From NCBI RefSeq assembly GCF_002159535.1, contig NZ_NFIU01000005.1, positions 1 to 64,000 on the forward strand: DNA of 64,000 nucleotides, in the 5' to 3' direction. The translations under genes and the position numbers were made by a program. This stretch comes from Olsenella sp. An290. GTDB taxonomy: Bacteria; Actinomycetota; Coriobacteriia; Coriobacteriales; Atopobiaceae. Under the pieces are notes generated by a model that worked only from the letters and a program-made list of their open reading frames with translations, was not told the origin of the DNA and made no database searches. Shown here in pieces: positions 1-64,000 of the stretch. Each line of letters begins with the position of its first letter. Positions within the stretch are counted from its first letter, which is position 1.

Positions 1-295
1 CCATCGGGAAGACCATCATCGTGCTGATGGCCAGCGTGATGGCAAGGCGGCTGCTCTTGCCCGGCGTCACCAGGAAGCGGAACGCAAACCACTTGGCAAA
101 CCGGCTGGCGAGAAGAACGTCCAGCAGAATCGCCACCACGTAGGCCGGCGGGAAGCCGAGTCATGCGTCGGCCAGCGTTCCGGAGCCGAAGCTCCAGCCA
201 TGCACGCGAGCGACGTTGTAGACGGACATCCAGAGCACCATGCAGAAGCACATGATGATCGTAAAGATGAGGCTCTCGCGTTTGTTGGTGGGCAT
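1..295 (-). pseudogene. DUF2798-like small membrane protein, interrupted by an in-frame TGA and cut by the window edge
   Basis: Reading from an ATG at 295 (upstream GAAAGGT ribosome site) gives a protein that starts MPTNKRESLIFTIIMCF. It has a first membrane segment at about residues 9-29 and resembles the DUF2798 family. Codon 45 (163-161) is TGA, after which the same frame continues smoothly with LGFPPAYVVAILLDVLLASR and a second hydrophobic segment to the window edge. A single TGG-to-TGA change would explain it. Other genes here use TGA as a normal stop (for example 10966-10968 and 25961-25963), so recoding is unlikely. The downstream part contains an exact CGAGAAGAAC motif at 109-118. Family assignment is by eye. 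The function of DUF2798 proteins is not known. Confidence 0.65.
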
Positions 296-404
296 GGGGG
301 CAGACCTTTCTCGACGGGACCCGCAGGGCGGGCGAATGCGAGGAGCTACCCTACCAACTTTCCACGTCGCGCGTAAGCGGTGATTTTGTGGCGGACGCCC
401 CTGC

Positions 405-433
405 GCGACAGATGCCCCGGAGGGTTCTGTCGC
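405..433 (-). terminator. Hairpin beyond the tcdA stop
   Basis: An 8-bp inverted repeat (GCGACAGA at 405-412, TCTGTCGC at 426-433) lies just past the stop codon of the minus-strand tcdA gene. There is no clear T run, so it is a weak terminator candidate. Confidence 0.35.
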
Positions 434-445
434 ACGCGGCTTGCG

Positions 446-1198
446 TCACGCCCACCCCAGGAGGTCGCGAATCACGCGGCTGGCGAGCATCTGGCCCATG
501 ATGGGTGGCAGGTAGCTCATCGTCCCGAGAAGCGAGCCCTCGCGCAACCACTGCTCGTCGGAGATGGCCTCCATGCGTATGGGCTCCTCGTCCGAGAAGA
601 GCACCCGCAGTCCACGGATGCCGCGGCGCCGGCACTCCTTGCGCATGACGCGCGCGAGCGGGCAGTTGATGGTGTCCTCGATGTGCGCGAACCGCAGGCG
701 GCACGGGTCGAGCTTGTTGGCGCCACCCATTGCGGAGAGCTCGGGCACGCCGCGCTCGGCGCACCAGGCGGCAAGGCGGAGCTTCTGCGCCACGGTGTCG
801 ATGGCGTCCACCACGTAGTCGAGCGGCCCCAGCGCCTCCATCTGCTCGGGCAGCGCGTCCTTGTCCAGGAACGCGGTCACGGCGCGGACGTCCGCCTCCG
901 GGTTGATGTCGAGCGCCATGGCGCACATGACCTCGGCCTTGGGCCGTCCGAGCGTGCTCGTGAACGCGAGCGCCTGCCGGTTGATGTTGCTTGGCGCCAC
1001 CACGTCACGGTCGAGCAGCACGAGGTGCCCCACGCCGCCGCGCGCGAGCGCCTCGGCGCACGACGACCCCACGCCGCCAAGGCCGATCACGGCGACGCGC
1101 GCCTCCGAGAGCCGCTCGAGCCCCTCGTCGCCGAGGATGAGCCGCAGCCGGTCCTTTGCCGTCTCCGGCCTGTCCCGCCCCTCGTCAAGACCCTCCAT
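446..1198 (-). CDS. tcdA: tRNA threonylcarbamoyladenosine dehydratase (TcdA/CsdL, ThiF-E1 fold)
   Basis: The 250-aa product belongs to the E1-like ThiF superfamily, which activates carboxylates by adenylation. TcdA uses ATP to cyclise the t6A modification at tRNA position 37. The nucleotide-binding glycine loop GLGGVGSS is at residues 39-46 and the conserved DRDVVAPSNINRQ segment at 63-75. The later segments INCPLARVMRKECRRRGI and VLFSDEEP are typical of YgdL/TcdA. The ATG at 1198 is chosen because GAGGAGGG lies about 5 bases upstream. An in-frame extension to 1360 exists but lacks a ribosome site and reads as non-protein-like sequence. It stands alone, facing away from mglB. Confidence 0.9.
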   Translation of the reverse strand: MEGLDEGRDRPETAKDRLRLILGDEGLERLSEARVAVIGLGGVGSSCAEALARGGVGHLVLLDRDVVAPSNINRQALAFTSTLGRPKAEVMCAMALDINPEADVRAVTAFLDKDALPEQMEALGPLDYVVDAIDTVAQKLRLAAWCAERGVPELSAMGGANKLDPCRLRFAHIEDTINCPLARVMRKECRRRGIRGLRVLFSDEEPIRMEAISDEQWLREGSLLGTMSYLPPIMGQMLASRVIRDLLGWA

Positions 1199-1320
1199 CG
1201 AGCCCTCCTCGTCCGGTGGTTGACGCCGCCCGCGGGCGGCTCCCTCGCGCAACCGCTCATGCGGGCAAACCCTACCGTTTGCGGAGCGGCCTCGGATGCG
1301 CGGAACAGCGTTGGGACATG

Positions 1321-1336
1321 ATGTTAACGTACTCAT
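1321..1336. promoter_or_regulatory. Putative galactose-regulon operator upstream of mglB
   Basis: ATGTTAACGTACTCAT matches 15 of 16 bases with the site at 7438-7453, between galM and the LacI-family regulator. It is an imperfect palindrome with ATGT at one end and a central CG, as in LacI-family operators. It lies about 58 bases before the mglB start. Binding by the regulator at 7533 is inferred. Confidence 0.6.
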
Positions 1337-1347
1337 CAGGGTAAGGG

Positions 1348-1370
1348 CGTACGCCGACACGCGGCGTACG
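1348..1370. promoter_or_regulatory. Perfect 9-bp inverted repeat in the mglB leader
   Basis: CGTACGCCG (1348-1356) and CGGCGTACG (1362-1370) are separated by 5 bases, between the operator and the ribosome site. It could be a second protein-binding site or a 5'-UTR hairpin that stabilises the mglB message. Confidence 0.45.
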
Positions 1371-1393
1371 AAATAGGGAAAGGATACCGCACC

Positions 1394-2689
1394 ATGGATA
1401 TGTCACGTCGTAAGTTCCTGCAGGTCTGCGGCCTTGGTGTCATGGGCGTCGCGGGCGCGGGCGTGCTCGCCGGCTGCGACAACGGCGGTGAGACGACCCC
1501 GGCCGATGACTCCAACACCAGCGAGCCCACGGCCAACAACGAGAAGCCGGTCATCTTCTTCAACCGTCAGCCGTCCAACTCCACCACGGGCGAGCTCGAC
1601 ATGGCCACGCTCAACTACAACGACAACACCTACTACGTCGGCTTTGACGCCACGCAGGGCGGCGACCTCCAGGGCGAGATGGTCCTCACCTACATCAAGG
1701 CCCACGCCGCCGAGCTCGACCGCAACGGCGACGGCATCATCGGCTACGTCCTCGCCGTCGGTGACATCGGCCACAACGACTCCATCGCCCGTACCCGCGG
1801 CACCCGCAAGTCCCTGGGCACCGGCGTCGAGGTCGACGGCGCAATCAACTCCGAGCCCGTCGGCACCAACACCGACGGCTCCTCCACCATCGTCCAGGAC
1901 GCCAAGATTACCGCTGACGACGGCAAGGAGTACACGGTCCGCGAGCTCGCCTCGCAGGAGATGAAGAACCAGGCCGGCGCCACGTGGGACGCCGCCACGG
2001 CGGGCAACGCCCTCACCTCCTGGGCCTCCTCCTTCGGCGACCAGATCGACGTCGTCGTCTCCAACAACGACGGCATGGGCATGTCCATGTTCAACGCCTG
2101 GTCCAAGGACAACAACGTCCCGACCTTCGGCTACGACGCCAACTCCGACGCCGTCGCGGCCATCGCCGAGGGCTATGCCGGCACGATCTCCCAGAACCCG
2201 GCCGTCCAGGCCTACCTCACGCTGCGCCTGATCCGCAACATCCTCGACGGCGTCGACATCAACACCGGCATCGCCACCGAGGACGAGGCGGGCAACGTCA
2301 TCTCCGCCGACGACTACGTCTACAGCGAGGACGAGCGCTCCTACTACGCCATGAACCTCGCGGTCACCGCCGACAACTACCAGGACTTCATGGACTCCAC
2401 CACCCTCTACGCCACCGCGCAGAGCCAGCTCGACGAGTCCTCGAGCCCCAACAAGAAGGTCTGGCTGGACATCTACAACGCGGCGGACAACTTCCTGTCC
2501 TCCACCTACCAGCCGCTTCTCGAGAAGTACGACGACCTGCTCAACCTCACGGTGGAGTACATCGGCGGCGACGGCCAGACCGAGTCCAACATCACCAACC
2601 GTCTCGGCAACCCGGGCGAGTACGACGCCTTCGCGATCAACATGGTGAAGACGGACAACGGCGCGTCCTACACCTCGCTGCTCGGCTAA
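1394..2689 (+). CDS. mglB: Galactose/methyl-galactoside ABC transporter binding lipoprotein, apparently circularly permuted MglB
   Basis: The 431-aa precursor has a Tat-like SRRKFL motif (4-9) and a lipobox LAGC with the lipidated Cys at 28. After a short linker the mature protein begins at KPVIFFNRQPS (51-61), which matches the middle of E. coli MglB (about residues 85-95). The order then follows MglB: YYVGFD, a calcium-loop-like DRNGDGIIG (109-117), HNDSIARTR, SNND (223-226), FGYDAN (245-250), TISQNP, and NLAVTADNYQDF (321-332), which matches the normal C-terminus. Only then comes VWLDIYNAADNF (356-367)...AFAINMV, which is the normal MglB N-terminal strand with its sugar-binding DNF. Sugar ligands (N57, D129, R133, N225, D248, N268) appear retained. 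The length exceeds the usual ~330 aa. ATG at 1394 follows AGGA with 9 bases of spacing. Confidence 0.88.
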   Translation: MDMSRRKFLQVCGLGVMGVAGAGVLAGCDNGGETTPADDSNTSEPTANNEKPVIFFNRQPSNSTTGELDMATLNYNDNTYYVGFDATQGGDLQGEMVLTYIKAHAAELDRNGDGIIGYVLAVGDIGHNDSIARTRGTRKSLGTGVEVDGAINSEPVGTNTDGSSTIVQDAKITADDGKEYTVRELASQEMKNQAGATWDAATAGNALTSWASSFGDQIDVVVSNNDGMGMSMFNAWSKDNNVPTFGYDANSDAVAAIAEGYAGTISQNPAVQAYLTLRLIRNILDGVDINTGIATEDEAGNVISADDYVYSEDERSYYAMNLAVTADNYQDFMDSTTLYATAQSQLDESSSPNKKVWLDIYNAADNFLSSTYQPLLEKYDDLLNLTVEYIGGDGQTESNITNRLGNPGEYDAFAINMVKTDNGASYTSLLG

Positions 2690-2728
2690 GCCGTCCGATG
2701 CGGTCAATCCGCTGACAGAACGCCTTCG

Positions 2729-2760
2729 CAGGAGGGAGGAGGCTTTTCTCCTCCCTCCTG
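2729..2760 (+). terminator. Strong intercistronic hairpin between mglB and mglA
   Basis: A perfect 13-bp stem (2729-2741 and 2748-2760) with a six-base GCTTTT loop follows the mglB stop. No T run follows, so it probably protects or attenuates the message. That would give more binding protein than ATPase and permease. Confidence 0.6.
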
Positions 2761-2829
2761 TCACGTACCTACGGCGTCGCGCGGTTCTTCCGCTGCGCGC
2801 CCCTCCGTTTGCAGTAAGGGGTGATACAT

Positions 2830-4338
2830 TTGGCTGACAAGCAAGACGACATCATCCTCTCGATTCAAGGCATGAGCAAGTCGTTCGGACGCAACCGGGT
2901 CCTCAACCACATCGACCTCAACGTTCGCCGCGGCACCGTGATGGGCCTCATGGGCGAGAACGGCGCCGGCAAGTCGACCATGATGAACTGCCTGTTCGGC
3001 ACCTACCAGAAGGACGAGGGCACCATCCTCCTCGACGGCCACGAGGTTGCCTTCTCCGGGCCCAAGGACGCGCTCGAGAACGGCATCGCGATGGTTCACC
3101 AGGAGCTCAACCAGTGCCTGGACCGCAATGTCGTCGACAACCTGTTCCTGGGCCGCTTTCCCACCAACGCGCTCGGCATCATCGACGAGGGCCGCATGCG
3201 CAAGGAGGCCTCCGACCTCTTCCGTCGCCTCGGCATGACGGTGAACCTCACCCAGCCGATGCGCAAGATGTCGGTCTCCGAGCGCCAGATGTGCGAAATC
3301 GCCAAGGCGATCTCCTACAACGCAAAGGTCATCGTCCTCGACGAGCCCACCTCCTCCCTCATGAGCCAGGAGGTCGACAAGCTCTTCGAGATGATGCGCA
3401 TGCTCAAGAGCCAGGGGATCTCGCTCATCTACATCTCCCACAAGATGGACGAGATCTTCGAGATCTGCGACGACATCTCGGTGCTGCGCGACGGCGAGCT
3501 CGTCATGACCAAGCGCACCGAGGACACCAACATGAACGAGCTCATCTCGGCCATGGTCGGTCGCTCCCTCGACAACCGCTTCCCGCCGGTCGACAACACC
3601 CCCGGCGAGCCGATCCTCTCCATCCAGCACCTCTCCACCAAGTACGCGCCCAACCTCCAGGACATCACCTTCGACGTTCGCAAGGGCGAGATCTTCGGCC
3701 TCTACGGCCTGGTGGGCGCCGGGCGCACGGAGCTGCTCGAGACGATCTTCGGCATCCGCACGCGCGCGGCCGGCCGCGTCTACTTCCGCGACCACCTCAT
3801 GAACTTCAAGAACGCCCGCGAGGCCATGGACTACGGCTTTGCCCTCATCACCGAGGAGCGCAAGGCCAACGGCCTCTTCCTCAAGGGTGACCTGACGTTC
3901 AACACCACGATCACCAACCTGGGCCAGTACAAGTCCGGCCCCTCGCTCTCGCGCCCCAAGATGGTCAACGCCACCAACTCCGAGATCAAGACCATGCACA
4001 CCAAGTGCATGAGCCCCGACGACCTGATCTCGTCTCTCTCGGGCGGCAACCAGCAGAAGGTCATCTTTGGCAAGTGGCTCGAGCGCGGCCCGCAGGTCTT
4101 CCTCATGGACGAGCCCACGCGCGGCATCGACGTCGGCGCCAAGTACGAGATCTACGAGCTCATCATCAAGATGGCCAAGGAGGGTAAGACCATCATCGTG
4201 GTCTCCTCCGAGATGCCCGAGATCTTGGGCATCACCAACCGCATCGGCGTCATGTCCAACGGCCGCCTCTCCGGCATCGTCAACACCAAGGAGACGAACC
4301 AGGAAGAGCTCCTGCGCCTGAGCGCAAAGTATCTGTAA
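2830..4338 (+). CDS. mglA: Galactose/methyl-galactoside ABC transporter ATPase (tandem ABC domains)
   Basis: The 502-aa protein has two ABC domains, as in MglA/RbsA sugar importers, and energises uptake of the sugar bound by MglB. Domain 1 has Walker A GENGAGKST (42-50), a degenerate signature VSERQMCE and Walker B VIVLDEPTSS. Domain 2 has GLVGAGRTE, the signature LSGGNQQK and VFLMDEPTRGID. The start is taken as TTG at 2830 because AAGGGGTGA lies 6-8 bases before it, the same layout as at mglC (AAGGGGG, then ATG 7-8 bases on). A GTG at 2821 is possible but would overlap the ribosome site. The gene is 12 bases before mglC. Confidence 0.92.
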   Translation: MADKQDDIILSIQGMSKSFGRNRVLNHIDLNVRRGTVMGLMGENGAGKSTMMNCLFGTYQKDEGTILLDGHEVAFSGPKDALENGIAMVHQELNQCLDRNVVDNLFLGRFPTNALGIIDEGRMRKEASDLFRRLGMTVNLTQPMRKMSVSERQMCEIAKAISYNAKVIVLDEPTSSLMSQEVDKLFEMMRMLKSQGISLIYISHKMDEIFEICDDISVLRDGELVMTKRTEDTNMNELISAMVGRSLDNRFPPVDNTPGEPILSIQHLSTKYAPNLQDITFDVRKGEIFGLYGLVGAGRTELLETIFGIRTRAAGRVYFRDHLMNFKNAREAMDYGFALITEERKANGLFLKGDLTFNTTITNLGQYKSGPSLSRPKMVNATNSEIKTMHTKCMSPDDLISSLSGGNQQKVIFGKWLERGPQVFLMDEPTRGIDVGAKYEIYELIIKMAKEGKTIIVVSSEMPEILGITNRIGVMSNGRLSGIVNTKETNQEELLRLSAKYL

Positions 4339-4350
4339 GGGGGATCACAC

Positions 4351-5997
4351 ATGCCTAACGCAATTCTTACCGTTGAGGAGGAGCTGGCGCTGCGCAAGCC
4401 CATCGACGACTACGTCGGCGGCATCCAGGCCAAGGTCGACGCCCTCCGCGAGAACGGCACCACCCGCGTCGTCGCCCTCCAGGGCGAGATCGAGGCCACC
4501 AAGCGCGACAAGATCCTGACCAAGGCTGAGCGCGACCGCGCCATCTCCGGCTACCAGAAGGAGCTCTCCGAGGCCAAGGCCGTCGAGTCCAAGAACAAGG
4601 CCCAGGTCGACGGGCTCATCAAGGATGCCGTCACCTACCTTGGCGCCCACTATGACAAGGACTACCTCTCCCGCGTGAAGGCCTCCTGCGCCCAGGAGCG
4701 CGTGGTCGCCAAGGAGAAGTACGAGAAGAACCTCGCGCGCCTCGAGAAGGAGCACCAGTCCAACCTCTCCGGCCTCACGGACCACGCGGAGATCAAGGAC
4801 GAGAACTACGTCTACAAGAACCGTCGCTTCGACGCCAAGGTCGAGTACCAGAAGGACCTCCAGGCGGCCAAGGACCGCGAGCACGAGGCGTTCAGCTACC
4901 GCTATCACCTCATCGACATGCTGCGCCTCTCCAAGTTCACCCTCGGCGAGTCCCAGGCCCAGCGCTGGGAGAACTACAAGTACACCTTCAACACCCGTCA
5001 GTTCCTGCTGCGCAACGGCCTCTACATCGCGATCCTCGCGGTGTTCATCGCGCTGTGCATCGCGGCGCCGATCGTGAAGGGCACCCAGCTCCTCACGCCC
5101 GCCAACGTCCTCAACATCCTTCAGCAGGCCTCGCCGCGCATGTTCCTCGCGCTCGGCGTCGCCGGCCTCATCCTCCAGACGGGCACCGACCTCTCGATCG
5201 GCCGTATGGTCGGCATGGGCATGACCGCCTCCACGATCATCATGCACCAGGGCGTCAACACCGGCACCGTCTTCGGCGTCGCCTTTGACTTCACCTCCGT
5301 GCCCATCGTCGGCCGCATCATCCTGGCCCTGCTCGTCTGCGTGGTCCTGTGCGTCTTCTTTGCCACCATCGCCGGCTTCTTCACGGCCAAGTTCAAGATG
5401 CACTGGTTCATCTCCACGATGGCCAACATGCTGATCATCTTCGGCCTGCTGACGTACGCGACCAAGGGCGTCTCCTTCGGCTCCATCGAGCCCGCGATTC
5501 CCAACATGATCATCCCCAAGGTCAACGGCTTCCCGACGATCATCCTCTGGGCCGTCGCCGCGATCGCCGTCGTCTGGTTCATCTGGAACAAGACCACCTT
5601 CGGCAAGAACATGTACGCCGTCGGCGGCAACCAGGAGGCCGCGGCCGTCTCCGGCATCAACGTCTTCTGGGTCATGCTCGCCACGTTCATGATGGCCGGC
5701 GTCCTCTACGGCTTCGGCTCCTGGCTCGAGTGCATGCGCATGGTCGGTTCCGGCTCGGCCGCCTACGGCCAGGGCTGGGAGACCGACGCCATCGCGGCCT
5801 GCGTCGTGGGCGGCGTCTCCTTCACGGGCGGCATCGGCAAGATCTCGGGCGTCACGATCGGCGTGCTCATCTTCACCGCGCTGACCTACTCGCTCACCAT
5901 CCTCGGCGTCGACACGAACCTCCAGTTCGTCTTCTCCGGCGTCATCATCCTGCTCGCCGTCACGCTCGACTGCCTCAAGTACATCCAGAAGAAGTAG
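4351..5997 (+). CDS. mglC: Galactose/methyl-galactoside ABC transporter permease with long N-terminal coiled-coil extension
   Basis: The C-terminal ~330 residues of this 548-aa protein are a standard MglC/RbsC permease. The first membrane helix is at about 223-242, GTDLSIGRMVGMG at 278-290, and several more helices follow to the end. The first ~210 residues are extra: highly charged, rich in Lys, Glu and Ala (for example EIEATKRDKILTKAERDRA), with no membrane segment, and predicted by eye to be cytoplasmic coiled coil. E. coli MglC (336 aa) lacks this part. There is one cysteine in the extension (113). It is the last gene of the mgl operon and is followed by strong hairpins. Confidence 0.92.
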   Translation: MPNAILTVEEELALRKPIDDYVGGIQAKVDALRENGTTRVVALQGEIEATKRDKILTKAERDRAISGYQKELSEAKAVESKNKAQVDGLIKDAVTYLGAHYDKDYLSRVKASCAQERVVAKEKYEKNLARLEKEHQSNLSGLTDHAEIKDENYVYKNRRFDAKVEYQKDLQAAKDREHEAFSYRYHLIDMLRLSKFTLGESQAQRWENYKYTFNTRQFLLRNGLYIAILAVFIALCIAAPIVKGTQLLTPANVLNILQQASPRMFLALGVAGLILQTGTDLSIGRMVGMGMTASTIIMHQGVNTGTVFGVAFDFTSVPIVGRIILALLVCVVLCVFFATIAGFFTAKFKMHWFISTMANMLIIFGLLTYATKGVSFGSIEPAIPNMIIPKVNGFPTIILWAVAAIAVVWFIWNKTTFGKNMYAVGGNQEAAAVSGINVFWVMLATFMMAGVLYGFGSWLECMRMVGSGSAAYGQGWETDAIAACVVGGVSFTGGIGKISGVTIGVLIFTALTYSLTILGVDTNLQFVFSGVIILLAVTLDCLKYIQKK

Positions 5998-6014
5998 TCG
6001 CCGCGAGTCCCCCT

Positions 6015-6040
6015 CCCTCCCGGGCGCCCGCCCGGGAGGG
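6015..6040 (+). terminator. Terminator hairpin after mglC
   Basis: An 11-bp perfect stem, CCCTCCCGGGC (6015-6025) with GCCCGGGAGGG (6030-6040), lies 18 bases after the mglC stop. There is no U tract. It is the first of three hairpins between the convergent mglC and galM genes. Confidence 0.6.
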
Positions 6041-6132
6041 CCCCCATGCTTCTCCGCGCCGTCCCAAGCCTTCCTTTCCCTCGTTGCACACGGCGGGGTC
6101 TTTCCCGCAGAGCCCATGGAGGGACGGCGCCC

Positions 6133-6165
6133 GCGGGGCCCTTGCCACACTGGCAAGGGCCCCGC
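6133..6165. terminator. Second hairpin in the mglC-galM gap
   Basis: A perfect 14-bp stem (6133-6146 with 6152-6165) and an ACACT loop lie midway between two convergent genes. It could act in either direction. Confidence 0.5.
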
Positions 6166-6202
6166 TCCCATGCGTCGCGGGGATGGCGCTTGGCATGAAA
6201 GG

Positions 6203-6252
6203 GCCCGGGCGGCGGCGAGAAGGGCGAGGGTCCTTCTCGCCGCCGCCCGGGC
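6203..6252 (-). terminator. 21-bp perfect hairpin after galM containing an inverted pair of CGAGAAGG
   Basis: Bases 6203-6223 pair perfectly with 6232-6252 around an 8-base loop. The top of the stem is CGAGAAGG facing CCTTCTCG, so it contains the single-base variant GTCCTTCTCG (6230-6239) of the recurring 10-mer. It lies about 30 bases past the galM stop (minus strand) and probably ends that transcript. Inverted pairs of uptake sequences acting as terminators are known in Haemophilus and Neisseria. Confidence 0.55.
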
Positions 6253-6282
6253 GCGCTTGCGAGGGGGCTGGCTGCCGCGGGA

Positions 6283-7365
6283 CTACTCCCAGGGGCGGCC
6301 CGTGCCGAAGCGGTAGACGATCGTCGAGCGGTAGGGCACCTCGGGCGTGCAGACGGGCTGCGGCCAGTCGGGGTGGTGCACGCAGTCGGGGTAGAACTCG
6401 GGCTCGAAGGCAAAGCCCTGGCGCGGGCCGTACGTGGCGCCGTCCTTGGCGTCCTCGTCGGAGAGCCAGTTGCCGGTGTAGAGGTGCGCGCCGGGCGTGG
6501 TGACGAGAATCTGGAGGCTGCGGCCGCTCGAGGGGTCGTAGGCCGAGAGGCCGAGGCGCGGGGCCCCGCCGGGCTCAAAGCCGCGGACGCAGAAGCAGTG
6601 GTCGTAGCCACGGGCGCGGTGGAGCTGCACGTCGTCGGCGAGGATGTCCGTGCCGAGGCGTTTTGGCGAGCGGAAGTCGAAGGGCGTGCCCGCAACTGCA
6701 ACGGGGTCGCCCTCGGAGACGGAGTCGGCACGGACCGGGATGAAGCGGTCGGCCTCAAGGAGCGCCTCCTGGCTCAGCACGACGGCGCGGTCGTGGCCCT
6801 CGAGGTTGAAGTAGCTGTGGTTCGTCATGTTGACAAAGGTCGGGGCGTCCGTCTCGCACCCGTACTCCACGGTGAGCTCTGCCGCGCCGTCGTGGCTCGC
6901 GAGCGCGTAGCGGGCGGAGAAGGTGCGGTTGCCGGGAAGCCCGAGCTCGCCGTCCGCAAGGGTGGTGGTCATGAGGACGGCGCACGCGGCCTCGTCGACC
7001 TGGGCGTCCCAGACGCGCTTGTGGAGGCCGTGGTCGAGGTCCGAGTGGAGGTTGTTTCGGCCGTCGGGACCGTCGTTTCCGGGGAGGTGGCAGACGGTGC
7101 CCCCCAGGGGCACCTCGGCGCGGTCGGTGCGGTTGGCGACGGGGCCGATGGTGGCGCCGTAGCAGGCGGGGTCGTCGAGGTAGCCCGCAAGCGAGCCAAA
7201 GCCGAGGACCACGTCGGCGGTGCGGCCCCAGAGGTCTGGGACCTCGACCCCCAGGAGCGTCGCGCCGAAGTCGGTGACGCACACGCGGGCACCGCCCGCC
7301 TCGAGCGCATAGGTGCTGACGGCGGAGCCCCCCGGGGCGCTGCCAAAGGAAGCCTTCACGACCAC
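6283..7365 (-). CDS. galM: Aldose 1-epimerase (galactose mutarotase)
   Basis: This 360-aa enzyme interconverts alpha and beta anomers of galactose and glucose, the first step after uptake by Mgl. Family motifs are in order: GPVANRTDRA, NNLHSDLDHGLHKRVWDA, TNHSYFNLEG (catalytic His), FDFRSPKRLG, YDHCFCVRG, YTGNWLSDE and FEPEFYPD (catalytic Glu). GTG at 7365 is chosen because GGGAGG lies 6 bases before it. A second GTG is at 7359. It is divergent from the LacI-family regulator, and the shared operator at 7438-7453 lies in its promoter region. Confidence 0.92.
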   Translation of the reverse strand: MVVKASFGSAPGGSAVSTYALEAGGARVCVTDFGATLLGVEVPDLWGRTADVVLGFGSLAGYLDDPACYGATIGPVANRTDRAEVPLGGTVCHLPGNDGPDGRNNLHSDLDHGLHKRVWDAQVDEAACAVLMTTTLADGELGLPGNRTFSARYALASHDGAAELTVEYGCETDAPTFVNMTNHSYFNLEGHDRAVVLSQEALLEADRFIPVRADSVSEGDPVAVAGTPFDFRSPKRLGTDILADDVQLHRARGYDHCFCVRGFEPGGAPRLGLSAYDPSSGRSLQILVTTPGAHLYTGNWLSDEDAKDGATYGPRQGFAFEPEFYPDCVHHPDWPQPVCTPEVPYRSTIVYRFGTGRPWE

Positions 7366-7437
7366 GGCGTGCCTCCCTTTCGTAGACGGGACGAAACGCG
7401 GCCGTTCGCCGTCGGTGGGCGAACGTGCGCAGAAATA

Positions 7438-7453
7438 ATGTTAACGTACACAT
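7438..7453. promoter_or_regulatory. Putative operator between galM and the LacI-family regulator
   Basis: ATGTTAACGTACACAT is palindromic at 12 of 16 positions and nearly identical to the site upstream of mglB. It sits between divergent galM and the regulator, which suggests control of galM and autoregulation. Confidence 0.65.
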
Positions 7454-7532
7454 TGCTGGTGCTCGTCAGAACGCGGCGTTTCCCGTCATCGGCGGGAAAT
7501 GCCATGCGAGTGGTCGGAAGGGAGGTGGCCCC

Positions 7533-8561
7533 ATGGGAGCTCCGACGCTTCGCAGCCCCTCGTCCCGGCCCGTCTCCATGGCCGAGGTGGCCAAGGCGGC
7601 CGGCGTCTCGCAGCAGACCGTCTCCCGTGTGGTCAACGACCTGCCCAACGTGCGCGACGCCACGCGAGAGCGCGTCCGGCGCGCCATGGACGAGCTCGGC
7701 TTTCGGCCAAACTACTCGGGCCGCGCCCTGAGGTGCGGACGCTACAACTCCATCGGCCTCTCGCTCTACAACGTTGCGCAGTACGGCAACCTCGCCACGT
7801 TCAAGGGCATCCTCTCCGCTGCGCGCGAGCATCACTACGCCATCAACGTCGTGGAGCTCGGGACCGACGCGCCCGTCTCGCTCGCCGACGTCACGAGGCG
7901 GATGATGGGGCTTCCCGTGGACGGCCTCATCGTGAGCATGAGCATCCGGGCGAGCGACTTCGACGAGTTCCGCCCGCACCCGCGCCTGAGCACGGTCCTG
8001 CTCACCATGTACGACCACCCGCTCTGCACGACGGTCGACTCCGACCAGTACGCCTGCTCGGAGCTCGTCATGGATTACCTGCTCTCCCGCGGGCACCGGC
8101 AGATCAGGTTTGTGAGCGGTCCCGTCTACGTGGTCGACTCCATCTTCCGCGAGCGCGGGTGGCGCGACGCCCTCGAGGCGCATGGCATCCCCGTGGTCGA
8201 GCCCCTGCGCGGGGACTGGTCGGCGCGCAGCGGCTACGAGGCCGGCGCCCGGCTCGCCTCCGACCGCGAGATGACGGCCGTCTACGCCGCCAACGACCAG
8301 ATGGCCGTGGGCGTCATCGAGGCGCTGCGCGACGCGGGACGACGGGTTCCCGAGGACGTGAGCGTGGTCGGCGTGGACGACTCCCTTGCCGAGACCCTTC
8401 CCTTCAGCAGCCTCACCACGGTGCGCTTTGACCTCTTCGAGCGGGGGAGGCGCGCCTTCGAGCAGGCCCTTCTCGGCTCGGCGCCGGGGCATCGTCCCGA
8501 GCGCATACGGATCGCCCCCACGCTCGTGGAGCGCGACTCCGTGCGCGACGCCCGTCTCTGA
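7533..8561 (+). CDS. LacI-family transcriptional regulator, probable galactose regulator
   Basis: The 342-aa protein has an N-terminal LacI helix-turn-helix (SMAEVAKAAGVSQQTVSRVV, residues 15-34), a hinge with the minor-groove-binding region near NYSGRALRCGR (60-70), and a periplasmic-binding-protein-like sensor domain ending ...VSVVGVDDSLAETL...TTVRFD. ATG at 7533 follows GGAGG with 8 bases of spacing. An extension to 7425 lacks a ribosome site and would overlap the operator. Shared operators at 1321 and 7438 suggest that it controls mglBAC, galM and itself. The effector (galactose or a derivative) is inferred from context only. Confidence 0.88.
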   Translation: MGAPTLRSPSSRPVSMAEVAKAAGVSQQTVSRVVNDLPNVRDATRERVRRAMDELGFRPNYSGRALRCGRYNSIGLSLYNVAQYGNLATFKGILSAAREHHYAINVVELGTDAPVSLADVTRRMMGLPVDGLIVSMSIRASDFDEFRPHPRLSTVLLTMYDHPLCTTVDSDQYACSELVMDYLLSRGHRQIRFVSGPVYVVDSIFRERGWRDALEAHGIPVVEPLRGDWSARSGYEAGARLASDREMTAVYAANDQMAVGVIEALRDAGRRVPEDVSVVGVDDSLAETLPFSSLTTVRFDLFERGRRAFEQALLGSAPGHRPERIRIAPTLVERDSVRDARL

Positions 8562-8593
8562 GCACCCCGTCGACCCGCCCTCCCGGCTCGCGG

Positions 8594-8599
8594 TATAGT
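8594..8599 (+). promoter_or_regulatory. -10-like box upstream of fhs
   Basis: TATAGT lies 38 bases before the fhs start. No convincing -35 is visible. It would drive the fhs-fchA-folD-FNT-folE-folC cluster. Confidence 0.4.
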
Positions 8600-8636
8600 A
8601 GAGGTCCGTGAAGCTCCGTGGAGGGGATGGCTGCCC

Positions 8637-10310
8637 ATGGCCGACTACAAGTCCGACATCGAGATCGCCCAGGAAGCGAGCATGCTGCCCATCGTCGAGG
8701 TCGCCGAGAGGGCCGGCATCTCCGCCGACCTGCTCGAGCCCTACGGCCGCACCAAGGCGAAGGTCGACATCCACGCCCTGGCCAACCGCCCCGCGCGCGG
8801 CAAGGTCGTCCTCGTGACCGCCATCAACCCCACGCCCGCGGGCGAGGGCAAGACCACCACGTCCGTGGGACTTGCCGACGCCATGAACCGCCTGGGGCAC
8901 CAGACGATGCTCTGCCTGCGCGAGCCCTCCCTGGGCCCGGTCTTCGGCGTCAAGGGCGGCGCGGCCGGCGGCGGCTACGCCCAGGTCGTTCCCATGGAGG
9001 ACATCAACCTTCACTTCACCGGCGACTTCCATGCCATCGGCGCGGCCAACAACCTCTGCGCCGCCATGCTGGACAACCACATCAAGCAGGGCAACGCCCT
9101 TGGCATCGACCCGCGCCGCATCGTCTGGAAGCGCTGCGTCGACATGAACGACCGCCAGCTCAGAAACGTCGTGGACGGCCTTGGCGGCATCGCGGACGGA
9201 TGCCCCCGCCAGGACGGCTTCGACATCACCGTGGCCTCCGAGGTCATGGCGGTGTTCTGCCTCGCCACCGACCTCGCCGACCTCAAGGAGCGCCTCGCGC
9301 GCATGGTGATCGCCTACACCTACGACCGTCGCCCCGTCACCGTGGCCGACATCCATGCCGAGGGCGCCATGACGGCGCTTCTCAAGGACGCCATCAAGCC
9401 CAACCTCGTCCAGACGCTCGAGGGCAACCCCGCCTTCGTGCACGGCGGCCCCTTCGCCAACATCGCGCACGGCTGCAACTCGGTGATGGCCACCACCACG
9501 GCCATGCGCCTCGCCGACTACGTGGTGACCGAGGCGGGCTTTGGCGCCGACCTCGGCGCGGAGAAGTTCCTCGACATCAAGTGCCGCGCCACGGGCATCG
9601 AGCCCGCCGCGGTGGTCCTCGTGGCCACGGTGCGCGCGCTCAAGTACAACGGCGGCGTGCCCAAGGCCGAGCTCACCTCCGAGAACCTCGAGGCCCTCGA
9701 GGCGGGCCTGCCCAACCTCCTGCGCCACGTCTCCAACATCAAGGACGTCTGGGGCCTCCCCGTCGTCGTGGCCATCAACGCCTTCCCCACGGACACCGCC
9801 GCCGAGCTCGAGCTCGTGGAGCGCCGCGTCCGCGAGCTCGGCGTGAACGTGGCCCTCTCCGAGGTCTGGGCCAAGGGCGGCGAGGGCGGGGAGGCGCTCG
9901 CCCGCGAGGTCGTCCGCCTCTGCGACGAGCCCTCGGACTTCCGCTTTGCCTACGAGCTCGACGGCGGTATCGCCGAGAAGATCGAGGCCATCGCCACGAG
10001 GGTCTACCATGCTGATGGCGTCGACCTCACCGCCCCCGCGCGGCGCCAGCTCGCGCAGCTCGAGGAGCAGGGCTTCGGGGGGCTGCCCGTCTGCATGGCC
10101 AAGACCCAGTACTCCTTCACCGACGACCAGACCAGGCTCGGCGCCCCGGAGGGCTTCCGCATCACGGTGAGGAACCTCCGCGTCTCGGCCGGCGTCGGCT
10201 TCATCGTGGCCCTCACGGGGGACATCATGACGATGCCGGGCCTTCCCAAGGTCCCGGCCGCCGAGAAGATCGACGTCACGCCCGACGGCCGCATCGTCGG
10301 CCTGTTCTAG
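8637..10310 (+). CDS. fhs: Formate--tetrahydrofolate ligase
   Basis: The 557-aa product (usual length ~556) makes 10-formyl-THF from formate, ATP and THF. The glycine-rich nucleotide loop is in [16 protein letters not shown] (about 61-76). Other family signatures are [27 protein letters not shown] and [19 protein letters not shown] at 8637 follows GGAGGGG. It is the first gene of a formate/one-carbon operon: the next gene starts 17 bases after the stop, and a formate-type channel lies three genes down. Together they link formate import or export with the folate pool. Confidence 0.96.
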
Positions 10311-10326
10311 CCGGCGGGGGGCCCAC

Positions 10327-10968
10327 GTGAACGAGAGACTTACCGAGCTGGGGTGCGAGGAGTTCACCGAGCGCCTCGCGGCCCGCGAGAGCGTGCCGGG
10401 CGGCGGCGGGGCGGCCGCCCTTGCGGGCGCGCTCGCGGCCGCCCTGTGTTCCATGGCCGGCAACTTCACCCTCGGCAACCCGCGCTTCGCCGACGTCGCC
10501 GATGACGTCCGCCGCATCCTCGAGGACGCGGACGACGTCCGCTACCGCCTGCTCGAGCTCGTCGAGGAGGACGCCGAGGGCTTCGCGCCGCTCGCGGCGG
10601 CCTACGCGCTCCCGCGCGACGACCCCCGCCGGCACGAGCAGATCCAGCGCGCGACCAAGGGCGCCTGCATGGCACCGCTCGCGATGATGGGGGAGTGCTG
10701 CCGGGCCATCGTCCTTCTCGAGCAGATGGGGGAGCGCTGCTCCCGGCTGCTCGAGTCCGACGTGGCGTCGGGCGCGATGCTCGTCGGGGGCGCGCTCGCG
10801 TGCGCGAGCGTCAACGTCTTCGTCAACACCGCCGCGCTCGACGACCGCGTGATCGCCGGGCGCATCGAGGCCACGGCCGAGGAGCTCCTCTCGGAGTTCT
10901 CCCCGCGCGCCGAGCGCCTGGCCGCTCGCATGGTCGGCCGTGTCCGCGGGGAGGAGGCCCATGGCTGA
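10327..10968 (+). CDS. fchA: Methenyltetrahydrofolate cyclohydrolase / cyclodeaminase-family protein (FchA-like)
   Basis: The 213-aa protein belongs to the formiminotransferase-cyclodeaminase C-terminal family. In clostridia and methylotrophs these proteins act as free-standing 5,10-methenyl-THF cyclohydrolases (FchA). The N-terminal signature VPGGGGAAALAGALAAALCSMAGN (22-45) is clear, and the rest is all-helical. GTG at 10327 follows GGGGGG. The last bases overlap the folD start. Since the adjacent FolD lacks cyclohydrolase residues, this protein likely supplies that step. A formimino-THF cyclodeaminase role is the alternative, but no histidine-degradation genes are present. Confidence 0.85.
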   Translation: MNERLTELGCEEFTERLAARESVPGGGGAAALAGALAAALCSMAGNFTLGNPRFADVADDVRRILEDADDVRYRLLELVEEDAEGFAPLAAAYALPRDDPRRHEQIQRATKGACMAPLAMMGECCRAIVLLEQMGERCSRLLESDVASGAMLVGGALACASVNVFVNTAALDDRVIAGRIEATAEELLSEFSPRAERLAARMVGRVRGEEAHG

Positions 10969-11815
10969 GCTGCTGCGCGGGGCGCCCGTGGCCCGCGAGC
11001 TCGTCGCGTCCCTCGCGCCGCGCGTCGCCGCCCTCGCCGAGCGCGGGGTGACGCCCCGGCTCGCCCTCGTGCGCGTGGGCGAGCGCGAGGACGACCTCGC
11101 CTACGAGCGCGCGGCCGAGAAGCGCTGCCTGGCGGCGGGGCTTGCCGTGGAGCGCGTCGGACTGCCCGCCACCTGCCGTCAGGAGGAGCTCGTGCGCGCG
11201 CTCTCGGAGCTCGGCGCGCGTGCCGACGTGCATGCCGTCCTGCTCTTCCGCCCGCTCCCGGCGCATCTCGACGAGGCCGCCGCCTGCGCCGCCATCCCGC
11301 CCGAGAAAGACGTCGACGCCGCGACGGGCGCCTCGCTGCTCTCCACGCTCTCGGGCGCCGGCGCGGGCTTTGCCCCCTGCACGGCCGAGGCGGTCGTCGC
11401 CCTCCTCGACCACTACGGCGTCGCGCTCGACGGCGCCGAGGCCACGGTCGTCGGGCGCTCGCTCGTGATCGGCCGGCCGGTCGCCTCCCTGCTGCTTGCG
11501 CGCGACGCCACGGTCACGACCTGTCACACCCACACGCGCGACCTCGCCGCCTCATGCCGGCGCGCCGACGTGCTCGTGGTCGCCGCGGGGCACGCGGGCG
11601 CCGTCGGCGCCGCCTGCTGCCGCGAGGGGCAGGTCGTCGTCGACGTGGGCATCAACTGGGACGAGGAGGCCGCTCGCCTTGTGGGCGACGTCGCCTTTGA
11701 CGAGGTTGCCCCCCTCGTCCGCGCCATCACGCCGGTGCCGGGCGGCATCGGCGCCATCACCACCGCCGTCCTGGCCCGGCACGTCGTCGAGGCCGCAGAG
11801 AGGAGCCGCCCATGA
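10961..11815 (+). CDS. folD: Methylenetetrahydrofolate dehydrogenase (FolD family), probably lacking cyclohydrolase activity
   Basis: The 284-aa FolD-family protein (usual ~285) oxidises 5,10-methylene-THF. The conserved C-terminus ITPVPGGIGAIT and the Rossmann segment VVGRSLVIGRP are present. The E. coli cyclohydrolase residues align as follows: YVASKRKAC corresponds to YERAAEKRC, so the catalytic Lys is Ala52. LVQLPLP corresponds to LLFRPLP, so the Gln is Phe96. The Asp of KDVD is kept. Yeast Mtd1, a dehydrogenase-only enzyme, also lacks this Lys and Gln. ATG at 10961 overlaps fchA by 8 bases, and the stop overlaps the next gene (ATGA), so translation is coupled. Confidence 0.92.
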   Translation: MAELLRGAPVARELVASLAPRVAALAERGVTPRLALVRVGEREDDLAYERAAEKRCLAAGLAVERVGLPATCRQEELVRALSELGARADVHAVLLFRPLPAHLDEAAACAAIPPEKDVDAATGASLLSTLSGAGAGFAPCTAEAVVALLDHYGVALDGAEATVVGRSLVIGRPVASLLLARDATVTTCHTHTRDLAASCRRADVLVVAAGHAGAVGAACCREGQVVVDVGINWDEEAARLVGDVAFDEVAPLVRAITPVPGGIGAITTAVLARHVVEAAERSRP

Positions 11816-12645
11816 GGGTGACCGAGAAGCCGTCCTCTTCCTACAGCGGGGCAATGACCCCCGCCTCCATGGAGCTCAAGACCGAGCGCGTGGCCGAGAC
11901 CAAGGCGGGGACCGACGCCGCGAGCGCCTTCGTGCTGGCCCTTCTCGCCGGCGCCTTCATCTCGCTCGGGGCCACCTTCATGCTCGTCGTGAAGTCTGAC
12001 GGGTCGCTCCCCTTTGCCGCCTCCCAGCTTCTGGGCGGCTTCTCGTTCTGCGTGGGCCTCTTCCTCGTGCTCTCGGCGGGCGCCGAGCTCTTCACCGGCA
12101 ACTGCCTCATGGTGCTGGGCCCGCTCTCCGGGCGCTTCTCGTGGGGGAGGCTCCTTGCGAGCTGGGGCATCGTGCTCGCGGGCAACCTGCTCGGGTCGCT
12201 TGCCATGGCCGCGCTCATCTTTGCCGCCGACGCGGGGTCTGCCAACGGCGGGGCCGTGGCTCAGGCGGCCCTCACCGTGGCCGAGGGCAAGGTCGCGCTC
12301 GACTGGGGCGTCGCCTTTGCCCGCGGGGTCCTCTGCAACGTGCTCGTGTGTCTTGCCGTCTGGGTGGGGCACGCCGCCACCTCGGTCACCGACAAGTTCT
12401 TCTCGGCGCTCCTGCCCGTCATGGCGTTCATGGCCAGCGGCTTCGAGCACTGCGTCGCCAACATGTTCTTCCTGCCCTACGCGCTCATGCTCGAGGCGTC
12501 CGGGCGCGTTGCGGGGTCGGTCGACCTGGCGGGCGTCCTCTCCAACCTCTCCGCCGCCACCTTGGGCAACCTCGTGGGCGGCGTGCTCCTCGTGGGCGTG
12601 TCGTACTGGTTCGTCTACGGGCGCGCCCGCGCCGGGAGGGAGTAG
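11812..12645 (+). CDS. Formate/nitrite transporter (FNT/FocA) family channel
   Basis: The 277-aa polytopic membrane protein has the FNT signatures GAELFTGN, CNVLVCLAVW and GFEHCVANMFF and six hydrophobic segments. FNT proteins are pentameric channels for formate, nitrite or hydrosulfide. Placement inside the fhs-fchA-folD operon argues for formate. The start overlaps folD by 4 bases. The N-terminal ~40 residues are polar, with no signal peptide. Confidence 0.9.
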   Translation: MRVTEKPSSSYSGAMTPASMELKTERVAETKAGTDAASAFVLALLAGAFISLGATFMLVVKSDGSLPFAASQLLGGFSFCVGLFLVLSAGAELFTGNCLMVLGPLSGRFSWGRLLASWGIVLAGNLLGSLAMAALIFAADAGSANGGAVAQAALTVAEGKVALDWGVAFARGVLCNVLVCLAVWVGHAATSVTDKFFSALLPVMAFMASGFEHCVANMFFLPYALMLEASGRVAGSVDLAGVLSNLSAATLGNLVGGVLLVGVSYWFVYGRARAGRE

Positions 12646-12648
12646 CCC

Positions 12649-13248
12649 ATGTCATCGGCGGACGAGAGGAACGGCCAGGGCTTCGGGCCCATCGACAAGC
12701 CCCGCGTCGAGGCCGCCGTGCGCGAGCTCCTGCTCGCGATCGGCGAGGACCCCGACCGCCCGGGCCTTCTGGGCACGCCCGACCGGGTGGCCCGCGCCTG
12801 CGAGGAGGTTCTGGGCGGGATGCGCGAGGACCCGGGCGCGCACCTGCGGCGCCAGTTCCACGAGCCCGGCAACCAGGAGATGGTGATCGTCAAGGACATC
12901 CCGTTCTCCTCGCTCTGCGAGCACCACATCCTGCCCTTCACCGGGAGGGCGCACGTCTGCTACATCCCGCGCGACGGCCGCATCACGGGCCTCTCCAAGA
13001 TCGCGCGCTGCGTCTCGGGGTACGCGCGGCGTCTCCAGGTTCAGGAGCGCCTCACCTCGCAGGTGGCCGACGCCATGGTGCGCGAGCTCGACCCGCTCGG
13101 CGTCCTCGTGGTGATGGAGGCCGAGCACACCTGCATGACCATGCGCGGCATCCGGGCCGCGGGCGCCCTCACCACCACCTCGGCCGTGCGCGGCTGCATG
13201 CGCGACCTCAAGACCCGCGAGGAGGCCCTGCGTCTGCTCGGCCTCTAG
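12649..13248 (+). CDS. folE: GTP cyclohydrolase I
   Basis: The 199-aa enzyme makes 7,8-dihydroneopterin triphosphate, the first step of folate synthesis. Zinc and active-site motifs are present: [18 protein letters not shown] (Cys, His, His), [21 protein letters not shown] and [11 protein letters not shown] (second zinc Cys). ATG at 12649 follows GGGAGGGA and is 3 bases after the FNT stop. The operon context links folate supply with formate assimilation. Confidence 0.96.
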
Positions 13249-13286
13249 GCCGACCCAGGAGCCGCCCGCCCAAAGGAGCGAGAAGA

Positions 13287-14693
13287 ATGTACCAGTTGCC
13301 CTTCGCCGTCCCTACGATCAGCTATGAGGAGGCCCTCGCCATCGTGCGCGGCGCCCTGCGCTTTGGGATCGAGCCCCTGCTCGAGACCGTCGAGGACATG
13401 CTCGCCGAGCTCGGTGACCCCGACCTCGCCTTCGACTGCGTCCAGATTGCGGGGACCAACGGAAAGACCTCGACCTCGCGCTTCTGCGCCGCCGCGCTCG
13501 CCGGCGAGGGGCTCTCCGTTGCCCTCTACACCTCCCCTGAGCTCGTGAGCTACACCGAGCGCATGGAGGTGGGCGGCGCGCCCGTCTCCGAGGAGGCCTT
13601 CGCGCGCGGCGTCTCCGCGGCCCATGTGGCCGGCGAGCGCGTGAACGCGCGCCGGCGCGCCGAGGGGCTGCGCCCCTATGACGTCACTGAGTTCGACACG
13701 CTCACGGTGGCCGCGATGGTCGTCTTTGCCGAGGCCGGTGTGGACGTGGCCGTGCTCGAGTGCGGCCTGGGCGGCCGCTGGGACGCGACGTCTGCCGCCA
13801 AGTCCATCCGCGCCGTCGCCGTGACGGGCGTTGGGCTCGACCACACGCGCATACTCGGGGACACGCTCGAGGCCATCGCGGGGGAGAAGGCCGCCATCAT
13901 CGCCCCGGGGCGCGCCTGCGTGCTCGGCGTTGGCACCGCCACGCCGGCGAGCGTGGAGGACGTCTTCCTTGCGCGTGCGCGCGAGGCGGGCGTCGAGCCG
14001 GTGCTCTTGCGCCCGGAGGTGCCCTCGGACGCGGCGGGGGAGATGCACGAGGGGACGGTCCGCGAGCATCCGGGGCTTCCCCGCGCGTCCTATCGCATCA
14101 CCCGCCGTCCCGAGCGCCTGGGAGGGCCGCTCGAGCTCACCGTGAGCACCCCGCGCGCCACCTACCCCGAGCTCGCGGCGCTCAAGCCTGCCTACCAGGC
14201 GGCCAACATCGCCTGCGCGGTCGCGCTTGCCGAGGCGTACCTCGGGCGCGCGCTCGACGCGGACGCCCTCTTCACCTCCGTCGTGCGCTGCCCCACGCCG
14301 GGCCGCTTCCAGCTGCTGCGCCCCGAGCCCCCCGTGCTCATTGACGCCTGTCACAACCCGCAGTCCGTCGCCGCGTTTCTCACGGCCGTCGACGCCGTGG
14401 CCCCGGCGCGCGCCGAGCGCCCGGTCCTTCTTGCCGCGGTGCTCGCTGACAAGGACGTGCGCGGGATCGTGGGGCTTCTCGCGGGCGCCTTCCCGCGCGT
14501 GGCCGTGACGCAGACGGCGAGCGCGCGGGCGCTTCCCGCGGCCGAGCTTGCCGCTCTGTTTGAGGCCGAGGGGTCCGAGGTGGTGGGGGTGTATCCGACG
14601 GTTGAGGCCGCGACGTCCTCATTGTGTGGAGAATCCTTCGTCGCCTGCGGTTCCATCACACTGGCCGGAGAGCTTTCGGCACTCATGCGCTAG
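13287..14693 (+). CDS. folC: Folylpolyglutamate synthase / dihydrofolate synthase
   Basis: The 468-aa Mur-ligase-family enzyme adds glutamate to folates. The ATP loop GTNGKTSTSRF is at about 53-63, followed by VAVLECGLGGRWDATSA, GLDHTRILGDTLEAIAGEKAAII (split-glycine and magnesium regions) and the C-terminal CPTPGRFQLL...IDACHNPQS. ATG at 13287 follows AGGAG, with a one-mismatch copy of CGAGAAGAAC (13279-13288) lying between them. It is the last gene of the operon, 38 bases after folE. Confidence 0.93.
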   Translation: MYQLPFAVPTISYEEALAIVRGALRFGIEPLLETVEDMLAELGDPDLAFDCVQIAGTNGKTSTSRFCAAALAGEGLSVALYTSPELVSYTERMEVGGAPVSEEAFARGVSAAHVAGERVNARRRAEGLRPYDVTEFDTLTVAAMVVFAEAGVDVAVLECGLGGRWDATSAAKSIRAVAVTGVGLDHTRILGDTLEAIAGEKAAIIAPGRACVLGVGTATPASVEDVFLARAREAGVEPVLLRPEVPSDAAGEMHEGTVREHPGLPRASYRITRRPERLGGPLELTVSTPRATYPELAALKPAYQAANIACAVALAEAYLGRALDADALFTSVVRCPTPGRFQLLRPEPPVLIDACHNPQSVAAFLTAVDAVAPARAERPVLLAAVLADKDVRGIVGLLAGAFPRVAVTQTASARALPAAELAALFEAEGSEVVGVYPTVEAATSSLCGESFVACGSITLAGELSALMR

Positions 14694-14700
14694 CTTTTGG

Positions 14701-14706
14701 TATGAT
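14701..14706 (+). promoter_or_regulatory. -10-like box upstream of the zinc-ribbon protein
   Basis: TATGAT lies 53 bases before the start at 14759. No -35 is evident. Confidence 0.4.
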
Positions 14707-14758
14707 TGTTCGCTGACTCTGGCCCAGCCAAGACACGCGCGATTACTAAGGAGTCCCC

Positions 14759-15190
14759 ATGCAAGAACTCTTCGACCAGCTCATCACCCCCGAGGTCCGC
14801 ATGGTCCTCTACCTCATGGTCGTCTGCGTCGTCATGCTCTACATCCTCTCGATCGTCTACGTCATCCGTGACGCCCAGCGCCGTGGCGCCGAGCCCTGGT
14901 GGATGTGGGCCATCATCTCCGTCATCCCCATCGTGGGCCTGCTCGCCTACGTCATCCTGCGCCCGAGCTCCTACCTCATCGACCGCGAGGAGCAGGACCT
15001 CGACATCGCCCTGCGCGAGCACCAGCTCTCCCACTACGGCATCTGCCCCAAGTGCGGTGCGCCCATCGACCGCGACTTCGTGGTCTGCCCGATCTGCAAC
15101 ACGCAGGTCAGGAACGTCTGCCCCACCTGCCACCGGCCGCTGAACGCTGACTGGAAGGTGTGCCCGTACTGCCGCACCCGCATCCAGTAG
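14759..15190 (+). CDS. Membrane protein with two C-terminal zinc ribbons
   Basis: The 143-aa protein has two membrane helices (about residues 15-35 and 46-65, the second preceded by RRGAEPWWMW) as in the PLDc_N arrangement. A cytoplasmic tail follows with paired CxxC knuckles: CPKC/CPIC and CPTC/CPYC (double zinc ribbon). ATG at 14759 follows AAGGAG. Function is unknown. Such proteins are often unassigned membrane-anchored zinc-ribbon proteins. It is a single-gene unit ended by the terminator at 15219. Confidence 0.85.
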   Translation: MQELFDQLITPEVRMVLYLMVVCVVMLYILSIVYVIRDAQRRGAEPWWMWAIISVIPIVGLLAYVILRPSSYLIDREEQDLDIALREHQLSHYGICPKCGAPIDRDFVVCPICNTQVRNVCPTCHRPLNADWKVCPYCRTRIQ

Positions 15191-15200
15191 CGGCCCGCAG

Positions 15201-15210
15201 GTTCTTCTCG
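15201..15210 (+). repeat. Exact GTTCTTCTCG motif
   Basis: Intergenic copy of the recurring 10-mer, 10 bases after a stop codon and just before an intrinsic terminator. Confidence 0.7.
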
Positions 15211-15218
15211 GCACGCAC

Positions 15219-15243
15219 GGCCCCGCCCAGGCGGGGCCTTTTT
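15219..15243 (+). terminator. Intrinsic terminator after the zinc-ribbon gene
   Basis: GGCCCCGCC (15219-15227) pairs with GGCGGGGCC (15230-15238), followed by TTTTT. Confidence 0.85.
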
Positions 15244-15325
15244 CGTCTGGCGGGCGCGCAGATGCTGCGAATCTGTTTCCCCGTGCATAGACGCGGCCCA
15301 CTTGTGGTAAACCTATGGGCAGGCA

Positions 15326-15391
15326 ATGACGAAAGGCGTGTCCTTGATGCAGCGCATCCTTGCACATAGCGCTCGAACGCAGACTATCTAG
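15326..15391 (+). CDS. Possible 21-aa leader peptide of thrS
   Basis: The short ORF MTKGVSLMQRILAHSARTQTI ends exactly where the large leader hairpin begins (TAG at 15389-15391). It has three Thr codons, two of them in the last four residues (RTQTI). An inner ATG at 15347 has an AAAGG-like site upstream. A role in ribosome-mediated attenuation by threonyl-tRNA shortage is possible, but the Thr content is modest and the ribosome site is weak. Confidence 0.3.
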   Translation: MTKGVSLMQRILAHSARTQTI

Positions 15392-15434
15392 GCGTCTGTC
15401 CCTTCCCCGGGCCGGCAGGCCCCGGACAGGCGCC
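15391..15434 (+). promoter_or_regulatory. Large GC-rich hairpin in the thrS leader
   Basis: GGCGTCTGTCC (15391-15401) pairs with GGACAGGCGCC (15424-15434) with one G-U pair, enclosing an inner GGGCC/GGCCC stem. It lies directly upstream of the terminator at 15441 and could be the alternative structure in an attenuator. No T-box consensus was found. Confidence 0.5.
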
Positions 15435-15440
15435 GCATAT

Positions 15441-15478
15441 CGCTCGACGCTGCCAGATGGCGGCGTGCGGGCGTTTTT
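15441..15478 (+). terminator. Intrinsic terminator inside the thrS leader (attenuator)
   Basis: The stem CGCTCGACGCTGCC (15441-15454) with GGCGGCGT, one bulged G, then CGGGCG (15459-15473) has an AGAT loop and is followed by TTTTT (15474-15478). It ends about 20 bases before the thrS ribosome site, so it must be read through for thrS expression. Confidence 0.75.
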
Positions 15479-15513
15479 CATGTTCGGACACCATGCCAGA
15501 GAAAGGTATTCCC

Positions 15514-17277
15514 ATGAAGGTCCTGTACAACGACGGCCACATCGACGAGTGCTCCGCCGACGAGGTCACCCACGTCGTCCGTCACAGCGCCGCCCACATC
15601 ATGGCGCAGGCCGTGAAGCGCCTCTACCCCGAGGCCGACTTCGCCTACGGCCCCGCCACGGACAACGGCTTCTACTACGACATCGACCTGCCCGAGGGCC
15701 AGAAGATCTCCGAGGAGGACTTCCCGGCCATCGAGGCGGAGATGAAGAAGATCGTGAAGGAGAACCTCAAGTTCACCGTCTTCGAGCTCCCGCGCGCCGA
15801 GGCCATCGCGCTCATGGAGGAGCGCGGCGAGAAGTACAAGGTCGAGCACATCGGCGACCTTGACCCCGACGCCCGCATCACCTTCTACCAGCAGGGCGAG
15901 TACATCGACATGTGCGTGGGCCCGCACCTCACCTACACCAAGGCGCTCAAGGCCTTCAAGCTCACGGGCGTCTCCGGCGCCTACTGGAAGGGCGACAAGG
16001 CCAACAAGATGCTCACGCGCGTGAACGGCACCGCGTTTGCCACCAAGGACGAGCTCGACGAGCACCTGCGCCTGCTCGAGGAGGCCAAGAAGCGCGACCA
16101 CCGCAGGATCGGCCGCGAGATGGACATCTTCATGATGCGCGACGAGGCCCCCGGCTTCCCGTTCTTCCTGCCCAACGGCATGACGCTCAAGAACGAGCTG
16201 CTCAGCTACTGGCGCGAGATCCACCGCGCCGCCGGCTACGTGGAGATCTCCACGCCCATGATCATGAGCAAGGAGCTCTGGAAGACCTCCGGCCACTGGG
16301 ATCACTACAAGGACAACATGTACTCCACGATCATCGACGACGAGGAGTACTGCGTGAAGCCCATGAACTGCCCGGGCGGCGTGCTCGTGTACTCCTCCAA
16401 GCCTCACAGCTACCGCGAGCTCCCCATCCGCGCCGGTGAGATCGGCCTGGTCCACCGCCACGAGATGCGCGGCGCCCTGCACGGCCTCTTCCGCGTGCGC
16501 TGCTTCAACCAGGACGACGCCCACCTCTTCGTGCGCCCGGACCAGCTCACGGACGAGATCGTGGGCGTGGTGAACCTCATCGACTCGGTGTACGAGAAGT
16601 TCGGCTTCACCTACCACCTCGAGCTCTCCACGCGCCCCGACGACTCCATGGGCTCTGACGAGGACTGGGAGCGCGCCGAGTCCGCCCTGCGCGTGGCCCT
16701 CGAGAAGCTCGGCAAGGACTACGTGGTCAACGAGGGCGACGGTGCCTTCTACGGCCCCAAGATCGACTTCCACCTGGAGGACTCGCTCGGTCGCACCTGG
16801 CAGTGCGGCACGGTGCAGCTGGACTTCCAGATGCCGCTCAACTTTGACCTCGAGTACACGGACGCCGACGGCTCCAAGAAGCGCCCGATCATGCTGCACC
16901 GCGTGTGCTTTGGCTCCATCGAGCGCTTCATCGGCATCCTGATCGAGCACTTCGCCGGCAAGTTCCCCACGTGGCTCGCGCCCTGCCAGGTGAAGGTCCT
17001 GCCCGTCTCCGAGAAGAGCCGCGACTACGCGCGCGCCGTCACCGAGCGCCTGGAGGCCGCCGGCATCCGCGCCGTCCTCGACGAGCGTGACGAGAAGATC
17101 GGCTACAAGATCCGCGAGGCCCGCTCCGTGGACCGCCCTCCCTACATGCTCATCCTCGGCGAGAAGGAGGTCGAGGCCGGGACCATCTCCGTCCGCGACC
17201 GCTCCAACGAGACCGTATCCCGCTCGCTGGACGACTTCATCGCCGACGTCTGCGCCGAGATCGCCGAGCGTCGCTAG
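15514..17277 (+). CDS. thrS: Threonine--tRNA ligase
   Basis: The 587-aa class II synthetase has the second-additional (editing) domain with HSAAHIMAQAV near residue 24 and the late Cys of the editing site. The catalytic core contains MNCPGG, VHRHEMRGALHGLFRVRCFNQDDAH and the motif 3 region HRVCFGSIERFIGILIEHFAG. A C-terminal anticodon-binding domain follows. The N-terminal TGS domain of E. coli ThrRS is missing, as in shorter ThrRS forms. ATG at 15514 follows AAAGG, while upstream in-frame starts fall within the attenuator. Expression is probably controlled by the leader at 15326-15478. Confidence 0.95.
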   Translation: MKVLYNDGHIDECSADEVTHVVRHSAAHIMAQAVKRLYPEADFAYGPATDNGFYYDIDLPEGQKISEEDFPAIEAEMKKIVKENLKFTVFELPRAEAIALMEERGEKYKVEHIGDLDPDARITFYQQGEYIDMCVGPHLTYTKALKAFKLTGVSGAYWKGDKANKMLTRVNGTAFATKDELDEHLRLLEEAKKRDHRRIGREMDIFMMRDEAPGFPFFLPNGMTLKNELLSYWREIHRAAGYVEISTPMIMSKELWKTSGHWDHYKDNMYSTIIDDEEYCVKPMNCPGGVLVYSSKPHSYRELPIRAGEIGLVHRHEMRGALHGLFRVRCFNQDDAHLFVRPDQLTDEIVGVVNLIDSVYEKFGFTYHLELSTRPDDSMGSDEDWERAESALRVALEKLGKDYVVNEGDGAFYGPKIDFHLEDSLGRTWQCGTVQLDFQMPLNFDLEYTDADGSKKRPIMLHRVCFGSIERFIGILIEHFAGKFPTWLAPCQVKVLPVSEKSRDYARAVTERLEAAGIRAVLDERDEKIGYKIREARSVDRPPYMLILGEKEVEAGTISVRDRSNETVSRSLDDFIADVCAEIAERR

Positions 17278-17279
17278 CG

Positions 17280-17657
17280 GTGGGCAAGACGAACCATACC
17301 CTTCGGAGGGCGTCCGCGGCTGAGGCTGCGGACGCCCTCTCCCTTGACGGCCTGGCGGTCCTCTCGCGCGCGCTCGGCCATGCGCGCTGGCGGGCGGTCT
17401 CCGACGCCGCGCAGGCCGTGGCGTGCTACCTCGCCTGCCACCCGCGCGTGGCCGCGGTGCGCTACCCGGGACTCAGGGCGGACCCCGACTTCGAGCATGC
17501 CGCAGGCACGCTCGAGAGCGGCTTCGGCCCGCGGGTGGCGCTACGTCTGGCCGGGGCGCCGGCAGGGGAGTGGGCCCTCTGGGAGGCCGATGGGCGCGAC
17601 GCTCGCGAGCAGGCCCTTGAGCTCGAGGTTCTTCTCGCCGGGGGCGCCCGCACGTGA
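17280..17657 (+). CDS. Small protein resembling the C-terminal part of Cys/Met-metabolism PLP enzymes
   Basis: The 125-aa ORF begins at a GTG two bases after the thrS stop, so it could be translationally coupled. It has no ribosome site of its own. Its core (AQAVACYLACHPRVAAVRYPGL...DPDFEHAAGTLESGFGPRVALRL) resembles the C-terminal domain of cystathionine gamma-synthase/beta-lyase. The PLP-binding lysine domain is absent, so it is not an active enzyme alone. A 12-bp hairpin (17306-17339) lies within the first 20 codons. It ends with an exact GTTCTTCTCG motif at 17628-17637, encoding VLLA. It may be a remnant or a small domain protein. Confidence 0.5.
   Translation: MGKTNHTLRRASAAEAADALSLDGLAVLSRALGHARWRAVSDAAQAVACYLACHPRVAAVRYPGLRADPDFEHAAGTLESGFGPRVALRLAGAPAGEWALWEADGRDAREQALELEVLLAGGART
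17306..17339 (+). terminator. 12-bp hairpin just after thrS
   Basis: GAGGGCGTCCGC (17306-17317) pairs perfectly with GCGGACGCCCTC (17328-17339), followed by TCCCTTG. It is the likely thrS terminator, although it overlaps the start of the small downstream ORF. Confidence 0.6.
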
Positions 17658-17717
17658 GGATTGCCGTCACGGGGGCGCCTCCTGCGGGCCTGCTTTCAGC
17701 TAACTTCCCGCATGACC

Positions 17718-17744
17718 TTGCGCCCTCATCTGGTCTGCTATACT
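17718..17744 (+). promoter_or_regulatory. Candidate adhE promoter
   Basis: TTGCGC (17718-17723), a 15-base spacer and TATACT (17739-17744) lie about 100 bases before adhE. The spacer is short. No Rex-type TTGTTAA palindrome was found in the leader. Confidence 0.45.
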
Positions 17745-17846
17745 TTCCAATGATTGGTGCGACCCTGTACCAAGGCGTTACGTGTCTTCTGTACGGTCGC
17801 GCTCCCCAACGGACGGGTGCGCGGCCTAAGGGAATAGGAGGAACGC

Positions 17847-20468
17847 ATGGCAAAGAAGGTCCCGACCACGATCGACAGCGTCGAGGCGCTGCAGGCTCGC
17901 ATCCAGGAGATGCGCGCCGCACAGGCTGAGTTCGCTACGTTCACCCAGGAGCAGGTGGACAAGATCTTCTACGCGGCCGCCATGGCCGCCAACAAGGCGC
18001 GCATCCCGCTCGCCAAGATGGCCGTCGAGGAGACCGGCTACGGCATCATGGAGGACAAGGTCATCAAGAACCACTACGCCTCCGAGTACATCTACAACAA
18101 GTACAAGGACATGAAGACCTGCGACGTCATCTCTGACGACAAGGCCTTCGGCTACAAGCAGGTCGCCGAGCCCATCGGCCTCGTGGCCGCCGTCATCCCG
18201 ACGACCAACCCCACGTCGACGGCCATCTTCAAGACGCTCATCTGCCTGAAGACCAGGAACGCGATCCTCATTTCCCCGCACCCCCGCGCCAAGGAGTGCA
18301 CCGCCGAGGCCGCCCGCATCGTCCGTGACGCCGCCGAGGCCGCCGGCTGCCCCAAGGGCATCATCGACTGGATCGACGCCCCCTCCCTCGAGATGACCAA
18401 CGAGCTCATGCGCTCCGCCGACATCATCCTGGCCACCGGTGGCCCCGGCATGGTCAGCGCCGCCTACTCCTCCGGCAAGCCCGCCCTGGGCGTTGGCCCC
18501 GGCAACAACCCTGCCATCATCGATGACACCGCCGACGTTGAGCTCTCCGTCAACTCGATCATCCACTCCAAGACCTTCGACAACGGCATGATCTGCGCCA
18601 CCGAGCAGAACGTGATCGTTCTCGACAAGATCTACGACAAGGTCAAGGCCGAGTTCCAGAAGCGCGGCTGCTACTTCCTCCAGGGCGACGAGGTCGCCAA
18701 GGTCGGCAACACCGTCATCATCAACGGCGGCGTCAACGCCAAGATGGTCGGCCAGCCCGCCCCCAAGATCGCCGAGGCCGCCGGCGTCTCCGTCCCCGCC
18801 AGCACCAAGGTGCTCATCGGCGAGGTCAGCTCCGTCGAGCCCTCCGAGCCCTGGGCCCACGAGAAGCTCACCACCATCCTCGGCATGTATCGCGCCACGG
18901 ACTGGGAGGACGCCCTCTCCAAGGCCGAGCGCCTCATCGCCGACGGCGGCTACGGCCACACGAGCTCGCTGTTCATTGACACGCGCGAGACCGAGAAGAT
19001 GGCCGAGCACGCCAAGCGCATGAAGACCTGCCGCATCCTCATCAACACCCCGGCTGCCCAGGGCGGCATCGGCGACATCTACAACTTCAAGATGGCCCCG
19101 TCCCTCACCCTTGGCTGCGGCTCCTGGGGCGGCAACTCCGTCTCCGGCAACGTTGGCCCCCAGCACCTGCTGAACATCAAGTCCGTCGCAGAGAGGCGTG
19201 AGAACATGCTGTGGTTCCGTGTGCCCGAGAAGGTCTTCTTCAAGAAGGGCTGCATGCCCGTTGCCCTGCGCGAGCTCTCCGAGGTCTACGGCAAGAAGCG
19301 CGCCTTCATCGTCACCGACTCCTTCCTCTACAAGAGCGGCTTCACCAAGAAGATCGAGGAGTCCCTCGACGAGCAGGGCATCTGCTACTCCAGCTTCTGG
19401 TCGATCTCCCCTGACCCCAAGCTCCAGGACTGCGAGCGCGGCCTCGAGCAGGTCAAGGCCTTCGAGCCCGACTGCATCATCGCCATCGGCGGAGGCTCCG
19501 CGATGGACGCCGGCAAGATTATGTGGATGATGTACGAGCACCCCGAGGCCAAGTTCGAGGACATGGCCATGGACTTCATGGACATCCGCAAGCGCATCTA
19601 CACGTTCCCCGAGATGGGCCAGAAGGCCTTCTTCGTGGCCATCCCGACCTCCTCGGGCACGGGCTCCGAGGTGACGCCGTTCTCGATCATCACCGACGCC
19701 ACCACCGGCACCAAGTGGCCGATCGCCGACTACCAGCTCCTGCCCAACATGGCCATCGTCGACACCGACAACATGATGACCCAGCCCAAGGGCCTGACCG
19801 CCGCCTCCGGCGTCGACGTGCTCACGCACGCCCTCGAGGCCTACGTCTCCATCATGGCGTCCGACTACACCGACGGCCTTGCGCTGCGCGCCATGAAGCT
19901 CGTGCTCACCTATCTTGAGCGCGCCTATGACGACGGTACCGACGTCGAGGCCCGTGACCACATGGCCAACGCGTCCTGCCTCGCCGGCATGGCCTTCGCC
20001 AACGCCTTCCTCGGCGTGAACCACTCCATGGCCCACAAGCTCGGCGCCTACCACCACATCGCGCACGGCCTGGCCAACGCCGTCATCCTCACCCGCGTCA
20101 TGCGCTACAACGCGGCCGAGCGTCCGGTCAAGATGGGCACCTTCCCGCAGTACGACCACCCCAAGACCCTGGCTCGCTACGCCGAGGCCGGCCGCTTCTG
20201 CGGCATCCAGGGCAAGGACGACCGCGAGGTCTTCGAGAACTTCGTGAAGCGCATCGAGGAGCTCAAGGCTCACGTGGGCGTGCCCGAGACGATCGCCGGC
20301 TTTGGCGTCACCGAGGAGGACTTCCTCGCCACCATCGACGAGATGTCCGAGAACGCGTTCAACGACCAGTGCACCGGCGCCAACCCGCGCTACCCGCTCA
20401 TCTCCGAGATCAAGGAGCTCTACCTCGACGCCTTCTATGGTCGCGAGGCCAGCTCCTACGAGGACTAG
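17847..20468 (+). CDS. adhE: Bifunctional acetaldehyde-CoA / alcohol dehydrogenase
   Basis: The 873-aa AdhE reduces acetyl-CoA to acetaldehyde and then ethanol with two NADH. The N-terminal aldehyde dehydrogenase domain has [22 protein letters not shown] and the catalytic Cys in NGMICATEQ. The C-terminal iron-dependent alcohol dehydrogenase has [26 protein letters not shown] and metal-binding [23 protein letters not shown] at 17847 follows AGGAGG. Its preference for codons seen in highly expressed genes suggests strong expression. It forms ethanol in the same fermentation network as ackA and pta. Confidence 0.97.
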
Positions 20469-20482
20469 TCAGCACAGGAAAC

Positions 20483-20492
20483 GTTCTTCTCG
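20483..20492 (+). repeat. Exact GTTCTTCTCG motif
   Basis: Intergenic copy of the recurring 10-mer between adhE and the kinase gene, 9 bases before the GGAGG ribosome site. Confidence 0.7.
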
Positions 20493-20510
20493 TTGCCGAA
20501 GGAGGCAGCA

Positions 20511-21284
20511 ATGGAACTCTCTGACAGCAAGCAGGTCATCGTCGAGCGTCACAACAAGGTCGTCTACGTGGACGGCGACCGCATCGTGAAGGTGTTCAAG
20601 GCCGAGAAGCCGGCCTCCGACATCTTCAACGAGGCGCTGAACATCGCCCGCGTCATCGAGGCCGGCGTGCGCGTTCCCAAGGTCCTCGAGGTCTCCCAGG
20701 TCGCCGACGGTTCCTGGGCCCTCTCGACGGAGTACGTCCCGGGCGTCACCATGCGCTCGCTCATGGACGCCGCCGAGGGCACCCCTGAGTACGACAAGCT
20801 GCTCGAGCAGTTCGTCGACTTCCAGATCGAGGTCCAGAACACGCCCGCCCCGGAGCTGCTGAAGGACCAGAAGACCAAGATCGCCGGCATGGTGGGCAAG
20901 GTCAAGGACCTTGACCCGTCCGTGCGCTACGACCTCCAGATGCGCGCCGACCGCATGGCCCCGGGCCGCGCGATCTGCCACTGCGACTTCAACCCCTCCA
21001 ACGTGATCGTGACCGAGGACGGCACGCTCTACGCGTGTGACTGGACCCACGTCACCCGTGGCCTCCCCGAGGCCGACGCTGCGATGACCTACATCCTCTT
21101 CAAGATGTATCACCCGGGTCACGCCGAGGGCTATCTCGACCTCTTCTCCAAGAAGGCCGACGTCGCCAAGCAGAAGGTGCACTACTGGGTGCCCGTCATG
21201 GCCGCCGCCGAGCTCTCCCGCAACCGCAAGGACGCCGAGGAGTTCCTCCGCAGCCAGGTGGACGCCGCCGTCGACACTGACTAG
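20511..21284 (+). CDS. Aminoglycoside-phosphotransferase-fold small-molecule kinase
   Basis: The 257-aa protein has an APH/choline-kinase fold: a Lys in RIVKVFK (24-30), an STEYVPGVTM hinge (72-81), the catalytic loop HCDFNPSNVIV (157-167, Asp159 and Asn164), and a metal-binding Asp in CDWTH (176-180). The fold phosphorylates small alcohols or sugars. The substrate cannot be told from sequence, and drug resistance should not be assumed. ATG at 20511 follows GGAGG. It is 42 bases after adhE, with no terminator between, so co-transcription is likely. It ends at the terminator at 21311. Confidence 0.8.
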   Translation: MELSDSKQVIVERHNKVVYVDGDRIVKVFKAEKPASDIFNEALNIARVIEAGVRVPKVLEVSQVADGSWALSTEYVPGVTMRSLMDAAEGTPEYDKLLEQFVDFQIEVQNTPAPELLKDQKTKIAGMVGKVKDLDPSVRYDLQMRADRMAPGRAICHCDFNPSNVIVTEDGTLYACDWTHVTRGLPEADAAMTYILFKMYHPGHAEGYLDLFSKKADVAKQKVHYWVPVMAAAELSRNRKDAEEFLRSQVDAAVDTD

Positions 21285-21310
21285 CGCCGCGACCGCGGAC
21301 GTGACGTCCT

Positions 21311-21342
21311 GGGCCCGTCAACCAAGGTTGGCGGGCCCTTTT
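21311..21342 (+). terminator. Intrinsic terminator after the kinase gene
   Basis: GGGCCCGTCAACC (21311-21323) pairs with GGTTGGCGGGCCC (21326-21338) with one G-U pair, followed by TTTT. Confidence 0.85.
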
Positions 21343-21370
21343 CCGTCCCGGCGCCCTGCGCTAAGCTAGG

Positions 21371-21380
21371 CGAGAAGAAC
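21371..21380 (-). repeat. Exact CGAGAAGAAC motif
   Basis: Intergenic copy of the recurring 10-mer in the leader of the lipoprotein gene. Confidence 0.7.
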
Positions 21381-21399
21381 ATCGAGCGGGGGAGTGCCC

Positions 21400-22035
21400 A
21401 TGGACAGACGCACGTTTCTGAGGCTTTCGGCCGGCGCCGTGGCGGCGCTCGCGATGCCGGTGGGGCTCGTGGGGTGCGCCTCCGAGGGCTCTCGGGCGGC
21501 CGAGGCCGTGAGGGCGCTTCTCACCTCCTACGTGGTCCCCGCCGAGGAGGGGGCCGAGGACGCCCCCGAGAGCACGTGGCCCGCCGCGGACTACGGTGAC
21601 GCCGAGACCATGGAGCGGCTCGAGACCTACGCCGTCAATCCGGACGAGTGGCACCGCCACTGCTTCGCTCACTTCACCTTTGAGGTCGGCGAGGGCACGG
21701 TCGACGAGGAGACGGGCGAGGCCTCCGTCGCCGCCAACCTCACCAACGCCTGCCTTGCGACCGCGCTCGAGGGGGCCGGTCAGGACTACGCGGCCTGGTC
21801 GGAGACCCAGGAGGCGGAGGACGCCTATGCCGCGGGCGGGAAGGCCGCCCTCTTCGCTCAGCTCGTGAGCTACGTCTACGCGCGCCTCGACGCCGACGAG
21901 AGCCCCGTGACGACCACGGTCCAGGTAAGGTGCGAGAAGGGGGACGACGGCTCCTGGGCGCCCCAGGTGGCCGACGACGAGGCGTTCTTCTCGGCGCTCT
22001 ACGGCGGCACGAGCGTGGCGGTGCCGACCCTTTAG
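21400..22035 (+). CDS. Tat-type lipoprotein of unknown function
   Basis: The 211-aa precursor has DRRTFLRLSAG (2-12), a hydrophobic stretch and the lipobox GLVGC. The mature part is acidic, with no recognised domain. It is probably anchored outside the membrane. ATG at 21400 follows GGGGGAG, and a GTG two codons earlier is less well placed. The stop overlaps the end of the convergent folA by 4 bases, so there is no intergenic terminator. Confidence 0.8.
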   Translation: MDRRTFLRLSAGAVAALAMPVGLVGCASEGSRAAEAVRALLTSYVVPAEEGAEDAPESTWPAADYGDAETMERLETYAVNPDEWHRHCFAHFTFEVGEGTVDEETGEASVAANLTNACLATALEGAGQDYAAWSETQEAEDAYAAGGKAALFAQLVSYVYARLDADESPVTTTVQVRCEKGDDGSWAPQVADDEAFFSALYGGTSVAVPTL

Positions 22036-22532
22036 GCGCGACGCCGATAGGTCACGAAGTCAAACGAGACACCCTCGGGCGTGACTCCGCCGGGGCGCAC
22101 CTCGGCGACCTCCCACTCCGGGTCCGCGTCGAGGTCGGGGAAGCGCGTGTCGCAGGGCCGCACGCAGTGGTTGCGCGTGACGACGGCCTCGGCGCAATGG
22201 GGGAGAAGCTGCTCGTAGACCTGCCCGCCGCCGATGACCCAGACCTCGTCCTCGCCCGCAACCGCGGCCAGCGCCTCCTCCAGCGTGTGGACGACCTCCA
22301 CGCCCTCGGGCGAGAAGGACGCGTCGCGCGTGAGCACGATGTTGCGCCGGTTCCTGAGCGGACGGCCCCCCGGAAAGCTCTCGAGCGTCCGGCGCCCCAT
22401 GATGACGGGATGCCCCGTCGTGCAGGCCACAAAGTGCCGCATGTCTTCGCGGTTCTCGACGACCATCCCGCCGTCAAGTCCAATTCCCCAGTCGTCGCAC
22501 ACCGCCACGATCGCACTCAGCTTGCAGCTCAT
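22032..22532 (-). CDS. folA: Dihydrofolate reductase
   Basis: The 166-aa enzyme (usual 160-170) reduces dihydrofolate to THF with NADPH. Visible motifs are AIVAVCDDWGIGLDGGMVV (N-terminal loop), HPVIMGRRTLESFP, NIVLTRDASF and VWVIGGGQVYEQLLP. It recycles the dihydrofolate made by ThyA, encoded just upstream in the same direction. ATG at 22532 follows AAGGAAT. An inexact CGAGAAGGAC copy lies inside it at 22311. Confidence 0.96.
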   Translation of the reverse strand: MSCKLSAIVAVCDDWGIGLDGGMVVENREDMRHFVACTTGHPVIMGRRTLESFPGGRPLRNRRNIVLTRDASFSPEGVEVVHTLEEALAAVAGEDEVWVIGGGQVYEQLLPHCAEAVVTRNHCVRPCDTRFPDLDADPEWEVAEVRPGGVTPEGVSFDFVTYRRRA

Positions 22533-22661
22533 CTGTCATTCCTTTCCGCACGGCCAGGGCTCGGCGCATTGCCCCGCGCAGTTCTGCAGGCGCGCTCTTT
22601 GCGCCGAAGCTGTTTGAGCACGGGGCATTACCCCCGACCTTCTCGCCCACCCGCCGGACGG

Positions 22662-23510
22662 TCACACCGCGATCGGGATGTTCTTCACCTGCGGGCCGTG
22701 CTCGTAGTTCTCGACGATCAGGTCGTCGGTCGTGAAGTCGTAGAAGTTCGTGACCTCGGGGTTGAGGCGCACCGTCGGTGCCGGGAACGTGGGGCGCGAG
22801 ATGAGCTCGCGAATGACGTCCACGTGGCGGTCGTAGATGTGGGCGTCGGCGATCATGTGGACGAGCTCGCCGGCGTTCATGTTGCTGACCTGCGCCACCA
22901 TCATGAGCAAGATCGCGTACTGGCACACGTTCCAGTTGTTGGCCGCGAGCACGTCCTGGCTGCGCTGGACGAGCACCATGTTGAGCGTGGGGCGCTCCTC
23001 GCCCGGCTCCTGCGTCACGTTGTAGATCGCGTTGTAGGCGCAGGGGTAGAGGTTCATCTCGGAGAGGTCGGCAAAAGTGTAGAGGTTCGTCATGATGCGG
23101 CGCGAGTAGGGGTTCTCGCGCAGGTCCTTGAGGACGCGGTCCATCTGGTCGAAGTCGCCGTCGGGGTAGTGCGAGACCTGGCCCACCTGGTAGCCGTAGG
23201 CCTTGCCGATCGAGCCCGTCTCGTCGGCCCACTCGTCCCAGATGTGGGGCTTCAGGTCATGGACGTTGTTCGACTTGCGCTGGTAGATCCAGAGGACCTC
23301 GTCCATCGCGGACTTGAGCGCCGTGCGCCGAAGCGTGAGCGCCGGGAACTCCTCGCGCAGGTCGTAGCGGTTGCACACGCCAAAGCGCTTGATCGTGTAG
23401 GCGGGGGTGCCGTCCTCCCAGCGCGGGCGGACCTTCTGGCCCTCGGTGGTGGTGCCGTGCTCGATGATGTCGGTGCACATGGAGATGAAAAGGTCGTCGG
23501 CCCTGCTCAT
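22662..23510 (-). CDS. thyA: Thymidylate synthase (ThyA type)
   Basis: The 282-aa protein methylates dUMP with methylene-THF and produces dihydrofolate. The catalytic Cys is in LYPCAYN, the phosphate-binding Arg pair in NPYSRRIM, and the dUMP-binding segment in VQRSQDV. HIWDEWADETGSIGKAYGYQ is typical. The usual LPPCH is LYPCA and the GNPFN segment reads ANNWN, a divergent subgroup. ATG at 23510 follows AAAGGA. The thioesterase, nudix, thyA and folA genes run in that order on the minus strand and are probably one operon. Confidence 0.95.
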   Translation of the reverse strand: MSRADDLFISMCTDIIEHGTTTEGQKVRPRWEDGTPAYTIKRFGVCNRYDLREEFPALTLRRTALKSAMDEVLWIYQRKSNNVHDLKPHIWDEWADETGSIGKAYGYQVGQVSHYPDGDFDQMDRVLKDLRENPYSRRIMTNLYTFADLSEMNLYPCAYNAIYNVTQEPGEERPTLNMVLVQRSQDVLAANNWNVCQYAILLMMVAQVSNMNAGELVHMIADAHIYDRHVDVIRELISRPTFPAPTVRLNPEVTNFYDFTTDDLIVENYEHGPQVKNIPIAV

Positions 23511-23538
23511 GGGGGTCCTTTCTGACGTGTGTGCGGCG

Positions 23539-23973
23539 CTAGAGGAGCTGGTCGGCGAGCGCCTCGTCCCAGTAGTAGACGAGGCCGCGCGCGAGCTCGA
23601 CGTCTGCGGGCAGCCACGCGACGTCCATGAGCTCGTCGCGCGAGAGCCAGCGGAGCTCGTCGTGCACGCCCGGGCGGCAGGCGGGCTCGGCGCCCGCGCC
23701 GAGCCTCGTCACGAAGCAGTCCATGGTGAGGTGGAAGTCGGGGTAGTCGTGCTCGACGGTGTCGTAGAGCCAGGCGGAGCCAAGCTCGCAGCCGAGCTCC
23801 TCGGAGAGCTCGCGGCGCAGGGCCTCGACGGGCGCCTCGCCCTCCTCGACCTTTCCGCCGGGCAGCTCCCAGCCGCCCTCGTAGGCGCCGTCCGCGCGAT
23901 GCGCCGCGAGGACGCGGCCGTCCCGGTGGACGATGCCCGCCGCCACGTGGACCGTTCTTCTTGCTGAATCCAT
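23539..23973 (-). CDS. NUDIX hydrolase, MutT/CTP pyrophosphohydrolase-like
   Basis: The 144-aa protein has a complete Nudix box (residues 40-62: G, five residues, E46, seven residues, R54-E55...E58-E59). It is probably a nucleotide-pool sanitising enzyme such as 8-oxo-dGTP or CTP pyrophosphohydrolase. Context next to thyA and folA supports a nucleotide substrate. The start ATG is at 23973, 9 bases after the thioesterase stop. Confidence 0.88.
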   Translation of the reverse strand: MDSARRTVHVAAGIVHRDGRVLAAHRADGAYEGGWELPGGKVEEGEAPVEALRRELSEELGCELGSAWLYDTVEHDYPDFHLTMDCFVTRLGAGAEPACRPGVHDELRWLSRDELMDVAWLPADVELARGLVYYWDEALADQLL

Positions 23974-23982
23974 GTGCTGCTC

Positions 23983-24699
23983 CTATCTGTCCCGGAGCCT
24001 GACGAGCGCAAAGCTCGCGCCGTCGGGCGCCGCAAGGTCGACGACCCATCCGGGGCCGTCCGGGTAGACGACGGGCGCGATGGCGTCGCCGAGCCGCGCC
24101 ATGGCGCGGTAGCTCACGTCGACGCGGCCCGTGGGGACGCGCAGGCCGAGGGCCTCGAGGGCGAGCTCGGCGAAGAGGACGTACTGCGCGTTGTTGACGT
24201 GTCCGTTGGTGTCGATGCTCTGCGCGCGGACCACGAGCTCGGGGCAGGGCGTGCCCGTGCCCTCAGGGCGCAGCCGGCGCTCGGGCGCGCCGAGGTCGAG
24301 CGGCTCCTCGCCCGTGCAGTAGACGAGCTGGTCAGCGGGGACGCGGACGGCGCGGCCGCGGGCGGTGTCGAAGACCGCCCAGCGCGAGTCGGCACGCGCG
24401 AGGGTGCGCCCCTCGGCGGTCGCGAGCCGGAAGTTCCGGCAGGCGTGCGCCCGGGTCATCTCGTAGCACCACGTGGAGACGGTGACGGGCGTGCCGAAGG
24501 CGGGAAGCTCGTCGACCTCGATGTGCCAGGAGGTGAGCGCCCAGGCGAGGCCGCGGGGCGAAAGCGAGGCGAGGCCGCGGCCGAGCTCCTGCGACTGGAA
24601 GGTCGAGCAGTCCTGGAAGTAGTCGATCAGGGAGACGAGCGACAGACGGCCGGAGCCGTCGCACTCGCTGTAGCGCACCCTCGAGTCGAACGCGTACAT
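23983..24699 (-). CDS. Acyl-ACP thioesterase (hotdog fold)
   Basis: The 238-aa protein has two hotdog domains, as in bacterial acyl-ACP thioesterases of the plant FatA/B superfamily. An N-terminal RVRYSECDGSGRLSLVSLIDYFQD and a C-terminal SIDTNGHVNNAQYVLFAEL (the Asp-Asn-His active region) are visible. It releases fatty acids from ACP. ATG at 24699 follows GGGGTGGGG. A longer ORF to 24825 would include the TGACA/GTGACAG repeat region and is rejected. First gene of the minus-strand cluster. Confidence 0.88.
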   Translation of the reverse strand: MYAFDSRVRYSECDGSGRLSLVSLIDYFQDCSTFQSQELGRGLASLSPRGLAWALTSWHIEVDELPAFGTPVTVSTWCYEMTRAHACRNFRLATAEGRTLARADSRWAVFDTARGRAVRVPADQLVYCTGEEPLDLGAPERRLRPEGTGTPCPELVVRAQSIDTNGHVNNAQYVLFAELALEALGLRVPTGRVDVSYRAMARLGDAIAPVVYPDGPGWVVDLAAPDGASFALVRLRDR

Positions 24700-24715
24700 C
24701 CCCACCCCGCTCTGA

Positions 24716-24753
24716 TGACAAAGGCTGACAAAGGTGACAGGGCAAGCTGTCAC
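24716..24753. promoter_or_regulatory. TGACA repeats and an inverted repeat upstream of the thioesterase
   Basis: Three TGACA copies (24716, 24726, 24735) spaced 9-10 bases apart lead into GTGACAG (24734-24740), six bases, and CTGTCAC (24747-24753). About one helical turn per repeat suggests a protein-binding array between divergent genes. No known regulator is assigned. Confidence 0.4.
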
Positions 24754-24870
24754 GTTTTCCGTGGACAAGGTGGCGGGGCGGACATCTGGCCTCCGCCGCG
24801 ACCCTGCGCGCAACGCACCAGACAAGACCTTAGCAGCTTCTCGCGCTCACCCACGAGAAAAGCACGGCGC

Positions 24871-24876
24871 TACAAT
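24871..24876 (+). promoter_or_regulatory. -10-like box upstream of the oxidoreductase gene
   Basis: TACAAT lies 32 bases before the GTG start at 24908. No -35 is visible. Confidence 0.4.
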
Positions 24877-24907
24877 CGAGAGACGATGTCGGGCGAGAGG
24901 GGGAGCC

Positions 24908-25963
24908 GTGGGCGAGCTGAGGTTTGCGACCGTGGGGACGAGCGCCATCTGCGAGCGGTTCCTCGAGGCGCTCGCCACGCTTCCGGACGCCCGTCACGTC
25001 GCGGCCTGCTCGCGCTCCATCGAGCGCGCCCGCGCGCTCGCGGCGAGGAGCGGCGCCGTGCTCTCGTTCGCCAGCCTCCGCGACCTCGCCCGCTGCGACG
25101 AGGTCGACGCCGTCTACCTCGCCACGCCCAACGGCCTTCACGCCGCCCAGGCGCTCGAGCTCGTGGAGGCCGGCAAGCACGTCCTCGTTGAGAAGCCGCT
25201 CGCCGCCAACGAGCGCGAGGCGCGGGAGGTCTTCTCGGCCGCCCGCCGCCGGGGCGTCGTCGTCCTCGAGGGGCTCCGCAGCCTCCACGTCCCTGCCTTC
25301 TCCGCCATCGAGCGGGTCGTCGCCGAGGAACTCGGCGCGGTCCGGCTCGTCACGCTGCGCTTCTCAAAGGTGACCTCGCGCATGGCGCGCCTGCGCGCCG
25401 GGGAGCGGGTCAACGTCTTCGACCCCGAGCTCGCGGGCGGCGCCCTCATGGACATCGGCGTCTACTGCGTGGAGCCCGCCGTCGCGCTCTTCGGCGCGCC
25501 CGACGAGGTGCGCGCGCTTGCCGTGACGGTGCCCGCCCCCGGGTGCGGCGCGCCCGTCGACCTGGCAGGGGAGGCCCTGCTCGGCTATGGGGACAAGGTG
25601 GTGAGCCTCTCCTTCGGGAAGACGAGCGACGACCTTGCCCCCTGCGAGGTGCAGGGGGAGCGCGCGACCCTGCTCTGGGACCACGTCTCCTGCCCCGCGC
25701 GCCTGCGCGTGTGCGCCCACGAGGGGACGGGCGGGCTCGCCTTCCGGCCCGAGACGGGCGCCCCCGTCGAGCTCCCAGTCGAGGAGCCCGCCGACGACAT
25801 GGCCTGCGAGGTCCGCGACTTCGTGGACGCGGTGCGCGGGGTCCCCGCCGCCGTCGCGCTGAGGGAGCGCCTCGAGGGGGTCACCCTGGCGTCGCTTCGC
25901 GTCATGGACGAGATCCGCCGTCAGATCGGCGTGAGGTTCCCGGCCGACGAGGGGCGCGCATGA
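24908..25963 (+). CDS. Gfo/Idh/MocA-family NAD(P)-dependent oxidoreductase
   Basis: The 351-aa protein has an N-terminal Rossmann domain (FATVGTSAICERF, residues 5-17), the family motif HVLVEKPLAAN (Lys of EKP) and the C-terminal alpha/beta dimer domain with GGALMDIGVYCVEPA. Substrates in this family are sugars, inositols or related compounds, and none can be named here. GTG at 24908 follows GGGGGAG. Longer upstream frames are not protein-like. The stop overlaps azlC by 4 bases. Confidence 0.85.
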   Translation: MGELRFATVGTSAICERFLEALATLPDARHVAACSRSIERARALAARSGAVLSFASLRDLARCDEVDAVYLATPNGLHAAQALELVEAGKHVLVEKPLAANEREAREVFSAARRRGVVVLEGLRSLHVPAFSAIERVVAEELGAVRLVTLRFSKVTSRMARLRAGERVNVFDPELAGGALMDIGVYCVEPAVALFGAPDEVRALAVTVPAPGCGAPVDLAGEALLGYGDKVVSLSFGKTSDDLAPCEVQGERATLLWDHVSCPARLRVCAHEGTGGLAFRPETGAPVELPVEEPADDMACEVRDFVDAVRGVPAAVALRERLEGVTLASLRVMDEIRRQIGVRFPADEGRA

Positions 25964-26655
25964 GGGCCCTCGAAGACCTCCGGGCGGCGCTCCCCGTCGC
26001 CCTTCCCGTCATGCTCGGCTACGTTGCCATTGGCATCCCCTGCGGCGTGCTGTCCGCCGAGGCGGGCGTGTCCGCGCCCTGGGCGTTCCTCATATCGGCG
26101 ACCTACTACTCGGGCGCTGGGCAGTTCATGATGGCCTCGCTTGCCCTCTCGGGGACGCCGCTTGCGGCGATGGTGGCGAGCGTGGCCCTCGTGGGAACGC
26201 GCCAGCTGCTGTACTCGGCCGCGCTCGCGCCCTACCTCGAGCGCGCCCCGCGCCCCCTCGCTGCGCTCTTCGCCGCCACGGTGACCGACGAGAGCTTCGG
26301 CGTGAACCTCGAGCGCCTCGTCTCCGACCGCTCGTGGACGCCCGGGCGCGCCACGGCCGTGAACCTGTCGTGCATGCTCTCGTGGGCCGCCGCCAACGCG
26401 CTCGGCGCCGCGGTCGGCCCCGCGCTCTCCCTGCCCACGGAGGTCATGTCCTTTGCCATGACCTCCATCTTCATCTGCCTGCTCGCCACGCAGCGCTGGA
26501 CGCCCCGGGCCGCCGTCGCGGCCGGCGTCGCGGCGTGCGGGGTCGTCACCCTCAAGCTCGCGGGCGCGGGGTCGCTCGCGGTTCTTCTCGGCGCGCTCGC
26601 GGGCGTGGCGGGCGGCATGGCGCTGCCGCTTGGGGCAGGGGGTGGGAAGCGATGA
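25960..26655 (+). CDS. azlC: AzlC family branched-chain amino acid exporter, large subunit
   Basis: The 231-aa membrane protein has AzlC motifs PVMLGYVAIGIPCGVL, YYSGAGQFM and ATVTDESFGVN. With the small AzlD subunit it forms an exporter (BrnFE/AzlCD type) for branched-chain amino acids or methionine. ATG at 25960 overlaps the oxidoreductase stop. The stop overlaps azlD. Confidence 0.9.
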   Translation: MRALEDLRAALPVALPVMLGYVAIGIPCGVLSAEAGVSAPWAFLISATYYSGAGQFMMASLALSGTPLAAMVASVALVGTRQLLYSAALAPYLERAPRPLAALFAATVTDESFGVNLERLVSDRSWTPGRATAVNLSCMLSWAAANALGAAVGPALSLPTEVMSFAMTSIFICLLATQRWTPRAAVAAGVAACGVVTLKLAGAGSLAVLLGALAGVAGGMALPLGAGGGKR

Positions 26656-26960
26656 GCGGGTCGGACCTCGCCGTCTTCTACGGCTGCGTGCTCGCGTCGA
26701 TCCTGGCCTGTCGCTGCGTGCCGATGCTCGCTCTGAGGGGCCGGCCCCTCTCGCCGCGCGTGGGCGAGGCGCTCGGCCTCATCCCGGCCGCGGCGTTTTC
26801 GGCGCTCGTGGCAAACGACCTCTTCGACCCGGCCGCAGGGGTCTCGGTCCCCGCGCTCGTCTCGGCGGCGGCGGTGGTGCTCGTCGCGCGCAGGACGGGC
26901 TCGCTCATCTGGTGCGCCCTTGCGGGGATGGCCTCGTTCGCGCTGCTCGGGGCGATCTAG
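26652..26960 (+). CDS. azlD: AzlD family transporter small subunit
   Basis: The 102-aa protein has three to four membrane helices and CVPMLALRGRPLSPRVGEAL, typical of AzlD. It is partner of AzlC and overlaps it by 4 bases. Inside azlC, just before this gene, is an exact GTTCTTCTCG (26581-26590) encoding VLLG. Confidence 0.88.
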   Translation: MSGSDLAVFYGCVLASILACRCVPMLALRGRPLSPRVGEALGLIPAAAFSALVANDLFDPAAGVSVPALVSAAAVVLVARRTGSLIWCALAGMASFALLGAI

Positions 26961-27023
26961 CCGCGTCGGCGCCGCCGTCGGTGGCCGCAGGGCCGCGTTG
27001 GGGGGCTGTCCGGGGCTCGCCCC

Positions 27024-27995
27024 CTAGCGGGGGTAGGCGATGACGTCGGAGTCGCCGAAGCGGCTCGAGCCGTCGTCCTCCGAGCCGTAGGGGCTCATGG
27101 CGTCCACCACGATCCGCGCCGCGCCCGGGAGCACCCGGGCCTCGTAGGCGCGCACGAGGCCCGGGACCACGTCGCCGTCGACCTCAAAGGGCACGGGCTC
27201 GCTCACCTCGACGCGTATCTCGCGCCCGGTGAAGGCCTCGAGGTGCGGCCGGCCGAGGGCGCGGCCCGTTCGGTCCACGAGGCCGAGGGCGAGCGGGGCA
27301 AGGAGGTGGGCGGCGTCCGAGGTCTTGACCATGATGACGTCGAGCAGGCCGTCGTCCATGCGGCACCCGGGGACGAGCTCGATGTCCGCCTGGATCATCG
27401 CGTTGTTGGCCACGAGGCACGTGATGCCCTCGCGCTCGTGCGTGACGCCGTCGACGGTGATCGTGAAGCGCTCGACGGCGGGGCGCGGGTGCGCGATCGC
27501 CGCGGCGAAGTAGGCGGCCTGGCCCATCACGGCCTTCCTGGGAAGCGCCGCCTGCATGATCTGCGCGTCGAAGCCGGTGCCGGACATGAGGGCGAAGCCG
27601 CGCGTGTGGCGCTGGCCGCGCTCGTCGTCCCAGGAGACCTCGCCCAGGTCGAGGTCGTCGGTCTTTCCCACGCGGCAGGCGCGCGCGAGCGCCGAGGGCT
27701 CGGGGGCGTTGCCGATGTTCGCGGCGAGGAGGTTGGCCGTGCCGGAGGGGAAGACGCAGACGGGCGTGCCCGTCCCGCGCAGGGCGTAGAGCAGGGACGC
27801 CACGGTGCCGTCACCGCCCGAGACGACCACCATGTCAAAGTCGGCGACGTCCGCGCAGGCCGCCCGCGCGTCGAACTCCTCGGAGAGCATGCGCAGGACG
27901 CACTCGTCCCCGCCGTGGACGAGCGCGCGCTCGAACTGGAACACCGCGTCGGAGCCAAAGCCCGACCTCGGATTGTGGATGATGAGGGTGCGCAC
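27024..27995 (-). CDS. Diacylglycerol kinase-family lipid kinase
   Basis: The 323-aa protein has the DAGK catalytic motif SGGDGTVASLL, the N-terminal IIHNPRSG and GTGFDAQIM of the YegS/DgkB group. It phosphorylates a lipid, probably diacylglycerol. GTG at 27995 is favoured, since GGGAGGAC precedes it by about 6 bases. The ATG at 28034 has no ribosome site. Confidence 0.88.
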   Translation of the reverse strand: MRTLIIHNPRSGFGSDAVFQFERALVHGGDECVLRMLSEEFDARAACADVADFDMVVVSGGDGTVASLLYALRGTGTPVCVFPSGTANLLAANIGNAPEPSALARACRVGKTDDLDLGEVSWDDERGQRHTRGFALMSGTGFDAQIMQAALPRKAVMGQAAYFAAAIAHPRPAVERFTITVDGVTHEREGITCLVANNAMIQADIELVPGCRMDDGLLDVIMVKTSDAAHLLAPLALGLVDRTGRALGRPHLEAFTGREIRVEVSEPVPFEVDGDVVPGLVRAYEARVLPGAARIVVDAMSPYGSEDDGSSRFGDSDVIAYPR

Positions 27996-28108
27996 CGCTG
28001 TCCTCCCAGGGCCCCGCCGTCGTTTGGGTATCATGTTTCGTTGGCCGAGCCGCGGGGCTGCCGGCCAGACCCCATGTTACCCAATCCCCGCCGACAGAAT
28101 CGAGCGCC

Positions 28109-29239
28109 GTGTACCTCTCCACCCAATCCGAGCTTGAGGCCTTCTGCGAGCTCGCCTCAGACGCCAAGGTCCTCGCCGTCGACACCGAGTTCCTTCGCGA
28201 GAAGACCTACTACCCGCGCCTCTGCCTCGTGCAGGTGGCGGCCGGCGAGCACGTGGCGGCCGTCGACCCCATCCTCATCGAGGACCTCTCGCCCCTGGCG
28301 GCCCTGCTCGAGGACCCGTCCGTGACCAAGGTCCTCCACGCGTGCACCCAGGACGTCGAGGTTCTTCTCGACGGCATGGGGTGCGCCTGCGCCCCCGTCT
28401 TCGACACGCAGCTCGCCGCCGCCTTCCTGGGGATGCGCCAGCAGGTGAGCTACGGCTCGCTCGTGGAGGCCTACTGCGGGGTGCGCCTGCCCAAGGCCGA
28501 GTCGCTCACGGACTGGTCGCGCCGGCCGCTCGACCCCGAGCAGCTCGCCTACGCCGAGGACGACGTCCGCTACCTCCCGGGGATCTACGAGCGCATGATG
28601 TCGCAGCTCGTCGAGGCAGACCGCCTCTCCTGGGTCGTGCCGGAGATGGCGGCGCTCGCCGACCCCTCCCGCGTGCGCCGGGACCCGCGAGAGGCCTACC
28701 TGCGCCTCAAGCGCTCGGGCTCGCTCACGCGCCGGCAGCTCGCGGTGGCGCGCGAGGTCTGCGCCTGGCGCGAGGCCGTGGCGGCGCGCCGGGACGTGCC
28801 GCGCAAGTGGGTGCTCTCCGACGAGGTGGTCGTGGAGGTCTGCAAGCGCGCGCCCACCTCCCCGGAGCGCCTGCGCCGCGTCCGGGGGACCGAGCAGCTC
28901 GGGGAGCGCGACGCCGCGACGCTGCTCGAGGCGGTCGAGGCCGGGCGCGCCTGCCCGGCCGACGAGTGCCCGCGCGTGACGAGGCACGCGCGCCCCTCGG
29001 CCGAGACCGAGGGGGTCGTCGACCTCATGAACGCGGTGCTGCGCCTCGTGTCCGAGCGCAGCGGCGTTGCCGCCCAGCTCATCGCGACCCGCGACGACCT
29101 CATGGACTTCCTCCAGGACCGCCCGGCCTCGCGCCTCTCGCGGTCCTGGCGCCACGAGCTCGCCGGAATCCCCCTGGGTCGGCTCCTGGACGGGGAGGTC
29201 GGCCTCACCGTCAAGGAGGGCCGGATCGAGCTGCTCTAG
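28109..29239 (+). CDS. rnd: Ribonuclease D
   Basis: The 376-aa 3'-5' exonuclease has DEDD motifs: VDTEF (exo I), HACTQDVEVL (exo II), and AYAEDDVRYL (exo III). A helical HRDC-type domain follows. It trims tRNA 3' ends. GTG at 28109 lacks a clear ribosome site, and no better start exists downstream before the exo I motif. Contains an exact GTTCTTCTCG at 28361-28370, encoding VLLD in exo II. Confidence 0.92.
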   Translation: MYLSTQSELEAFCELASDAKVLAVDTEFLREKTYYPRLCLVQVAAGEHVAAVDPILIEDLSPLAALLEDPSVTKVLHACTQDVEVLLDGMGCACAPVFDTQLAAAFLGMRQQVSYGSLVEAYCGVRLPKAESLTDWSRRPLDPEQLAYAEDDVRYLPGIYERMMSQLVEADRLSWVVPEMAALADPSRVRRDPREAYLRLKRSGSLTRRQLAVAREVCAWREAVAARRDVPRKWVLSDEVVVEVCKRAPTSPERLRRVRGTEQLGERDAATLLEAVEAGRACPADECPRVTRHARPSAETEGVVDLMNAVLRLVSERSGVAAQLIATRDDLMDFLQDRPASRLSRSWRHELAGIPLGRLLDGEVGLTVKEGRIELL

Positions 29240-29291
29240 GCCCGTTCCGCGCCCCGGGGGCGACGCGCGAATTTGTGTCCGGTCAGGTGGG

Positions 29292-29297
29292 TAGAAT
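29292..29297 (+). promoter_or_regulatory. -10-like box upstream of the metallopeptidase gene
   Basis: TAGAAT lies 30 bases before the ATG at 29327, with no clear -35. Confidence 0.35.
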
Positions 29298-29326
29298 GGA
29301 CTCGTCCGCTCAGGAGGGAGTCAGGG

Positions 29327-30031
29327 ATGCTGTACCCATACTACGGGTTCTACGGGTTTGACACGGGCTATCTCATCGTCGTGCTCGTGGCCCTCGCGCT
29401 CGGCGGCCTCACGCAGGCCTACATCAGAAGCACCTACCGCAAGTGGTCCCAGGTGGACGCCCACGTCCCCGGCACGGGCGCCGACGTCGCCCGGCGCATG
29501 CTCGACGAGGGCGGCGCCTCGCAGGTGGGGATCACGAGGGTCGCGGGCACCCTCACGGACCACTACGACCCGCGCGACAACCGCCTGCACCTCTCCGACG
29601 ACAACTACCGCGGCGCCTCGGTGGCGTCGGTCGCCGTGGCCTGCCACGAGGCGGGCCACGCCGTCCAGGCCGCGCGCGGCTTCTGGTTCTACCGCCTGCG
29701 CACGGCGCTCGTCCCGGCGGTGAACTTTGCCCAGGGCTCCTGGACCCTCATCCTGCTCCTCGGCGTGGTGCTCAACTTCGCGGGGCTCGTCCAGGCGGCG
29801 ATCGTGCTCTTCGCCGTCTCCGTGGTCTTCCAGCTCGTGACCCTGCCCGTGGAGATCGACGCCTCCCGCAGGGCCGTGGCCTACCTCTCCGCCCGCGGCT
29901 CGGGGCTTGACGAGAAGGGCGCGCGCGAGGTGCTCGTCGCCGCGGCCCTCACCTACGTGGCCGGCGCGCTCACCTCCATCGTGCAGCTCCTCTACCTCCT
30001 GGGCCGCTACGGCGGCCGCGGGGAGGAGTAG
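29327..30031 (+). CDS. Membrane zinc metallopeptidase (YugP-like)
   Basis: The 234-aa protein has an N-terminal membrane helix, the zinc motif HEAGH in ACHEAGHAVQAA, and two or three further helices, as in the YugP-type neutral zinc metallopeptidase family. Substrates are unknown. ATG at 29327 follows AGGAGG. Two bases separate its stop from xseA. Confidence 0.9.
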   Translation: MLYPYYGFYGFDTGYLIVVLVALALGGLTQAYIRSTYRKWSQVDAHVPGTGADVARRMLDEGGASQVGITRVAGTLTDHYDPRDNRLHLSDDNYRGASVASVAVACHEAGHAVQAARGFWFYRLRTALVPAVNFAQGSWTLILLLGVVLNFAGLVQAAIVLFAVSVVFQLVTLPVEIDASRRAVAYLSARGSGLDEKGAREVLVAAALTYVAGALTSIVQLLYLLGRYGGRGEE

Positions 30032-30033
30032 CC

Positions 30034-31434
30034 GTGTCCGCCGAGTCCTCCGAGCGCGCGCCGCTCTCCGTCTCCGACGCCGTCGCCCTTGCCAAGGGCG
30101 CCGTCTCCGCATGGCCCCGACTCGTGGTCACGGGCGAGGTGTCGGGCTTCCGCGGCCCCAACGCACGCTCGGGGCACTGCTACTTCGACGTCAAGGACGA
30201 CGGCGCCTCGATGAGCGTCATCGTGTGGCGGGGGACCGCGGCCAAGATGGGCTTTGAGCTTCGCGACGGGCTCACCGTGCAGCTGACGGGCAAGTTCGAC
30301 GTCTACCAGGCCTCGGGCCGGCTCTCCTTCGTGGCGAGCGCGGTCGAGGCCGCGGGCGAGGGGCTCCTGCGCCAGCAGGTCGCCGAGCTCGCGCGCGCCC
30401 TCGAGCGCGAGGGCCTCATGGCCCCAGAGCGCAAGCGCAGGATACCGGCGTTCTGCTCGCGCGTCTGCGTGGTGACGTCGCTCTCCGGCAGCGTCATCGA
30501 CGACGTCAAGCGCACCCTCGCGCGCAGGAACCCCCTCGTCGAGGTCGACGTGGTGGGCTGCTCCGTCCAGGGGGCCGCGGCGCCGCCCACCATCGTCCGG
30601 GCGCTCCGCGTGGCCGCCGCCGCGCGGCCGGACGCCATCCTCCTCGTGCGCGGCGGAGGCTCCTTCGAGGACCTCATGTGCTTCAACGACGAGTCCGTCG
30701 CGCGCGCGATCGCCTCCTGCCCCGTCCCGGTGGTGACCGGCATCGGGCACGAGCCGGACACCTCCATCGCGGACATGGTCGCGGACCGGCGCGCCTCCAC
30801 GCCCACCGCGGCCGCGGAGTCGGTGGCCCCCGCCATCGACGACGTGGAGCGCCAGATGCTCCAGCGGCAGGTCAGGCTTGGCCGCGCCATGTCCGCCGCG
30901 CTCGAGGTGCGCCGCCAGCGCGCCGACGCCGCGGCCCGGCTCATGGCGCGCGCCGTCGAGGCCGACCTCGCGCGCAGGGGCGTGGCTCTCGAGGCCCTGG
31001 GCAGCCGGCGCTGCCTCACGGACCCCTTCGCGCCCGTGAGGGACCGCCTCTCAGACCTCAACCAGACCGAGGAGCGCCTCGCGGAGGCCCTCCCGCGCTC
31101 CGTCGCGCGCCGGCGGGACGAGCTCGCGGTGCGCGCGTCACGTCTCGCCTCGCTCGGCCCCCGGCTCGTGAGGCCCGCCGAGACCACGCTCGCGCGCCTC
31201 GCCGCCTCGCTCGACGCGCTCTCCCCGCTCTCCGTCCTCGCCCGCGGCTACGCGATCGCGCGCGACGCGGGCGGGCGCGTCGTCAAGGACGCGCGCGAGC
31301 TTGCCGTGGGCGACGAGCTCTCCGTCCTTCTCGGGACGGGCTCGGTCTCCGCGTGCGTGACAGACATCAGCACCGGTTCGATGGGCGCCTCGGCGCCGGA
31401 AGGGAAGCGACATGGCAGAGAACGCGTATCGTGA
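30034..31434 (+). CDS. xseA: Exodeoxyribonuclease VII large subunit
   Basis: The 466-aa protein has the N-terminal OB fold (VVTGEVSGFRG...HCYFDVKD), the catalytic domain with VVTSLSGSVIDDVKRTLARR and RGGGSFEDL, PVVTGIGHEPDTSIADMVADRRASTPTAAAE, and a long C-terminal coiled coil. With XseB it degrades single-stranded DNA. GTG at 30034 follows GGGGAGGAG. It overlaps xseB by 23 bases. A variant GTCCTTCTCG lies at 31324. Confidence 0.95.
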   Translation: MSAESSERAPLSVSDAVALAKGAVSAWPRLVVTGEVSGFRGPNARSGHCYFDVKDDGASMSVIVWRGTAAKMGFELRDGLTVQLTGKFDVYQASGRLSFVASAVEAAGEGLLRQQVAELARALEREGLMAPERKRRIPAFCSRVCVVTSLSGSVIDDVKRTLARRNPLVEVDVVGCSVQGAAAPPTIVRALRVAAAARPDAILLVRGGGSFEDLMCFNDESVARAIASCPVPVVTGIGHEPDTSIADMVADRRASTPTAAAESVAPAIDDVERQMLQRQVRLGRAMSAALEVRRQRADAAARLMARAVEADLARRGVALEALGSRRCLTDPFAPVRDRLSDLNQTEERLAEALPRSVARRRDELAVRASRLASLGPRLVRPAETTLARLAASLDALSPLSVLARGYAIARDAGGRVVKDARELAVGDELSVLLGTGSVSACVTDISTGSMGASAPEGKRHGRERVS

Positions 31435-31684
31435 CGTCGACGAGATGACCTTCAAGGAGGCTTCCATCGAGCTCGAGCAGATCGTCCGGTCGCTCGAGGC
31501 GGGCGACCTCGAGCTCGAGGACTCCCTCGAGCGCTACGGCCGCGGTGTCGAGCTCCTGCGGAGCCTGCGCGAGCGCCTTGCGAGCGCCGAGCAGCGCGTC
31601 CGCGTGCTCGTGGACGCTACGGACGAGGACGCCGCCACCACCGACACGGCCTCGGCCCCCTCGACCGCCTACCTCAACGAGTAG
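31412..31684 (+). CDS. xseB: Exodeoxyribonuclease VII small subunit
   Basis: The 90-aa helical protein shows MTFKEASIELEQIVRSLEAG and LEDSLERYGRGVELL, typical of XseB. ATG at 31412 follows AAGGGAAG within the end of xseA. The C-terminal ~20 residues (Asp/Thr/Ala-rich) are probably unstructured. Confidence 0.93.
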   Translation: MAENAYRDVDEMTFKEASIELEQIVRSLEAGDLELEDSLERYGRGVELLRSLRERLASAEQRVRVLVDATDEDAATTDTASAPSTAYLNE

Positions 31685-31714
31685 CGCCCCTCCGGCGCGC
31701 GAAGGGAGACCCCC

Positions 31715-32059
31715 ATGTCCGACTGCATCTTCTGCAAGATTGCCAACGGCGAGATTCCGAGCGAGTTCCTCTACGAGGACGACCGCGTCGTCGCCTTCCG
31801 CGACCTCAACCCCCAGGCGCCCGTCCACGTGCTCGTGGTCCCCAAGGCCCACCACGAGAACTTCATCGACGGCGTGCCCGCCGAGACCCTCGCCTCAATG
31901 GAGGAGGCCGTCCGCGCCGTGGCCGAGCGCACCGGCGTCGCGGAGTCCGGCTTTCGCTGCATCATGAACACGGGTGCCGCGGCCGGGCAGACCGTCATGC
32001 ACCTCCACCTGCACGTCCTCGGCGGCCGGCCGCTCGGCGAGGGCCTGCTGCCCGCCTAG
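31715..32059 (+). CDS. HIT-family (histidine triad) nucleotide hydrolase
   Basis: The 114-aa protein has the N-terminal zinc-type CIFCKI and the histidine triad HLHLHVLGG. HIT proteins hydrolyse nucleoside phosphoramidates or dinucleoside polyphosphates. It lies 30 bases after xseB with a GAAGGGAGA ribosome site. Confidence 0.92.
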   Translation: MSDCIFCKIANGEIPSEFLYEDDRVVAFRDLNPQAPVHVLVVPKAHHENFIDGVPAETLASMEEAVRAVAERTGVAESGFRCIMNTGAAAGQTVMHLHLHVLGGRPLGEGLLPA

Positions 32060-32102
32060 GCCCCCGGCCGGGAACGTCCCCGGCACTCCGTCCCCGTCGG
32101 CG

Positions 32103-32108
32103 TATGAT
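32103..32108 (+). promoter_or_regulatory. -10-like box upstream of ackA
   Basis: TATGAT is 52 bases before the ackA ATG. No -35 is evident. Confidence 0.4.
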
Positions 32109-32159
32109 AGGGGTGTGTTCGTATGCAGAGGGTGGGGGAGTCCCCACGAGAGGAGAGCC

Positions 32160-33329
32160 ATGAACGTTCTTGTCATCAATGCTGGTAGCTCGTCGCTCAA
32201 GTATCAGCTCCTCGACGTCGACACGCGCGAGGTCTACGCGAAGGGCAACTGCGAGCGCATCGGCATCGACGGCTCCTTCGTCGGCCATCAGGAGATGGGC
32301 GGGGAGAAGCAGAAGCTCGAGGTCGCGCTTCCCGACCACAAGACGGCCATCCGGTACGTCTTCGACATCCTCAAGACCGTCGACAAGCCCATCGGGGGCA
32401 TCGGCCACCGCGTGGTCCAGGGCGGCTGGTACTTCCCCAAGTCCGCCGTCGTGACCGACGAGACGCTCGCCTGGGTCCGCGAGGTCGCCCCCCTCGCGCC
32501 GCTTCACAACTACGCCGAGGCCGACGTCATCGAGATCTGCCGTGAGATGTTCCCCGAGCTCGGCAACGTCATCGTGCCCGACACCGCCTTCCACTACAAC
32601 ATGCCCGAGCACGCCTGGCGCTACGCCCTTCCGCGCGACGTCGTGGACGCCTACCACGTCCGCAAGTACGGCGCCCACGGCACGAGCCACCGCTTCATCT
32701 GGCGCACCGTCCATGAGCTCATGGGCGAGAAGACCCACAAGCTCGTGAGCTGCCACCTCGGCTCCGGCGCGTCTCTGTGCGCCATCGAGGACGGGCAGTG
32801 CATGGACACGACGATGGGCCTCACGCCGCTCGACGGCCTCATCATGGGCACCCGCTGCGGCACGCTCGACCCGGCCACGGTCTTCTACCTCAACCGCGTC
32901 GCCGACATGAGCATCGACGACATCGACACCATGATGAACAAGCAGTCCGGCCTCCTCGCCGTCTCCGGCGTCTCCTCCGACTCCCGCGACATCGAGGAGG
33001 GCGCGCACGGCGGCGACAAGAACTGCGAGATGGCGCTCGAGATGTTCTACTACCGCACCGCGCAGCTCTTCGCGGAGATGGCCGCCTCCATGGAGGGCGT
33101 GGACACCATGGCCTTCACCGCCGGAATCGGCGAGAACTCCGACGAGATGCGCGCCGGCGTGGCCGCGCGCCTTGCGTGGATGGGCGTCAAGCTCGACCCG
33201 GAGCTCAACAAGGTCCGCTCCGACGAGCCGCGCGTGATCTCCACGCCCGACTCCGCCATCACGGTCCTGGTGGTTCCCACCAACGAGGAGTACATGATCG
33301 CCCTCGACGTTCAGGAGCTGCTCGGCTAG
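32160..33329 (+). CDS. ackA: Acetate kinase
   Basis: The 389-aa ASKHA-fold enzyme makes ATP and acetate from acetyl phosphate. Motifs: NAGSSSLKYQ (N-terminal phosphate loop), GHRVVQGG, DTAFHYNMPE, HLGSGASLCAIEDG, GTRCGTLDP and AFTAGIGENS. ATG at 32160 follows GAGGAG. The usual partner pta is not adjacent: it lies at 41340-42326 on the other strand. Confidence 0.97.
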   Translation: MNVLVINAGSSSLKYQLLDVDTREVYAKGNCERIGIDGSFVGHQEMGGEKQKLEVALPDHKTAIRYVFDILKTVDKPIGGIGHRVVQGGWYFPKSAVVTDETLAWVREVAPLAPLHNYAEADVIEICREMFPELGNVIVPDTAFHYNMPEHAWRYALPRDVVDAYHVRKYGAHGTSHRFIWRTVHELMGEKTHKLVSCHLGSGASLCAIEDGQCMDTTMGLTPLDGLIMGTRCGTLDPATVFYLNRVADMSIDDIDTMMNKQSGLLAVSGVSSDSRDIEEGAHGGDKNCEMALEMFYYRTAQLFAEMAASMEGVDTMAFTAGIGENSDEMRAGVAARLAWMGVKLDPELNKVRSDEPRVISTPDSAITVLVVPTNEEYMIALDVQELLG

Positions 33330-33338
33330 TTCTTCTCG
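33329..33338 (+). repeat. Exact GTTCTTCTCG motif
   Basis: Copy of the recurring 10-mer overlapping the last base of the ackA stop, just before its terminator. Confidence 0.7.
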
Positions 33339-33349
33339 ATGTCCTGCAA

Positions 33350-33380
33350 GGGGGCTCGGGCACCGCCCGGGCCCCCTTTT
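33350..33380 (+). terminator. Intrinsic terminator after ackA
   Basis: GGGGGCTCGGGC (33350-33361) pairs with GCCCGGGCCCCC (33365-33376), one G-U pair, followed by TTTT. Confidence 0.85.
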
Positions 33381-33451
33381 GATGGGCCTGACAATGGTTA
33401 GCTCTTGATTAAAGGGTGGCGGCGCACGGAATAGAAATCCTAGCTCGGTGG

Positions 33452-33457
33452 GTACAA
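33452..33457 (+). promoter_or_regulatory. -10-like box upstream of the amino acid ABC operon
   Basis: TACAAT is 41 bases before the binding-protein ATG, in a locally AT-rich stretch. No good -35 is visible. Confidence 0.45.
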
Positions 33458-33497
33458 TTAGGGGGTCACAACGGCCACTTACGGAAAGGAATCCACC

Positions 33498-34466
33498 ATG
33501 GCCCTCGATGACCTCATGATCAACCGTCGCCAGGCCCTCGGCCTCGGCGCCGCCGCCCTTGCCTCCCTGGGCCTCGCCGCCTGCGACTCCTCCGACGCCC
33601 CCGCTCCCGCCCCCGGCGGCGAGGAGGCCTCCGAGGAGACCCAGATCGACGCGGAGGCCTACGACGCCCTGATCGCCGCGGGCTCCGTCGCCACCGACGA
33701 GCAGATCGCCGCCTCGATGTGGGCGAGCAAGGTCAAGGAGGAGGGCACCCTGCGCGTCGGCGGCGTCCAGACGTCCATGCTCTTCAGCCTCCTCAACGAG
33801 AAGGACGGGAAGACCCGCGGCTTTGACGCCGGCCTCTCCCAGCTCCTCACGCGCTACGTCCTCGGCGACGAGTCCAAGCAGGAGATCACGCAGGTGACCT
33901 CTGACACCCGCGAGTCCGTCCTTCAGAACGACCAGGTCGACGCCGTCTTTGCCACCTACTCGATCAACGACGACCGCAAGAAGGTCATCTCCTTCGCCGG
34001 CCCCTACTACACCACCCAGCAGTCTATCCTCGTCATGGCGGACAACACCGACATCAACTCCATCGAGGACCTCGCCGGCAGGAACGTGGCCGCCCAGTCC
34101 GGCTCCACGGGCCCGGGCATCCTCGAGGAGGTCGCGCCCGAGGCCAAGGTCCAGGAGTTCAAGACGGACGAGGAGGCGAGGAGCGCCCTCTCGCAGGGCC
34201 GCGTCGACGCCTACGTCATCGACACCACCATGCAGATGGGCTCGATGACGCGCAACCCCGGTCGCTACCGCCTCGCCGGCGAGCCCTTTGGCCCGGTGGA
34301 CGCCTACGGCATCGGCCTGCCGCTCGACTCCGACGGCGTCGCCTTTGTGAACGACTGGCTCAGGTCGATCGAGGACGAGGGCGTCTGGGAGGACCTCTGG
34401 AAGATCTGCATCGGCGACCGCGCCGGCATCGAGGAGGTCCCCGCCCCGCCCGCGATCGAGGCGTGA
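33498..34466 (+). CDS. Polar amino acid (glutamate-type) ABC transporter binding lipoprotein
   Basis: The 322-aa precursor has a twin-arginine-like NRRQALGLGAAAL and the lipobox LAAC. The mature part is a family 3 solute-binding protein: TLRVGGVQTSMLFSL, GFDAGLSQLLTRYVLGD, QVDAVFATYSINDDRKKVISFAGPYYTTQQSILV, DLAGRNVAAQSGSTG. The specificity (glutamate or aspartate) is inferred from similarity to GluB. ATG at 33498 follows AAAGGA. First gene of a five-gene operon. Confidence 0.9.
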   Translation: MALDDLMINRRQALGLGAAALASLGLAACDSSDAPAPAPGGEEASEETQIDAEAYDALIAAGSVATDEQIAASMWASKVKEEGTLRVGGVQTSMLFSLLNEKDGKTRGFDAGLSQLLTRYVLGDESKQEITQVTSDTRESVLQNDQVDAVFATYSINDDRKKVISFAGPYYTTQQSILVMADNTDINSIEDLAGRNVAAQSGSTGPGILEEVAPEAKVQEFKTDEEARSALSQGRVDAYVIDTTMQMGSMTRNPGRYRLAGEPFGPVDAYGIGLPLDSDGVAFVNDWLRSIEDEGVWEDLWKICIGDRAGIEEVPAPPAIEA

Positions 34467-34503
34467 TGATGGGCGCGCGTCCCCGCTCGCCGGAGGAGGA
34501 AGC

Positions 34504-35163
34504 ATGGGGCTGAGCGAGCTTCTTGGGACCTACGGCCAGAACTATCTTGACGGCCTTCTGACCACGTGGGGGATGACGGCCGTCTCCTTCGTCTTCGTGA
34601 TGGCGCTCGCCGTGCTCGTCACCGTGATGCGCGTGTCGCCCCTCGCGCCTCTGCGCGCGGCGGGCGACCTCTACGTGCAGGTGTTCCGCAACATCCCGGG
34701 CGTGGCCCTGCTCATCATCATCGCCTACGCGCTGCCGAGCCTACGGGTCGTCCTCGAGTGGCGTACCTGCGTGATCGTGACCACCATCCTTCTGGGGTCG
34801 GCCTTTGGCTCGGAGAACTTCATGAGCGGCATCAACACCATCAGCGTCGGGCAGATCGAGGCGGCCCGCTCGCTCGGGCTCACCTTTGGCCAGATCCTGC
34901 GGCGCGTGGTGATTCCGCAGGCGCTGCGGACCACGGTGCTTCCCATGACGAACCTCCTCATCGCGGTCATGCTCACCACGGCGCTTGGCTCGCAGGTGCC
35001 GCTTGACCCGCAGGAGCTCACCGGCGTCGTCTCCTACGTCAACACGCGCTCCACGGGCGGCATCCTCGCGTTTCTCATCTCGGCGCTTGGGTATGCCCTG
35101 ACCGCCTTTGTCATCAGCTTCGTGGGCAACCGCGTCGACCGGAGGGTGAGGATCCTACGATGA
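34504..35163 (+). CDS. Amino acid ABC transporter permease (GluC-like)
   Basis: The 219-aa permease has the HisMQ-type membrane domain. The EAA loop is GQIEAARSLGLTFGQILRRVVIPQALRTT. ATG at 34504 follows GGAGGA. The stop overlaps the second permease by 4 bases. Confidence 0.92.
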   Translation: MGLSELLGTYGQNYLDGLLTTWGMTAVSFVFVMALAVLVTVMRVSPLAPLRAAGDLYVQVFRNIPGVALLIIIAYALPSLRVVLEWRTCVIVTTILLGSAFGSENFMSGINTISVGQIEAARSLGLTFGQILRRVVIPQALRTTVLPMTNLLIAVMLTTALGSQVPLDPQELTGVVSYVNTRSTGGILAFLISALGYALTAFVISFVGNRVDRRVRILR

Positions 35164-35993
35164 GTGCCAGAGCAGTCTCCGCACCCTCCGTGCGCGACGC
35201 CCTCTTCGAGGCGCCCGGCCCCCGCATGAGGCGAAAGATCGTCGTAGGCACGGCGGTCTCCGCCCTCCTCGTGGCCCTGGGGCTTGCCGTCGTCGTTCGG
35301 CAGTTCTACGTCACCGGCCAGCTCGACGCGCGCTACTGGTCGTTCTTCCTTGAGTGGACCACCTGGCGCTTCCTGGCCCAGGGCTTCGTCGGCACCCTCG
35401 AGGTGGCCCTCACGGCGGGCGCCATCGCGCTCGTGCTCGGCCTGGTCCTCATGCTGGGCCGGACGAGCGGCGTGCGGCCGCTCTCGGCCGTCTGCCGCGT
35501 GGTCACCGACTTCTTCCGCGGGGTCCCGAGCCTCCTGCTCATCTACTTCTTCTTCCTGGTGGTCCCGCAGTACGGCGTCAAGATGCCCGCCTTCTGGATG
35601 CTCACGCTCCCGGTGGCGCTGGCCGCCGCGGGCGTGCTCGCGGAGGTCTTTCGCGCGGGCGTGAACGCGGTGCCCAAGGGCCAGGTCGAGGCGGCGCTCT
35701 CCCTTGGCCTCTCGCCCGCCCGCACCATGTTCAAGATCGTGCTCCCGCAGGCGGTGCGCTACGTCATCCCCTCGCTCATCGCGCAGCTCGTCGTGGTGGT
35801 CAAGGACACGACGGTCGCCTACGTGGTGAGCTATCCCGACCTCATGCAGAACGCCCGCGTCCTCATCACGAGCTATGACGCGCTCGTCTCCATGTACCTC
35901 GTCATCGCGCTCATCTACATCCTTATCAACTACGCCATCAACAAGGCCTCGGTCTACGTTGCCCAGAGGACCGGCGTCAAGATCATCCGCTAG
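35160..35993 (+). CDS. Amino acid ABC transporter permease (GluD-like)
   Basis: The 277-aa permease has an N-terminal helix at about 25-45 and the EAA loop [31 protein letters not shown]. It forms the translocation pore with the preceding permease. Start ATGA overlaps the upstream stop. Confidence 0.92.
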
Positions 35994-36007
35994 AAAGGAC
36001 GGAGCCC

Positions 36008-36781
36008 ATGAGCCAGAGAACAACCGAGGGGTCCCGTTCCGGCGAGACCCCGGTCATTGAGCTTCGTCACGTCGAGAAGCACTTCGGAGACCTTCACGTT
36101 CTGCGTGACGTGAGCCTGTCCGTCCATCGCGGCGAGGTCGTCGTGGTGATCGGACCCTCAGGCTCCGGTAAGTCCACGATGTGCCGTGCCATCAACCGCC
36201 TTGAGACCATCGACTCCGGCGAGATCCTCATCGAGGGCGAGCCCCTGCCCCAGGAGGGCCGCGAGCTCGCCCGCATGCGGGCCGAGCTCGGCATGGTCTT
36301 TCAGCAGTTCAACCTCTTCTCGCACATGAGCGTCCTCGACAACGTCACCCTGGGGCCGCGCGACGTCCTTGGGCTCAGCCGCGAGGAGGCCGAGTCCCGC
36401 GCGATGGAGCTTCTCGCCCGCGTGGGCGTGGCCGAGCAGGCCCACAAGGTCCCGGCGCAGCTCTCCGGAGGCCAGCAGCAGCGCGCCGCGATCGCCCGCT
36501 CCCTGGCCATGCGCCCCAAGGCCATGATGTTCGACGAGCCCACCTCGGCGCTCGACCCCGAGATGATCAACGAGGTCCTCGACGTCATGGTGGAGCTCGC
36601 CCGCGGCGGCATGACGATGGTCGTGGTCACGCACGAGATGAGCTTCGCCCGGCGCGTAGCCGACCGCGTGGTCTTCATGGCCGACGGCCAGATCATGGAG
36701 GAGGGCGCGCCTGACGCCTTCTTCGACCATCCTCGGACCCAGCGCGCCCGGGACTTCCTCGACTCCATCAGGGGGCACTAG
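36008..36781 (+). CDS. Amino acid ABC transporter ATPase (GluA-like)
   Basis: The 257-aa ATPase has Walker [11 protein letters not shown] loop [12 protein letters not shown], signature LSGGQQQR, Walker [14 protein letters not shown] and the switch His in VVVTHEM. ATG at 36008 follows GAAAGGACGG. Two bases separate it from the peptidase gene. Confidence 0.95.
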
Positions 36782-36783
36782 AC

Positions 36784-37548
36784 ATGGCAAAGCGCAACGA
36801 GCGACCCCTCGTCCTTATCGCCCCGCGTCTCACGGAGCTGCCCCGCAGCATCTGCATGCCCGAGCCCCTCGCCCCCGAGGAGGCGATCGCGGACTGCTTC
36901 GTCGACGCCATCATGGCGGCGGGCGGCGTGCCGCTGCTCATGGCCCTCACCGATGACGACGCCGTGCTCGATTGCTATCTCGGCCTGGCCGACGGCGTGG
37001 CGATTCCCGGCGGCCAGGACGTCGACCCGCGGCTCTGGGGCGACGAGCGTCCCTACGACCAGGCGCTCCTGTGCCCCCCGCGCGACGCCTTCGAGGTGCG
37101 CCTTGTCCGTCGGGCTCTCGAGCTTGACCTCCCGCTCTTCACCACCTGCCGCGGGACCCAGGTCATGAACGTCGCCCTTGGCGGGAGCCTCTGCATGAAC
37201 GTGGCCGGCCTTGAGCCGCGCGAGGGGATGGCCCTCTGGCGCCACCAGGCCGTCCTTCACGATCCCGTGCACCCGGTCGAGGTGGAGGAGGGGAGCCTCC
37301 TCTGGAGCGCGGTGGGCGGGTCCGCGCTCGTGCAGGCAAACTCGAGTCACCACTGCTGCGTGGAGCGGCTCGGCGAGGGCGTGCGGCTCTGCGGCCGGGC
37401 GACCGACGGCGTGCCCGAGGCGATCGAGGTCGAGGGGCATCGCTTCGCGCTCGGCGTCCAGTGGCACCCCGAGTACACCTGGCGCACGGTGGCGTCCGAC
37501 CTCGCGCTCTGGCGCGCCTTCGTCGAGGCCTGCGCCCAGACGTGCTGA
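36784..37548 (+). CDS. Gamma-glutamyl-gamma-aminobutyrate hydrolase-like peptidase (C26 family)
   Basis: The 254-aa class I glutamine amidotransferase-like protein has the nucleophile Cys in TTCRGTQVMNV and the catalytic His-x-Glu in GVQWHPEY. Family C26 enzymes split gamma-glutamyl bonds (PuuD type). Its place at the end of a glutamate-type importer operon suggests handling of gamma-glutamyl compounds taken up or released as glutamate. This link is inferred. Confidence 0.88.
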   Translation: MAKRNERPLVLIAPRLTELPRSICMPEPLAPEEAIADCFVDAIMAAGGVPLLMALTDDDAVLDCYLGLADGVAIPGGQDVDPRLWGDERPYDQALLCPPRDAFEVRLVRRALELDLPLFTTCRGTQVMNVALGGSLCMNVAGLEPREGMALWRHQAVLHDPVHPVEVEEGSLLWSAVGGSALVQANSSHHCCVERLGEGVRLCGRATDGVPEAIEVEGHRFALGVQWHPEYTWRTVASDLALWRAFVEACAQTC

Positions 37549-37601
37549 CGGCACGGCGGACTGGCCCCCGAGCGGGCCTTCCGGCCGCGGTTGTGCGCCG
37601 C

Positions 37602-37669
37602 GGTTACGTACACTTTCGCCGGTTACGTACGCCAAATCCGGTTACGTACACTCCGGCTCGTTACGTACA
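37602..37669 (+). repeat. Array of four 19-20 bp GGTTACGTACA units (left arm)
   Basis: Copies at 37602, 37621, 37640 and 37660 (the last begins GTTACG) have a 19-20 base period. Typical units are GGTTACGTACACTTTCGCC and GGTTACGTACGCCAAATCC. The array lies in the 311-base gap between convergent genes and is mirrored by the array at 37733. The gap has no ORF of its own. Confidence 0.85.
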
Positions 37670-37732
37670 AGCCATGCCAGCCTGTTTACCTGCAGAGACG
37701 AAGACCTTGACCGCTGAGGCGGCGCCATTTCG

Positions 37733-37800
37733 TGTACGTAACCGGCATAAGTGTACGTAACCGGATTTGGTGTACGTAGCCGGTGGGGATGCACGTACCC
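37733..37800 (-). repeat. Inverted array of 19-bp GGTTACGTACA units (right arm)
   Basis: TGTACGTAACC at 37733 and 37752, TGTACGTAGCC at 37771, and a degenerate GCACGTACCC at 37791 keep the 19-base period. Read on the minus strand they match the left arm, and unit 3 shares CAAATCC with left unit 2. The two arms could form an ~80-bp cruciform or RNA hairpin around a ~63-base spacer. A variant CGAGAAGGAC follows at 37831-37840. Confidence 0.85.
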
Positions 37801-37859
37801 GGCGAGAGCGCGGCCGCGGCGGGCGGCAGGCGAGAAGGACCTCGCGGCGTGCGGTCGCC

Positions 37860-38351
37860 CTAGCGGGCGAGGTAGTGGTAGGCGATGCGCGGCGTCCCGT
37901 CGTCGCAGGTGATGACGCCCCGTCGGACGAAGCCCGCCCGCTCGAGGACGCGGCGCATGGGAGCGTTGTCCTCATGGGTGTCCGCACGGACGTTGTCGTG
38001 CTCGGAGCAGAGAAACGCGAGCAGCGCGCCGCCGACGCCACGGCCCGGTGTGGCCACGGCGAGGCGGTGCATGACCCAGTAGGGGTCGTCCGAGAGCCAG
38101 GGCGCGCCCTCGATGGCGGCGTAGGTGCGGTCCGGCCCGGACATGACGCTCATGCAGGCAACGGGGCCCGACCCCTCGTCCCACACCCAGAGCCAGCCGC
38201 CGGCAAGGTCGCGCTCCGCGCTCGTCCTCCCGGGGTAGCCGCCCGTCCATTGGGTCATGTTGCCCTGCGCCCGCATGAAGGCGCGCGCCGCGTCGTAGAT
38301 GGCGCAGACGGCGTCGAGGTCGTCTGCGGTCGCGAGCCTAATCGGCGACAT
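37860..38351 (-). CDS. GNAT-family N-acetyltransferase
   Basis: The 163-aa protein has the GNAT acetyl-CoA loop VMHRLAVATPGRGVGGALLAFL and a C-terminal MRRVLERAGFVRRG. The substrate is unknown. Its ATG at 38351 is 1 base after the stop of the mutarotase-like gene, so the two are probably co-translated. Confidence 0.85.
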   Translation of the reverse strand: MSPIRLATADDLDAVCAIYDAARAFMRAQGNMTQWTGGYPGRTSAERDLAGGWLWVWDEGSGPVACMSVMSGPDRTYAAIEGAPWLSDDPYWVMHRLAVATPGRGVGGALLAFLCSEHDNVRADTHEDNAPMRRVLERAGFVRRGVITCDDGTPRIAYHYLAR

Positions 38352-38352
38352 C

Positions 38353-39237
38353 CTAGAAGGGCCTCATGGTGAAGGACCGCTCGCAGGATGCGCCGGGCGC
38401 GAGCGTGATGGTGCCGCGCTTCTCCTCGAAGACGTCCGACTCGTCATGGGCGGTCGCGCAGCCCACCCAGGGCTCCACGGCGACGAAGGGCGCCTCGGCG
38501 CTCGCCGTCCAGACCCCGAGGTAGTCAAAGCCGTTAAAGGAGAGCTCCACGCCGTGCCCGGCCGGCCCGCAAAGCGTGGCCCGGCGCTCGGGGACGTCAA
38601 GAAGAACCACGGTGAGCAGCCGCTCGAAAAGCTCGTGCGAGAGCGGCAGGCGGTCGGAGTCGCGCATCACCTCGGTCATGTGCTGGAAGTCCTGGAGGCC
38701 GTCGGCGTCGATCGCGGGCACCTCGGCGGTCCAGGGACGCGCGAAGACGAGCTCGTAGTCGTCGAAGGCCTCCCCCTCGCAGCCGGGCGCGGGAACGTTG
38801 AACGCGGGGTGGCCGCCCAGCGTGAAGGGAAGGTCGACCGAGCCGGTGTTGGTGACGGCGAAGGTCTGGCGAAGCGCGCCGGCCTCGATCGCGTAGGTCA
38901 TGTTGAGGGTGAAGTCGAAGGGATAGGCGGAACGGGTCTCCTCGCTCGAGCGGAGCTCGTAGGTGATGCTCGACTCGGTCCTGGCCACGAGCTCGTGCTC
39001 GAAGAGGCGCGCGATGCCGTGGCGGCCGAGCGTGACCTCGCCCTGCGCCGAGCTCGCTCGCCCGCCCCTGAGGCATCCGACGATGGGGAAGAGGACGGGG
39101 GCGCGACGCGGCCAGAAGGCCGGGTCCCCCTGCCAGAGGTACTCGGCGCCTCCGAGCGTGAGGCTCATGAGCTGAGCGCCGGCGGAGTCGACGGTGGCGG
39201 CAAGGGTGCCGTCCGAGATGCTGGTGAGCTCCGACAT
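38353..39237 (-). CDS. Aldose 1-epimerase family protein (LacX-like)
   Basis: The 294-aa protein has the galactose mutarotase-like beta-sandwich with APVLFPIVGCLRGG, GRHGIARLFEHEL, LGGHPAFNVP and FVAVEPWVG. The conserved pattern is that of LacX/YeaD-type proteins, not classic GalM. The exact sugar is unknown. Contains a one-mismatch CAAGAAGAAC at 38589. Start ATG at 39237. Confidence 0.85.
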   Translation of the reverse strand: MSELTSISDGTLAATVDSAGAQLMSLTLGGAEYLWQGDPAFWPRRAPVLFPIVGCLRGGRASSAQGEVTLGRHGIARLFEHELVARTESSITYELRSSEETRSAYPFDFTLNMTYAIEAGALRQTFAVTNTGSVDLPFTLGGHPAFNVPAPGCEGEAFDDYELVFARPWTAEVPAIDADGLQDFQHMTEVMRDSDRLPLSHELFERLLTVVLLDVPERRATLCGPAGHGVELSFNGFDYLGVWTASAEAPFVAVEPWVGCATAHDESDVFEEKRGTITLAPGASCERSFTMRPF

Positions 39238-39481
39238 GTTTCTCCTATCTCCAAATCCCAGATACTCATAATCTTAGCCCACATCCAAACCACATCGTCA
39301 CTCTCGCACGTGAACGGACAAGATACTCCGATGAGCGGCGGCGCAATATGAAATTGGTTCGGTCTTTGTTAACTTTGGCCGAGCCCGCGGCTGTTTGGGG
39401 AACAATCTAGTGGGCGCGCAAGGCCGCGCCGAACGGTTGTCTGTCACATCGCGGCGGCCCGTCCGCCCGGAGGAGGTTGGC

Positions 39482-41086
39482 ATGATCATCGAGGAACTGC
39501 AGCGCTACGGCATTGCCCACACGGAGGAGAAGACCGTCATCGACGCGTCCCCGGCCGTCCTTATCGAGACCGCCGTCGAGCGTGGCGAGGGCGAGCTCAC
39601 GAGCACCGGCTCCCTCTCCGTCATCACCGGGCAGTACACCGGTCGCTCGCCCAAGGACCGCTTCATCGTGGACACGCCCGACGTCCACGACAAGATCGCC
39701 TGGGGCAGCGTCAACGTGCCCTTCTCCGTTGAGAGCTACCAGAAGATCAAGAGCGAGGTCATCGGCCACCTCTCCGAGCGTCGTCTCTTCGTGGTGCACG
39801 GCCTTGCCGGCGCCGACCGGCGCTACTCCCGCAAGATTTGCGCCGTCTGCGAGCTTGCGAGCCAGGCGCTCTTCGTCCACCAGATGCTCGTGCGCCCGGA
39901 CGAGAAGGAGCTGCGCGACTTCGGCGAGGCCGACTTCGTCGTGATGGCCGCGCCCACGCTCAAGCTCGACCCCGAGGTCCACGGCACCCACTCCGAGGCC
40001 GCCGTCCTCATCAACTTCCAGGAGAAGACGATCCTCGTGGTGGGCACCCAGTACTCCGGCGAGATCAAGAAGTCGATCTTCTCGGTCATGAACTACCTCC
40101 TGCCCGTTGAGGACCACGTGCTCCCCATGCACTGCTCCTGCAACATGAACCCGCGCTCCCACGGCACCACGGTCTTCTTTGGCCTCTCCGGCACCGGCAA
40201 GACCACGCTCTCGGCCGCCGAGGACCGCCTGCTCATCGGCGACGACGAGCACGGCTGGGCCGAGGACAAGGTCTTCAACATCGAGGGCGGCTGCTACGCC
40301 AAGACCATCGACATCACGCCCGAGACGGAGCCCCAGATCTGGAACGCCATCCGCTTTGGCTCCATGTGCGAGAACGTGGTGATCGACGACGACACGCGCG
40401 TGGCCGACTACTTTGACACCTCGCTCACCGAGAACGGCCGCGTCGCCTACCCCGTCGAGTTCGTGCCGGGCGCCGTTGCCAAGGGCCGCGCCAAGCGCAC
40501 CCCCGACGTCGTGATCTTCCTCACGGCCGACGCCTTCGGCGTGCTGCCCCCGATCTCCAAGCTCGATCGCGACGCCGCCATGTACCACTTCATGACCGGC
40601 TTCACCTCCAAGGTCGCCGGCACCGAGCGCGGCATCAAGGAGCCCCAGCCCACGTTCTCCTCGCTCTTTGGCGAGCCGTTCATGCCGCTTGACCCCAACG
40701 TCTACGCCCAGATGCTCGGCGAGAAGATCGACGCCGGCGGCGTGCGCGTCTACCTCATCAACACCGGCTGGACCGGCGGACCCTACGGCACCGGCAAGCG
40801 CATGAAGCTCTCCTACACCCGCAAGATGGTCGAGGCGGCGCAGTCCGGCATCATCGACGACTGCGAGTTCGTCCACGACGAGCGCTTCAACCTCGACGTG
40901 CCCACCACCTGCCCGGGCGTGCCCTCCGAGCTCCTCAACGCCCGCAACACCTGGGAGGACCGCACGGCCTACGACGAGATGGCCGAGAAGCTCGCCCAGA
41001 TGTTCGTCGACAACGCCGAGAAGCGCCTCAAGACGATGGCCCCCGAGGTCCGCGCCGCCGGCCCCAAGCCCATCATGGGGAAGTAG
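39482..41086 (+). CDS. pckA: Phosphoenolpyruvate carboxykinase (ATP)
   Basis: The 534-aa enzyme interconverts oxaloacetate and PEP with ATP. Motifs: TGQYTGRSPKDRFIV, the kinase loops FFGLSGTGKTTLSA and LLIGDDEHGW, and TGWTGGPYGTGKRM. ATG at 39482 follows GGAGGAGG. An extension to 39395 has no ribosome site. In a fermenter it likely fixes CO2 toward oxaloacetate. Its leader (39238-39481) is AT-richer than its surroundings and contains GTTAAC, but no operator is assigned. Confidence 0.97.
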   Translation: MIIEELQRYGIAHTEEKTVIDASPAVLIETAVERGEGELTSTGSLSVITGQYTGRSPKDRFIVDTPDVHDKIAWGSVNVPFSVESYQKIKSEVIGHLSERRLFVVHGLAGADRRYSRKICAVCELASQALFVHQMLVRPDEKELRDFGEADFVVMAAPTLKLDPEVHGTHSEAAVLINFQEKTILVVGTQYSGEIKKSIFSVMNYLLPVEDHVLPMHCSCNMNPRSHGTTVFFGLSGTGKTTLSAAEDRLLIGDDEHGWAEDKVFNIEGGCYAKTIDITPETEPQIWNAIRFGSMCENVVIDDDTRVADYFDTSLTENGRVAYPVEFVPGAVAKGRAKRTPDVVIFLTADAFGVLPPISKLDRDAAMYHFMTGFTSKVAGTERGIKEPQPTFSSLFGEPFMPLDPNVYAQMLGEKIDAGGVRVYLINTGWTGGPYGTGKRMKLSYTRKMVEAAQSGIIDDCEFVHDERFNLDVPTTCPGVPSELLNARNTWEDRTAYDEMAEKLAQMFVDNAEKRLKTMAPEVRAAGPKPIMGK

Positions 41087-41165
41087 GGAGAGCTATAACC
41101 TGCGACGGCGGACGCCGGCCCACGCGGCCTGGGTCCGCCCTGTCGCGCACCATCACCTAAGAGCA

Positions 41166-41196
41166 CGAAGCCCCGGGCGGAAAGCCCGGGGCTTCG
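41166..41196 (+). terminator. Hairpin after pckA
   Basis: A 13-bp stem (41166-41178 with 41184-41196) and GGAAA loop follow pckA. No T run. Confidence 0.65.
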
Positions 41197-41276
41197 CGCG
41201 TTGCCGTGTTTGGAAGGAGGACCCCGTCCGCAGAACGGACCTGTGCCCACCGGGACAAACGGGGCGTTAACAAGAA

Positions 41277-41302
41277 GGCCCGGCAGCTCGAGCTGCCGGG
41301 CC
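41277..41302 (-). terminator. Palindromic terminator after pta
   Basis: A perfect 26-base palindrome centred on CTCGAG lies about 38 bases past the pta stop on the minus strand and is followed in that direction by TTCTTGTT. Confidence 0.7.
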
Positions 41303-41339
41303 AACGTTGCGCTTTATTTCTTTCCCAGCGCCCCGAGCG

Positions 41340-42326
41340 CTACTCGGCCATCTGGGCCTGGACGGACGTGATGGCGACGACGCCCACGATGTCGTCGGCG
41401 GAGCAGCCGCGGGAGAGGTCGTTCACCGGCTTGGCGATGCCCTGGAGGATGGGGCCGTAGGCCTCGGCACGACCAAAGCGCTGGACGAGCTTGTAGCCGA
41501 TGTTGCCGCACTCGAGGTTGGGGAAGACGAGCACGTTGGCCTTGCCCGCCACCTGGCTCTCAGGGGCCTTGAGCGCGGCCACCTCGGGCACGATCGCGGC
41601 GTCGAGCTGAAGGTCGCCGTCGATGGCGAGCTCCGGCGCCTTCTCCTTGGCAAACTTGGTCGCCTCCTGGACCTTCTTGGCGGTGTCGCCGCCGGCCGAG
41701 CCCATCGTGGAGTAGGAGAGCATGGCGACCCTGGGCTCAACGCCGTCCATGAACGTGCTGAAAGAGTTGGCCGAGGCGATGGCGATCTCGGAGAGCTCGT
41801 CGGAGGTCGGCGCGATGTTAAGGCCGCAGTCCGCAAAGACGAGCGTGCCGTTGACGCCGAACTCCGGGGTCTGGGTGCACATGACCATGAAGGCCGAGAC
41901 GAGCTTGGTGCCCGGTGCCGTCTTGAGGATCTGGAGCGCGGGGCGCAGCGTGTTGGCGGTGGAGTGGCAGGCGCCGGAAACCAGGCCATCGGCGTCGCCC
42001 ATCTTGACCATCATGGTGCCGTAGTAGGTGGCGTCCATCATCTGCGCGCGGGCCTGCTCGATGGTCACGCCCTTCTTGGCGCGCAGCTCCGCGAACTTCT
42101 GCGCGTAGGCCTCGTGCCTGGGGGCGGTGGGCGAGGTCGGGTCGATCACGGTCACGCCCTCGACGTCGATCTTGGCCGGGTCGCCCAGGATGACGAGGTC
42201 GGCCAGGTCCTCGGCCACGATCTTGCGCGCGGCCTCGATGGTGCGCGGGTCCTCGCCCTCGGGCAGGACGATCGTCTTCTTGTAGGCCTTCGCGGCGGCC
42301 TTCATCCGGTCAAGAAACTCGCTCAT
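41340..42326 (-). CDS. pta: Phosphate acetyltransferase
   Basis: The 328-aa enzyme makes acetyl phosphate from acetyl-CoA. It is the short Pta form. Motifs: TIVLPEGEDPRT, GLVSGACHSTANTLRPALQ, VFADCGLNIAPT, SYSTMGSA, and VFPNLECGNIGYKLVQR. ATG at 42326 follows GAGGAAAAG. The longer ORF to 42422 is not protein-like. It supplies AckA, but the genes are 8 kb apart on opposite strands. It is divergent from glf. Confidence 0.96.
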   Translation of the reverse strand: MSEFLDRMKAAAKAYKKTIVLPEGEDPRTIEAARKIVAEDLADLVILGDPAKIDVEGVTVIDPTSPTAPRHEAYAQKFAELRAKKGVTIEQARAQMMDATYYGTMMVKMGDADGLVSGACHSTANTLRPALQILKTAPGTKLVSAFMVMCTQTPEFGVNGTLVFADCGLNIAPTSDELSEIAIASANSFSTFMDGVEPRVAMLSYSTMGSAGGDTAKKVQEATKFAKEKAPELAIDGDLQLDAAIVPEVAALKAPESQVAGKANVLVFPNLECGNIGYKLVQRFGRAEAYGPILQGIAKPVNDLSRGCSADDIVGVVAITSVQAQMAE

Positions 42327-42438
42327 CTTTTCCTCTCGATTCTTCCGAAACCGCAACATTGCCCGGCGCCCGGCCCTGCTTTTGTGCCCATACGGCGGGA
42401 GAGGGGCTCCACACGGGACCATTATAGGGCCGAGGTGC

Positions 42439-42444
42439 TAGAAT
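42439..42444 (+). promoter_or_regulatory. -10-like box upstream of glf
   Basis: TAGAAT is 82 bases before the glf ATG. No -35 is evident. A one-mismatch copy of the 10-mer (GCTCTTCTCG, 42471-42480) lies in this leader. Confidence 0.35.
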
Positions 42445-42525
42445 CGTTCGCACGAATGGGCGAGCGCACGCTCTTCTCGCCCGCGCCGCCGTGGCGGCCC
42501 CTGTTGGATCATCGAGAGGACGCGT

Positions 42526-43728
42526 ATGGGTATCGAGAACGGACTGCCTGCAGGCTTCAACCCGGAGTGCTATGACGCCATCGTCGTGGGCGCGGGCTAT
42601 GCGGGGGCGGTCTGCGCCCGCCGCCTCGCCGAGACGTGCGGCTTCAAGGTCGCCATCCTCGAGCGCCGCGACCACATCGCCGGCAACGCCTACGACTACA
42701 CCGACGAGGCCGGCATTCTCGTGCACAAGTACGGCCCCCACATCTACCACACCATGAGCGAGCGCGTGAACCAGTTCCTCTCGCGCTTCACCGAGTGGAC
42801 CGACTACCAGCACAAGGTGCTCGCCAACATCCACGGCACGCTCATGCCGGTGCCCTTCAACCACCACTCCCTCAAGCTCGCCTTTGGCGAGGAGAAGGGC
42901 GAGCGCCTCTACCAGAAGCTCGTGGCCACCTTCGGCGAGAACAAGAAGGTCCCCATCATGGAGCTTCGCGAGAAGAACGACCCGGAGCTCGCTGAGGTCG
43001 CCGACTACGTCTTCGAGAACGTCTTCCTCCACTACACCATGAAGCAGTGGGGCCAGACCCCGGACCAGATCAACCCCGCCATTACCGGCCGCGTCCCCGT
43101 CTTCGTGGGAGACGACGACCGCTACTTCCCCGGCGCCCGCTTCCAGGGCATGCCGGCCGAGGGGTACACGGCGCTCTTCGAGCACATGCTCGAGCACGAC
43201 CTCATCTCCGTCTTCCTGAACGTCGACGCCCGCGACATCCTGCGCGTGAGCGAGACGAGCGTGTCTGTCTGCGGCCGTCCCTACGGCGGCGAGGTCATCT
43301 ATACCGGCCCCCTCGACGAGCTCTTCGGGCTCGACCTCGGCGCGCTGCCGTACCGCACGCTCGACATGGTCTTCGAGACCCTCGACGTCGACCAGTTCCA
43401 GCCCGTGGGCACGGTGAACTACACCACGAGCGAGGACTTCACCCGCATCACCGAGTTCAAGAACATGACGGGCCAGGTGGTGCCGGGCAGGACCACCATC
43501 ATGAAGGAGTACTCCAAGGCCTTCACGCCCGGCTCCGACGAGACCCCCTACTACGCAATCATCGAGGACGAGAACCTCGAGCTCTATCGCCGCTACCGCG
43601 AGCGCGTCTCCGGCCTCGTGAACTTCCACTGCGTGGGCCGTCTCGCTGAGTACCGCTACTACGACATGGACGGCGTCGTGGCCTCCGCGCTCGAGCTGTC
43701 CGACGAGATCATCTCCCAGCACAACTAG
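42526..43728 (+). CDS. glf: UDP-galactopyranose mutase
   Basis: The 400-aa flavoprotein converts UDP-galactopyranose to UDP-galactofuranose. The FAD motif VVGAGYAGAVCARRLAE is at 21-37, then GNAYDYTDEAGILVHKYGPHIYHT, VPFNHHSLKLAFG, and KQWGQTPDQINPAITGRVPV. It makes the donor for galactofuranose-containing surface glycans. ATG at 42526 follows GAGAGGA. It is followed by a glycosyltransferase. Confidence 0.96.
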   Translation: MGIENGLPAGFNPECYDAIVVGAGYAGAVCARRLAETCGFKVAILERRDHIAGNAYDYTDEAGILVHKYGPHIYHTMSERVNQFLSRFTEWTDYQHKVLANIHGTLMPVPFNHHSLKLAFGEEKGERLYQKLVATFGENKKVPIMELREKNDPELAEVADYVFENVFLHYTMKQWGQTPDQINPAITGRVPVFVGDDDRYFPGARFQGMPAEGYTALFEHMLEHDLISVFLNVDARDILRVSETSVSVCGRPYGGEVIYTGPLDELFGLDLGALPYRTLDMVFETLDVDQFQPVGTVNYTTSEDFTRITEFKNMTGQVVPGRTTIMKEYSKAFTPGSDETPYYAIIEDENLELYRRYRERVSGLVNFHCVGRLAEYRYYDMDGVVASALELSDEIISQHN

Positions 43729-43743
43729 CCAAGCACCTCATCT

Positions 43744-43772
43744 GCGGGCGGGCCGTCGCGGCCCGCCCGCTT
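43744..43772 (+). terminator. Hairpin between glf and the glycosyltransferase
   Basis: GCGGGCGGGCC (43744-43754) pairs with GGCCCGCCCGC (43760-43770), loop GTCGC, followed only by TT. It may be partial, as the next gene starts 17 bases on. Confidence 0.55.
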
Positions 43773-43789
43773 GGCACGAAGGGCCCTTG

Positions 43790-44824
43790 ATGAAGAAGAC
43801 CGTCACGTTTGGCATTCCCTGCTACAACTCGGCCGCGTACATGGACCACTGCGTCTCCTCAATCCTCGAGGGAACGGGCTATGCCGACGACGTCCAGATC
43901 ATCATCGTGGACGATGGCTCCACCAAGGACGAGACGCCGGCCAAGGCCGACGAGTGGGAGGCGCGCTACCCCTCGATCGTGAAGGCCGTCCACCAGGAGA
44001 ACGGCGGCCATGGCGCCGCGGTCATGCAGGCCGTCTCGCACGCCGAGGGCGTCTACTTCAAGAACATCGACTCGGACGACTGGGTCGACGCCGACGCCGT
44101 GCGAGAGCTCCTCGAGACGCTCCGCCGCTTCATCTCCCTCGGCGAGCGCGTGGACCTTGTCATCACCAACTACGTCTACGAGCACGTCGAGGACGACACG
44201 CGCAACGTCGTGGACTATCGCCACGTGCTGCCGCGCGGCCGCGTCTTCGACTGGTCTGACATCGGGCACTTCATGATGTGGCAGTACCTGCTCATGCACG
44301 CCCTCACGTACCGCGTCGACGTCCTGCGCGCGGCCAACCTCCAGATGCCCCCGCACACCTTCTACGTAGACAACATCTACGCCTACGTGCCGTTCCCCAA
44401 GTGCCACAGCATCTATTACCTCGACGCCGACGTCTACCGCTACTTCATCGGGCGCGAGGACCAGTCCGTGAACGACCGCGTGCTCACGAGCCGCATCGAC
44501 CACTACTGGCGCGTCGCGCGCATCATGATGCACGCCTATCACGTCTACGACGAGATCGGCGTGGCCAAGCTCCGCAGCTACATGATGAACTACTTCACCA
44601 TCATCATGGCGATCTGCTCGGTCTTCTCGAAGAAGAGCGACCGGCCCGACGCGATGGACGAGCTGCAGAAGCTCTGGGACGAGCTCAAGGCCTACGACAG
44701 GCGCATGTACCGGCGCGCCCGACACGGCGTGGTGGGGCTTGCCACGAACCTGCCCGGCACGGTGGGCCGCGCCCTCACGCTGGCGGGCTATCGCGCCGCG
44801 CAGAAGCTAGTGAAGTTCAACTAG
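43790..44824 (+). CDS. Family 2 glycosyltransferase
   Basis: The 344-aa GT-A enzyme has VTFGIPCYNSAAYMDHCVSSIL (N-terminal nucleotide region), IIIVDDGSTKDET and the DxD-like NIDSDDW. There is no membrane segment, except perhaps a weak one in the C-terminal half. Location after glf suggests transfer to a galactofuranose-type glycan. This is inferred. ATG at 43790 follows AAGGG, while a TTG one codon earlier is less well spaced. Confidence 0.88.
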   Translation: MKKTVTFGIPCYNSAAYMDHCVSSILEGTGYADDVQIIIVDDGSTKDETPAKADEWEARYPSIVKAVHQENGGHGAAVMQAVSHAEGVYFKNIDSDDWVDADAVRELLETLRRFISLGERVDLVITNYVYEHVEDDTRNVVDYRHVLPRGRVFDWSDIGHFMMWQYLLMHALTYRVDVLRAANLQMPPHTFYVDNIYAYVPFPKCHSIYYLDADVYRYFIGREDQSVNDRVLTSRIDHYWRVARIMMHAYHVYDEIGVAKLRSYMMNYFTIIMAICSVFSKKSDRPDAMDELQKLWDELKAYDRRMYRRARHGVVGLATNLPGTVGRALTLAGYRAAQKLVKFN

Positions 44825-44839
44825 CGACTATCCCGTAGG

Positions 44840-44916
44840 GAAGCGCCCCCGCCCCCCTCGTCCCGCTCACTGCGCTTTGCGCAGAAGTCGCTGGACGAGA
44901 GGGGCGGGGGCGCTTC
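44840..44916 (+). terminator. Long bidirectional hairpin between convergent genes
   Basis: A 16-bp stem (44840-44855 with 44901-44916) continues, after one mismatch, as 7 bp (44857-44863 with 44893-44899). It separates the glycosyltransferase from the P1 peptidase gene. Confidence 0.7.
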
Positions 44917-44974
44917 AGGTTGCGACGCCGTCTCACACCGCCGGGGACTTTACTGCCAGGAGGTTGTGCGGGGG

Positions 44975-45982
44975 CTAGAGGTCGCGGGCGGCGGGGTAGC
45001 CGTAGGCGCTCGTCGCGCAGAGCGCGCCGTCGACGATGGCGCGGCCAAGGGCGCGCGTGGCGAGGGCGCCGACCGTGTCGACGGGAGCCTCGACCGCTCC
45101 GGTGGCCATGACGAAGACGGTGTCGCCGTCGTTTGTCGTGTGGGTGGGGGAGATGGCGTGGGCGTAGGCGTCCGATGCCATCTGAGCGACCTTGGTGGCC
45201 TGCGCCTTGGTGAGCCGGGCGTTGGTGACGACGCACGAGATCGTGGTGTTGGTGCGCTCGAGCGGCATCTGCGCCGCACCCTCGACCAGCGCCTCGACGC
45301 TGCTCGCGAGGGCGCGCCCGCCCTCTGCGAGGAGGCCGGCGACAGGAAGCCCGGTGTCAGGGTCGCGGACGTCGCCGCAGGCGTTCACGGCCGCGACGGC
45401 GGCGCAGACGAGCTCTCCCGCCCGTTCGACGTCCTCGCCGAGGCCGCCCTTCATGGCGCGCCCGGGACCGGCGAGCTTGCCCACGGTGGCCCCCGTGCCG
45501 GCGCCCACGTTGCCGCGGGCGAGGGGGGCGCCCGGCCGGTCGAGCGCGGCGCACGTGGCGGCGCGGCCGTCCTCGGCGGTCGGCCTCACGCCTGCCTCCC
45601 CGCAGGCCAGGTCGAACAGGCACGCGCCCGACACGATGGGCACGCGCGCGACGCCCACGTCGAGGCCAACGCCGCGCCGCTCGAGCTCCTCCGCGACGCC
45701 GCATGCCGCCGCGAGTCCAAAGGCGCTTCCGCCCGAGAGGACGACGGCGTGGAGGACCTCCACGGTCTCCTCGGGTCGCAGGAGGTCCGTCTCGCGCGTG
45801 GCCGGGGCGCCTCCCCGGACGTCCACGGCGCCCGTGCAGCCCGCGGGGCAGCAGATGACCGTGCAGCCCGTGCCGGCCGCCTCGTTGGTGGCGTGGCCTG
45901 CAAAGACGCCGGGAATCTGGGTAACGCTCTCAACGGGGTTTTTCTCGCCCGGGCGATCGGTGACGGTGGGGAGGCTAGGCAT
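44975..45982 (-). CDS. P1-family peptidase (DmpA/NylC-like, self-processing)
   Basis: The 335-aa protein matches the P1/DmpA family of Ntn-type aminopeptidases: GGGSAFGLAA-like segment VLSGGSAFGLAAACGVAEELE, ARGNVGAGTGATVGK, CVVTNARLTKAQATKVAQMASDAYA and SPTHTTNDGDTVF, around which related enzymes autocleave. The substrate is unknown. ATG at 45982 follows GGAGG and overlaps the end of maf by 8 bases. Near the N-terminus GEKNP is encoded by a one-mismatch copy of the 10-mer. Confidence 0.85.
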   Translation of the reverse strand: MPSLPTVTDRPGEKNPVESVTQIPGVFAGHATNEAAGTGCTVICCPAGCTGAVDVRGGAPATRETDLLRPEETVEVLHAVVLSGGSAFGLAAACGVAEELERRGVGLDVGVARVPIVSGACLFDLACGEAGVRPTAEDGRAATCAALDRPGAPLARGNVGAGTGATVGKLAGPGRAMKGGLGEDVERAGELVCAAVAAVNACGDVRDPDTGLPVAGLLAEGGRALASSVEALVEGAAQMPLERTNTTISCVVTNARLTKAQATKVAQMASDAYAHAISPTHTTNDGDTVFVMATGAVEAPVDTVGALATRALGRAIVDGALCATSAYGYPAARDL

Positions 45983-46607
45983 GGGGACCTCCGATCCTGA
46001 TGGCGTTTGCGACGAGGTCGCCGCGGTCCGGTGCCAGGGCCGAGAGCTCGCGGACGAGTCGGGCGACGGGCAGTCCGACGACGTTGGCGTAGTCGCCGGC
46101 GATGCCACGCACGAGCAGGCGCCCCGTCCCCTGGATGCCGTAGGCGCCCGCCTTGTCGCACGGCTCGCCCGTGGCGACATAGGCCCTGACCTGGTCCTCA
46201 GTGAGCTCCCAGAAGGTGACGTCGGTGGTCTCCACGAAGGAGGCCTCCGCCTGCCGGCAGGCACCCTCCCCGAGCAGGAGCGCGCACACGCCCGTTGAGA
46301 CGTGGTGGGTGCGCCCGGAGAGCGAGCGCAGCATCGCCGCCGCGTCCTCGTCGTCCACGGGCTTGCCGAGCGCCTCGTCGCCCATCCAGACGATCGTGTC
46401 GGCCGCAACGAGCAGGCCGTCTGCGGGCGCGCGGTCGAGCGTGGCGCGCACGGCCTCGGCCTTCTCGCGGGCGAGGCGCCCCACGAGCTCGACGGGGGTC
46501 TCGCCGGGCGTGCGCGTCTCGTCGATGTCGGCGGGGACGACCTCGAGCGCAAAGCCGGCCTGGGCGAGGAGCTCGCGGCGCCGGGGCGACTGCGAGGCAA
46601 GTATCAT
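45975..46607 (-). CDS. maf: Maf-like nucleoside triphosphate pyrophosphatase
   Basis: The 210-aa protein begins MILASQSPRRRELL, the Maf signature (Ser-x-Ser-Pro-Arg-Arg). VAADTIVWMGDEALGKP and KAGAYGIQGTGRLLV follow. Maf proteins hydrolyse dTTP, UTP or modified nucleotides. ATG at 46607 follows GGGAGGGA. Overlaps the P1 peptidase. Confidence 0.95.
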   Translation of the reverse strand: MILASQSPRRRELLAQAGFALEVVPADIDETRTPGETPVELVGRLAREKAEAVRATLDRAPADGLLVAADTIVWMGDEALGKPVDDEDAAAMLRSLSGRTHHVSTGVCALLLGEGACRQAEASFVETTDVTFWELTEDQVRAYVATGEPCDKAGAYGIQGTGRLLVRGIAGDYANVVGLPVARLVRELSALAPDRGDLVANAIRIGGPHA

Positions 46608-46622
46608 GGTCCCTCCCTATAG

Positions 46623-46653
46623 AAAAAAGGCGGGAGCCGGAGCGGCTCCCGCC
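46623..46653 (-). terminator. Intrinsic terminator after the ferredoxin gene
   Basis: On the minus strand GGCGGGAGCC (46653-46644) pairs with GGCTCCCGCC (46638-46629), followed by TTTTTT. Confidence 0.85.
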
Positions 46654-46677
46654 AGGCGTGCGATGACGTGCGCCGAG

Positions 46678-46863
46678 CTACTCGACCACGATGGCGGAGA
46701 CGGGGCAGTTGTCCGCAGCCTCCTGGGCGGCGTCCTCGGCGTCCTCGGGAACGTCCTCCTCGATGGCAACGGCAACGCCGTCGTCGGAGATGGAGAAGAC
46801 GTCAGGGCAGGTGCCCTCGCAGAGCCCGCAGCCGATGCACTCCTCGTTAACGGTAGCCTTCAT
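46678..46863 (-). CDS. 4Fe-4S ferredoxin
   Basis: The 61-aa acidic protein carries CIGCGLCEGTCPDVF (residues 9-23) and the distant NCPVSAI. This is the monocluster [4Fe-4S] ferredoxin pattern, with an extra Cys. It is an electron carrier. ATG at 46863 follows GAGAGGAA. The upstream in-frame extension is not protein-like. Confidence 0.93.
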   Translation of the reverse strand: MKATVNEECIGCGLCEGTCPDVFSISDDGVAVAIEEDVPEDAEDAAQEAADNCPVSAIVVE

Positions 46864-47077
46864 GTTGATTCCTCTCTCTTGCCTGGGCCCCCTGCCCAAG
46901 TTCATTCTGTTTTTACACGTTTCGCGCCTGGCGCGCAACCGTCACGGCTATACGGTCCAAATTGGCATACGCCCGCCTTGAGCTGCGGGTTTATTCCTAG
47001 CGTCGATGGGGGATTTCGCAGCGGGAAACACCGCGCCGACGCCGGCGCGCGTCTGGGCGCAGGGCGCGTTTCTCGCA
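46864..47077. other. Intergenic stretch upstream of the ferredoxin gene
   Basis: No ORF with gene-like features. It must hold the ferredoxin promoter (minus strand) but no clear -10/-35 pair stands out. The remainder of the gap to 47398 is occupied by the tandem hairpin repeats. Confidence 0.5.
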
Positions 47078-47380
47078 AACTCGCTCGATGTCACGATTCT
47101 GGGCGGAAAAGCGTGACTTCCGATGAGCTTGAGGGGCAAGCTCGCTCAAAGTATCGCTTTTTCGGACGAAGCGTGACTTCTGGTGAGCTAACCAGAGCAG
47201 CTCACACAAAGTCATGGAACTGGCGCCCAGGGCGTGACTTTGTGTGAGCTAGCGAGAATAGCTCGCGCAAAGTCACGAAATCGACCGCCGAGGCGTGACT
47301 ATGCGCGAGCTTGTGGTGCTGACTCACACAAACTCACGGAACGGGCGCCCATAACGTGACTTAGAGCGAGCTGGCGAGAA
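47078..47380. repeat. Tandem array of ~60-bp hairpin units (GTGACTTTGTGTGAGCT...AGCTCACACAAAGTCA)
   Basis: GTGACT recurs at 47113, 47173, 47233, 47295 and 47356 (periods 60, 60, 62, 61). A partial unit precedes at about 47078. In the best unit GTGACTTTGTGTGAGCT (47233-47249) pairs with AGCTCGCGCAAAGTCAC (47259-47275), 15 of 17 positions Watson-Crick and the rest G-U. Spacers are GC-rich and less conserved (GGCGCCCA appears twice). The array lies between the ferredoxin and rlmD genes, with no coding potential. Confidence 0.85.
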
Positions 47381-47398
47381 GCGCGGCGGGGAGTGCGC

Positions 47399-48727
47399 CT
47401 ACGCGCGCTCGAGCAGCGTCACCGTCTCCACGTGGAAGGTCTGCGGGAAGAGGTCCACGGGCGTGACGCGAACGGGGCGGAACGTGCCGGCCTCGGCAAA
47501 GCGCGCGAGGTCGCGCGCGAGCGTCGCCGGGTCGCAGCTCACGTAGGCGATCGCGCGTGCGGGCTGCTCGGAGAGGCGGCGCACCACGTCCGCGGCGAGC
47601 CCCGCGCGCGGCGGGTCCACCACGATGACGTCGGCGTCGGTGTCGGGGAACTCGCGGCCCGCGTCGCCGCCGATGGGGTCCACGTTGTCGAGGCCGGCCT
47701 TCTCGAGGTTGCGGCGCAGGTCGCGAACAGCGGGCCCGTAGGACTCGACGGCGCTCACGAACCCCGCGTGCCGCGCGAGCGGCAGCGTGAAGGTGCCCGC
47801 GCCGCAGTAGAGGTCCATCGCCTCCTCGTGGGGCTCCGGGCGCAGCGCCTCGAGCACGAGCTCCACGAGCTTCTCGGCCCCCTTGGTGTTCACCTGGAAG
47901 AACGAGGGGGCGGACACGCGCATGCGCTCGTCGCCCACGGCCTCGCCCCAGGACCCTGCGCCCGAGAGGCACTCGACGCCCGCGATCTTGCGGGCCTTGG
48001 CGGGGCCCTTCTGCATGACGCGCACCACGGAGGTGGGGCGCAGCGCGTCGGCGAGGACCTTGGCGACCTGGGCGCGCGGGAAGGGGCCCGGCCGGTCCCA
48101 GAGAGCTACCTCGAGCTCCTTGGTCCGGCGCGAGACGCGGATTCCCACCCGCTCGAGCTCGAGCCCGTGGCCGTTGGCGATGAAGGAGAGCGCGCCGGCG
48201 ACGGACCTCACCGCACCCGCGTGCGCCTTGTCGAGCAGCATGCAGCTCTTGACGCGCACGACGTCCCCCTCGCCCGCGCCGTGCATGCCCAGGGCGAGCC
48301 TGTCCCCCGTGCGGGCCACGGCGAGCTCCACCTTGTTGCGGTAGCCCCAGGGCTCGCTCGGGGAGACGATGGGGGCAACGAGCCCCTCGGCCGTCTCGGC
48401 GCCCAGCCGCCCGATGCGCGCGAGCGCGTCGACGACCCCCGCGCGCTTGGCGCTCGCCTGCGCGGGGTAGGAGAGCGCCGCCCAGGGGCAGCCCCCGCAG
48501 ACGGAGGCGAAGGGGCAGGGGGGCGTCACGCGGTCGGGCGAGGCGAGAAGGACCTCGCTCGCGCGCGCGTGCGCCCAGCGCTCCTCCTCGCGGTCAACGA
48601 CGGCGCGGACGCGGTCGCCGGCGACGGCGCCGCTCACGAAGACGGTCTTGCCGTCGGCGTCGCGCCCGACCGCGTCGGGCCCGTAGGACATGCGCTCGAC
48701 GTCGACCTCGACCTCGCGCCCGATCAC
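47399..48727 (-). CDS. rlmD: 23S rRNA (uracil-C5) methyltransferase, RlmD/TrmA family
   Basis: The 442-aa protein has an N-terminal TRAM domain (about 1-60), iron-sulfur cysteines CPFASVCGGCPW plus the Cys in VKSCMLL, SAM motif LYCGAGTFTLPLA, IVVDPPRAGL and the catalytic Cys in SCDPATLARDL. It methylates uracil in 23S rRNA (U747 or U1939 class). GTG at 48727 overlaps the ppk stop (GTGA), so it is translationally coupled. A variant CGAGAAGGAC lies at 48544. Confidence 0.9.
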   Translation of the reverse strand: MIGREVEVDVERMSYGPDAVGRDADGKTVFVSGAVAGDRVRAVVDREEERWAHARASEVLLASPDRVTPPCPFASVCGGCPWAALSYPAQASAKRAGVVDALARIGRLGAETAEGLVAPIVSPSEPWGYRNKVELAVARTGDRLALGMHGAGEGDVVRVKSCMLLDKAHAGAVRSVAGALSFIANGHGLELERVGIRVSRRTKELEVALWDRPGPFPRAQVAKVLADALRPTSVVRVMQKGPAKARKIAGVECLSGAGSWGEAVGDERMRVSAPSFFQVNTKGAEKLVELVLEALRPEPHEEAMDLYCGAGTFTLPLARHAGFVSAVESYGPAVRDLRRNLEKAGLDNVDPIGGDAGREFPDTDADVIVVDPPRAGLAADVVRRLSEQPARAIAYVSCDPATLARDLARFAEAGTFRPVRVTPVDLFPQTFHVETVTLLERA

Positions 48728-51228
48728 CGGCCGTCACCCCCGAAGAGGGCGCCGAACGCCTGGCCAAAGAGATCGAGAGCGCGGGCGATCCGGCCGCGAC
48801 GGTCGGATGTCGGGGCGGGCGCGGGCCTCGTGGGGGCAGCGGCCGCCCCGGCAGGGGAGACGGGAGCGTCCGTCGGCTCCTCGCCGGCGACGCCTGCGGC
48901 CCGAGGGGCCCCGGACGTCCCGGCCTGGCCGTCGGGCGCCGGCGCGCCCTCGTTCTTCTCGCCCGTAGGCTCGCTCGGCTCGGCAGGGGCGGGCGGCTCG
49001 ACGCTCGCGAGGTCGGGGGCCGCCTCGGGCTCGGGGGCGGGCCGGTCCTCGTGCCGCGCGGCGGCGCGCTCGGACTCGGCGGCGCGGGCGCGCTCGTAGG
49101 CCTCGCGCAGGAGCACCTCCTGGCAGTTGATGCGCGGCGCGTCGTCGGGGGGGTCGAGGGGGACCCAGGTCCCCTCGGCGGTGAGCTGGCGCGCCTTCAC
49201 GTTGTCGGAGAGCTGGAGGCGGATGAAGTGGCGGACGATCTCGGAGCACGCGGGGTCGCGCACGGGGTAGGCGATCTCCACGCGGCGCTCCGTGTTTCTC
49301 GTCATCATGTCGGCGCTCGAGAGGTAGATCGTGTCCATGTACTCGCCGAAGGCGTAGATGCGCGCGTGCTCGAGGAAGCGGCCGGCGATCTGGCGCACGA
49401 CGAGCCCGTCGGTCCTGCCGGGGACGCCGGCCTTGATGCAGCAGATGCCGCGCACGATCATGACGACCTTGACGCCGGCCTCGCAGGCCTCGGAGATCTT
49501 GTCGATGACGTCGCGGTCGGTGAGGGAGTTCATCTTGAGGAAGACGCGCGCCGGGGCGCCCTCGCGGGCGCGGGAGATCTCGCGGTCAAGGCCGCGCATC
49601 ACGAGCGGCTTCAGGCTCACGGGCGCCACGCCAAGGTGGCGGTAGGTGCCGCGGAGGTTGCCGAGGGAGAGGTTGCGGAAGAAGGTGTTGCCGTCCGCGC
49701 CGATTCCCTCGTCGGCCGTGAGCAGCATGAAGTCGGAGTAGAGCTTGGCCGTCTTCTCGTTGAAGTTGCCCGTGCCGAGGCACGTGATCCGGCTGATGCC
49801 GTCGCGGTCGTGATAGGTGATCTGGCAGATCTTGGAGTGGCACTTGAAGCCCTCGGAGCCGTAGATGACGGTGCACCCGGCGTCCTCGAGGCGCTCGGCC
49901 CAGGCGATGTTGTTGGCCTCGTCAAAGCGGGCGCGCAGCTCCATGAGGACGGTCACGTCCTTGCCCGCCTCGGCGGCCGAGATGAGGCTCTCGCAGAGGT
50001 GCGAGCTCTTGGCGACGCGGTAGAGCGTGATCTTGATGGAGATGCAGGCGTCGTCGGCCGAGGCCTCGCGCACGAGGCGCAGGAGCGGCGTCATGGACTC
50101 GTACGGGTAGGTGAGCAGGACGTCGTGGTCCTCGACCTGGCCGCGCATGGGGCGCGAGAGGTCGACCATGGGCGAGATCTGCGGCTCGAAGGGCCTGAAG
50201 ACGCAGCTCGAGTGCACGTGGTCGGGGATGTGGGACTCGAGCCCGTAGACGTAGCCCAGCCCGATCGGGCGCGAGAAGCGGAAGATGCGGCGCGGCTCCA
50301 GGGAGAGCTCGTCGGCGATGAGCCCCTCGAGCGTCTTGCCGAGCTTGCCGCGGATCTCAAGGCGCACGGGCTGGAGGCGCTGGCGGAGCTTGAGGACCTT
50401 CTTCATGTGCTGGCGGTAGTCCTCCTCCTCCTCGACGCCCTCGCCGTCCGGGTCGATGTCGGCGTTGCGCGTGACGCGCAGGACGGCCGAGCGCTTGGGG
50501 ACGTACTCGCCGAAGCACTGGTCGAGGCAGGTCTCGAGCACGTCCTCGAGGAGCGTGTAGCGCCAGGCCTTGGGCGAGGAGGGCAGCGGCACCACGCGCT
50601 GCTCGGTGGCGGGGACCTCGATGATGCCGAGCAGGCCCGACTCGTCCTCGCCGTCGAGCGAGCACGCCACGAAGAGCCGGCCGTTCCTCAGGTTGGGGAA
50701 GGGGTGGCGCGGGTCCACGATGAGGGGGGAGATGATGGGGGCCAGGCGCCGGTCGAAGTGGCGCTCCACGGCGGCGCGGTCCGCGTCGGTGTAGTCGGCA
50801 GGGGAGACGCGCTGGAGCCCGCACTGGGCGAGCGCGGCCTCGACCTCGGCGAGCGCGCGCTCGTGGCGCTCCGCGAGGGGAGGCAGCGCCTCGAAGATGG
50901 CGTCGAGCTGCTCGGCGGGCGTCTCGTTGGACTTGTTGTCCTTGGGCTGGTTCTTGAGGGAGGCGAGGTCGGAGAGGCCGCCCACGCGGATCATGAACCA
51001 CTCGTCCATGTTGGACTCGACGATCTCGCAGAACTTGAGGCGCTCGAAGATCGGCACGGCCGGGTCGTAGGCCTCGTCGAGGATGCGGTCGTCAAAGCGC
51101 AGCCAGCTGATCTCTCGGTTCTGGGTGTAGGAGAAGTCGCGCTCGGGGGCCTTGGCGCCCTTTTCGCCCCTCTCCGCCCTGGGGCCCTTCTCGAGCCTCT
51201 CGTTCTTCTCGCCCGCGGCCTTTGCCAT
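48724..51228 (-). CDS. ppk: Polyphosphate kinase 1 with disordered termini
   Basis: The 834-aa enzyme builds polyphosphate from ATP. The PPK1 core (about residues 30-715) has REISWLRFDDRILDEA, PRHPFPNLRNGRLF, the catalytic His in FKCHSKICQITYH, and LGTGNFNEKTAKLYSD. PPK1 is usually ~700 aa: here ~120 Pro/Ala/Glu-rich residues are added at the C-terminus, and the first 30 residues are Lys/Glu-rich. Both tails hold GEKNE encoded by exact copies of the 10-mer (48952-48961, 51202-51211). ATG at 51228 follows AAGGGAAA. It is upstream of rlmD. Confidence 0.95.
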   Translation of the reverse strand: MAKAAGEKNERLEKGPRAERGEKGAKAPERDFSYTQNREISWLRFDDRILDEAYDPAVPIFERLKFCEIVESNMDEWFMIRVGGLSDLASLKNQPKDNKSNETPAEQLDAIFEALPPLAERHERALAEVEAALAQCGLQRVSPADYTDADRAAVERHFDRRLAPIISPLIVDPRHPFPNLRNGRLFVACSLDGEDESGLLGIIEVPATEQRVVPLPSSPKAWRYTLLEDVLETCLDQCFGEYVPKRSAVLRVTRNADIDPDGEGVEEEEDYRQHMKKVLKLRQRLQPVRLEIRGKLGKTLEGLIADELSLEPRRIFRFSRPIGLGYVYGLESHIPDHVHSSCVFRPFEPQISPMVDLSRPMRGQVEDHDVLLTYPYESMTPLLRLVREASADDACISIKITLYRVAKSSHLCESLISAAEAGKDVTVLMELRARFDEANNIAWAERLEDAGCTVIYGSEGFKCHSKICQITYHDRDGISRITCLGTGNFNEKTAKLYSDFMLLTADEGIGADGNTFFRNLSLGNLRGTYRHLGVAPVSLKPLVMRGLDREISRAREGAPARVFLKMNSLTDRDVIDKISEACEAGVKVVMIVRGICCIKAGVPGRTDGLVVRQIAGRFLEHARIYAFGEYMDTIYLSSADMMTRNTERRVEIAYPVRDPACSEIVRHFIRLQLSDNVKARQLTAEGTWVPLDPPDDAPRINCQEVLLREAYERARAAESERAAARHEDRPAPEPEAAPDLASVEPPAPAEPSEPTGEKNEGAPAPDGQAGTSGAPRAAGVAGEEPTDAPVSPAGAAAAPTRPAPAPTSDRRGRIARALDLFGQAFGALFGGDGR

Positions 51229-51279
51229 CGTATTTCCCTTCGCTCGGGCCCCTCTCGGGGCCGCATCTAACCGTGTACC

Positions 51280-51285
51280 ATCATA
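51280..51285 (-). promoter_or_regulatory. -10-like box for ppk
   Basis: TATGAT on the minus strand lies 51 bases before the ppk ATG, in the region divergent from argF. No -35 is evident. Confidence 0.3.
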
Positions 51286-51373
51286 GCTCAGGCGGGGTAC
51301 GGCCACGGTGCCTCGACTGCGTTATCGTTGTGCAAAGAAATCGCGTTTGGGACACGTCTGAAGGGAGACCGCC

Positions 51374-52372
51374 ATGACCCCCTGCCTCTCCGGTCGCAGC
51401 TTCCTCAAGCTCCTCGACTTCACGCCCGAGGAGATCCGCCACCTCATCGACCTCTCGGCCGAGCTCAAGGCCAAGAAGCGCGCGGGGGAGCCCCACCGCT
51501 ACCTGGAGGGCAAGAACGTCGCCCTCATCTTTGAGAAGACCTCCACGCGCACGCGCTGCGCCTTTGAGGTGGGCGCGGCGGACCTCGGCATGCACGCGGT
51601 CTACCTGGACCCCTCGGCCTCCCAGATCGGCAAGAAGGAGTCCATCGCGGACACCGCGCGCGTGCTGGGGCGCATGTTCGACGGCATCGAGTACCGCGGC
51701 TTCGGCCAGGAGCGCGTGGAAGAGCTCGCGGAGTGCGCGGGCGTGCCCGTGTGGAACGGCCTCACCACCGAGTTCCACCCCACGCAGATGCTCGCCGACG
51801 TCCTCACGATGGAGGAGGAGTTCGGCCGCGACGGCATGCGCGGGCGCAAGGTGACCTTCATGGGCGACGCGGGCAACAACGTGGGCAACTCGCTCATGGT
51901 CGTGTGCGCCAAGATGGGCATCGACTTCTGCGCGTGCGGGCCGGCCGAGCAGATGCCCTCGGCGGAGCTCGTGGAGACGTGCCGCGCGATCGCGGCTGAG
52001 ACCGGCTCCGCGATCGCCCTCACGGACGACGTGGCCGAGGGCGCGCGCGGCGCGAGCGTCATCTACACCGACATCTGGGTCTCCATGGGCGAGTCGGCCG
52101 ACCTCTGGGGCGAGCGCATCCGCCTGCTCTCCCCCTACCAGGTGAACGCCGAGCTCATGGCCATGGCCGAGCCTGACGCGATCTTCATGCACTGCCTGCC
52201 GAGCTTCCACGACCGCAACACCACGGTCGGCGAGGAGGTCTACCAGAAGTTCGGCCTCGCGGAGCTCGAGGTGACCGACGAGGTCTTCGAGGGGCCGCGC
52301 TCGCGCGTCTTTGAGGAGGCCGAGAACCGCCTGCACTCGATCAAGGCCGTGATGCTCGCCACGCTGCGCTAG
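51374..52372 (+). CDS. argF: Ornithine carbamoyltransferase
   Basis: The 332-aa enzyme makes citrulline from ornithine and carbamoyl phosphate or runs in reverse in the arginine deiminase pathway. Motifs: [15 protein letters not shown] (carbamoyl phosphate), [31 protein letters not shown] and [12 protein letters not shown] at 51374 follows AAGGGAGA. No arcA or arcC is nearby, so a catabolic versus anabolic role cannot be decided. Confidence 0.96.
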
Positions 52373-52437
52373 CAGGCGGCGGGGCCGCGCGCGGAGGGCT
52401 CCCGCGGAGGGCGGGGCCGCTGATGTGCGCGAGAGAG

Positions 52438-52529
52438 TTCCATATATTGCGCCGAGTGCGGGGGCTCCACATATTGCGCCGAGTGCGCGCCGAGGACGGT
52501 CTGTCGGCGCGCACTCGGCGCGAATTGTG
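52438..52529. repeat. Palindromic module A upstream of the DUF559-type gene
   Basis: Two 23-base direct copies ending ATATTGCGCCGAGTGCG (52438-52460 and 52465-52487) are spaced 27 bases. The second continues into an 18-bp perfect hairpin (52476-52493 with 52504-52521, 10-base loop). It is followed by TGTCCGGACGGACAAGA, related to the unit shared by modules B and C. Lies in the 511-base gap 52373-52883, which holds no convincing gene. Confidence 0.8.
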
Positions 52530-52584
52530 TCCGGACGGACAAGATATTTGTCCGCTGCGCGTTTTCGAGCGCGCATACGACGGG

Positions 52585-52638
52585 TTTTCTGGCAAGGCAT
52601 TTTCTGGCAAGGCAGACGAAAAGTTTTCTGGCAAGGCA
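52585..52638 (+). repeat. Three copies of TTTTCTGGCAAGGCA
   Basis: Exact 15-base copies at 52585-52599, 52600-52614 and 52624-52638, directly followed by the CGAGAAGAAC motif at 52641. The period is 15 then 24. Non-coding as far as can be seen. Confidence 0.85.
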
Positions 52639-52640
52639 GG

Positions 52641-52650
52641 CGAGAAGAAC
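52641..52650 (-). repeat. Exact CGAGAAGAAC motif
   Basis: Intergenic copy of the recurring 10-mer immediately after the third 15-base repeat. Confidence 0.7.
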
Positions 52651-52883
52651 CGCGCGGCACGCGAGCCCCCTCGTCCGAGCGCACAGGTCGTGGACGTCCT
52701 GAGGTCGCTTGCGGAGTCGCACCAACGGGCCGTCGCGGCCGATGCGCCCGTTACGCGCCCTCCCCTCTGCGGGTTCGGGCCGGGCCGGAAGAGGCGCGTC
52801 CACGGGTGGGGAGAACGGCGCCCGCGCGACGGAAGCGCGGCGCATGCCCTCCCTGCTACCTTGTCCATGGAAGGGAGGCGTCC

Positions 52884-53984
52884 ATGGACGAGAGGAGAAT
52901 CTGCCTGGCGGGCGACGACGCACTGCGAATGCTGCGCCACGCCCGGAGGAGCGACGGGCTGACGCTTGTCCCCGCGGGAGGCCGGGCGCTTCGCGACGCT
53001 GAGGAGCGCATCGACCCCGAGGTCCTTCTCGCCGCGCTGCCCGGCGAGGTGTTCGAGCCGAGCGCGCGCCCCGTTCTGCTGCGCTTTGACGACGCTCCCG
53101 CGCGGAGCCGCTGCTCGCTCGTGCGAGCGCGCTCGGGGCTGCGCCGCGTGCCGGACGCGGGCTTCCTTGAGGTCCGCACCCGCTCGGGAAACCCGCTTGG
53201 CCTGCTTCGCGGGACTTTGGCGCACGTCTTCGTAGAGTCCCCTGGCCTTGCGCTCGCGAGCGCGGGCGCCGTGCTCGCAGCCGAAACGGCGTCTGGTCGG
53301 GTCTCGCGGAACGGCGCCCTCGTCAGGCTGGTCGGGCTCGCCATGGAGCTCTGCGGCATATACGCGCGCGACCCCGTCAGTCCGCTTGCGGGAACCGTGG
53401 CGCATGACCTGGAGCCGATCGGGCGCGTGGCGGACGCCTGCGCCCTCCTGTCGGCGCTTCACGGGTGGAGGGGCGTCGCGCGGGCGCGGCACGCCCTCTC
53501 GCTTGCCAACGACGGCTCGGGCTCCGTCATGGAGACCCTCTGGTACGCCCTCTTCTGCCTGCCGCCGCGCCTGGGGGGCGTCCACCTAGAGCGACCGCTC
53601 CAGAACGAGGCCCTTGTGTGGCCGAGGGGCGTGCCCGAGCTGGCGGCGCACGAGCTGATGCGCCCGGACTTCCACTGGCCGCGATACCGGACCGCCTGCG
53701 AGTACCAGGGCGGGGACCACACCGACGAGGCCTCGCTTGCCGAGGACAGCCGAAGGGCGCGGGACTACGAGCTCTGCGACATCCACTATCTGCCCCTCAC
53801 GAAGCGGGACTCGCTCAAGGAGCCGGACGTGCAGGCGGTCCTCTCGCAGCTCTTCGAGGTGATCGCCCCGTACGAGGGCGCCGCATTCAGACGAAAGGCC
53901 CGGCGGCTGCTCAACGACCCCGCCGTTCGCGCCGCACGCAGGGTTCTCATGGGGCAGCTGCTCCCGCCGCAGATGCGCTGGTGA
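52884..53984 (+). CDS. DUF559-type (Vsr-like) endonuclease-domain protein
   Basis: The 366-aa protein has an N-terminal half of the kind found in actinobacterial proteins with a C-terminal DUF559 domain: FVESPGLALASAGAVLAAE, LAMELCGIY, SLANDGSGSVMETLWYALFCLP. The C-terminal ~100 residues are a likely PD-(D/E)xK nuclease fold: RPDFHW (Asp262), CEYQGGDH (Glu273-Tyr-Gln275) and SRRARDYELCDIHYLPLT. Cellular function is unknown. A defence or DNA-repair role is possible but not shown. ATG at 52884 follows GGGAGG. A longer frame from 52425 would translate the repeats and is rejected. It is flanked on both sides by related palindromic modules. Confidence 0.75.
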   Translation: MDERRICLAGDDALRMLRHARRSDGLTLVPAGGRALRDAEERIDPEVLLAALPGEVFEPSARPVLLRFDDAPARSRCSLVRARSGLRRVPDAGFLEVRTRSGNPLGLLRGTLAHVFVESPGLALASAGAVLAAETASGRVSRNGALVRLVGLAMELCGIYARDPVSPLAGTVAHDLEPIGRVADACALLSALHGWRGVARARHALSLANDGSGSVMETLWYALFCLPPRLGGVHLERPLQNEALVWPRGVPELAAHELMRPDFHWPRYRTACEYQGGDHTDEASLAEDSRRARDYELCDIHYLPLTKRDSLKEPDVQAVLSQLFEVIAPYEGAAFRRKARRLLNDPAVRAARRVLMGQLLPPQMRW

Positions 53985-54039
53985 GCGTCAGGGCCTCGCG
54001 TGAGGGCGTCCCAGGCCGGGCGGAGTGGTGCCCTGCCGT

Positions 54040-54124
54040 CACAAACGGCTCCCGGTGCGCGTTTCGAGGCGCGCACCGGGAGCCGTTTGTGTCCGAACGG
54101 ACGAGAAGAACGTCGGGTGCGCGC
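54040..54124. repeat. Palindromic module B: 22-bp perfect hairpin plus 35-bp repeat
   Basis: 54040-54061 pairs perfectly with 54070-54091 around an 8-base loop (TTTCGAGG). It runs into a 35-base sequence (54090-54124) that starts TGTCCGAACGGACGAGAAGA and recurs exactly at 54285-54319. It includes an exact CGAGAAGAAC at 54102-54111. It follows the DUF559-type gene by 56 bases. Confidence 0.85.
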
Positions 54125-54249
54125 ATATCCCTCGACGGGCACGCGCACTCGACGCGATTCCTGGGCCCGCACTTCATGGACCACCGCCACGACCCGTGAA
54201 CCTTTGCAACCGCCGTTGAGTCCTTGGGCCGGGAGCAAAAATGGGTCGA

Positions 54250-54347
54250 GTGCGCGCACCAAGGCGCGCACGGAACGCGTTTCTTGTCCGAACGGACGAG
54301 AAGAACGTCGGGTGCGCGCCATACCGCGTACACCCGACGTCGTTTTT
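54250..54347. repeat. Palindromic module C with a terminator-like end
   Basis: GTGCGCGC (54250-54257) and GCGCGCAC (54264-54271) form a hairpin. Then comes the second 35-base copy (54285-54319) with CGAGAAGAAC at 54297-54306. ACGTCGGGTG (54305-54314) pairs with CACCCGACGT (54331-54340) and is followed by CGTTTTT, an intrinsic-terminator layout on the plus strand. The gap 53985-54440 holds modules B and C and no gene. Confidence 0.8.
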
Positions 54348-54416
54348 GTCCTGCACTACAGGATGCCCGAAAAGAGGGGATGGCCGAGAAGGACTACGAC
54401 CCAGAGAGAAGACAGC

Positions 54417-54426
54417 CGAGAAGAAC
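54417..54426 (-). repeat. Exact CGAGAAGAAC motif
   Basis: Intergenic copy of the 10-mer just past the trpS stop (minus strand). A variant CGAGAAGGAC lies at 54385-54394. Confidence 0.7.
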
Positions 54427-54440
54427 CTCGTCCCGCGGCG

Positions 54441-55490
54441 CTAGTAGACCATGCCCATGGCCTCGCGCACCTCGTCGAGGGTCGCCGCGGCGATCTCGCG
54501 GGCGCGGCGGTTGCCCTCGTGCAGGACGTCGGCCACGTAGCCCATGTCCTGGGCGATCTTCTCGCGGCGCTCGCGGATGGGGGCGAAGTAGCCGTTCACG
54601 GCCTCCGTGACCACGCGCTTGAGCTGGCCGGCGCCGCCCATGCCAATCTCCTCGGCGATCTCGCGCGGGTCGCGGCCAGTGCAGATGCCGGCCGTGGTGA
54701 GAAGCCCCGAGACCTCGGGGCGCCCCTCGGGGTCAAAGGTGATCATGCGCTCGGAGTCGCTCCTGGACTTCTTGATGAGGCGCGCCGTCTCCTCGGCGGT
54801 CATGGAGATGGAGATCGCGTTGCCGTAGGACTTGCTCATCTTGCGCCCGTCGAGGCCCGGCAGCAGCGGCGTCGAGGTGAGAAGCCCCGTCACCTCGGGA
54901 AAGACCCGGCCGTAGCGCTCGTTGAAGCGGCGGGCGATCTTGGAGGTGATCTCGATGTGCGGCAGCTGGTCGCGGCCCACCGGCACGATGTTGCCCTTGC
55001 AGAAGAGGATGTCGCAGGCCTGGTGGACAGGGTAGGTGAGGAGGAGCCCCGTGAGCGCGTGACCGGAGGCCTCCTGCTCGGCCTTGACCGTGGGGTTGCG
55101 CTCCATCTCGGCCTCGGTCACGAGGGAGAGGAAGGGGAGCATGAGCTGGTTGAGCTCCGGCACGGCGGAGTGCGTGAAGATCATCGTCTTCTCGGGGTCG
55201 AGGCCGCACGCCAGGTAGTCGATCACCATGTTGTAGACGTTGTCGCGGATGTGCTCGGTGGTGTCGCGGTCGGTGATGACCTGGTAGTCGGCGATGATGA
55301 CGTTGGTGCGGACGCCCATCTCCTGCAGGCGCACGCGGTCCACGAGCGTGCCGAAGTAGTGGCCCAGGTGAAGCCGGCCCGTCGGGCGGTCGCCCGTGAG
55401 CATGGTGTAGTTCTCGGGGTGGACGAGAAGGTCGGCGTGGACCTCGTCGCTCCTGCGCTTGGCCGCCTCGTAGCTGCCCTCGTTCGGCAT
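54441..55490 (-). CDS. trpS: Tryptophan--tRNA ligase
   Basis: The 349-aa class I synthetase has the HIGH-type motif in PTGRLHLGHYFG, the KMSKS motif in GRKMSKSYGNA, and VPVGRDQLPHIE. ATG at 55490. No attenuator was found in the short region before it. It faces away from the 5-formyl-THF cyclo-ligase gene. Confidence 0.96.
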   Translation of the reverse strand: MPNEGSYEAAKRRSDEVHADLLVHPENYTMLTGDRPTGRLHLGHYFGTLVDRVRLQEMGVRTNVIIADYQVITDRDTTEHIRDNVYNMVIDYLACGLDPEKTMIFTHSAVPELNQLMLPFLSLVTEAEMERNPTVKAEQEASGHALTGLLLTYPVHQACDILFCKGNIVPVGRDQLPHIEITSKIARRFNERYGRVFPEVTGLLTSTPLLPGLDGRKMSKSYGNAISISMTAEETARLIKKSRSDSERMITFDPEGRPEVSGLLTTAGICTGRDPREIAEEIGMGGAGQLKRVVTEAVNGYFAPIRERREKIAQDMGYVADVLHEGNRRAREIAAATLDEVREAMGMVY

Positions 55491-55594
55491 GGTGCCTCCA
55501 ATCCTCGCGCGCGCACCGCGCGCCCGTGCTCTTGTCCGGCCATCTATGGTACGTCATCCTCGCGCCCGAGGGACGGGTCGCGGCGAAAGCCTGC

Positions 55595-55600
55595 TAGAAT
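55595..55600 (+). promoter_or_regulatory. -10-like box upstream of the cyclo-ligase gene
   Basis: TAGAAT lies 32 bases before the TTG start at 55632. No -35 is visible. Confidence 0.35.
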
Positions 55601-55631
55601 GGTCGGGTAGGTCCTGCAGAGAGGGGGAGCG

Positions 55632-56234
55632 TTGCCGAGTTCATACGGTACGGACGCCGACAAGAGCTCCCTGCGGAGCAACTACCTCATGGCGCGCCGG
55701 CACGTCCCCGCGCGCTCCCGGATCGAGTCCGACGCCTCCATCCGCTCGGCGCTCGAGGCCTTCCCGCTCTTTGCGGAGGCCCCGCTCGTCCTCACCTACG
55801 TGTCGCGCGCGGGCGAGGTCGACACCCGCGACCTCATCGAGGCGCTCCTCGCGCGCGGACGGCGCGTGGCCGTGCCGCGGGTCGACCTCGAGGCGCACCG
55901 CATGTCCTTCCATGAGATCTTCTCGCTGGACGAGCTCGAGCCCCGTACCATGCGCATCCTGGAGCCCGCCGCCGACGCGCCGGCCCTCACGGACCCGGCC
56001 GAGCTCGTGGGCTCCATCTGCCTGGTCCCGGGCCTCGTCTTTGACGGCGCGGGGCACCGCGTGGGCTACGGCGGCGGCTACTACGACCGCTTCCTCGCCT
56101 TCTATCCCGGTGACAAGGTGGGCCTCGCGCGAGCCACGCAGCTCTCCTCGAACCCGCTGCCGACCGACCCCCACGACGTCCCGATGGACTTCATAGCCAC
56201 GGAGGGCTCCGTCTGGAGCTGCCGCGACCGCTGA
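55632..56234 (+). CDS. 5-formyltetrahydrofolate cyclo-ligase
   Basis: The 200-aa enzyme converts 5-formyl-THF to methenyl-THF with ATP. An N-terminal SSLRSNYLMARRHVP and the C-terminal PGLVFDGAGHRVGYGGGYYDRFLA are typical of the MTHFS/YgfA family. The start is a TTG at 55632 preceded by GAGGGGGAG, and no ATG fits. It complements the one-carbon operon at 8.6-14.7 kb. Confidence 0.9.
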   Translation: MPSSYGTDADKSSLRSNYLMARRHVPARSRIESDASIRSALEAFPLFAEAPLVLTYVSRAGEVDTRDLIEALLARGRRVAVPRVDLEAHRMSFHEIFSLDELEPRTMRILEPAADAPALTDPAELVGSICLVPGLVFDGAGHRVGYGGGYYDRFLAFYPGDKVGLARATQLSSNPLPTDPHDVPMDFIATEGSVWSCRDR

Positions 56235-56259
56235 GCGAGCGCGCGGCCCCGCGCCGGCG

Positions 56260-57180
56260 CTAGAGCCCGATGTGCTCCGCGAGGTCGTGGATGGCCTTGC
56301 GGTAGCCCGCGACCCCCATGCCCATTACGGTCTCGAAGCAGGCCGCGCGGATGTAGGACACCTGCCGGAAGTCCTCGCGCTCCTCAACCTTGGAGATGTG
56401 GAGCTCGACCATGGGCAGCCCCACCGCCTTGGCGGCGTCGAGGATCGCGATGGAGGTGTGGGTGTAGGCGCCCGGGTTGATGACGATGCCGTCGTAGGAG
56501 CCGTAGGCGTCCTGGATGGCGTCGATGAGGTCGCCCTCGTGGTTTGACTGGAAGCAGGTGCACTCGCTGAAGCCCGCCTCGCGCGCGGCGTCGTGGCAGA
56601 TGCGCAGGAGCTCCTGGTAGCTCTCGGAGCCGTAGATGTCGGGCTCGCGGATGCCGAGCATGTTGATGTTGGGCCCGTTGATGACGAGCACGCGCGCGTC
56701 CGACTCGTCGAGGCCGCCCTCGACGTCGTCCCCGAGGTCGTCGAGCAGGCTCACGAGCTCGTCCACGGAGGTCTCGCCGTCCTCCCCGTCGTCCTCGAGC
56801 GGCTCGTCGAGCGGCTCCACGTCGGACTGGGTGAGCGCGGCGTCGCGCAGGGGGTTGGGCGTGATGTGGACGTGAAGCGCCTCGGCGCCCGGCGCGTCCG
56901 GCCGCTCGAAGACGCCCTCGGAGGAGTCGATGCCGGTGATGCGCGCGATGGCGTCATGCACGGCCTCGACCTTGCCGGGGCCAAAGACGACCTCGATGCC
57001 GCTCGCGCCCCGCTTGACAAATCCGAGGACGCCGCGGGCGGCGGAGAGCTGCTCGGTGTCGACGAGCGTGGGGTCCTGGGTGAGAAGCCTGAGGCGCGTC
57101 ATGCAGATGTCGTTGGCGACGACGTTTTCCTTGCCGCCCACGGCCGCAAGGACCTCCTCAGCGATCTGTTGCCTGTCCAC
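56260..57180 (-). CDS. aroQ: Fusion of a PTS EIIB domain and type II 3-dehydroquinate dehydratase
   Basis: The 306-aa protein has two recognisable parts. Residues 1-85 are a glucose-type EIIB domain: QIAEEVLAAVGGKENVVAN, the phospho-acceptor Cys26 in ICMTRLRLL and GIEVVFGPGKVEAVHDAI. An acidic linker (about 86-160) follows. Residues 162-306 are a type II dehydroquinase: VINGPNINMLGIREPDIYG (Arg178, Tyr183), SNHEGDLID, INPGAYTHTS (His241) and EREDFRQVSY. The usual HISN reads HISK. It dehydrates 3-dehydroquinate in the shikimate pathway. GTG at 57180 follows GGAAGGAT. It lies downstream of the aro operon with its own likely promoter. Confidence 0.92.
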   Translation of the reverse strand: MDRQQIAEEVLAAVGGKENVVANDICMTRLRLLTQDPTLVDTEQLSAARGVLGFVKRGASGIEVVFGPGKVEAVHDAIARITGIDSSEGVFERPDAPGAEALHVHITPNPLRDAALTQSDVEPLDEPLEDDGEDGETSVDELVSLLDDLGDDVEGGLDESDARVLVINGPNINMLGIREPDIYGSESYQELLRICHDAAREAGFSECTCFQSNHEGDLIDAIQDAYGSYDGIVINPGAYTHTSIAILDAAKAVGLPMVELHISKVEEREDFRQVSYIRAACFETVMGMGVAGYRKAIHDLAEHIGL

Positions 57181-57266
57181 TTCGCGATCCTTCCCGTCGT
57201 AGAACCGCGAGTCAGAGCCCCGTCTCCACTCACCTCTACGCTAGCGTGCGTTGTCTTGCGAGGGAC

Positions 57267-57272
57267 AGTATA
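57267..57272 (-). promoter_or_regulatory. -10-like box for the EIIB-AroQ gene
   Basis: TATACT on the minus strand lies 86 bases before the GTG start. It suggests that aroQ can be expressed separately from the aro operon. No clear -35. Confidence 0.4.
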
Positions 57273-57352
57273 CGTGGCCCCTCGGGGGGCGTCGCCCTGA
57301 CCGGCGAGCGACTCGGCGGGCGGTACCGCTTTCGAGAAAAACGCCACAAACC

Positions 57353-58657
57353 TCAGCCCGCGGCCCCCGAGAGCCCCAGGAGCTCGCAGACGCGCTCCGC
57401 GTCGCCCGCGGGCGAGCCCGTGCACGCCACCGTGACGTCTGACCAGGCCCGGTAGAGCCCCATGCGCTCTTGCGCCACCTGCTCGACGCCCCGCGCCTGC
57501 GAGACGGGGCGCCCCTCCGTCGAGAGCTCGGCGAGCGGGCGGTCGAGAAGGACCACGCGCCCGTTCTGCCTCAGGAGGTCGCGGTTCTCCGGGCGCGTGA
57601 CGACGCCGCCGCCGCAGGCGATGACGAGGCCGGAGCGCGCCGCGTAGGAGCCCGTGACGCGCGTCTCGATGGCGCGGAACGCGTCCTCGCCGTCCTCGCG
57701 GATGATCTGGGCGGCGTCGCGCCCGCACTCGGCGGCGATGGCCTCGTCGATGTCGACGAAGGGACGGCCGAGCGCCCGGGCGAGCCTTCGGCCGCAGCTC
57801 GTCTTGCCGGCCCCGGGCATCCCGATGAGCACGACGTTTTCCGTCTGCGAGGAGAGCTCGCGCTCGATGAGCCCCACGAGGGCGTCGTCGAGCCTGCGCC
57901 CCTGGAAGCGCTCGCTCGCGTAGAGCGCCTGCGCGACGAGCATGGCAAGGCCGCTCTCGAAGGGGAGGCCCAGCCGCTCGGCGGCCAGGCAGATCCCGGT
58001 GCGGGCGGGGTTGTAGACCACGTCGAGCACGCCCCTGAGCCCTCCGAGCGCACCGAGCGTCGCCTCGTCGACGGGGGAGGCAGGGCAGTTCGGGTACATG
58101 CCCACGGGCGTCGTGTTGACGAGCAGGACGGCGTCGGCGTGGCGCTCGGCGAGGGTCTCGTAGGTGTTCTCCCCCGAGCGCGAGACCACGACGACCCGCG
58201 CGCCGGCGGCGTGCTCGAGCGCGTCCGACACGGCCTGGCTCGCGCCGCCGCTGCCCAGGACGAGGACCTTCCTCCCCTCGAGCGCGCCCCGAGCGTCCCG
58301 CCCGAGGCGCTCGCGGCAGAAGCGCTCGAGCATCCAGGCAAAGCCGAGGACGTCGGTGTTCTCGGCCAGGACGGAGCCGTCGCTCCCGCGCACGAGCGTG
58401 TTGGCCACGCCGAGGCGCTCGACGGCCGGGGAGCGGACGTCGGCGAGCTCGGCGGCGAGCCGCTTGTAGGGGATGGTCACGTTGAGGCCGCGCCAGGCGC
58501 CCTCGCGGACGAAGGGCGCGACCTCCTCGGGCTCGAGCTCGAGGAGCGCGTAGGGCGCCGAGCCCAGGCGAGCGTGGATCTCGCGCGACCAGCTGTGGCC
58601 GAGCGTGCGGCCGAGCAGCCCGAAGGGCGCCCCCCCGAGGTTCTTCTCGCCGGGCAC
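57353..58657 (-). CDS. aroE-aroK: Bifunctional shikimate dehydrogenase / shikimate kinase (AroE-AroK fusion)
   Basis: The 434-aa protein joins two consecutive shikimate-pathway enzymes. AroE (about 1-270): GLLGRTLGHSWSREIHA, catalytic Lys in NVTIPYK, ENTDVLGF, the NADP loop GSGGASQAV and NTTPVGMYP. AroK (about 275-434): P loop GMPGAGKTSCGRR, DIDEAIAAE, GEDAFRAIE and CGGGVVTRPE. GTG at 58657 shares one base with the pheA stop and follows GGAGG inside pheA. The N-terminus MPGEKNLGG is encoded by an exact copy of the 10-mer (58640-58649). A variant CGAGAAGGAC lies at 57544. Confidence 0.92.
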   Translation of the reverse strand: MPGEKNLGGAPFGLLGRTLGHSWSREIHARLGSAPYALLELEPEEVAPFVREGAWRGLNVTIPYKRLAAELADVRSPAVERLGVANTLVRGSDGSVLAENTDVLGFAWMLERFCRERLGRDARGALEGRKVLVLGSGGASQAVSDALEHAAGARVVVVSRSGENTYETLAERHADAVLLVNTTPVGMYPNCPASPVDEATLGALGGLRGVLDVVYNPARTGICLAAERLGLPFESGLAMLVAQALYASERFQGRRLDDALVGLIERELSSQTENVVLIGMPGAGKTSCGRRLARALGRPFVDIDEAIAAECGRDAAQIIREDGEDAFRAIETRVTGSYAARSGLVIACGGGVVTRPENRDLLRQNGRVVLLDRPLAELSTEGRPVSQARGVEQVAQERMGLYRAWSDVTVACTGSPAGDAERVCELLGLSGAAG

Positions 58658-59808
58658 TAGACCACCTCCGCATAGCTTCCGAGAAAGCGGAACTCCTGGC
58701 AGAGCCCGCCGATCGTGGACACGAGCGAGGCGAACTCGGGGGAGGCCACGGGGCAGGCGACGTCGAAGTAGAACATGAACTCGAAGTCGCGGCCCGGGAT
58801 GGGGCGGCTCTCGAGCTTGAGGAGGTTGATGTCGAGCGCGTAGAACTTGGCGAGGAGCTTGTAGAGCGCGCCCGGCTCGTGGCTGAGCACGATCATGAGC
58901 GAGGCGCGGTCGGCGCCCGGGTAGACCTCGAGGCGCTTGGAGATGCACGCGAAGCGCGTGTAGTTGTTGTCCGTGTCCTGGACCCCCTCCGAGAGGGGCG
59001 CAAGGCCGTAGAGGGCGGCGCAGGAGCGCGAGGAGAGGGCGGCCGCGTCGGCCCGGCCGGACTCGGCGACGCGACGCGCCGCGACGGCGGTGTTCTCGCA
59101 GACGTGGACGCGGACGTCGGGCAGGCCCGAGAGGAACTCGGCGCACTGGCTGATGGCCTGCTCGTGGCTGTAGATGTCGCGGATGCCGGCGAGCGTGGCG
59201 CCCGGGAGGGCGAGGAGGCTGTGGTCGACCTTCACGCGCGCCGTGCGCACGACGTAGAAGTCGTGCTCCATCATGAGGTCGAAGACCTGGTTCACAGAGC
59301 CGGCGGTGGAGTTCTCCACCGGGAGCACGCCGTAGTCGGCCAGGCCCGCCTCGACGTTGCGGAAGACCGCGTCGAAGGTCGGGGCGAAAGCGATGAGCGG
59401 CCGTCGGAAGATCCGCTCGGCGGCGATCTGGGAGTAGGCGCCCTCGGTGCCCTGGCAGGCCACGCGCGCGGAGGGCGGGAAGAGCTCGGGGGTCGCCCGG
59501 CGCGCGGCCTCGATGCGCCCGAGCAGCTCGTCGTCGCCCGCGTCGCCGAGCAGGGCGTGCTGGCGCGAGCGCGAGGCCTCCATGAGGAGCTCCATGAGCA
59601 CCTGGGCGTAGGTGCGCAGGTCCTCGGGCGCGCGCGAGGCGGCGTCGGCCACCTTGGCGCGCTCTCGCGTGGGGTCGAAGACGCGCATCCCGTGCGCGCG
59701 CTTGTAGGCCGCGACCCCCTCCGAGACCTCGGCGCGCTCTGAGAAGAGGCGGAAGATCTCTGAGTCGATGCGGTCGATTTCGCGTCTGAGGTCGGAGAGC
59801 TCGGGCAT
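58657..59808 (-). CDS. pheA: Chorismate mutase / prephenate dehydratase (P-protein)
   Basis: The 383-aa protein has an AroQ-type chorismate mutase (about 1-85: LRREIDRIDSEIFRLFSERAEV), a prephenate dehydratase (about 105-285: CQGTEGAYSQIAAERIF, LPVENSTAGSVNQVFDLM, DNNYTRF) and a C-terminal ACT domain (SLMIVLSHEPGALYKLLAKF, ESRPIPGRDFEFMFYFD) for phenylalanine feedback. ATG at 59808 follows AAAGG. It makes phenylpyruvate within the aromatic operon. Confidence 0.95.
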   Translation of the reverse strand: MPELSDLRREIDRIDSEIFRLFSERAEVSEGVAAYKRAHGMRVFDPTRERAKVADAASRAPEDLRTYAQVLMELLMEASRSRQHALLGDAGDDELLGRIEAARRATPELFPPSARVACQGTEGAYSQIAAERIFRRPLIAFAPTFDAVFRNVEAGLADYGVLPVENSTAGSVNQVFDLMMEHDFYVVRTARVKVDHSLLALPGATLAGIRDIYSHEQAISQCAEFLSGLPDVRVHVCENTAVAARRVAESGRADAAALSSRSCAALYGLAPLSEGVQDTDNNYTRFACISKRLEVYPGADRASLMIVLSHEPGALYKLLAKFYALDINLLKLESRPIPGRDFEFMFYFDVACPVASPEFASLVSTIGGLCQEFRFLGSYAEVV

Positions 59809-59843
59809 GGGCTGCCTTTCTTCCTCGGGGGTGGGCACGGGCG

Positions 59844-60959
59844 TCACTCGGCGGGCCAGGCGAGAAGGACGTCGGCGAGGGCGAGGGCGCAGACGGCCTC
59901 GACCACCGGGACGGCGCGGATGACGGCGGTGGTGTCGTGGCGCCCGTGGACCTTGAGCCGCGCGGGCTCCATGCGCGAGAGGTCCACGGAGTCCTGCTCC
60001 ACCATCACGCTCGAGATGGGCTTGAAGGCGCAGCGCACGAGGACGGGGGCGCCGGTGGTGATACCGCCGAGGATGCCGCCCGCGTTGTTGGTGACGGGCG
60101 CGCAGGCTCCGTCGCGCACCTCGTACGGGTCGTTGTTCTGGGTCCCCGTGAGGCGCGCGGCCCCGAAGCCGCGCCCGAACTCCACGCCCTTGACGGCGGG
60201 GATGCCAAAGAGGGCGCGCGCCATGACGTTCTCCACGCCGTCGAACATGGGCGAGCCCGCTCCCGCGGGAAGGCCCAGGGCCACGCACTCGACGACGCCG
60301 CCCACGGTGTCCTTGCGGGAGCGCGCGTCCATGACGGCCTCGACCATGCGCCGGCCGGCGTCGGCGTCCACGGTGGGCATGCGCCTCCCGTCGGTCACGG
60401 CCTCGACCTGCCCCGCGAGGCGCGCGAGCCCGGCGGGGGAGTTGTCGTAGGCGCAGAAGGGCTCGTCGGGGATGCCGGCGAGCTCGGCCACGTGGGCGCA
60501 GACGCGCACGCCCCGCCCGGCGAGCCACTGGAGGGCGAGCCCGCCCGCCACGCAGAGGGGGCCCGTGAGCCTGCCGGAGAAGTGGCCGCCGCCGGGGACG
60601 TCCTGGGCGCCGTGCCACTTGGCCCAGGCCGTGAAGTCGGCGTGCCCGGGGCGCGGCACCTCGAGGAGGTTGTTGTAGTCCCGCGAGCGCGTGTTGGTGT
60701 TCTCGATGACGGCGGCGAGCGGGGCCCCGCAGGTCTCGCCGTCAGGGTTGAGGCCCGAGACGATGCGCGGAAGGTCGGGCTCGCGCCGCGGCGTGCCCCA
60801 CGGGTCGTTGCCGGGCGCCCGCCGCGCCACGAAGGCGGCGAGCGCCTCCTGGTCGACGTGCATGCCGGCGGGGAGCCCCTCCACCACGCAGCCGACGGCG
60901 GGGGAGTGGGACTGGCCGAAGACGGTGACCCTGAGCGCGGTGCCAAAGGACGAGGGCAT
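59844..60959 (-). CDS. aroC: Chorismate synthase
   Basis: The 371-aa FMN-dependent enzyme has FGQSHSPAVGCVVEGLPAG, PGNDPWGTPRREPD, RPGHADFTAWAKW, FSGRLTG and GRHDTTAVIRAVPV. ATG at 60959 follows AAAGGAG and overlaps the aroA stop by one base. The stop lies 35 bases before pheA. A variant CGAGAAGGAC lies at 59861, near the C-terminus. Confidence 0.96.
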   Translation of the reverse strand: MPSSFGTALRVTVFGQSHSPAVGCVVEGLPAGMHVDQEALAAFVARRAPGNDPWGTPRREPDLPRIVSGLNPDGETCGAPLAAVIENTNTRSRDYNNLLEVPRPGHADFTAWAKWHGAQDVPGGGHFSGRLTGPLCVAGGLALQWLAGRGVRVCAHVAELAGIPDEPFCAYDNSPAGLARLAGQVEAVTDGRRMPTVDADAGRRMVEAVMDARSRKDTVGGVVECVALGLPAGAGSPMFDGVENVMARALFGIPAVKGVEFGRGFGAARLTGTQNNDPYEVRDGACAPVTNNAGGILGGITTGAPVLVRCAFKPISSVMVEQDSVDLSRMEPARLKVHGRHDTTAVIRAVPVVEAVCALALADVLLAWPAE

Positions 60960-62287
60960 CAGCTCTCCTTTCCCTGGACGGACCCGCCGAGCGCGGCGAA
61001 GTCCTCGAAGAAGGCGGGGTAGGACTTGTTGACGCACTCGGCGCCGAGGATGGTGGTGGGGCCCGCGCAGCGCGTGGCGAGCACCGCGGCCATCATCGCG
61101 ATGCGGTGGTCGTTCGCGGCGTCCACGACGCCTCCGGCGAGCTCGCCCGCCCCCTCGATGACGAGGCCGTCGTCCATGACGCGCGCCGTGCCGCCAAGGG
61201 CACAGATCGCGGCGGAGACCGTCTCGAGGCGGTCGGACTCCTTGAGGCGCAGGCGCGCGGCCCCCGTGATCTGCGTGGTCCCCTCGGCGAGGGCGGCCAC
61301 GGCGGCGAGGGGCGGGACGAGGTCGGGGCACGACTCGACGTCGATGACGCGGCCCGCGAGACGGTCGGGCGCGCAGGCCGCGCCGTCCGACCCGCGCAGG
61401 ACGCGGGCGCCGAGCAGGGCGAGGGCGGCCAGGACCTGACGGTCGCCCTGCGTGCTCGCGAGGTCGACGCCGCGGACGGCCACGCCGGCGGTGCCGGGGG
61501 CGGCGAGGGCGCCCGCCGCGAGCCAGAAGGCGGCGTTGGACCAGTCGCCGCCCACGGTGACGGAGCCGGGGGAGGAGAGGCCCGCCGGCGCGCTCGCGAC
61601 GAAGGCGCGCGCCGGGCGCCCCCCGGACTCGGCCCGGGACTCCGAGACCTCCGCGCCGAAGCGCTCGAGCGCGCGGATGGTGAGGTCGATGTAGGGGCGC
61701 GACTCGACGGGCTCGGTGACCACGACCTCCACGGGCGCGCGCAGGAGCGGGGCCGCCATGAGCAGGCCGCTCACGTACTGCGAGGACACGTCGCCGGGCA
61801 GGGAGAAGCTGCCGGCCCGGAGCCTGCCGCCCACCAGGAGCGGCATCTCGCCCTGGGGCGAGAGCACAGAGCCATGGGCGACGAGCTCCTCGTAGAGGGG
61901 GGAGAGCGGGCGCTGGGGGAGCCTCCCTCTGCCGGTGAGGCGCGCCTCGCAGCCGAGTGCCGCCACGACGGGCAGGAGGAACCGCAGCGTCGAGCCCGAC
62001 TCGCCGCAGTCGAGAAGCGCGCCCCGTCGCGCCTCGGGCAGGTTGTCGGAGGCCGAGGTCCCCGGGACCGGGCGCACGCGGAAGCCGCGGGAGGTCCGGG
62101 CAACGCGCGCGCCGAGCGCCTCGAGGCAGCGCACCGTGGCCTCGATGTCCTCGGAGGTGGTGGTGCAGTCTATGTCCGTCACGCCGGGCGCGAGCGCGGC
62201 GCAGATGAGCAGGCGATGGGCCTCGGACTTTGAGGAGGGGGCGCGCACCTCGCCGGTCAGCGTCCCGGGCAGGATGGTCACGTTCAT
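60959..62287 (-). CDS. aroA: 3-phosphoshikimate 1-carboxyvinyltransferase (EPSP synthase)
   Basis: The 442-aa enzyme joins PEP to shikimate 3-phosphate. Motifs: APSSKSEAHRLLI, CGESGSTLRFLLPV, LPQRPLSPL, RLRLKESDRL and DHRIAMM. The conserved LGNAGT/GESGS class is the GESGS (class II-like) form. The start overlaps aroB (ATGA, 62284-62287). Confidence 0.95.
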   Translation of the reverse strand: MNVTILPGTLTGEVRAPSSKSEAHRLLICAALAPGVTDIDCTTTSEDIEATVRCLEALGARVARTSRGFRVRPVPGTSASDNLPEARRGALLDCGESGSTLRFLLPVVAALGCEARLTGRGRLPQRPLSPLYEELVAHGSVLSPQGEMPLLVGGRLRAGSFSLPGDVSSQYVSGLLMAAPLLRAPVEVVVTEPVESRPYIDLTIRALERFGAEVSESRAESGGRPARAFVASAPAGLSSPGSVTVGGDWSNAAFWLAAGALAAPGTAGVAVRGVDLASTQGDRQVLAALALLGARVLRGSDGAACAPDRLAGRVIDVESCPDLVPPLAAVAALAEGTTQITGAARLRLKESDRLETVSAAICALGGTARVMDDGLVIEGAGELAGGVVDAANDHRIAMMAAVLATRCAGPTTILGAECVNKSYPAFFEDFAALGGSVQGKES

Positions 62288-63417
62288 GGGCGCACCTCGC
62301 CTCGTCCGTCCTCGACGATGCGGGCGAGCTCGTCAAGGGAGACGCGCCGCACCGTGACGCGTCCGATATCCTCCGGCACGACGAGGTTCACGCCGTCGCC
62401 GTGCCGCTTCTTGTCGTGCGCCAGGTAGCGCACGAGGGTCTCCGCCGGCAGGTCGCTCGTGGTGGGGAGGCCGTGGGCCGCAACGCAGCGCTCGATGCGC
62501 CGGCGCGCGTCGGCCGAGCACCACCCCCTCGCCTCGGACGCGCGGGCGACCATGCAGAGCCCGGCGGCGACGCACGAGCCGTGCCCGAGGGAGAGCTCGC
62601 TCGCCGACTCGATGGCGTGGCCGATGGTGTGCCCGAGGTTGAGGGTCTGCCGCAGGCCGCGCTCGCGCTCGTCCGCCTCGACGACGTCGCGCTTGATCTG
62701 GACGTTACGGGCCACCACGCGCGTGAGCCGGCCCTCGTCAAGCCTGCTCTGGGTGAGCGGGCGCGCGGCGAGCTCGTCAAGGAGCGACGGGTCGGCGAGG
62801 ACGGCGTGCTTGACCACCTCGCCGCAGGAGTCGCGGAAGAGCTCGGGCGGGACCGTCGCGAGGCAGCGCACGTCGGCCACGACGGCGGCGGGCCGCCAGA
62901 ACGCGCCGGCGAGGTTCTTGCCGGCCGCGAGGTCGACGGCGGTCTTGCCCCCCACGGAGGAGTCCACCATCGCGAGAAGCGAGGTGGGCACCTGCACGAC
63001 GGCGCAGCCCCTCAGGTAGAGGGCCGCCGCAAGGCCGGCGATGTCGCCCGTGACGCCGCCGCCCAGGGCCACGACGAGGTCGTCGCGGCAGAGCTCGCGC
63101 GCGGCGAGCCCCTCGAGCAGCTCGGAGAGGGTGGCGAGGTTCTTTGAGGCCTCGCCGGCCGGGAAGGTCAGCCTCCCGGCCACCTCGAAGCCCGCCTCGG
63201 CGAGCGAGGCCTCGGCGACGTCGGCGTAGAGGGCGGCCACGGTCTCGTCGGAGATGACGCAGCAGCGGCTCCCGGCGCACGCGCCCCGGGCGACCTCGCC
63301 CAGGCGGCCGAGCGCGCCCGGGCCCACGTGGACCTCGTAGACGCCCGTGGACGTCCGCACCGGGACGGTCTCGAGGGCGTCCGGGTTCTTCTCGCTCTTA
63401 TCGCTCGTCTGCGTCAT
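62284..63417 (-). CDS. aroB: 3-dehydroquinate synthase
   Basis: The 377-aa NAD- and metal-dependent enzyme cyclises DAHP. GEASKNLATL, GGGVTGDIAGLAAALYLRGC, VPTSLLAMVDSSVGGKTAVD, and the metal-binding NLGHTIGHAIE are present. ATG at 63417 overlaps the tyrA stop (ATGA). The N-terminal SEKNPDA tail is encoded by an exact GTTCTTCTCG complement (63385-63394). Confidence 0.95.
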   Translation of the reverse strand: MTQTSDKSEKNPDALETVPVRTSTGVYEVHVGPGALGRLGEVARGACAGSRCCVISDETVAALYADVAEASLAEAGFEVAGRLTFPAGEASKNLATLSELLEGLAARELCRDDLVVALGGGVTGDIAGLAAALYLRGCAVVQVPTSLLAMVDSSVGGKTAVDLAAGKNLAGAFWRPAAVVADVRCLATVPPELFRDSCGEVVKHAVLADPSLLDELAARPLTQSRLDEGRLTRVVARNVQIKRDVVEADERERGLRQTLNLGHTIGHAIESASELSLGHGSCVAAGLCMVARASEARGWCSADARRRIERCVAAHGLPTTSDLPAETLVRYLAHDKKRHGDGVNLVVPEDIGRVTVRRVSLDELARIVEDGRGEVRP

Positions 63418-64000
63418 CGGCCCTCGATCTCCCTCTTGATCCGGTCGCCCTCGGCGAGCAGCGCCTCGAGGCCCTCGGCGTCGCGCGCGTCGAGGGCGCG
63501 CTTGTAGGCGGACAGGGCCTCGATGATGCCGCCGAGCTCCTCGGAGAGGTAGTCGGCGTTGTCGAGGAAGAGCTCGGTCCACATGGGGGCGTTGAGGCGC
63601 GCCACGCGGGTGAGGTCGCGGTAGGAGCCGGCCGAGAAGCCGTGGTGCTCGCGGGCTGTCGGGCTCTTCACGTAGGCGTTCGAGACCACGTGGGCGAGCT
63701 GGGAGGTGAAGGCGATGATGCGGTCGTGCTCGGCGGCGGTGGCAAGGGTGAAGCTGCCAAAGCCGCAGGGCTCGAGGAGCTCCTTCAGGCGCTCGAGCAC
63801 GTCGGCCCGCTCGAACTCGTCCATCTGGGGCGGCACCACGACCATGGGGGCGCCGCGGAACATCGTGGCGCGCGCGTGCGCGTAGCCGGAGTACTGCGTG
63901 CCGGCCATGGGGTGGCAGCCCACGAAGGTGAAGGGCCGGCCGGCGCTGATGGCCTCGCAGCGCTCGCAGACCGCGCGCTTCACGCCCACGGCGTCGATCA
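63414..64000 (-). CDS. tyrA: Prephenate dehydrogenase, C-terminal part (cut by the window edge)
   Basis: The visible 195 residues contain FVGCHPMAGTQYSGYAHARATMF (the HPMAG active region of prephenate/arogenate dehydrogenases), VVVPP, HDRIIAFTSQLAHVVSNA and FSAGSYRDLTRVA. The frame is open to base 64000, so the NAD-binding N-terminal part lies outside. First visible gene of the minus-strand aromatic operon tyrA-aroB-aroA-aroC-pheA-aroEK. Confidence 0.92.
   Translation of the reverse strand, partial: IDAVGVKRAVCERCEAISAGRPFTFVGCHPMAGTQYSGYAHARATMFRGAPMVVVPPQMDEFERADVLERLKELLEPCGFGSFTLATAAEHDRIIAFTSQLAHVVSNAYVKSPTAREHHGFSAGSYRDLTRVARLNAPMWTELFLDNADYLSEELGGIIEALSAYKRALDARDAEGLEALLAEGDRIKREIEGR

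Follow-up and report, generated by a model that had tools for sequence, protein, structure and literature searches.

The closest described relative of the binding protein analysed here is Tp0684 (TpMglB-2) of Treponema pallidum, whose structure was solved and reported as circularly permuted in 2016 (PMC4990184). According to that paper, Tp0684 binds glucose and changes shape, and its topology, for which the class Type Ic / Cluster Bc was proposed, also occurs in other treponemes and many Gram-positive bacteria; the criterion applied there is collinearity with Tp0684 over >90%, including a matching N-terminus. The class is further marked by an extended connector that makes a fourth crossing of the hinge; in Tp0684 a connector leads to the moved piece. 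Tp0684 is a lipoprotein encoded in an operon with an ATPase and a permease. In E. coli MglBAC, the binding protein has the canonical chain order, and MglC, at 336 aa, carries no extension.

We analysed a stretch of 64,000 nucleotides from Olsenella sp. An290 (contig NZ_NFIU01000005.1, positions 1 to 64,000), hereafter the window. We are highly confident that positions 1394-5997 constitute an mglBAC operon for a Type Ic (Tp0684-like) glucose/galactose ABC importer with a circularly permuted binding protein. The features of this region, with the evidence for each, are as follows.

1394..2689, + strand: mglB, circularly permuted glucose/galactose-binding lipoprotein, 431 aa (ORF, Pfam, collinearity with PDB 5jx2, hhalign, structure model)
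1394..1477, + strand: signal peptide with Tat-like motif SRRKFL (residues 4-9) and lipobox LAGC (Cys28) (sequence; TIGR01409 below its cut-off; tatC in genome)
1538..2272, + strand: mglB residues 49-293, equivalent to EcMglB 83-282 (hhalign)
2273..2449, + strand: mglB residues 294-352, end of the C-lobe and connector to the moved segment (between the two hhalign-aligned stretches; connector known in Tp0684, PMC4990184)
2450..2686, + strand: moved segment, mglB residues 353-431, equivalent to EcMglB 5-71; PF18610; sugar contacts D365 and F367 (Pfam, hhalign, contact alignment)
2821..4338, + strand: mglA, ABC ATPase, start GTG 2821 or TTG 2830 (ORF; ABC_tran in Pfam)
4351..5997, + strand: mglC, permease, 548 aa (ORF; PF02653 at residues 253-537; NF007014 from residue 214 on)
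4351..4989, + strand: N-terminal helical extension of MglC, residues 1-213 (alignment A2, structure model, no Pfam family, co-occurrence)

The mglB ORF at 1394-2689 is uninterrupted and encodes 431 aa. In Pfam, Peripla_BP_4 matched residues 52-286, covering no more than positions 82-256 of its 258-position profile; PF18610 (Peripla_BP_7) matched residues 353-423 (E 4.1e-41; 139.4 bits vs a gathering cut-off of 36.8). The score against NF011924, the equivalog model of canonical MglB, was below the cut-off (102.4 vs 420 bits). We then compared by hhalign a profile of the permuted family (the window plus 80 loci) with a canonical profile (E. coli plus 20 Clostridia sequences), rows spanning under half of a segment having been removed. 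At full length this comparison gave two matches in swapped order, as had been anticipated: window residues 49-293 with EcMglB 83-282 (prob 99.9) and, as the second match, residues 356-421 with EcMglB 5-71 (prob 26.2). The chain runs like EcMglB from about residue 83 and ends with the counterpart of EcMglB 5-71, which agrees with the circular permutation put forward in the original prediction. Five further pairings of segments were compared: prob was 99.7 and 94.9 for the two that a permutation predicts, and 0.8 or less for the remaining three; the moved segment matched the canonical C-terminus or middle with prob 0.3. The original prediction had named a normal-order alignment as the result that would count against it, and between window residues 49-133 and EcMglB 1-85 there was none, 892 of 1000 shuffles being as good. 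A normal-order MglB is ruled out by the Pfam positions, the swapped hhalign matches and the same order across 80 loci.

Comparison with Tp0684 (PDB 5JX2, 6BGC, 6BGD) showed the permuted order throughout the mature protein, at 43-45% identity. Window residues 49-429 of 431 aligned collinearly with residues 20-384 of the 387 in the 5jx2 chain (E 1.1e-90). The strands that open the N-lobe of the canonical protein (1-3) lie at the C-terminus (Pfam, hhalign), and the sugar contacts agree with the class. At the sequence level, a connector lies between the two hhalign-aligned stretches, and it may provide the fourth hinge crossing. An AlphaFold model of window MglB (mean pLDDT 76.4) superposed on Tp0684 (6bgc_B) with Z 39.5, 366 of 372 residues being aligned at 43% identity; the glucose/galactose-binding proteins of E. 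coli, Salmonella and similar proteins gave Z 16-17 over 221-228 residues, starting at their residues 50-78. Sequence profiles, together with a solved homologue that is collinear with it, show window MglB to be a natural circular permutant, and as such it is a further member of the family described in 2016 and not a discovery. The match to this solved permutant takes the place of a permutation-aware superposition on EcMglB. A Tat-like signal and an insertion after about residue 144 set window MglB apart from Tp0684.

The ten sugar contacts of EcMglB, taken from the list in PMC4990184, correspond in the window protein to D365, F367, N57, H127, D129, R133, W198, N225, D248 and Q267. Nine of these are the E. 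coli residues; the tenth, Q267, replaces N256 of EcMglB and is the residue found in Tp0684. At the position of E. coli Asp14, D365 retains the aspartate, unlike Tp0684, which has N311. Across the permuted sequences, all ten residues are conserved without exception (81 of 81). The claim that every recognisable sugar ligand remains, split across the new termini, was correct as to the split and as to nine of the ten residues, but not as to N256. The conserved residues, together with the published glucose binding of Tp0684, suggest that window MglB is functional. Because Tp0684 prefers glucose (PMC4990184), "galactose" is less sure than "glucose" as a name for the ligand of the window protein.

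The operon has the gene order mglB-mglA-mglC. It resembles E. coli MglBAC in this order, in the fold of the binding protein, in nine of the ten sugar contacts and in the ATPase and permease families, and it shares with Tp0684 a lipoprotein encoded beside an ATPase and a permease. MglC scored above the PF02653 cut-off (104.4 vs 26.8 bits), and both transporter proteins fell below the cut-offs of the canonical equivalogs (MglA, 644 vs 828 bits for NF008215; MglC, 265.7 vs 386 bits for NF007014). A galactose mutarotase gene and a LacI-type regulator gene lie downstream within the window. Between mglB and mglA, a stem-loop at 2728-2761 (13 Watson-Crick pairs plus G-U, -29.6 kcal/mol, z -5.6) perhaps sets the production of more binding protein than transporter. 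Anywhere in the locus, matches to an AraC-type response regulator were present in 51 of the 80 loci and matches to a histidine kinase in 52 (blastp, E 1e-30). Close to the permuted operon in two loci (L141, 9584-11644; L033, 1429-6813), the gene of a canonical-order binding protein lies near that of a dCache histidine kinase, accompanied in L033 by one for an AraC-type response regulator; in such an arrangement transport and sensing may be served by different binding proteins.

The 80 loci are the best 80 of at least 514 relatives confirmed among at least 597 matched stretches in a scan of species genomes. By their record titles they comprise 11 from Coriobacteriia (L018-L027 and L048), a remainder largely from Lachnospiraceae and other Clostridia, and single loci from Lactimicrobium, Enterococcus and one Bacteroidales MAG (L033, L075 and L092). 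The survey of homologues that had been suggested found the permuted order in all 80 public loci kept, and also in relatives and class members. PF18610 was detected in 12 of 60 relatives, all of the window's genus, in 20 of 236 Coriobacteriia genomes (7 of 107 genera), in 21 of 200 Lachnospiraceae, in 2 of 148 Clostridia and in 1 of 250 Bacilli, that one being the centre genome itself; these counts include the centre genomes, of which G060 and G061 were chosen as carriers and G000 is the window's own. Copies of the permuted operon were also found on an Agathobacter rectalis plasmid and on plasmid pTS2 of Treponema saccharophilum. Integrase and IS91 transposase genes lie no more than about 6 kb from the A. 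rectalis copy (L233, 1-2741) and may offer it a way to transfer. A search of viral contigs found no relatives.

The original prediction had also remarked on an unusual extension of the permease, and this was borne out: about 213 residues precede the first membrane helix of the 548-aa MglC. In the model, these residues form helices at 8-33, 37-52, 58-140 and 145-192, with block pLDDT of 84-92 for residues 11-190; the membrane part was modelled poorly (about 49-85 by block). The extension is well conserved, with a mean column identity of 66% in a 20-row alignment (A2). It belongs to no Pfam family, giving scattered weak matches (best E 0.0066, in 1 of 20 members), and its best PDB sequence match had E 0.035. 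When the whole MglC model served as query of a fold search, the top match, BtuCD, had E 0.019 and none reached 0.001; the extension taken by itself may still have a known fold. Our searches of openly accessible literature found no description of the extension, and in them "tp0686" occurred in PMC4990184 alone. The extension is probably cytoplasmic, given its charge, its position ahead of the first membrane helix and the general topology of such permeases.

A complete mglC ORF was present in 69 of the 80 permuted loci, and in every one of these 69 the ORF (516-574 aa) includes the extension. The other 11 comprise three cut by contig ends, six without mglC on the available contig, and two (L069 and L070) in which the extension and the membrane part occupy separate ORFs in a frameshift-like manner, which may reflect a sequencing error or decay. 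The shortest form, in L044 (9876-11423), has a shortened extension and 516 aa in all. The canonical control was drawn from 148 Clostridia genomes: of the 21 listed places with the best canonical MglB scores, we used 20. All 15 control loci with an MglC (328-367 aa) lacked the extension; like the window, these canonical mglBAC loci encode a lipoprotein MglB, and unlike the window, their binding proteins have the normal chain order. Four of the remaining five (L139, L140, L144 and L147) have no MglC in the stretch. The fifth, L141, holds a permuted operon with an extended MglC, the canonical binding protein lying about 4.6 kb further on, near a sensor kinase.

The genomes picked by the A2 profile of the extension (20 rows) were those picked by PF18610: 21 of 200 Lachnospiraceae, 20 of 236 Coriobacteriia and 1 of 250 Bacilli. 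At E 0.001, none of the 686 genomes in these three sampled groups was discordant; a further match in G735 was borderline (E 9.6e-4), and the match in G212 was split. On pTS2, the permuted mglB lies beside a 562-aa permease with a diverged extension, whose N-terminal 225 residues scored 39.9 bits against the A2 model (composition bias 24.8), compared with maxima of 3.2 bits in 500 residue shuffles and 15.5 bits in 500 heptad-block shuffles. A plasmid search with the single window sequence of the extension found only A. rectalis; the Treponema copy was missed, and a profile was required to detect it.

The pairing of the extension with the permuted MglB is a fact in the genomes checked; we hypothesize a functional link between the two. 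An alternative to which we give about an even chance is that the extension arose once in an operon with permuted mglB and has been co-inherited with it, as a passenger, without functional coupling. Both genes belong to one operon. Two trees, one built from MglA and one from the membrane part of MglC, each with 39 rows (the window, E. coli, 15 Clostridia loci of canonical type and 22 permuted loci out of the 80), separated permuted from canonical systems by one branch, 100/100. These trees are unrooted, that of MglC carries a flag for long branches, and joint inheritance is to be expected of genes in a single operon. With the permuted systems lying beyond one branch, the co-occurrence may count as one event. 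Against a mere passenger speak the lack of any discordant genome among 686, in counts that include the centre genomes, the strong conservation of the extension (mean column identity 66% over 20 rows) and its persistence in the Treponema plasmid operon. We suggest, tentatively and with somewhat more doubt than belief, that permuted-MglB systems form a subtype of sugar ABC importer in their own right, whose rearranged binding protein would be functionally coupled to a so far undescribed helical domain on the inner side of the permease; this domain, about 213 residues long, would be a regulatory or scaffolding element with a range from Treponema to gut Bacillota and Coriobacteriia.

We also considered export and anchoring of the binding protein. 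The mature protein had been predicted to start at KPVIFFNRQPS; its start is instead expected at Cys28, and it is the fold that starts at KPVIFF (from residue 51), after a linker of about 22 residues. The SRRKFL motif, a match to the TAT model TIGR01409 below threshold (14.4 bits vs a cut-off of 16.7) and a tatC gene in the window's genome indicate that window MglB is probably exported by Tat. Among the best 80 of at least 514 relatives, a Tat-like pattern occurs in 11 loci, the same 11 as are from Coriobacteriia. In five permuted proteins (L041, L046, L057, L083 and L084), a plain signal peptide takes the place of one with a lipobox cysteine. The hypothesis raised in PMC4990184 links the permutation to membrane tethering, and a lipobox was indeed present in 75 of the 80 permuted proteins (73 by pattern; L050 and L074 by eye). 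By the same pattern, however, 18 of the 20 canonical-order Clostridia MglB have one, including all 15 that adjoin a permease, and 5 of the 80 permuted proteins lack the cysteine. Because lipoproteins are so common among canonical MglB, tethering alone does not explain the permutation; the published hypothesis is weakened, and we consider such an adaptation unlikely.

As to the origin of the permuted order, PMC4990184 raised the idea that the moved piece derives from a different gene and acquired the shape of the MglB N-terminus by convergence, and gave 13% identity for these parts between Tp0684 and E. coli. The single-sequence comparison made here would be compatible with that idea, since the moved segment and EcMglB gave z 2.6, with 24 of 1000 shuffles as good, which is suggestive at most; a match this weak needed the family profile to support what had been seen by eye. 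With profiles, the moved segment alone matched canonical MglB 1-85 with prob 86.4 (E 4.7e-6) and a score of 33.3, against a mean of 10.8 (sd 2.3, maximum 22.2) for 100 column-shuffled profiles; against the full-length canonical profile it gave prob 67.3. The sugar-contacting D and F align correctly and are invariant in 81 of 81 sequences. The profile match favours common descent with the MglB N-terminus and makes an origin in another gene quite improbable. We infer that duplication of mglB, fusion and trimming may have given rise to the permuted gene; no intermediate came to light in this analysis. An assembly or gene-calling artefact that fused two pieces, for which no supporting point was found, is ruled out by the identical order in 80 public loci, in relatives and class members, and in the crystal structure of a solved homologue (5jx2).

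In the mechanism that we propose for the permuted importer, about the first 75 residues of the MglB ancestor (N-lobe strands 1-3) now form the C-terminus, joined through a connector. After export, for which Tat is the probable route here, the protein would be lipidated at Cys28 and tethered by a flexible linker, and it would close on the sugar using residues that come from both of the original termini. Sugar-loaded MglB would dock on an MglC dimer, and MglA would drive transport; conserved residues and family membership point to these steps of binding, docking and transport. In the genomes checked, MglC's helical extension always accompanies permuted MglB, with which it is inherited as one operon, and it may contact or regulate MglA.

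For the family described in 2016, the extended permease is a second marker part, and it is the pairing of permuted MglB with a conserved MglC extension that goes beyond PMC4990184. The common canonical-order lipoproteins and the few permuted proteins without the cysteine speak against the anchoring reason given in that paper. The pairing makes the reason why a natural permutation was kept testable.
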